From positions 1 to 22,515 of the IMG/VR virus record IMGVR_UViG_3300042517_000657: a DNA stretch of 22,515 nt. One strand, written 5' to 3'. The notes beneath the pieces were generated by a model. That model did not search any database, had not been told where the DNA came from, and was given only the letters and a program-made list of their open reading frames with translations. The number at the start of each line of letters is the position of its first letter. Position 1 is the stretch's first letter. The DNA comes from a virus. Below, in pieces: positions 1-22,515 of this stretch. Position numbers and translations under genes: made by a program.

Positions 1-31
1 CAGTTCCGCCTGTCCTCGGAGCTTTGCAGGG

Positions 32-1093
32 TCACGACACCGTCACCCGGATGCCCCAGCCGTGCTCGGCGAGGTTGGCCTGGGAGCAGGGCTGCCCCTG
101 CAGCAAGCACGGCTCGGCGCAGTCGTTGCCTGCAACGATGAAGCCGGGAGGCTGCGCGGTGCCACAGCCGTCCACGGCGCCCGTGTAAGAGTAAAAGCCC
201 GAGACCGCTGCCGCGCCGCATTGGTTCGTTAGCTCCTGGATGCACCGCACGGTGTATCCGCCCGGTGCCAAGCGCTGCGTGGTCTGCGTCGTGTAGATCG
301 TGTTTTCCAGCTCCAGCGTCATGTACTGCTGATGGACGAAGTCCAAGGTCACCGGGTCAAAAGGCGCGGCCTGCAAAATCCATGCACCTGTGTCGTAGTA
401 CGGGGGATTGCACGCGCAGGTGTCAAATGGAGGGCTGGTCTGATATCGCACCCACGGCACGGTCATCTGGATGGTCCAAATGGCGTGCACCGTCACCGCG
501 ATGACCGAGCACTTGGGGTTACTCGAGCAGCCGCAGGTCTCGCAGCAGTAGCCCGAAGCCTCAAGCTTCATCCCGTTTCCGCCCTCGTACTCGGCCTGTG
601 ACGGGTAGTACTGCACGTTCCCGCCAGCCGTGCCGCCGCAAAGCGCCAGCGACCCGTCCCCGCCGCACGTCACCGAGAACGAGAAGTTCGTGCCGTACGG
701 TGGGTAGTCCTGCTCCATTGCTCCGCACGGCACCAGCGTGTAGGAGCAGGTACCCGGGCTGGGGTAGGTCTCGTCCGTGTACGTGCACCAGCCCGCAATG
801 GCCTTCGCTGGGTTCAGGCCCGTCATAAAGTTCACGTAGGGCATGAACGCAGGAACCAAGCTTTCGCACGGCGTGATGGGACCGCACGGCTTGATGAGCG
901 TCTGCCCGGCGCCGCCGTCGCAGCCGCACGTCATGGGGACGCACACAATCGACTTCACCGCGCTGCAGGCAATCGCCGAGGCGTCGAGCTTGATGTTGAC
1001 CGTGGCTGGTTCTGACGGGCTGCTGCCCGGGCAGTTTGGCGACGGCGTGGGGCCACCGCCACAGCAGCACGACTGTGCCTGCTCGCCGCTCAC
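32..1093 (-). CDS. Cysteine-rich protein of unknown function
   Basis: This 353-residue protein contains 28 Cys (about 8%), many in pairs or CxC arrangements (SCCCGGG at 8-14, TCGCDGG, YCCETCGC, TCAC). It is otherwise beta-like, rich in Gly, Pro, Thr and Tyr, with no lipobox, signal peptide or membrane segment. The start is GTG 1093, as no ATG lies near; GGAAGA upstream is a weak ribosome site. Cys-rich, disulfide-stabilised extracellular domains occur in some virion surface or fibre proteins, but cytoplasmic reduction would prevent bonding until release; metal binding is another option. I recognise no family. It is the last gene in the window; 31 bases after its stop, with a GAGG-like site, suggest another gene follows. 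Confidence 0.7.
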   Translation of the reverse strand: MSGEQAQSCCCGGGPTPSPNCPGSSPSEPATVNIKLDASAIACSAVKSIVCVPMTCGCDGGAGQTLIKPCGPITPCESLVPAFMPYVNFMTGLNPAKAIAGWCTYTDETYPSPGTCSYTLVPCGAMEQDYPPYGTNFSFSVTCGGDGSLALCGGTAGGNVQYYPSQAEYEGGNGMKLEASGYCCETCGCSSNPKCSVIAVTVHAIWTIQMTVPWVRYQTSPPFDTCACNPPYYDTGAWILQAAPFDPVTLDFVHQQYMTLELENTIYTTQTTQRLAPGGYTVRCIQELTNQCGAAAVSGFYSYTGAVDGCGTAQPPGFIVAGNDCAEPCLLQGQPCSQANLAEHGWGIRVTVS

Positions 1094-1097
1094 GGCG

Positions 1098-1199
1098 TCA
1101 GATCTTCCCGCCGCGCTTGACGCACAGCCACCAGCCGAGGCCGAAGCCCGTCACGAGGCAGAGGGCGGACCACCAGATTGTGCCAAGGAACGAAGGCAT
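1098..1199 (-). CDS. 33-residue membrane peptide
   Basis: This small gene starts in a TAATG junction with the HExxH stop and encodes MPSFLGTIWWSALCLVTG... ending VKRGGKI. Residues about 3-26 are hydrophobic with three Trp pairs/positions (WW at 9-10 and 22-23) and form one membrane-spanning helix; the basic end probably stays in the cytoplasm. It is too short for most gene finders, but the junction has the same form as four others in the window, and the next start follows the stop by four bases. Small single-helix phage peptides are often antiholins or holin-like, but no role can be assigned. Confidence 0.6.
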   Translation of the reverse strand: MPSFLGTIWWSALCLVTGFGLGWWLCVKRGGKI

Positions 1200-1504
1200 T
1201 AGGAACCACCTGTACGGGATGAGGAGCATAGGTCCGCCACGCGGCGGTAGCCGAGCGTCCACAAGAGGCGAGCGAGGTCGGTCGCGGTGGAGCGCACAAG
1301 CTCCTCCGGCCACTCCTCATGGCAGGCGTGAAGCCCTTCATGCAGAGCGGTGTCCAGCATAGCGCGTTCCCCCTGCTTCGCACGCAGGCGGATGATCCGG
1401 CGCACGGACCCGTTTCGGCACCGCGTGATCTCGCAGGAGCCGAAGTCCTTCATGTTGGCCGGCTGCCGGACCTCAAACTCGTGCCCACCCATCTTGACCC
1501 GCAT
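1199..1504 (-). CDS. Small HExxH metallopeptidase-like protein
   Basis: This 101-residue protein contains LDTALHEGLHACHEEW (50-65): HEGLH at 55-59 is an HExxH zinc-binding motif, with E67/E68 or H62 as possible third ligands. The body is otherwise basic (REIIRLRAK-like stretch at 35-43) with a Trp and Tyr near the C-terminus (LLWTLGYRR). Small phage proteins with 'LxHExLHA' motifs are common and uncharacterised; several resemble SprT-like or ImmA-like zinc proteins, but this match is not strong enough to assign. The stop overlaps the next start (TAATG). It would be cytoplasmic. Function unknown; a protease role is inference from the motif. Confidence 0.75.
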   Translation of the reverse strand: MRVKMGGHEFEVRQPANMKDFGSCEITRCRNGSVRRIIRLRAKQGERAMLDTALHEGLHACHEEWPEELVRSTATDLARLLWTLGYRRVADLCSSSRTGGS

Positions 1505-1506
1505 GG

Positions 1507-1514
1507 CCCCTCCT
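1507..1514 (-). promoter_or_regulatory. Strong ribosome binding site of the HExxH gene
   Basis: The transcript reads AGGAGGGG, overlapping the phosphoesterase stop TAG, two bases before ATG 1504. It is a near-perfect anti-Shine-Dalgarno match and settles the start of the HExxH protein. Confidence 0.65.
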
Positions 1515-2418
1515 AGTGTGCAAGCCTGAACTCCGGCACCAGCTCGTAAAGGCTATGGCCCCGCTGCCCGTTGTGCACCCGCCTTGAGCGGAAGTGCAGC
1601 TTCATCCAAACCGCCCCCATCATCTCCGGGGTGCGGCCTTGTTCCACGTGGAACCCCGCGAAGCCGTCATCGAACTCGTCCTTGTAGGTGCCCGTCCTGA
1701 CGTGCCATTGCACGTCGGAAATGACCCGGGCGCCCTCCTTGCCGAGCACCAGCCGCTCCCGCGCCAAGGGCATCACCCATTGCTTGTGCACGTGGCCGCT
1801 GACCACCACGTCGGCGTCGGGGGTGACGGCCGCAGCCCGGCGGACCTTCAGGGTGTCGAAGGACATCAGGGCCGCGCCGCCCGAGCCGTGGAAGTACTTC
1901 AGGAGCAGGCTGTACTGCTGCTGATGGCACCGGGCGACGAAGCGAATCCACCCGCCGTAGCCACCGCTGTGGACCTTGTGCCCGCTGGCCTGGGTCATGC
2001 GTTCGCAAAGCCGCTCGGTCAGGTCGGTCTCGCAGTTCTTGAGGATGGCCGTCTCGTGGTTGCCCCGGCCGATCAAGACGCAGTTCTCGGAGTACGGTGT
2101 GTAGAAGTTGCCCGCGTTCCTGACGAGGGAGTCGAGGTAATCGGCCGCCAGCGCGTCCTCGTCGCGCACCGACTGTCGCGCCCTGCGCGGATCGTACTTG
2201 CCCTGCATGGCGCAGAAGAGATCGCCCACGTCGATCCATCCGCCGCCGGCGGCGACGCACTCGTCCAAGTGCTTCTTCTCAAGGTCGTGCAGGCTATGGG
2301 GGTTGTCGTGGTGGGCGTCCCCCCGGAGCAGGAACGTCCACTCGTCCGTCTTGCTCACGCCCTGCAGCTCCACCGTGTGCACGTTCCTAGCGTGCTGGAT
2401 GACCTTGAACCGCTTCAT
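1513..2418 (-). CDS. Calcineurin-like metallophosphoesterase
   Basis: This 301-residue enzyme contains the order of metal-binding motifs of the calcineurin-like phosphoesterase superfamily: RGDAHHD (D34, H36), DVGDLF (D66), GRGNHE (N120, H121), YFHG (H177) and SGHVHKQW (H209, H211), which bind two metals in the active site. Members hydrolyse phosphate mono- or diesters, including nucleotides and nucleic acids; the substrate here cannot be told. Length and motif spacing are typical, so it is probably active. No signal peptide or membrane segment is present, so it should act in the cytoplasm. ATGA overlap with the lipoprotein gene shows co-translation with lysis-like genes, an unusual place for this enzyme. 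Confidence 0.85.
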   Translation of the reverse strand: MKRFKVIQHARNVHTVELQGVSKTDEWTFLLRGDAHHDNPHSLHDLEKKHLDECVAAGGGWIDVGDLFCAMQGKYDPRRARQSVRDEDALAADYLDSLVRNAGNFYTPYSENCVLIGRGNHETAILKNCETDLTERLCERMTQASGHKVHSGGYGGWIRFVARCHQQQYSLLLKYFHGSGGAALMSFDTLKVRRAAAVTPDADVVVSGHVHKQWVMPLARERLVLGKEGARVISDVQWHVRTGTYKDEFDDGFAGFHVEQGRTPEMMGAVWMKLHFRSRRVHNGQRGHSLYELVPEFRLAH

Positions 2419-2939
2419 GTTTCCCCCTTGCGCTCCTCTGCCTGGGCCTTGCGGAAGCAGGCGTCGAAGACCGGATCAGCTGCTCGCTTGGCGGCCACGA
2501 ACTCCCGCGGTCCCTCGGGCCGGGCCTCGTCCAGCATGGACACGGCGAGGTCGGCCTCCTGCACCTTGCGGCGAGGCAGCCAGCCCACGGCAACGCGAAT
2601 GGCCTGCCCCAGCCCGGTCTGCCACAGGATGACGGCGCCGGCCACAACGGCCGCGGCAATCGCCACCCACGTCATGGTGTCAAGGAACGGGTGCTGGTCC
2701 TCTACCCCGGTCAGGGCGGTGGTCACGCCGAAGGCATCGGCGATGTTGGCGTCGGCCCGGGCGCGGCCCGCCTTCGCCTCGCCAGCGAGGTCCTCGTGCG
2801 CCTCGGCAACCCGGGTCCAGGCAGCGGCGTCCTCCCGGCTGCGGTCGGCGATGCGGTTCGCTCGCATGGCGATCTCCGCGGACGGGCTGCACCCCGCGGC
2901 CGCCAGCGTGAGCAGGACGGCGGCGAGGTAGCGGATCAT
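2415..2939 (-). CDS. Lipoprotein with internal membrane segment
   Basis: This 174-residue protein starts MIRYLAAVLLTLAAAGCSPS: a signal peptide with lipobox LAAAGC, Cys17 being the predicted lipidated residue. A helical region (about 20-70, EIAMRANRIADRSREDAAAW) is followed by a second hydrophobic segment at about 89-108 (MTWVAIAAAVVAGAVILW) and a polar basic C-terminus. ATG 2939 was chosen over a frame to 3299 because the latter overlaps the coiled-coil gene, and the junction is a precise ATGA. A lipoprotein next to a coiled-coil membrane protein suggests an outer-membrane spanin, but true o-spanins lack a membrane segment, so a hybrid lysis factor, or a superinfection-exclusion lipoprotein, is possible. 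Confidence 0.7.
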   Translation of the reverse strand: MIRYLAAVLLTLAAAGCSPSAEIAMRANRIADRSREDAAAWTRVAEAHEDLAGEAKAGRARADANIADAFGVTTALTGVEDQHPFLDTMTWVAIAAAVVAGAVILWQTGLGQAIRVAVGWLPRRKVQEADLAVSMLDEARPEGPREFVAAKRAADPVFDACFRKAQAEERKGET

Positions 2940-3211
2940 GGCCGCTGCTGCTCCATCCGCTCGAGCCGTCGCTCGACCTGGGACACCCGTTCCGAAAGCA
3001 CCTTGATCTGCGCGTTCGCGTCGGCGTTGCGCTCCTTGATTACGGTGATGTCGGTGACGATGGTCTCCAGCATCCGGCTCTGCTGGTCGGCTACCGCCAT
3101 CTGCTTGCCGACATACGCGATCATCCCAAGCAGCATGATGCTGCTGATCGTCAGCTGCACCCGGTCGAGGGCCAGCCGCGTGGTGGTGGTCGTAATCTTC
3201 TCGGTGGTCAT
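2936..3211 (-). CDS. Membrane-anchored coiled-coil protein (holin or i-spanin candidate)
   Basis: This 91-residue protein has a basic, Thr-rich N-terminus, one hydrophobic segment at about 19-38 (LTISSIMLLGMIAYVG) and a long coiled coil (about 42-88: MLETIVTDITVIKERN, IKVLSERVSQVERRLERMEQ). This N-in, C-out topology with a coiled-coil tail matches inner-membrane spanins and some small holin-like proteins. The next gene, overlapping by ATGA, encodes a lipoprotein, an arrangement seen for Rz/Rz1-type spanin pairs. However, the lipoprotein is atypical (see next entry), so the holin alternative stays open. It follows the fibre gene by 8 bases. No endolysin is visible in the window. Confidence 0.7.
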   Translation of the reverse strand: MTTEKITTTTTRLALDRVQLTISSIMLLGMIAYVGKQMAVADQQSRMLETIVTDITVIKERNADANAQIKVLSERVSQVERRLERMEQQRP

Positions 3212-3219
3212 GGGTCACG

Positions 3220-4758
3220 TCACGAAATGCGCCAGCACAGGAGAGTGTGGTAGTGCACGGCAGAGGCTGGGCTGATGGTGCTGCCGCCCGGTGCGACATC
3301 GGCCGTCAGGTTCTGGAAGCTGTCGTTGCTGCTCTTGATCTGGATGGAAATAAACGCCCAAACGCCGCTGGCGGGAAGGATGACCGCGGTGTTGGTCGGG
3401 AACGTGATCGCCCTCCACGTGCCGAGCGCGGTGCCCGTTCCGCTAATGGGCTTGAAGCCCACGGTCGGGTTGGGGTAGGTCCCGGCAAGGTCACCACCCG
3501 CCGCGCCCGACGGAGCTGCCGTCGGGGTCTGCCAGCTCATGTCGCCGCGCAGGAACGTGCTGCTCGAGGCAGTCCCCGAGGCGCTGATCTTGCCCACGGT
3601 GACCGAGGCGTTCGCCAGCGTGGGGTTGGGGTAGGTGCCCGTGAGGGATCCGCCTGCTGCGCCCGTCGGCGTCCGCGCATCGGACAGGCGCGTATCCGTC
3701 GCTCGCACCGACTGATTGCTAGTGCCGCCTCCGCTCGTGGCAAGGTCGACGGCCAGCGTTCGGTTCGCGGTCAAATTGCCGCCGCCCGTCAAACCCGTAC
3801 CCGCAATGATCTGCACGGTCTCGTCGGCCTTTGCGTCGAGTGCCGCGGTCAGGTTCGTGACCTGCGAAATCTCCAGCGTGACCGGGTCGCTGCCCAAGGC
3901 CCCGTGGCTCGTCGCGTGCGTGGTCGGGGTGCGGGCGTTGGACAGACGGCTGTCGGTCCCCATGACCGCCTGCGTGGAGCTGCCCGCGCCCGAGGGCGCG
4001 AAGTCAACGGCCAGCGTCCGGTTGGCCGACAAGTCGCCGCCGCCTGTCAGGCCGCTGCCAGCCGTGATGGTGCGGCTCGTCGGCACCTTCCCCGCGAGGT
4101 CCGTGGTCAGGTTGGCAACCTGGGCCTGCGACAGGCCGCCGGCGGGGATCGGGTCCGACCCAGCCGAGCCGTGGGTGCTGCCGTGGGTGGTCGGCGTGCG
4201 AGCGTTGGTCAGGCGGCTGTCCGTGGCACTCACAGCCTGCGATCCCGTGCCGCTGCCCGAGGGGGCAAAGTCCACCGTCAGGGTGCGGTTCGCGGACAGG
4301 TCCCCGCCGCCGGCCAAGCCTGCGCCTGTGGTGATGGTGCGCGTCGTGGGCACCTTCCCGGCAAGGTCCGTGGGCAGGTTCACGACCTGCGACTGAGCCA
4401 GAAGCAGCTCGTCGGTCCCGCCGTCCTCGTGGCTGGCGGCGTGCGCGGTCGGGGTGCGAGCGTTCGTCAGGCGGCTGTCCGTGGCCATGACCGCCTGCGT
4501 GCTGGTGCCTCCGCCGCTCGTGGCGAAGTCAACCGCCAGCGTGCCGCTGCTCGTGATCGTCCCGCCCGTCAGGCCCGTGCCGCCTGTCACGCTGGTGACT
4601 GTCCCGGCCGAGGCATTGGTCCAGCCCACCGCATAGTCGGTGTTACTCGTCTTCCGCAGGACCTGGTTGGTCGTGCCGCCTGCGGGAATCCCGGGGTTTA
4701 CGGAGATGTTGATCGTCTCGCCCGAGTTCGTGACGGTGATATAGACGGGGTCGTTCAC
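3220..4758 (-). CDS. Tail fibre with tandem 85-89 residue repeats
   Basis: This 512-residue protein starts at GTG 4758, with GAGG seven bases upstream (the longer frame to 4836 overlaps the previous gene). Residues 61-370 hold about three and a half tandem repeats starting at 61, 146, 235 and 321 (steps 85, 89, 86), each beginning TGLTGG-like and containing the core [13 protein letters not shown]. Residues 366-405 carry [16 protein letters not shown] and a FLRGDMSW element shared with the polyglycine fibre. The C-terminus (440-512) is a distinct beta domain ending [10 protein letters not shown], likely a tip. Such repeats build long trimeric shafts in phage fibres. Repeat copy number sets fibre length. 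Receptor unknown. Confidence 0.8.
3649..4578 (-). repeat. Tandem repeats in fibre gene (~3.5 units)
   Basis: Units begin at 4578, 4323, 4056 and 3798 in transcription order; the last is partial (50 residues). They code for related 85-89 residue blocks with a conserved core of the form ATDSRL(T/S)NARTPT and SANRTL.VDFAPSG. Nucleotide similarity is also high (GTGCGGGCGTT-like strings), so unequal recombination could change the number of units. Confidence 0.75.
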
Positions 4759-4760
4759 GG

Positions 4761-5096
4761 TTACACCTCGCCCGTCGCTGGGTTGACCTGCAGGTTGCCG
4801 CCTGCTACGTAACGGCGGATGACGCCGCCCGTCCATTCGATCTGGAAGTCGAAGCGGCCGTTGCCCGTGTCGAAGGTCGCCGTCGTGGCGGCCGGCACCG
4901 TGATGATCTTCTGCGCCGGGCTTGCCCCAGCCGTAATCATGCCGTTCGTCGTGCTGGCGGTCAGGAACGGCGCCTGGTCAGGGAACGCGCAAATCAGTCG
5001 CCACGCGGTGGCGCTGGCGATGTCCGTCACGCCCGTCATGGTGACGGTGGTCTGGTAGGTCGCGCCCTTGTTGAAGATAACGTTCCATTGGTCCAT
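4761..5096 (-). CDS. Small phage tail-associated protein
   Basis: This 111-residue beta-rich protein starts at ATG 5096, with GGAG upstream. A longer frame running to 5234 was rejected because it would overlap the previous gene. The pattern '[18 protein letters not shown]...' then a Thr/Ala-rich section, then '[20 protein letters not shown]' and '[13 protein letters not shown]' matches a common phage tail-module protein: a beta domain with 'GaTY...vt', 'w.a...', 'G.y.ydl.l...g...rll.G.v.V.p.vt'. I associate it with fibre-attachment or baseplate modules. It lies between two fibre genes. The match is from pattern memory, so the function remains tentative. Confidence 0.65.
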
Positions 5097-5100
5097 ATGG

Positions 5101-5286
5101 TCACTCTCCGGCAGGAGCAGGATAGAAGCGGGGGTCTGCACCCTCGTCGTAAAGGCACCCGATGTCGCACCATTCGCTGTCGCCCAGCTGCACGGCCACG
5201 CCACCAGGCGGCGGCTGCCACTCGGAAACGCCATCCCACACGATGAGGTTGTCCACGATCCCAGAAATGATGACTGCGTATCTCAT
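5101..5286 (-). CDS. Small phage protein, possible fibre chaperone relative
   Basis: This 61-residue protein (MRYAVIISGIVDNLIVWDG, EWQPPPGGVAVQL, CDIGCLYDEGADPRFYP) matches a short N-terminal motif that I recall in many phage proteins located after fibre genes: 'Y-A-I-I-x-x-G-V-V-x-N-I-I-V-W-D-G', then 'W-x-P-P-x-G', then 'x-D-I-G-x-x-Y'. It starts in an ATGA overlap with the fibre stop, and its stop is four bases before the next start. An assembly chaperone role is possible but unproven; the protein is short and lacks the C-terminal helical domain seen in the 131-residue protein at 21109-21504. The gene is credible; function is not known. Confidence 0.65.
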   Translation of the reverse strand: MRYAVIISGIVDNLIVWDGVSEWQPPPGGVAVQLGDSEWCDIGCLYDEGADPRFYPAPAGE

Positions 5287-6698
5287 GAGACGATCAACCG
5301 GACGAACCCGTTGCCTCCAGTACCGCCGTTTCCGCCGCGTGTCACGCTTCCGGCCCCGCCACCTCCGCCGCCGCCGCCATTGATTCCGTTGCCCCCATTG
5401 CCTCCAGCGGCAGACAACGCGCTCCCTCCTCCGCTTCCCCCGCCGCCGGGGCGATAGTTGAAGTCGGCAGTTGCATTATTGCCCGCTCCCCCACCAGCAG
5501 TTCCACCCGGGTTGAGCGTTCCAGCATCTACAGAGCCTCCACGAAGCCACGCATCCGCTCCTGCGTTTTGCGCGGATGCTGTTGCGGTTCCTCCTCCTCC
5601 TCCTCCTTGTGCTCCCATTGGTGACACAGTCGGCGCTGGAGACGAGAATGTGAATCCGCCCGAACTTCCAGCCGCTCCGGCAAATGTCCAGCGGTTGTTC
5701 ATGATCTGGCCTCCGGTTCCTTGGGAGGCACCCGTGCCAGCATTTCCACCATTAGCAGATGCAGCGTATGCAAGTGCCACAGATCCGGAGGTCTTCGTCA
5801 CGGCGCTGAACCCACCGAGTGACCCAGCCGTGCCGCTTGTTCCTGAAGTAGTAGATCCAGTACCACCTGCGCCGCCAAGACCAACGGTGATCGTGAGGCC
5901 CGTACCCGCGCCACCAAGATCCGACACCAAGTATGTCAGATCCGTCAGCCCGCCACCGCCACCTCCGCCTCCACCAAACTTGTTGCCAGCCGTGGTGAGG
6001 AAAAATCCGGATCCTCCACCTCCACCTGCACCGCAACAGACCATCCGAATGGTGGTCGCTCCGCTTGGGATGGTGTAGGTGCCGCTCGACGCGAAGTTCA
6101 CAACAACAGGTGTGAACCCGCCTCCGGCCGTTGCCCATGCCCCATCCCCGCGCAGGTAGGTGCTGGAACTTGGCGTTCCCGTCGCGCTGATCTTGGCAAC
6201 GGTCACCGTGCTGTTGGCGATCTGTGTCGTGCCGATTGCGTTCGCCGCGATGGTCGGATTCGGGTAGGTCCCGGTCAGGCTGCCGCCGGCAGCACCCGTA
6301 GGCGTGCGCGCATTGAACAGGCGGATATCGTCGCCTTCGCAGGCTGTCAGGCTCGTATTGCCGAATGCTACGGCCAGCGTGCCGCTCGTAGTGATCGTGC
6401 CGCCTAGCAAACCCGCGCCGGCCGTGATGCTCGTGACCGTGCCACTGCCGCCGCTGACCGAGGCCCAGGTGCCGTCGCCGCGCAGGTACGTGGTCGCGCT
6501 CGGCGTGCCCGTGGCGCTGATCTTGGTCATCGTGATTGCGCCGTTGGCAACCGTGATGGGGATAATCAGATTGGCGGGCGTTCTGCAATAGATGATGCCG
6601 TCGGCGATGTTGACCGCAAGCTCGCCGTAGGTGATCTCCGCAAGCGTCGGGCTGACGCCGCTAGTGCCGTTGTGCTTCGTGATGATCGTGTCGGTCAT
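5283..6698 (-). CDS. Tail fibre / adhesin with polyglycine tip
   Basis: This 471-residue protein has an N-terminal attachment-like part (ITYGELAVNIADGIIYCRT, 22-40), two copies of a KISATGTP(S/A)..TYLRGDG(T/A)WA element (59-79 and 169-190) and the phrase [16 protein letters not shown] (134-149), all common in phage fibres. Residues 195-471 are a glycine-rich tip of the Gly_rich_2 type: YTIPSGATTIRMVCCGAGGG, runs of up to nine Gly, and a short hydrophobic end NGFVRLIV. Runs of Gly often form polyglycine-II helices in receptor-binding tips. The tip DNA has lower GC than its neighbours (34 of 60 at 5701-5760). The start at 6698 overlaps the previous stop as TAATG. Host receptor is unknown. Confidence 0.8.
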   Translation of the reverse strand: MTDTIITKHNGTSGVSPTLAEITYGELAVNIADGIIYCRTPANLIIPITVANGAITMTKISATGTPSATTYLRGDGTWASVSGGSGTVTSITAGAGLLGGTITTSGTLAVAFGNTSLTACEGDDIRLFNARTPTGAAGGSLTGTYPNPTIAANAIGTTQIANSTVTVAKISATGTPSSSTYLRGDGAWATAGGGFTPVVVNFASSGTYTIPSGATTIRMVCCGAGGGGGSGFFLTTAGNKFGGGGGGGGGLTDLTYLVSDLGGAGTGLTITVGLGGAGGTGSTTSGTSGTAGSLGGFSAVTKTSGSVALAYAASANGGNAGTGASQGTGGQIMNNRWTFAGAAGSSGGFTFSSPAPTVSPMGAQGGGGGGTATASAQNAGADAWLRGGSVDAGTLNPGGTAGGGAGNNATADFNYRPGGGGSGGGSALSAAGGNGGNGINGGGGGGGGAGSVTRGGNGGTGGNGFVRLIVS

Positions 6699-8590
6699 TA
6701 CGAGCCTCCGGTGTAGGTGCCACCGTCCAGCGTCAGGTTCGAGAAGGCGTTCTCGTTGCACTCAACCTTCACGGCGTTCGGCATTGCAAACCAGTACTGC
6801 GTGGCATACGGGGGGTCGTCGACGCACCCTGTATACGCGGTCGGGAACTGCTCAACCATCTGCACGATGGTGCCGACCGAAATGGGCAGCGCGCTGATTG
6901 TTCCGTTGGTGTAGTCCGACTGCTTCACGCCTGGAGCCACCACGTTGCCGACGTTTGCGGCACCCAAGTAGATGTTCCCGTTCTCGGTCAGGTTGCGGGC
7001 CGAGGTGCCGGAGCGCCCCCAGGTCGCCAGCGGGACAGACAGCGGGCACGGGGCGCACGGGTTCGGCTCAACCTCCGACCACGTGTACTCCCATTGCCAC
7101 GGGTTGGTCACCTCGCCGACCGTGCATTCCAGCGCCGACGATGCCGTGATGATCGCCGGGAAGGTGCGCGTGTTGGGCGGGGCCACGTCGATCTGCATGG
7201 CGCCCGACCCCAGCCGGCGGGCGTGCGCGAGGCCCTTGCTGAACGTGATCTGCCCGGGGTCGTTGGTCGGCAGGCCGTTCGGCCCCAGCACCCAATCGTC
7301 CTGGTCGGCCACCGTCAAGGCGAACGGCACCAGCTCCCCGTCGCGCACCCCCACCGCGTAGCGCAGCATGGTGGTCCGGTAGCAGCCGTTCGGCACCCGG
7401 GGCCACCCGGCCCACGCGGTCTGCCCGACGATGACCGAGCACCGCTTGACCAGCAGGGCCATGACCTGCGTCACGTAGGTGTTGTAGTCCCAGCTCGGCA
7501 TCGACGTGCCGTAGATGTTCGTGCCTGGGCTGCTGGCGTTCAGGCTAGTGTTCAGGGAGGCGACCAACGACCGAGGCTCCTTCAGGACCCGGGCGCCGAT
7601 GTTGGTTCGCGCCCTCGAGGTGGCCAGGGTGTTCTGCCAGCCGAACTCCCGGTCGATCACGAACTCCACGTCCCCGGCCTGGTAGTCGGTCGTGTTGTTG
7701 TACTTGGTCTTGCCCTCGATGCTGCGGTACGGGAAGGACACCGTCACCTGCTGGGGCATCCGGTTCTTCTGGTAGTTCGCGTCCCCCTGCCACAGGGTCA
7801 TCAGCGGCTCGGTGCCCGCCGGCGTGGCGCTCGTTGCCTCCACGCCGCCACCGTAGGCCCGCTTGTTGCTGGTCATCCACGTGGCCAGGTCGCCGCTGTC
7901 ATCCTTGACCTCGACCAGCGTGTAGGCGCTGTTTATCACGTCGTACTGCAGCACCCAGCCCGTGGCGGCAAGGACGAAGTCCAGCGCCATTCCGAGGGAG
8001 CATTCGGGCGTAAAGACGTGGTCGGCGATGCGGCTGGTCAGCGCGGCGTTCGGGTTGTAGCCGCCTGGAATCGTGAAGCCGCCAGAGATGGCGGCGAGCT
8101 GCGCCTGCAGCGCCGTCACGAAGGTCAGCGGCGTGGTGTTGTCGGTGACGCCACCCGTGTTCCAGCGGCCGTCCGAGGAGAAGAGAGGCGCCGCGAGCGC
8201 GGCCTGGTTGAGGCTGTTGACCTGGGTCTGCCGCCACCAATAGCGTCGATCCACCGCCTCGACCATCGCGGTGCCCGCGCCGCCGGCCACCATCCAAACC
8301 GGGCGCGGAGGCAGCAGCCAGACGGCCATCGACATGACCGTGGCGTTCGTGCTTTCCTTCCACGAGAAGGTCGCCGTGGCGTTGGTACCCGAGGCGTACA
8401 AAGCCTGCAGCTGCGCCTGATCGACCAGCACTCGGATGCGGGCTTCCCGGCTGGCCCCCGAGGGGATCTCGATAGCGAACAGGTCGGTCTCCGACAAGCC
8501 GACCATGCCCGCGATCTCGAGGATCTCGCGCTCGGGGACCAGCACGGGAATGACGGTCCCGCCCGAGGTGGTGAACCAGGCGCTAATCAT
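6698..8590 (-). CDS. Tail tip protein with C-terminal surface domain
   Basis: This 630-residue protein starts at ATG 8590 (ATGA overlap with the previous stop), not the longer frame that runs 288 bases into its neighbour. The last 143 residues (488-630) form a distinct domain: NPWQWEYTWSEVE, EPNPCAPCPL, SARNLTENGNIYLGAANVGN, VAPGVKQSDY, ALPISVGTIVQMVEQF and YWFAMPNAVKVECN. I associate the order 'W-EYTW-E...RNLxExGNxxxxxxxVG...GTxVxM' with C-terminal domains of phage tail or particle surface proteins. Six Cys in this domain could form disulfides. The rest is beta-rich with Trp/Tyr. It precedes the fibres, so it may be a hub to which they attach. Role inferred. Confidence 0.7.
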   Translation of the reverse strand: MISAWFTTSGGTVIPVLVPEREILEIAGMVGLSETDLFAIEIPSGASREARIRVLVDQAQLQALYASGTNATATFSWKESTNATVMSMAVWLLPPRPVWMVAGGAGTAMVEAVDRRYWWRQTQVNSLNQAALAAPLFSSDGRWNTGGVTDNTTPLTFVTALQAQLAAISGGFTIPGGYNPNAALTSRIADHVFTPECSLGMALDFVLAATGWVLQYDVINSAYTLVEVKDDSGDLATWMTSNKRAYGGGVEATSATPAGTEPLMTLWQGDANYQKNRMPQQVTVSFPYRSIEGKTKYNNTTDYQAGDVEFVIDREFGWQNTLATSRARTNIGARVLKEPRSLVASLNTSLNASSPGTNIYGTSMPSWDYNTYVTQVMALLVKRCSVIVGQTAWAGWPRVPNGCYRTTMLRYAVGVRDGELVPFALTVADQDDWVLGPNGLPTNDPGQITFSKGLAHARRLGSGAMQIDVAPPNTRTFPAIITASSALECTVGEVTNPWQWEYTWSEVEPNPCAPCPLSVPLATWGRSGTSARNLTENGNIYLGAANVGNVVAPGVKQSDYTNGTISALPISVGTIVQMVEQFPTAYTGCVDDPPYATQYWFAMPNAVKVECNENAFSNLTLDGGTYTGGS

Positions 8591-10446
8591 GTGACGAAGG
8601 TCTCGGTCGGCACGCTGTAGCGGGCCGGGTTCGCGGTGGCAAGGTCGAAGACGCTCGCCGTCGTGGCCTGCGATCCCGGGGTGCCAACGGGCGCAAGCGT
8701 GGGAATGATGATCTGATTCGGAGCGCCCCATGCGCGGAGCTGCGCCCCGCTCGGAGTGGTCTGCGTCACGAAGCCCGCCCCGCTGGTGCCCGGGTCGTAC
8801 ATGGCGAAGGTGCGCTCGTAGATACCCGTGAACGTCCGGTTGCCTTGCGCGTCGAACTTGCCATAGGCCACGTGCCAATCGTCATCGGTCAGGTAGGCGT
8901 TCGACGGGAGCGGGCGGATCTCCTTTGGCGGCGCCTGGTTGGACCGCGCAGTCTCCACGCGCTCCGTCACGTAGACGCAGGGCTTGCGCGTCTGCATCGT
9001 CACGTCAGGAGCGTCGATGTACATAGGCGACAGGCGGACGATCCCGCTGTCGTACTTGGCCTTGCTCGTCGAGGTGTTGTGCCCGACGATGGTCGTGTAG
9101 CCGTCGCTATTGTTCGGCGGCTGGTACTGCGTTGCCGAGAACATCCCGTCGAACTGGCTGTTCATCGCAGACACGCCGTCAGCGCCGGCAATGACCGTGA
9201 CCGAAACGGTGCCATAGGTGTTGACGCCCGTGATGTTGAACACGGTCGCCTGCGGCATCGGCTGATTGGTTTGCTCCATGCCGCTGACCGCGTTCTCCAG
9301 CCAATGAGGCAGCATCCCGTAGGTCGTATCCACGCCTGCCGCCGGCGACAGCGGGCCGTAGGAATCCATCGTTCGGTTGACGGTGCGGGTCACCGTGAAC
9401 TTGTTGCCAATCATGAATGCCAGCGGGACCGGGGATGTGCCGCTGCTTGAATCCGACGGCAGCACCATCGCCGTCATCTCAAACCTGATGGCATAGCTGG
9501 ATAGGATGTTCCGCTCGGTCACTCGCAGGCGCTTGATAATCATGCGCTGGTAGGACAGGTTGATCCTGGCCTTTGACAACTGCACCGCTGCTTCCACGAG
9601 CCTTCGATTACCCGTGGTACCCGTGATGCTAGACAGCGACAGGTCGCCCTCAAGGTCGCAGGAGAACTGGACCATCGCATAGCCCTGGGTTTCAGCGGCA
9701 CGTTCGTAGGAGAACTCCATGTCTCCAACGCGCACGCCGTCAGGCAGGTCCAGGGCATACCGCTTGTCCACGATTGTGTAGGACAGCATGGTGCCCGTGG
9801 CATCAAGCGCGAACGACTGCGTCTCGCGCCGCCATCCTTCGCCGATCACCGGAGGAATAATGGCTCGACGGAACAGGTCGGCATAGGCATCCTTGCCCAG
9901 CCACGTCGCCTGGCTTGCAAGGGTCGTGTCCGATCCCGTGGTACTCCGAGCGACCCGGACGGCTCCGCTGATGGTCCACGTCGTTTGCCCAGCGGCATCC
10001 AGCGAAATGCTCGACTGCCACGTGTGGGCCACGACGGTCTGGTTTTCCACGTAGGACGTGCGCCGAGTCACTTCCCACCGCACGAGCGCGAGCTTGTCGC
10101 CCACGATCTCGGTGGTCTCAATCTTGACGTACGGGCCTCCCAGGTCGTCGCCTGTTGCCGCGCTTGCGTCGTAGTAGGCAAACACCGAAAACGTAGGCCC
10201 GGCATTTAGGACCGCAGACAGGGCGCGATTGCCGCCACGATTCAACGCCTGCTCGAGCTCGTTCCATGTTTCATCCGTTTCAATCAGGCCCGTGCCACGA
10301 GCCACGAGCTCTTGCCCGTAGGGAGTCTGTTGGTCGTCCGCGAGCAGCGGCGTGGTGTTCCACGCATCCACGAACACGTTCGTGATGGATACAGTAATGC
10401 CGGGCCGTACCTGAACGTCCAGCGTCGAGCTTGAGTATGCAGGCAT
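8587..10446 (-). CDS. Large beta-rich tail protein
   Basis: This 619-residue protein begins MPAYSSSTLDVQVRPGITVS and is almost entirely beta-like. It contains a basic/helical mid-part (AAVQLSKARINLSYQRMIIKRLRV) and no signal peptide or membrane segment. Coupling to the tape-measure-like gene by TAATG and to the next tail-tip gene by ATGA suggests a baseplate, distal-tail or tail-hub component. I do not recognise a family. It contains a Cys only in a few places (QFSCDLEG, RKPCVYVTE). The middle part (roughly 9450-10400) looks less GC-rich than the head genes, which could mean exchange of this region. Role is inferred from position only. Confidence 0.7.
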   Translation of the reverse strand: MPAYSSSTLDVQVRPGITVSITNVFVDAWNTTPLLADDQQTPYGQELVARGTGLIETDETWNELEQALNRGGNRALSAVLNAGPTFSVFAYYDASAATGDDLGGPYVKIETTEIVGDKLALVRWEVTRRTSYVENQTVVAHTWQSSISLDAAGQTTWTISGAVRVARSTTGSDTTLASQATWLGKDAYADLFRRAIIPPVIGEGWRRETQSFALDATGTMLSYTIVDKRYALDLPDGVRVGDMEFSYERAAETQGYAMVQFSCDLEGDLSLSSITGTTGNRRLVEAAVQLSKARINLSYQRMIIKRLRVTERNILSSYAIRFEMTAMVLPSDSSSGTSPVPLAFMIGNKFTVTRTVNRTMDSYGPLSPAAGVDTTYGMLPHWLENAVSGMEQTNQPMPQATVFNITGVNTYGTVSVTVIAGADGVSAMNSQFDGMFSATQYQPPNNSDGYTTIVGHNTSTSKAKYDSGIVRLSPMYIDAPDVTMQTRKPCVYVTERVETARSNQAPPKEIRPLPSNAYLTDDDWHVAYGKFDAQGNRTFTGIYERTFAMYDPGTSGAGFVTQTTPSGAQLRAWGAPNQIIIPTLAPVGTPGSQATTASVFDLATANPARYSVPTETFVT

Positions 10447-11474
10447 TAGTACGGCCTCCCGGTCATCGCCATGACATCAGCGCGGAACCAATCGTTGACC
10501 TCGCCGGCAAGGTCCTTGGTTCCCGTGTTGGTCTTGATGATCTCGAGGTTCTTCAAGATCTTCTCCAGCCACTGCGGCAGGTTGTCCAGGATTGAGCGAC
10601 CGAATAGCAGTCCTGTCGCACCACCAAAGCCTAGGTAGGTTGAGGCCCGCAGAGTGCGCCGACCAACATCCGCAAGGCTAGTTCCGAGGTCGCGTTGCAG
10701 GAACGTGTCAAGCTGGGAGGTCAAGTAGGATGCAATCTTCTGCGGCAGCGTCAGCTGCAGCATCTGCAATCGAATTGCTCCCGCCGCTCCGATCTTCAGG
10801 ACCGACCAGCCCATGCCGACCGCGGCGGTGATCTTGTTGATGTCGAGCATGGTCGTTGCCCATGCGTTGGCAGCAGCCGTATCCAGCCTCTGCGCGGCGG
10901 CGTAGAGTCGCCCGTTCTCGTGTACCTCGCGCAGGTCGCGCCCAAGCTGGGCGATCTGCTCCCGCGCTTGTCCAAGTGCCAGCACGCTGCTGTACTGCGC
11001 CAGCTCTGAGATTCGCTCCTTGATGGCCTCGTTGGCCCGACGCATCCCAAAGGCAAACGCAGTCACGGCGCCGACGGCGCCGATCAGCCCGGTCGCCCAC
11101 AGCGCCAGCCGGGGTGCGCCTGCCGCCAGCCGACCAAGCATGGACCCGGTGGCGCTAGCGTTGTTCGTCAGCGCCCGGAATCCGGCAATGGTCGGGCGGC
11201 TGAAGAAGTCTCGCAGCTCTGCCGCCGCATCGCCGGCCACGCCGATGCGCGACGTGCCGATGCGCCTAGTCATCGCCTGCCACGCGCTGATGTTCTGCCG
11301 CAGCTGATTCAGGCGCTGCGCGAGCTGCTGCTGCGCCAGCGTCATGGGCTGCATGGTTGCCTGCCCGGTCGGCGTGGACGGGCCACCGCCCGGTGCGCCG
11401 GCCGCCATGCCGCGGCCCGCGCCAGCGCCACCCATGTCCCGGATATTGATGTCGATATGCCCGAGGTCTTCCAT
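10446..11474 (-). CDS. Short tape measure-like tail protein
   Basis: This 342-residue protein has an N-terminal region of Gly/Pro (16-45), a long helical section (LAQQQLAQRLNQLRQN, ISELAQYSSVLALGQ), and one hydrophobic segment at about 122-143 (PRLALWATGLIGAVGAVTAF), a combination seen in phage tape measure proteins. It is the first gene after the chaperones and terminator-like gene, as expected. If it is the tape measure, roughly 1.5 Å per residue predicts a tail near 50 nm, short for a siphovirus. A TTG start at 11489 exists; ATG 11474 was chosen because it sits in a TAATG junction with the previous stop. No peptidoglycan hydrolase domain is visible. Confidence 0.6.
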   Translation of the reverse strand: MEDLGHIDINIRDMGGAGAGRGMAAGAPGGGPSTPTGQATMQPMTLAQQQLAQRLNQLRQNISAWQAMTRRIGTSRIGVAGDAAAELRDFFSRPTIAGFRALTNNASATGSMLGRLAAGAPRLALWATGLIGAVGAVTAFAFGMRRANEAIKERISELAQYSSVLALGQAREQIAQLGRDLREVHENGRLYAAAQRLDTAAANAWATTMLDINKITAAVGMGWSVLKIGAAGAIRLQMLQLTLPQKIASYLTSQLDTFLQRDLGTSLADVGRRTLRASTYLGFGGATGLLFGRSILDNLPQWLEKILKNLEIIKTNTGTKDLAGEVNDWFRADVMAMTGRPY

Positions 11475-11929
11475 TACTTCACCGTCCAATCCATCTCGTA
11501 GCAGTAGTCGTAGGTGTCGCGCAGCGTCAGCCAGCCGTCCATGCCGTCAACGGCCGAGACCGTTCCGCCGTTGCGGAAGATCATGGGGACGAGCATCCCG
11601 GGGTAGAACCGCTGCACCAGGTACTCGCGCAGGGCATCGGCGAACTGCTGCACGCCGATGTCGCCCGAGATGCGTTCGGTGCCGCGCTGCATGGGGTCGA
11701 ACATCCCGCGCCACCACACGACCATATCCACCTGGCTGCGAATCATTCCGACGCCGCTGTTGGGGTGGACGGCCGTGTCTGGGCCGGCGATGATCTGAAT
11801 GGCGTACTGCCCGACGGTCTCGTCGATGGGGCCTTCGGTCACGTACACGCAGTCGCCGTAGCCCGACTGCTGCATCCATTGCGACAGGTCATCGCGCATG
11901 GCGTACAGGATGGTCGCCGTACTAGCCAT
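11474..11929 (-). CDS. Tail terminator-like / minor tail protein
   Basis: This 151-residue protein has a pattern seen in tail terminator (gpU-type) proteins: an N-terminal helix (ATILYAMRDDLSQWMQQSGY), strands QYAIQIIAG and RSQVDMVVWWRGMFD, a helix IGVQQFADALREYLVQRFY, and a C-terminal strand pair DGWLTLRDTYDYCYEMDWTV. Such proteins cap the tail tube at its head end. The location, after the chaperones rather than before the tube, is not the lambda order, so another minor tail role is possible. It overlaps the chaperone fusion stop by eight bases and its own stop overlaps the next start as TAATG. Confidence is moderate. Confidence 0.6.
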   Translation of the reverse strand: MASTATILYAMRDDLSQWMQQSGYGDCVYVTEGPIDETVGQYAIQIIAGPDTAVHPNSGVGMIRSQVDMVVWWRGMFDPMQRGTERISGDIGVQQFADALREYLVQRFYPGMLVPMIFRNGGTVSAVDGMDGWLTLRDTYDYCYEMDWTVK

Positions 11930-12439
11930 TCCGCATCCCCTCCATCATCCGGGCCTGGACCTCGATCTTCTGCGCCAAACGGTCGTTGCCCGTCATCTCG
12001 TAGACCGCTCGCGCCTGCGCCTTGCCGTCGCCGAAGGCGATGGCGATGCCGTTGGCCAGCGTCACAGCCTGGGCGCTCTCGACTGCGGGGATGTTCGCAA
12101 AGAGGCCCATAGCCGTCTCGGGGTCGAACTCGTTGGGCAGGCGACCGTAGGCCGCGAGGAACCTAGCGGCCGCCCTTACACGTTTCCCGCGGCCTGCACG
12201 CGGTTGCTCATCCGCGCCCATGCCGCAAGGAGCACGTGGTCAGGCGCCGACTTGGCGACCTCAGGGGTGCGCGAGGACTCGCGCAGGCACTCCACGATCT
12301 GCGCGGTGGTCGGGTCGGTGCCCGCGGCAACCTTGGCCTGGAGCATCGCCAGCACTTCCATGTACTGGACCACGAGCTGGCCCTGCGGGAGGGTCAGCCC
12401 GAACAGCATGGGATCATCTTCGTCGGAGAGGTTGATCAT
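11922..12439 (-). CDS. Tail assembly chaperone, frameshifted fusion (lambda GT-like)
   Basis: A -1 slip at 12182-12188 joins the short chaperone frame to a downstream frame. Ribosomes read to Asn86, slip back one base, and continue as RVRAAARFLAAYGRLP... to the stop at 11922, giving 172 residues: 86 from each frame. The second frame is helical, with FLAAYGRLPNEFDPETAMG, AQAVTLANGIAIAF and NDRLAQKIEVQARMMEG, and has no good ribosome site for its own ATG at 12221. The relative frame (-1), canonical heptamer, immediate stop and downstream hairpin match the lambda G/GT model. The fusion stop overlaps the next start by eight bases (ATGGCTAG). Product confirmation requires mass spectrometry. Confidence 0.7.
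12150..12171 (-). promoter_or_regulatory. Hairpin downstream of slippery site
   Basis: The transcript shows GGCCGC pairing perfectly with GCGGCC, with AG/CT able to extend the stem after one mismatch around a GTTC loop. It starts 10 bases after the heptamer, slightly beyond the usual 5-9 base spacer, and could stall the ribosome to promote slipping. Confidence 0.55.
12176..12439 (-). CDS. Tail assembly chaperone, short form (lambda G-like)
   Basis: This 87-residue, mostly helical, acidic-to-neutral protein (MINLSDEDDPMLFGL..., AQIVECLRESSRTPE, DHVLLAAWARMSNRVQAAG) lies between the tube gene and the tape-measure candidate, the standard place for tail chaperones. It ends with codons GGA-AAC-GTG-TAA, where G GGA AAC is a canonical -1 slippery heptamer. 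Only two bases separate it from the tube stop and no Shine-Dalgarno is seen, so it is probably coupled to the tube gene. In lambda the short product G and the frameshifted GT are both needed in a fixed ratio to load the tape measure. The role is inferred from context and the slip site. Confidence 0.75.
   Translation of the reverse strand: MINLSDEDDPMLFGLTLPQGQLVVQYMEVLAMLQAKVAAGTDPTTAQIVECLRESSRTPEVAKSAPDHVLLAAWARMSNRVQAAGNV
12182..12188 (-). promoter_or_regulatory. Slippery heptamer GGGAAAC for -1 frameshift
   Basis: In the chaperone frame the codons read GC[G GGA AAC] GTG TAA. The heptamer fits the X XXY YYZ rule in the correct zero frame (lambda uses GGGAAAG). The stop follows two codons after GGA-AAC, and the -1 frame is open for 86 more codons. 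Confidence 0.75.
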
Positions 12440-12441
12440 GG

Positions 12442-12909
12442 TCAGGGGGTGTAGGTGTAGAAGCCGTCGCTGCCCGGGATCGCCATGAAGTTCAGCGTGA
12501 GCACGCGCTCACGGTTGCCCCATTGCGAATCGCCCGTGCCTTCAGGCTGCAGGAAAGCGTAGTTGAACGTGTAGTTCTGCGTGCCGCTGACGCTGTCGAT
12601 CTGCAGCGGGAAGTAGGCGCCGTCGGAGATGATGCGCCGGCCGACCGGGCTGGCGTTGTACGCACCGCGCTGGTCCGCCAGCATCGCCTGATAGATCGAC
12701 GCATCCCACTTGACGAGGGCCACGGAGATGCGGGCGACCGTGCCCTGGAGGACGATCTCCTCGGGGGCGGCGCCGCTCATCACCGTCTTGACCTCGTGCT
12801 GGTAGTCGGTGAACTGGATGGCGGGCAGGTTGTCGTTGTCAGAGAAGCCCAGCGTGGTGCCGTTGACGATGACCTGCGTGGGACCGGGGACGTAAATCAG
12901 AGCTGCCAT
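12442..12909 (-). CDS. Probable major tail tube protein
   Basis: This 155-residue protein would polymerise into the tail tube. It is beta-rich and contains IVLQGTVARISVALVKW, then DGAYFPLQIDSV, then NYTFNYAFLQPEG and RERVLTLNFMAIPG, a pattern of strands and a small conserved ending that I associate with tube proteins of siphoviruses. Position supports it: it is the gene just before a pair of frames with a programmed frameshift signal, where tail chaperones follow the tube gene in lambda and relatives. AAAGG precedes ATG 12909, and it starts 1 base after the previous stop. The call is inferred mainly from gene order and composition. Confidence 0.7.
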   Translation of the reverse strand: MAALIYVPGPTQVIVNGTTLGFSDNDNLPAIQFTDYQHEVKTVMSGAAPEEIVLQGTVARISVALVKWDASIYQAMLADQRGAYNASPVGRRIISDGAYFPLQIDSVSGTQNYTFNYAFLQPEGTGDSQWGNRERVLTLNFMAIPGSDGFYTYTP

Positions 12910-12910
12910 G

Positions 12911-13585
12911 TCACTTGCCTTTCAGAATGGACTCCAGGCCCAGCTTGATGCTGACCCCGATGTCGCGCCTGTCGTTGCGGGTAGGGAGTAGGAACGGGCG
13001 AGCGGGCACGGTGACGCCCTTCTTCCTGCCCGTGAAGTCTTGCCCGGGGACCATGCCGGCAGCGCGGGCCTTCTTGCCGCTGTCGTACCGCGCCCCCTTC
13101 TTGGTCAGCGGGATGTAGTTCGGGCCTGCCGTCTGGAAGCCCATGTCCTGGAACAGACCGTACTTCAGCCCGCGCAGGACCAGCCGGATGCCGTTCGTTT
13201 GGCGGTCGCCTCGAGCGTTCACGCTGTTGGCGAGGCGGCCCGTGTCGCGCAGCGGCTGCCCGCCGTTGCGGTAGCCGGGCGTCTCAATCATGTACTCGGT
13301 GCGCTGCTTGACCTTGCCGCCGGGCGTGGTGTAGGTCACCGTTCGGCTGCGCGTGAATCCGCCCTTCGGCCTGGACCGCACCCACTTGCGGCCGAAGAGC
13401 GGCTTCAGCGGGCGGTGCGCGACGCCGTCCGGGCCTGCGCCTGAGGCGCCGAGGGCGCCCTGCCGGGGCTGGCCGCGGTTCTCGTTGATGTGGTTCTCCA
13501 TCCACGCCACCGCCAGCTGGGCGATGCCCTGCCGGATGCGGGTGTTCCGCAGCGCCGCCGCGACTCGTCGGCTCCACGTGCTCAC
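12911..13585 (-). CDS. Phage virion morphogenesis protein (Mu gpG-like)
   Basis: This 224-residue protein is likely a neck or tail completion factor. Recognisable elements are PLRDTGRLANSV (111-122), YGLFQDMGF (142-150), IPLTKKGARYD (158-168), and VPARPFL (193-199). This 'ldDTGrL...H.fG...iPaRPFL' order is typical of the phage virion morphogenesis (PF05069-type, Mu gpG) family. The protein is strongly basic (many Lys and Arg). A much longer frame upstream was rejected because it would overlap the previous gene in another frame. The GTG at 13585 was chosen because it overlaps the preceding TGA as GTGA. In Mu, gpG lies beside the portal genes, so its place here, after a gp36-type gene, is a rearrangement. 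Confidence 0.75.
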   Translation of the reverse strand: MSTWSRRVAAALRNTRIRQGIAQLAVAWMENHINENRGQPRQGALGASGAGPDGVAHRPLKPLFGRKWVRSRPKGGFTRSRTVTYTTPGGKVKQRTEYMIETPGYRNGGQPLRDTGRLANSVNARGDRQTNGIRLVLRGLKYGLFQDMGFQTAGPNYIPLTKKGARYDSGKKARAAGMVPGQDFTGRKKGVTVPARPFLLPTRNDRRDIGVSIKLGLESILKGK

Positions 13586-14070
13586 GGGTACGTGGTCCCC
13601 CGGCGCGGCGGGAAGAACTGCGTGTTGGATGCCTGGTTGTACCAGGACAGGTTGCTCGTCGGCACAGCGGCCACCATCGGCAGGCCAGCCTGTGCGTTCT
13701 GCGTGACCGAGCCGAACAGCATTTTGCCGTCGCGCAGGCCCTCGCAGAAGGTGTACGCCTGCTTGATCCGCTGCTCGATGGCGGGCGACAGCTTCGCGCC
13801 GCGCCGCTGGAACAGGAACTCGGTGGCAAGATCCACCACCACCATGACCATCAGCGGGTCCTTGGCGGCGGCCAACACGAGGATCTCGGCCTCGGTGTAG
13901 ATCTCTCCGACCCGGATGTACGAGCGGAGGATGCTCGTGCCGCGCTCCAGCGCGGCGGTCGTGATCGGGTTCGGCCCCGGCATGGGGGTGCCCGCATCGC
14001 CGCACAGCTGGGCGATGATCACGGAATCCAGCGCAGCCTCGAGGTCCGCGTAGTCGGCGTATGCGGTCAT
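13582..14070 (-). CDS. Head completion / connector protein (Mu gp36-like)
   Basis: This 162-residue protein would form part of the neck that joins head and tail. The N-terminal half is mostly helical: YADYADLEAALDSVIIAQL, then AALERGTSILRSYIRVGEIY, then EILVLAAAKDPLMVMVVVDL, resembling DUF1320/gp36-type connector proteins. These begin with a 'YADxxDLE' segment and then stack helices. FCEGLRDGKMLFG recalls the same family's 'lxxGkxxLG' end. The C-terminus (RRGTTYP) is polar and flexible. ATG 14070 has a GGAGG ribosome site five bases upstream. The GTGA overlap with the next gene couples translation. Position between capsid and tail genes supports the call, but the family match is from pattern memory. 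Confidence 0.65.
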   Translation of the reverse strand: MTAYADYADLEAALDSVIIAQLCGDAGTPMPGPNPITTAALERGTSILRSYIRVGEIYTEAEILVLAAAKDPLMVMVVVDLATEFLFQRRGAKLSPAIEQRIKQAYTFCEGLRDGKMLFGSVTQNAQAGLPMVAAVPTSNLSWYNQASNTQFFPPRRGTTYP

Positions 14071-14080
14071 CGGTGCCTCC

Positions 14081-14137
14081 TCACATCCGCCTAGGGGGGG
14101 CCGAAGCCCCCCCCAGGCCGATGGCGATGGGTTGCAT
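14081..14137 (-). CDS. Candidate 18-residue mini-ORF after capsid gene
   Basis: The frame encodes MQPIAIGLGGASAPPRRM. It starts in a TAATG overlap with the capsid stop and ends with a TGA that abuts the GGAGG ribosome site of the next gene, so it fills the gap exactly. Most junctions in this operon are built the same way, which favours real translation, but the coding part also contains a perfect GC-rich hairpin that may be its true purpose. It has no membrane segment. It could be a leader peptide that controls ribosome access to the downstream gene, or simply a by-product of the hairpin. No function is known to me. Confidence 0.35.
   Translation of the reverse strand: MQPIAIGLGGASAPPRRM
14090..14117 (-). 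promoter_or_regulatory. Very stable UUCG-capped hairpin
   Basis: The transcript forms a 12-pair stem (CCT, G·U, seven G-C pairs, C-G) closed by the tetraloop C(UUCG)G. No run of U follows, so it does not look like an intrinsic terminator. It lies between the capsid gene and the next gene, where a stable stem could protect the capsid message from 3' exonucleases or slow downstream translation. The fold is read directly from the sequence; its role is inferred. Confidence 0.7.
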
Positions 14138-15186
14138 TAGGTCGAGAGCACGTCGCCGATGGCGAAGCCACCCGCCGGCGCCACGAGGGCCGCGATCGAG
14201 TTGTCGATCACGCGGCCTTCCATGCGACGGTTGTACGGGTCGTTCCAGTTCTCCACCGTCATGTCTTCGTAGGCGAAGATCTGCAGGGTGGAGAAGCTGT
14301 TCGCGCCCTCGACGCCGACCAGCCCGCCCGGACGGGACACGAAGTACGCGCCCTGGCCGAGGATGTAGGACGTGGTCGTGGAGGACGCGCCCTTCTTGCT
14401 GGTGACGATGGACGAGTCATCGACGATAACGTCGCCGAGGCCGTACAGCGTGGGCGGGATGCCCCAGCGCGAGAAGGTGTCACTCCCCTGGAGGAACTGC
14501 AGGGCCGACCCGTAGTTGCGGACGTACGACTGCACTTCATCAGTCTGCGCGATGGTCGTGGCGACCTCCGGGCTGATGACCAGGATCAGCTGGTTCGGGG
14601 CGACGGCGCCCGAGCTGGTCTGGTTGACGCGCTGCATGACCTTCTGGATGGTCTTCTGGATGTAAGCGTTCGCGGCCGTCGAGCCGTTCCAGTAACCACC
14701 GACCGACAGCGGCGAGGCCGTCGGGTTCGCGGCGTAGTTGCCCGACTGCGTCCAGCTGGCGTTGTCAGCCAGGACCGTCGCGGCCTGCTTCGTGCGGCGA
14801 GTCATCGCCAGCACGGCCTTGCTGCGGGCGTGCTGCGCGACCACGTCCCAAGCAGCCTGCTGCGCCGACTCCTGCGGGATGTAGAAGGGGAAGGTGAAGC
14901 GCTGCGTGGTGTAGGGCAGGAACTCGAACGAGTTTTGCTTGCCCGTGGGACGGTCGTTGCCGAGCGGCCACGCGAACTCGTTCACGTCCGTGATGCGGAT
15001 GTTGTCGGTCGGATCCTGGCGCAGGTAGTAGCCCGACATCTTGGTGGTCGGGACGATCTGCGCGTAGCGGGTCAGGCCGAAGGTGTTGACCGAGCGGGTG
15101 AACTCAACCTGGAGCGCACCAGTCGCAAGGTCGTTCGTGCTGGGGACGAAGGTAGAAAGACCTCCGCCAACGGGGTAGAAAGCCAT
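14137..15186 (-). CDS. Major capsid protein
   Basis: This 349-residue protein would form the icosahedral head shell. Its length, strong ribosome site, and position between scaffold/decoration genes and a head-completion gene fit a major capsid protein. Sequence features include NTFGLTRYAQIVPTTKMSGY, then WPLGNDRPTG and a Phe/Tyr/Pro-rich segment around residue 90 (YTTQRFTFPFYIP), and helical AWDVVAQHARSKAVLAMTRR, a mix of arm and spine helix like Mu-type capsid proteins with an HK97 fold. The N-terminus MAFYPVGGGLSTFVPSTND shares a ten-residue motif with the scaffold-protease. A stop TAA at 14137 forms TAATG with a mini-ORF. Family assignment is by context and composition; I cannot name a precise family. 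Confidence 0.85.
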   Translation of the reverse strand: MAFYPVGGGLSTFVPSTNDLATGALQVEFTRSVNTFGLTRYAQIVPTTKMSGYYLRQDPTDNIRITDVNEFAWPLGNDRPTGKQNSFEFLPYTTQRFTFPFYIPQESAQQAAWDVVAQHARSKAVLAMTRRTKQAATVLADNASWTQSGNYAANPTASPLSVGGYWNGSTAANAYIQKTIQKVMQRVNQTSSGAVAPNQLILVISPEVATTIAQTDEVQSYVRNYGSALQFLQGSDTFSRWGIPPTLYGLGDVIVDDSSIVTSKKGASSTTTSYILGQGAYFVSRPGGLVGVEGANSFSTLQIFAYEDMTVENWNDPYNRRMEGRVIDNSIAALVAPAGGFAIGDVLST

Positions 15187-15193
15187 GAGTCAG

Positions 15194-15202
15194 TCCTTCC
15201 TT
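15194..15202 (-). promoter_or_regulatory. Strong ribosome binding site of major capsid gene
   Basis: The transcript reads AAGGAAGGA here, two overlapping AAGGA sites, with a seven-base spacer to ATG 15186. It is the strongest ribosome site seen in the window, and fits the need for hundreds of capsid copies per virion. Confidence 0.7.
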
Positions 15203-15222
15203 TCAGGAGGGGGTTGGGGAGA

Positions 15223-15606
15223 TCAGACCACCACCGGGCCGTTGCGGAACGCCCGGATGATGTCGCCGGCGGCGCCGGCCTCGAGTGCGAGGTAGAACGA
15301 GGTCTGGCCGCTGGTGGCAATGACGGCCTTGCCGGCAGCCTCCGCGGTCAGGTAATCGCCAGCCGAGCAGCCACCCGTGCCCACCTCAATCTGGATGGTG
15401 TTGGTGGACTGCATGTTGACCGGGCCGTCCGTCACGGCATTGAACTCGCCGTTGAAGACGTTGAGGCTGCCGTCGGTCGCGCCGACGATCTTCTTGCTGG
15501 CGGCACCAGCGGCGGCGCCCTTGAACGCGCCCGACAGGGCGACGAAGCGGAACGGGTAGATGTTCGCGCTTGCGATCAGGTTGGGGATGAAGCCAAAGTC
15601 TGCCAT
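15223..15606 (-). CDS. Capsid decoration protein (DUF2190-like)
   Basis: This 127-residue protein would bind the outside of the capsid and stabilise it. Features seen are a small, Ala/Gly-rich, all-beta composition, and the pattern CSAGDYLTAEAAGKAVIATS followed by ALEAGAAGDIIRAF. That pattern (a 'data loaded, then aged' turn followed by a GD-I-x-V strand) is typical of DUF2190-type small capsid proteins, which normally sit directly beside the major capsid gene, as this one does. The ATG at 15606 has a GAGGA Shine-Dalgarno and lies 11 bases after the protease-scaffold stop. One Cys (in GTGGCSAGD) is present. The family call is made from memory of the pattern. Confidence 0.7.
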   Translation of the reverse strand: MADFGFIPNLIASANIYPFRFVALSGAFKGAAAGAASKKIVGATDGSLNVFNGEFNAVTDGPVNMQSTNTIQIEVGTGGCSAGDYLTAEAAGKAVIATSGQTSFYLALEAGAAGDIIRAFRNGPVVV

Positions 15607-15617
15607 GATTCAGTTCC

Positions 15618-16295
15618 TCACTTGCCCGTCTTGCGGGCGTTGATTGCCTTGCGGTATTCCTCCGGCTTGCCGGCGAACTGCCGCACGAGCTCGGAAACGG
15701 TGGGCGCGTCGATGTCCCCGGCGGGGACCGCGGCGCGGCTCATGTCGATGCGGACGCCCATCGGGTCGCGGGCGAACAGGTCGCGCCACGCCTCGAGCAG
15801 GTCCGCGGGGTTGCGGCTGGCCGAGAGCTCGCCCAGCAGGCGGGGGCGGTGGCTGGCCGGGATGCGGTAGCCGTCGGCCTCCATCGCGTCCAGCTCGCGG
15901 CTGAACTTCTCGCGGGCCATCTCGGCCTTCATCTCGGCGAGCTGGCGGGCCATCTTGGCGTTCTCGCGCTTGAGCGCGAAGACGTCGGCGCGGCCCGGGC
16001 GTCCGGCCAGCAGGCGCTCATCGCCCGCCATGCCCATCTCCACCTCGACCTCGTCCTCATCCTCATCCGGCGCACCCGTGTGGCTGCCGATGTCGATGTG
16101 GACGGCGTCCTCGGCGAAGTCTTCCTTCTTCTCGTCCTCGGCGGCGAACTGCTGCGTCAGCATCTCGTCGGCCGCCATCTCTTCCTTGTCGCCGTCCTTG
16201 GCCTCGTCGGCGGCGAAGGCACGCTTCATGGCGTCCTTCATCTCGTCCATCGCGGCCTTCAGCGCGGCGACTTCCTTGTGCAGGTCGTCTGCCAT
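15618..16295 (-). CDS. Probable nested scaffold protein (internal start)
   Basis: An internal ATG at 16295, codon 392 of the protease gene, is preceded by AAGGA at 16303-16307 with a seven-base spacer. This is a better ribosome site than that of the full-length gene. Translation from it would give 225 residues beginning MADDLHKEVAALKAAMDEM, just where the protease-like part ends and the coiled-coil, acidic region begins. Scaffolds encoded in frame at the 3' end of the protease gene are known in Mu (I/Z) and lambda (C/Nu3). The motif VGGGLSTYVP lies just upstream of this start, so only the long form would carry it. Actual use of the start is inferred. Confidence 0.55.
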   Translation of the reverse strand: MADDLHKEVAALKAAMDEMKDAMKRAFAADEAKDGDKEEMAADEMLTQQFAAEDEKKEDFAEDAVHIDIGSHTGAPDEDEDEVEVEMGMAGDERLLAGRPGRADVFALKRENAKMARQLAEMKAEMAREKFSRELDAMEADGYRIPASHRPRLLGELSASRNPADLLEAWRDLFARDPMGVRIDMSRAAVPAGDIDAPTVSELVRQFAGKPEEYRKAINARKTGK

Positions 16296-17468
16296 GTGCG
16301 TGTCCTTGTCCGTGGGAACGTAAGTAGAAAGCCCGCCGCCGACCGTTCCCATGTCGAAGCGGAGCGAACGTGCGAACCGGACGGCCTGGCCTGCCCGGGT
16401 GAAGTGCGTGTCCGGGAGCGGCCTGCGCGGGGTCTCACGACCCAGCAGGGCAACCTCGGACAGGTGATTCTGTTCCGGCCAGATCTCTGCGCTCCGGCGC
16501 GGGAAGGCGTTGGTCGCCAGCAGCTTCTCGAAGACGCTGCGCTCGACCTCGCAGTCGCCGACGATGTAGCCGACGCCGTCACGCTCCTCGTACCGGAGCT
16601 TCGTAAATCGGCCAACGGAGCTCTTCGGCTCCTGGCCGTCGCGCTCGTGCATGACCACGAGACGGGGCATAGACCCCTTGGCCATGTACTTGAGCGTGCC
16701 TTCCACGATGCTACGGACGCGCTCATTGTCGAACTGCGACAGCTCCTCGTCGCTGTCGCCATCAATGCGCGGGTCGTAGGCGCAGAAGACCTCGAGGTCG
16801 TGAATGGTGACTGCGCCGTCGCCGGGGGTCACCTGATGGGATGGCGTGCGTGCGTTGTCCATCTTGCTGTGCTGCGATTCGTTCGCCCAGCGCCGAACGC
16901 TTGCCGGCACGACGTGGTGCCGCAGGCTGCCGTCCTGATTGCCCAGCGCCAGCACGGACTTGGTCTTGGCGCGGTCTCCGGACTTGACGGCGTCCAGCAG
17001 GCTGGTGAACCACCGCTGGTCTTCCTTCTCGCCCTTGTTCATGCGCCGCGTAATCGTGGCAGTCTCGTAGCCCTTGGTCGGCTTGATCAGCTTCGCCATG
17101 TTGTTCCACTTGGCGATGTTGCGCTCGAGCTCGGCCACGTCCGGCATGGAGTTGCGGACCTTGCCGTCATCACCGTCCATTTCCTTGACCTTGCGGCCCG
17201 CCCAATCGCGGCCGGCATCGCCGCCCCACAGCAGCCAGGCGATGTATCCGGCGTCGTCCTCGCCGCCAGCCTCGTTGCCAGCATGGCGGGCGAAGAAGGA
17301 GTCCATGCGGCGCACGGTCTCCGGGGACAGGTTCTTCCTGTTCTGCAGATCCCGAGCGCGGGCAACGCCGACCTCCGTGCCGCCCCGCTTGTGCTTCTCA
17401 CGAAGCGCGAGGCCGCGGGCGGCGTTCTCCGCCATCTCCTGCGTGGGCTTGAGGTCGATACCGTCCAT
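15618..17468 (-). CDS. Prohead protease-scaffold fusion protein
   Basis: This 616-residue protein has four visible parts. Residues 1-95 form a helical domain (GGTEVGVARARDL, DDAGYIAWLLWGGDAG) of a type I recall at the front of other phage proteins. Residues about 220-355 are protease-like: H274 in VVMHERDG and S326 in FPRRSAEIWP are candidate catalytic residues of a prohead serine protease. Residues 376-385 read VGGGLSTYVP, nearly identical to the start of the capsid protein. Residues 392-616 are acidic and coiled-coil-like (about 395-530), as in scaffolds, ending EEYRKAINARKTGK. The order resembles Mu gpI/gpZ and lambda C/Nu3, where the scaffold is nested within the protease gene. An in-frame stop just upstream fixes the start region; the Shine-Dalgarno is weak. 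The protease family assignment is inference. Confidence 0.8.
   Translation of the reverse strand: MDGIDLKPTQEMAENAARGLALREKHKRGGTEVGVARARDLQNRKNLSPETVRRMDSFFARHAGNEAGGEDDAGYIAWLLWGGDAGRDWAGRKVKEMDGDDGKVRNSMPDVAELERNIAKWNNMAKLIKPTKGYETATITRRMNKGEKEDQRWFTSLLDAVKSGDRAKTKSVLALGNQDGSLRHHVVPASVRRWANESQHSKMDNARTPSHQVTPGDGAVTIHDLEVFCAYDPRIDGDSDEELSQFDNERVRSIVEGTLKYMAKGSMPRLVVMHERDGQEPKSSVGRFTKLRYEERDGVGYIVGDCEVERSVFEKLLATNAFPRRSAEIWPEQNHLSEVALLGRETPRRPLPDTHFTRAGQAVRFARSLRFDMGTVGGGLSTYVPTDKDTHMADDLHKEVAALKAAMDEMKDAMKRAFAADEAKDGDKEEMAADEMLTQQFAAEDEKKEDFAEDAVHIDIGSHTGAPDEDEDEVEVEMGMAGDERLLAGRPGRADVFALKRENAKMARQLAEMKAEMAREKFSRELDAMEADGYRIPASHRPRLLGELSASRNPADLLEAWRDLFARDPMGVRIDMSRAAVPAGDIDAPTVSELVRQFAGKPEEYRKAINARKTGK
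16303..16307 (-). promoter_or_regulatory. Internal Shine-Dalgarno for nested scaffold start
   Basis: The transcript reads AAGGA here, seven bases before the internal ATG at 16295, inside the protease-scaffold gene. It lies exactly at the protease/scaffold boundary, which makes a chance match less likely. Confidence 0.5.
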
Positions 17469-17530
17469 GTGAATCTCAAGTTACGGGCGGGCCTGCTGTA
17501 TCCGTGAAATGCCGCAGTAGAAGGGACCAT

Positions 17531-18607
17531 TCAGCCCGCGATGAAGCCGGGGTCGGGGAACTCCCCCGAGTCGATCAGGCGCTGCCGCGCCCCGTTGTGC
17601 TGGCGGATGGCGTCCACGTTCGGGTTGCCGTCCTTGTCCGCCCAGCCCCGCGAGACGGCGGTGGCGATTGGCACCGGGGTCCAGCTGCAGCGGCATTGGA
17701 AGCCCGCCGGCGTGGGAATGCCCATTGCGTCGATCATCTCGGTGGTGGCGACGTAGCCGTCCATCGCCTTGTGGCTCGGCCGGGTGCGCTTGTCCTTCGT
17801 GGCGCGGTACTGCACCAGTGGGACGAACCGCTTGGCGGTCGGGTCGCGGCAGATGTCTAGGCGCCCCTGGCTGCTGGCCCGGTTCAGGTTGGTCCGGTAG
17901 ACGTTCTCAAGCCGGGCGTCGGTCAGGTCCTCGCCGACCTCGAGCAGCTCCTTGGCTTGATCGACGAAGTCCGCGAGGCCCATCTGCTTCAGTCGCTTCG
18001 TGGCCTTGTCGCGGGTCTCCTGCCCGCGCACGACTTTTCCCAAGAGGCCCCGCAGCTCTGCCGTCGTTTCCCGGGATAGCCCGGTCACGAAGAACCCGGT
18101 CTGCGCGGCCTTCTGCACCCCGGGGGTGCGGCGGATCTCCACCTGCTCGGGCAACTGCCCGGGGAAGACCAGCGCCCGGAACTGGGGGCTGACATCGGCC
18201 ATCTTCTGCACGGCGGTCGCCTGCTCGTCGGCCCGCAGCTCGCGGGCGGCGTCGAACGCCTTGCGGATCAGGTCATCCCAGCGAGCGCGGGTCAGGGGGA
18301 CGGTCTCCATCCAACGAGCAACCATCTCGCGGGCAGGCCCCGGCTCAAACTCCAGCAGCATGCCGTCGGGCTGGGCGAACTGGACGGCCTTCGCGCCCGG
18401 TACGGGCACGCCGGCGCTCTTCAGGCTGGCGGCGGCACCCGCTGCCCACGAGGACAGGAGCAGGGCGGCGGTGTCCTGCTCCCATGCGTCCCAGGCCGCC
18501 GTCGCGTCCTCTCCAGCGATCTGGGCGGCGATGGCGGCCCGATAGGCGTCCGCCCCGTCCTGCAGGGTCTCGGCGTACAGGCTGGGGATGTCGGCCTGCT
18601 TTGCCAT
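17531..18607 (-). CDS. Mu gp30 / F-type phage head morphogenesis protein
   Basis: This 358-residue protein would be a minor head component acting with the portal during capsid assembly. The C-terminal third carries the Mu F-type signature: NVYRTNLNRASSQGRLD (236-251 region), QYRATKDKRTRPSHKAMDG (266-284) and the Cys pair FQCRCSWTP (303-311), typical of the family's core. The first 200 residues are mostly helical. A start at 18616 is possible, but ATG 18607 sits in a TAATG junction with the portal stop, like several other junctions here, and was preferred. A 62-base gap follows before the protease gene, one of the two longest non-coding stretches in the window. A short overlapping frame beginning in this gap was rejected. 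Confidence 0.9.
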   Translation of the reverse strand: MAKQADIPSLYAETLQDGADAYRAAIAAQIAGEDATAAWDAWEQDTAALLLSSWAAGAAASLKSAGVPVPGAKAVQFAQPDGMLLEFEPGPAREMVARWMETVPLTRARWDDLIRKAFDAARELRADEQATAVQKMADVSPQFRALVFPGQLPEQVEIRRTPGVQKAAQTGFFVTGLSRETTAELRGLLGKVVRGQETRDKATKRLKQMGLADFVDQAKELLEVGEDLTDARLENVYRTNLNRASSQGRLDICRDPTAKRFVPLVQYRATKDKRTRPSHKAMDGYVATTEMIDAMGIPTPAGFQCRCSWTPVPIATAVSRGWADKDGNPNVDAIRQHNGARQRLIDSGEFPDPGFIAG

Positions 18608-20118
18608 TACCACCACGAGCGGCGGCTAAAGGTCCGGGGAGCGCCCTCGGCGGGCGGGGCGCCTTCGAGGGGCATGGGGAGGGAGAAGCCGCCGAGGCCC
18701 GCCACGCCGGCGGTGTCGGGCTGCGCTCCCAGCACGGCGTCGCCCTCGGCGGGCTGCGACAGGCCGAGCAGGTCGCGCACCTCGCGCTCGCTGACGGTGC
18801 CGCCCATCGCCACGAACTTCTCGATGGCCTCAAGGCGCTCCTTGGGGTCCGGGCGCTCGGGCGCGAAGACGAAGCGGATGCGCTGGGCAAGGTCCTCGTC
18901 GGCGCCCAGCATCCGGGCGACCACGCGCACAAAGTCCTGGGTCAGGCTGTCGGCGAGGGCGTCGGCGTGGTAGCGGATGATCCGGGACAGGGTGTCGGCG
19001 TGCAGGTTTGCCACGCCCGAGCCGAGGCCCGTGGACCCCGCCTCGCTGGACAGCGACTGCCCGAGGATGGCCTCCTTGAGCTTGGCGCTGAACCAGTCGA
19101 TCAGCTCCATGAACACCTGCGCCCGGCCAGCGTTCGGCTCCTTGATGTCGATGTCGTAGATGCGCTCGGTCCCCGACTGCGGCAGCAGCACGCTGTTGTC
19201 GTTGGTCAGGTTGGCGAGGACGTTCTCCATCATGTTCCGGCCAGCGTCCTGGCCGAGGGGGTAGTACCCCACGCGAATGCCCATCGCGTACCGCTCGGCG
19301 TAGGTGATGGCGTCCTGCAGGACCTCCTGCTTCGCCAGCCACATGAACCAGCAGACATCGCGGGCGCCGACGCCACGGTAGATGGCCTCGGTGCTGTTCG
19401 GGTCGTTGAAGTCAGGCGCGGCCACGAACACCCGGTGCAGGACCACGGCGCGGCGCTCCTGCTCGGTGAAAATGTGGACCCGGGAGTCGAAGCCGATGTT
19501 GGCGGAGCTTGGGCCGTTGTTGGCGTACTCCGCACCCACGCGCATCGACAGGTTGCCCCATTGGTCATAGGCCAGCGTGTCGGGGTGGAACGGGTACCAC
19601 TCCTTGATGGCCACGCCCAAACGCGGGTCGGTGCGATAGACCAGGTTCGCCGCCGAGTTGCCGTACCAAACCGCCTCGTGCATGGAGCGGACGAAGTCCG
19701 ACCGCCGGGGCATGGTCTCGTAGATCTTCTGGATGCGCTCGGCCAGCTTGTTGGCTTCCTCGTCGGTCTCGTCATCGGCCACGACCGCGAACTCGAGGGA
19801 AGCCAGCGTCACCTGCAGGGACCGAAGGACGCCTTCGATGTCGGCGTCCGCCCGCATCATCATCTGATACTGCGGGTTCAGCCGATAGGCCATGCTGCTC
19901 GAGCGCAGCATCTTGTCGGCCGTCGTGAAGAACGACCGCTGCAGCTCGACGGGCGTTCCCAGCGGAACGTTGATGCCACGGTCCAGCGGGGGCGGCAGCG
20001 GCTTCTTTGGGCGGTCCTTCGGGGGGATGCCGTTCTGCAGGCTGTTCGGGCTGACGGGCGCCGGCACAGCGTTGGGGCTGAAGGGCTGCTGGTTGGTGAC
20101 CTTCTGTCGCTTTGCCAT
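18607..20118 (-). CDS. Mu gp29-like (DUF935-type) portal protein
   Basis: This 503-residue protein would form the dodecameric ring at the capsid vertex through which DNA is packaged and ejected. The strongest signature is the block at residues 352-397, containing LGQSLSSEAGSTGLGSG and NLHADTLSRIIRYHADALAD, which I associate with the Mu gp29/DUF935 portal family. The adapter-like N-terminal half includes YQMMMRADADIEGVLRSL (84-101), and the length is usual for this family. A Pro/Lys-rich segment (about 18-60) precedes the folded part. An AAGG site lies upstream of ATG 20118. The stop overlaps the next start as TAATG, coupling portal and head-morphogenesis synthesis, as expected of adjacent Mu gp29 and gp30 homologues. 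Identification rests on recognised motifs and gene order, without a database search. Confidence 0.9.
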   Translation of the reverse strand: MAKRQKVTNQQPFSPNAVPAPVSPNSLQNGIPPKDRPKKPLPPPLDRGINVPLGTPVELQRSFFTTADKMLRSSSMAYRLNPQYQMMMRADADIEGVLRSLQVTLASLEFAVVADDETDEEANKLAERIQKIYETMPRRSDFVRSMHEAVWYGNSAANLVYRTDPRLGVAIKEWYPFHPDTLAYDQWGNLSMRVGAEYANNGPSSANIGFDSRVHIFTEQERRAVVLHRVFVAAPDFNDPNSTEAIYRGVGARDVCWFMWLAKQEVLQDAITYAERYAMGIRVGYYPLGQDAGRNMMENVLANLTNDNSVLLPQSGTERIYDIDIKEPNAGRAQVFMELIDWFSAKLKEAILGQSLSSEAGSTGLGSGVANLHADTLSRIIRYHADALADSLTQDFVRVVARMLGADEDLAQRIRFVFAPERPDPKERLEAIEKFVAMGGTVSEREVRDLLGLSQPAEGDAVLGAQPDTAGVAGLGGFSLPMPLEGAPPAEGAPRTFSRRSWW

Positions 20119-20127
20119 GTCGTGCCT

Positions 20128-20568
20128 TTACGGAGGCGGAACCACGCTTGTGTACAGATTGAACTGGTCCACGACGCTGTTGCCGTCTGTCACGTTTCTG
20201 ACGCGCACGTTTGTGCTCGCCGGGGCAATTACCTCTTCCCCCACGAACCACACGTAGCAATTGGGAGGCACGGTAAATCGCGTGACTGTTGATTGGATGG
20301 TGGTAACAACTGCGCCATCGTTTGAGGTGTTGCCATTCACATACACATTGACCAGCATGGACGTGCCGGATCTTGTGGCAGACATCACGATTGGCACGTT
20401 GATGCTAGTGACCTGGATCTTCTGCGTGACAGCCTGCGGTGTCTCAGATGATACATCTGGCCAATTGATCGGCACGGGGCCAACGTCAAGCGACCGACCG
20501 CCCGTCAGGATCGACGGGGTGCCGCGCCGCAGCGCCGGACGGAGCAATCGTCCAAGCCACGACCGCAT
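20128..20568 (-). CDS. Unrecognised beta-rich protein upstream of portal
   Basis: This 146-residue protein has a basic N-terminus (MRSWLGRLLRPALRRG) followed by a beta-rich body with many Val, Thr, Asn and Pro residues and a Pro-rich end (TSVVPPP). A longer reading frame could start at 20640, but the ATG at 20568 was chosen because it overlaps the previous stop as TGATG and the alternative would overlap that gene by about 70 bases. The ending and composition suggest a small virion surface or fibre-like domain. The basic N-terminus is too polar to be a signal peptide. I do not recognise the family. The body has somewhat lower GC than the portal gene that follows 9 bases later. Confidence 0.65.
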   Translation of the reverse strand: MRSWLGRLLRPALRRGTPSILTGGRSLDVGPVPINWPDVSSETPQAVTQKIQVTSINVPIVMSATRSGTSMLVNVYVNGNTSNDGAVVTTIQSTVTRFTVPPNCYVWFVGEEVIAPASTNVRVRNVTDGNSVVDQFNLYTSVVPPP

Positions 20569-21098
20569 CAGATGGTCGTCCAAAGCACGCCCATCGTCGG
20601 GCTGCCGCTTGACTTGAATTGCACCTGGACGATCTGGCACCCAACCACATCGAGCAGCACGCTGGCTGGTTCGACATTCGCCGCCGCTGCCGTCCCCGGG
20701 CTATAGAGGTTCGCCGTCGGGGTGCCAGCGACCTGGACGATCCCCGCGTAGGGCCGAGCGTCGTTGGAGGCGTCTAGCGTCCACGTCGGCACCGTGCCCT
20801 CGCTGAAGGTCAGCGTGAAGTCGCCCAGCACGCTGGGGATGTAGTCCAGGCCAAGCGCGCCCTGGTACAGGTTGTAGCCGACCACGCGCATGCCGACGCT
20901 CGTGCCGCCCGTCGCGCTAGCGTAGGGCGTCAGGCGCAGCAGGCTAGGGTTGTTCCCGCCGACCGACGGGACCGTGCTCCACAGGACGCCGACGCTCGGG
21001 GCGGTGGCCGGGTCCAGCGCGGTGTAGGACGCGCCGACGCTGGCGACCGACATCTTGGCGTAGGGGCTTTGCGGGGTGATGATGTTTGCCTGGGGCAT
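20568..21098 (-). CDS. Unrecognised beta-rich virion-associated protein
   Basis: This 176-residue protein is rich in Gly, Ser, Thr, Ala and Val and has almost no charged helical stretches, as expected of an all-beta structural protein. It has one Cys (in LLDVVGCQIVQVQF) and no signal peptide or membrane segment. The ATG at 21098 has a clear AAGGA Shine-Dalgarno seven bases upstream. The stop TGA shares a base with the ATG of the next gene (TGATG), so the two are probably translationally coupled. I do not recognise the family. A head or capsid accessory role would fit its position before the portal gene, but that is inference. Confidence 0.7.
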   Translation of the reverse strand: MPQANIITPQSPYAKMSVASVGASYTALDPATAPSVGVLWSTVPSVGGNNPSLLRLTPYASATGGTSVGMRVVGYNLYQGALGLDYIPSVLGDFTLTFSEGTVPTWTLDASNDARPYAGIVQVAGTPTANLYSPGTAAAANVEPASVLLDVVGCQIVQVQFKSSGSPTMGVLWTTI

Positions 21099-21108
21099 GG
21101 TGGTGTCC

Positions 21109-21504
21109 TTACTTGGCGAGGACCTCGTCGGCGCGAGCCTGCGTCAGCAGGCCCTCCGAGACGAGGTAGTCCATGCCGGCGATGGTCATGGGGTGGTTGG
21201 CTTCGACCTGGCTGGCGGCCGTGCAGAGCTGCATGAAGTCGGCCACGGTTGAATCCGTAGCGGCAGCGACACGGAACGCCTCGCGCTCGGCCTCGGTGAA
21301 CCGGAGCAGGAACTGGAACGCAGTCCACTTCTGCGCGGGCTGCGGGCGCGGCTTCAGAAAGAACCGGGGCGACTTCGACGCATCGAAGCCCATGCCCTGA
21401 ATCACGCGCTCGCCGTTCGCAAGCAGGATGTACCCCGGCTTGCTGGACCAATCGCCTTCCCGAACGCCGATGACTGTGCCGTTGTTGATGTATGCGCTTT
21501 CCAT
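21109..21504 (-). CDS. Small phage accessory protein, possibly fibre-associated
   Basis: This 131-residue protein has no signal peptide or membrane segment. The C-terminal 70 residues are helical: a segment beginning FTEAEREAFRVAAATDS is followed by DYLVSEGLLTQARADEVL. This arrangement recalls a helical domain found in many small proteins encoded beside phage fibre genes, some thought to be assembly chaperones. The N-terminal half (KPGYILLANGERVIQG) is beta-like. The ATG at 21504 has a GAGG Shine-Dalgarno just upstream and follows the previous stop by 3 bases. Its position directly after a fibre-like gene supports an accessory role for that protein. The function is inferred from context and the family resemblance is from memory, so confidence in the role is low. 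The gene itself is well supported. Confidence 0.7.
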   Translation of the reverse strand: MESAYINNGTVIGVREGDWSSKPGYILLANGERVIQGMGFDASKSPRFFLKPRPQPAQKWTAFQFLLRFTEAEREAFRVAAATDSTVADFMQLCTAASQVEANHPMTIAGMDYLVSEGLLTQARADEVLAK

Positions 21505-21507
21505 GTG

Positions 21508-22515
21508 TTACCTCGGGTTGGTGAAGGTGGTCAGCGAGTGCATGTAATCAAGTTGGCTATTGAGAGCACGGTTGCCATCTTCATACGCGCCAACCAGCCC
21601 GCCCATCATCGCAAAGATCGGTTCCTGATCCACGGAACTGCGGATGTTGCTCGCCACGGTGTTGAGATCGAAAGTGTGAACCAGCACGCTGTCGATGTAA
21701 TACTCGATCGTGGGATACGAACCGGGCGCTACGCCTTCAACCGTCACGATCTTCATGTTCCGCCAGACCGGAGCGAACGGATCTGCTGGAACTCCGCTGC
21801 TCTGCGTGTACTCAACGGCTGCCAGCGTGGAGGTGTTGATTAGCCGCGCAACGCACACCCAGTTCGCTCCTCCGCCCGGCTGGGCAGCACGGAAGAAGAA
21901 TCCAACGGCGGGTTCGGCTGGATCATCGGGGTAAGAAAGCGATGCCGCAGCGCATCCTGCCCATGCTTTCCACGTGATGCTGCTGTCGGGAATCGTCAGG
22001 TATGAAAACGGCTTCCAAATCACCACGAACTCATTGTTGTCGTATCGGATATCAACACCGGGCCTGCCGCTTGTTCCTACTACCTTCCAATCTTCAGGCG
22101 TAACTATCGGCGCGTTTCCGACCGTGACCCACTCCTGCGTTGTTCCCAAACCAAGACAGTTCACCTCGACCACGCCAAAATGATTGGCGAGAGGGAAGAA
22201 GTTTTGCTCTGCATAACCCAGAGTACTGCTTGCCTGCAAGAAGAAATCCGGGCCGCCACCCCACACTGTCAAAGATTCAGTAGCAGGCGTGCCATTGAGA
22301 ACGGGAATTGATCCCGTGAACTCGCAGGACCAAAGCGCCTTCGACTCAGGCGCAGGCCAACCGCCGCCCGTGATGGGGCTGACGCCGCCGCCCAGCGTCC
22401 ACGCGCCGATCTTCTTCGCCCACAGGATCTCTCCGTCTGCGGCAGCCTCCGCCGCCTGAAGGATGGCTTCGGTCGATCCCAGCGCGGCGGGCACGACCTT
22501 GCCGTCGGTCGTGGC
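21508..22515 (-). CDS. Beta-rich, lectin-like virion or fibre protein (5' end outside window)
   Basis: The frame stays open to the window edge, with sense codons upstream of the first possible GTG start at 22494, so the gene is treated as truncated; 335 residues are visible. It begins with an Ala-rich helical stretch (STEAILQAAEAAADGEILWA), followed by alternating hydrophobic and polar segments rich in Trp, Tyr and Gly. The pattern of NWVCVARL, then WRNMKIV, then a YYIDSVLVHTF strand pair resembles concanavalin-like/LamG beta-sandwich domains common in phage fibre and decoration proteins. That is a pattern impression, not a proven homology. GC content is lower than in the head genes (33 of 60 bases at 22021-22080), as often seen in exchangeable receptor-binding genes. 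Its stop lies 3 bases before the next start. Confidence 0.75.
   Translation of the reverse strand, partial: ATTDGKVVPAALGSTEAILQAAEAAADGEILWAKKIGAWTLGGGVSPITGGGWPAPESKALWSCEFTGSIPVLNGTPATESLTVWGGGPDFFLQASSTLGYAEQNFFPLANHFGVVEVNCLGLGTTQEWVTVGNAPIVTPEDWKVVGTSGRPGVDIRYDNNEFVVIWKPFSYLTIPDSSITWKAWAGCAAASLSYPDDPAEPAVGFFFRAAQPGGGANWVCVARLINTSTLAAVEYTQSSGVPADPFAPVWRNMKIVTVEGVAPGSYPTIEYYIDSVLVHTFDLNTVASNIRSSVDQEPIFAMMGGLVGAYEDGNRALNSQLDYMHSLTTFTNPR

Follow-up and report, generated by a model that had tools for sequence, protein, structure and literature searches.

Comparative analysis of an uncultivated virus lineage points to a putative tail assembly chaperone made in two forms by a conserved −1 ribosomal frameshift

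In phage lambda, the chaperone pair directly precedes the tape measure gene and the slip site is GGGAAAG, which ends in G. The two lambda products, gpG and the rarer fusion gpGT, depend on a −1 slip at an X_XXY_YYZ heptamer late in the first tail chaperone gene (PMC5009743). GGGAAAC is the tail-chaperone slip site in phage KL1 (PMC3483164), in Colossus (PMC3556154) and in HCTV-1 (PMC5009743), and AAAAAAC takes this place in phiCbK (PMC3556154) and HCTV-2 (PMC5009743). In KL1, HK97 and SPP1, the chaperone pair and the tape measure are separated by a single gene (PMC3483164). Slippage in E. coli is far more efficient at heptamers with a final AAG than at heptamers with a final AAC (PMC5009743).

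We analysed a stretch of 22,515 nucleotides, hereafter the window, which corresponds to positions 1 to 22,515 of the IMG/VR virus record IMGVR_UViG_3300042517_000657. On its minus strand, a zero-frame ORF that we call G (12176..12439) encodes 87 amino acids, the short form of a putative tail assembly chaperone, and ends with GCC GCG GGA AAC GTG TAA, the TAA being at 12176-12178. The slippery heptamer G_GGA_AAC (12182..12188, minus strand) is in phase one codon ahead of the G stop and begins 13 nt before the end of that stop. In the −1 frame, the run from GGG AAA, GKRVRAAARFLAAYGRLP..., extends as far as the stop at 11922. This T part (11922..12188, minus strand, stop 11922-11924) reads GKRVRAAARF... 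and would be the C-terminal half of a fusion in which a slip after AAC decoding gives 86 + 86 = 172 residues. The first-pass annotation had claimed an in-phase GGGAAAC beside a stop, a −1 frame open for 86 codons past the slip and a 172-residue fusion made beside the 87-residue form; the first two are borne out on the minus strand, and the predicted fusion length follows from the frame arithmetic. It had also judged such a site improbable by chance. Indeed, the window's genes contain only five in-phase X_XXY_YYZ heptamers (Y = A/T) in approximately 7,183 codons. By chance, about 0.09 such heptamers should fall within 25 nt of a gene end, and one was found. The decisive evidence, nevertheless, is the conservation of the site in 75 distinct loci, described below.

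The described pair most like this one is gp18/gp19 of Burkholderia phage vB_BceS_KL1, in which a short tail ORF likewise has GGGAAAC right before its stop, with a −1 extension, one gene separates the pair from the tape measure and a tube candidate lies upstream (PMC3483164). The two loci differ in that the KL1 forms have 142 and 264 amino acids instead of 87 and 172, and in that the downstream hairpin of KL1 is weak when folded (−6.8 kcal/mol, z +0.60). Between KL1 and the window, we detected no sequence relation for G, T or the intervening protein, even by profile comparison. The pre-tape-measure chaperones of the Caulobacter phages phiCbK (AAAAAAC) and Colossus (GGGAAAC) use two heptamers that both occur in the present family (PMC3556154), although these are other phages with other proteins. 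The haloarchaeal viruses HCTV-1 (G_GGA_AAC) and HCTV-2 (A_AAA_AAC) have matching slip sites in their g-t genes, but in archaeal hosts (PMC5009743). With lambda gpG/gpGT, the likeness lies in the slip near the end of the first gene and in the rarer fusion; no sequence relation to the window's G and T was seen.

Relatives were drawn from IMG/VR, and 75 distinct loci were compared. Searches with only the T half and with only the G half each yielded a set of loci, and the same picture emerged from both. Without exception, the 75 loci have the second ORF in frame −1 relative to G and an in-phase X_XXY_YYZ heptamer 10 or 13 nt upstream of the end of the G stop. This heptamer is GGGAAAC in 63 loci, GGGAAAA in 11 and AAAAAAC in one (L017), where the encoded G-N has become K-N and the heptamer pattern is retained. 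The G protein is kept in 31 divergent relatives at 43-84% identity, the T part of relatives is 44-78% identical to that of the window, and T homology starts exactly at the slip site. Among 50,697 phage records there was no nucleotide match to the window; tblastn of the G and T halves against cultured phages gave chance-level matches only, and the window's tail proteins likewise had no convincing tblastn match there. No relative with either half that could point to a host came up in GTDB species genomes. As proposed at first pass, comparison with relatives thus supports a −1 slip that would link two ORFs of the tail-chaperone type.

We compared codons at the slip in 32 sequences less than 95% identical. 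All 31 that have glycine at this site encode it by GGA, and the lysine read in the −1 frame is AAA in 32 of 32. Elsewhere in these proteins, each invariant glycine is encoded by three or four different codons; G20, for example, is GGC in 13, GGG in 10, GGA in seven and GGT in two, and over the pooled genes GGA accounts for 18% of glycine codons. Because these internal-control glycines share the same phylogeny, relatedness alone does not explain the fixed slip codons. In the window's long minus-strand ORFs, lysine is AAG 143 times and AAA once (of 144), yet the −1 slip codon is AAA. The A-site codon in the family is AAC or AAA, never AAG, which is mildly notable though it has precedents.

T could alternatively be translated on its own: reinitiation, or coupling to G, would begin at the ATG at 12221 or at a different start codon, and the heptamer would be incidental. 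Indeed, an ATG lies in the T frame of the window (12219..12221, minus strand; offset −33), and some other divergent relatives have one at the same offset. This ATG is a by-product of an Ala-Trp pair in G (GCA TGG), and no Shine-Dalgarno-like sequence precedes it. In relatives, the position holds ATG, GTG, TTG or CTG where the Trp is kept, as GCN TGG dictates, and mostly no start codon where Tyr or Phe replaces it. In 14 of the 32 sequences, the T frame contains no ATG, GTG or TTG from −60 to +15; five of these 14 (L031, L049, L050, L052 and L070) have a T frame that opens no earlier than 6 nt before the slip. Since a start is absent or the frame closed in these relatives, and since T homology begins at the slip, independent initiation is not the general way in which T is made; it would, moreover, leave the fixed GGA and AAA codons and the hairpin unexplained. 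We consider it very improbable. The first-pass annotation had named translation of T only from the ATG at 12221 as an outcome that would speak against frameshifting, and the 14 relatives with no start, among them the five with a closed frame, do not uphold it.

We then aligned the region downstream of the heptamer in 40 sequences less than 90% identical. The family shares a stem of 11 pairs, in which offsets 14-24 from the heptamer start pair with offsets 42-52. This hairpin starts 6-7 nt past the heptamer, inside the spacing of about 5-9 nt that was looked for. Paired cells amount to 86.8% in the alignment vs 77.4% (sd 0.9) when the 3' letters are shuffled, and drop to 32-50% once the partner is displaced by 1-3 columns. 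Cells in which both sides have changed number 42, vs 12.1 in shuffles, and the protein tree requires at least 4, 8, 9 and 6 changes of pair type at the four covarying positions. At T residue 17, a leucine, TTG occurs with a facing A in 10 sequences and CTN with a facing G in 12, with one exception; this choice is synonymous in the protein, and the count is a plain table that represents few independent pairs on the tree. Against a synonymous-codon null that keeps the T protein, folding of the hairpin has a mean z of −1.9 over 32 sequences, and energies in the family range from about −12 to −33 kcal/mol. Two loci, L043 and L047, are exceptions with no stable hairpin. Both have GGGAAAA slip sites (L043:5853-5922 and L047:5798-5867) and, having lost the stable hairpin, constitute natural tests of how far it is needed. 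No consistent upstream Shine-Dalgarno-like stimulator was seen by eye.

A frame change by transcriptional slippage, with no part played by ribosomes, could be imagined for the six consecutive A of L017. The homopolymers of GGGAAAC are, however, no longer than three, and a covarying hairpin 6-7 nt past an in-phase X_XXY_YYZ is a ribosomal arrangement; we regard this explanation as practically negligible. Programmed −1 ribosomal frameshifting at GGGAAAC is, in contrast, strongly supported by these comparisons, since it alone would explain together the phase of the heptamer, the constancy of the −1 frame, the fixed GGA and AAA codons, the covarying hairpin and the missing T starts.

In the window itself, the predicted stimulatory hairpin (12139..12175, minus strand) has a 6 nt spacer from the heptamer and an MFE of −25.2 kcal/mol. 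Its lower stem pairs GGGCGGCCG (12175-12167) with CGGUCGCCU (12147-12139), and its upper stem pairs 12165-12160 with 12153-12148. In the window's clade the stem register is slipped by four bases vs the family: the eight inner pairs of the lower stem have a predicted probability of 0.99-1.00, vs 0.00 for the family register there. The shifted stem recurs in L003 with its eight inner pairs intact. The window hairpin folds modestly better than its synonymous null (z −1.5). The first-pass annotation had placed the hairpin elsewhere, in an inverted repeat (12150..12171, minus strand) formed by GGCCGC at 12171-12166 and GCGGCC at 12155-12150. The repeat does lie 10 bases past the heptamer and a hairpin does follow the slip site, but the stem predicted is the longer GGGCGGCCG/CGGUCGCCU one. 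Against it, GGCCGC/GCGGCC is predicted not to form, with a pairing probability of 0.00, and this pairing is fully possible in only 3 of the 40 divergent sequences; we therefore rejected it as the functional stem.

The genes follow on the minus strand in the order Mu-type portal, head genes, neck protein (PHROG 26 match, 9.2e-7), 155-aa tube candidate, G, T, 151-aa gene and 347-aa tape-measure candidate, and this order is retained in the relatives examined. The candidate for the tail tube, or major tail protein (12442..12909, minus strand; 155 aa), lies upstream of G and was assigned by gene order and PHROG matches: 9 of 19 members of its family match PHROG 2175 'protein with Ig domain' (best 1.2e-6), and one member weakly matches a major tail protein PHROG. 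The tape-measure candidate (10446..11489, minus strand; 347 aa) is fast-evolving and has a central hydrophobic stretch. In relatives, it measures 256-379 aa and, except in the closest, is 20-35% identical to the window's copy; single members of its family give weak matches to tape-measure PHROGs. Both assignments are weak and mainly positional. The highly conserved 151-aa gene (11474..11929, minus strand) overlaps the T stop and has a mean column identity of 75% over 18 sequences; no PHROG or Pfam model matches it, and by its size and place it is possibly a tail terminator. The earlier statement placed the pair between tube and tape-measure genes; it lies between the two candidates, with the 151-aa gene separating it from the tape-measure candidate.

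The G and T halves match no PHROG or Pfam model, and their families are uncatalogued in both collections. The AlphaFold2 model of G is a beta hairpin plus helices (pLDDT 87) and that of T is all helical (pLDDT 91.8); Foldseek found no match to either model in the PDB at E<=0.001. In BFVD, G comes closest to an unnamed viral protein of 89 aa (TM 0.76, E 5.9e-3), and a named tail assembly chaperone appears only at E 1.5. A PDB profile match of the G half to guanosine deaminase (E 0.0025 over 40 residues) received no support from Foldseek and was set aside as a local chance similarity. The chaperone function is likely on the basis of gene order and architecture, not homology; known chaperones are highly diverse.

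Frameshifting could also be real while its products are another tail or connector protein pair, and not chaperones of the tape measure. Neither half matches known chaperone families or solved folds, and the small tape-measure candidate owes its identification mainly to its position, length variation and hydrophobic stretch. The place between tube and tape-measure candidates, the sizes of 87 and 172 aa and the −1 linkage are, on the other hand, the hallmark of the chaperone class, and the same layout with one intervening gene occurs in KL1, HK97 and SPP1 (PMC3483164). We find this alternative rather unlikely. Very probably, from the sequences compared, the G and T ORFs give rise to two forms of one tail assembly chaperone through a −1 ribosomal frameshift.

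In the proposed mechanism, most ribosomes would read G through to its stop and give the 87-aa form, while a minority would pause at the hairpin during decoding of GGA and AAC. The paused tRNAs would slip one base back onto GGG and AAA, presumably in tandem, and translation would resume at CGU in the −1 frame to give the 172-aa G-T fusion. On the model of lambda gpG/gpGT, the G part may coat the tape-measure protein, the T part of the rarer fusion may recruit tube subunits, and both G and G-T would leave the finished tail. The slip site, its phase, the frame relation, the hairpin and the lack of a dedicated T start are supported by the comparison; the efficiency of frameshifting, the tandem slip and the chaperone role are what we infer from it. 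More speculatively, the pair might be unrelated by descent to known ones, its G/G-T frameshift design reached independently, and the use of AAC and AAA might reflect host tRNAs that slip at AAC better than those of E. coli; we hold this to be doubtful.

The new element is a known frameshift design in protein families that match nothing in PHROGs or Pfam. With it, the conserved frameshift of tail chaperones, a device well known in tailed phages, reaches an uncultivated lineage that has a Mu-type portal and no close cultured relative; the current understanding of the frameshift mechanism stays as it was. A family profile is now ready for annotation. In addition, the 40 divergent slip cassettes with covarying hairpins form a data set on how hairpin register and A-site codon relate to frameshift efficiency.

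Elsewhere in the window, the portal gene (18607-20118, minus strand) matches Pfam Portal_Mu at 1.8e-48 and is the sole clear tie to Mu-like phages. The chaperone halves, the 151-aa gene and a 619-aa gene have no relative among the 50,697 cultured phage records; a Mu-like head is thus joined to a tail module without cultured relatives. Two putative tail-fibre genes (3220-4836 and 5283-6761, minus strand) have repeated motifs in common, for instance 'TYLRGDGxW', which suggests repeat exchange or duplication. Beyond the tail-end genes, the gene at 1513-2418 (minus strand) matches a DNA repair exonuclease PHROG (phrog_7339, 3.2e-9).
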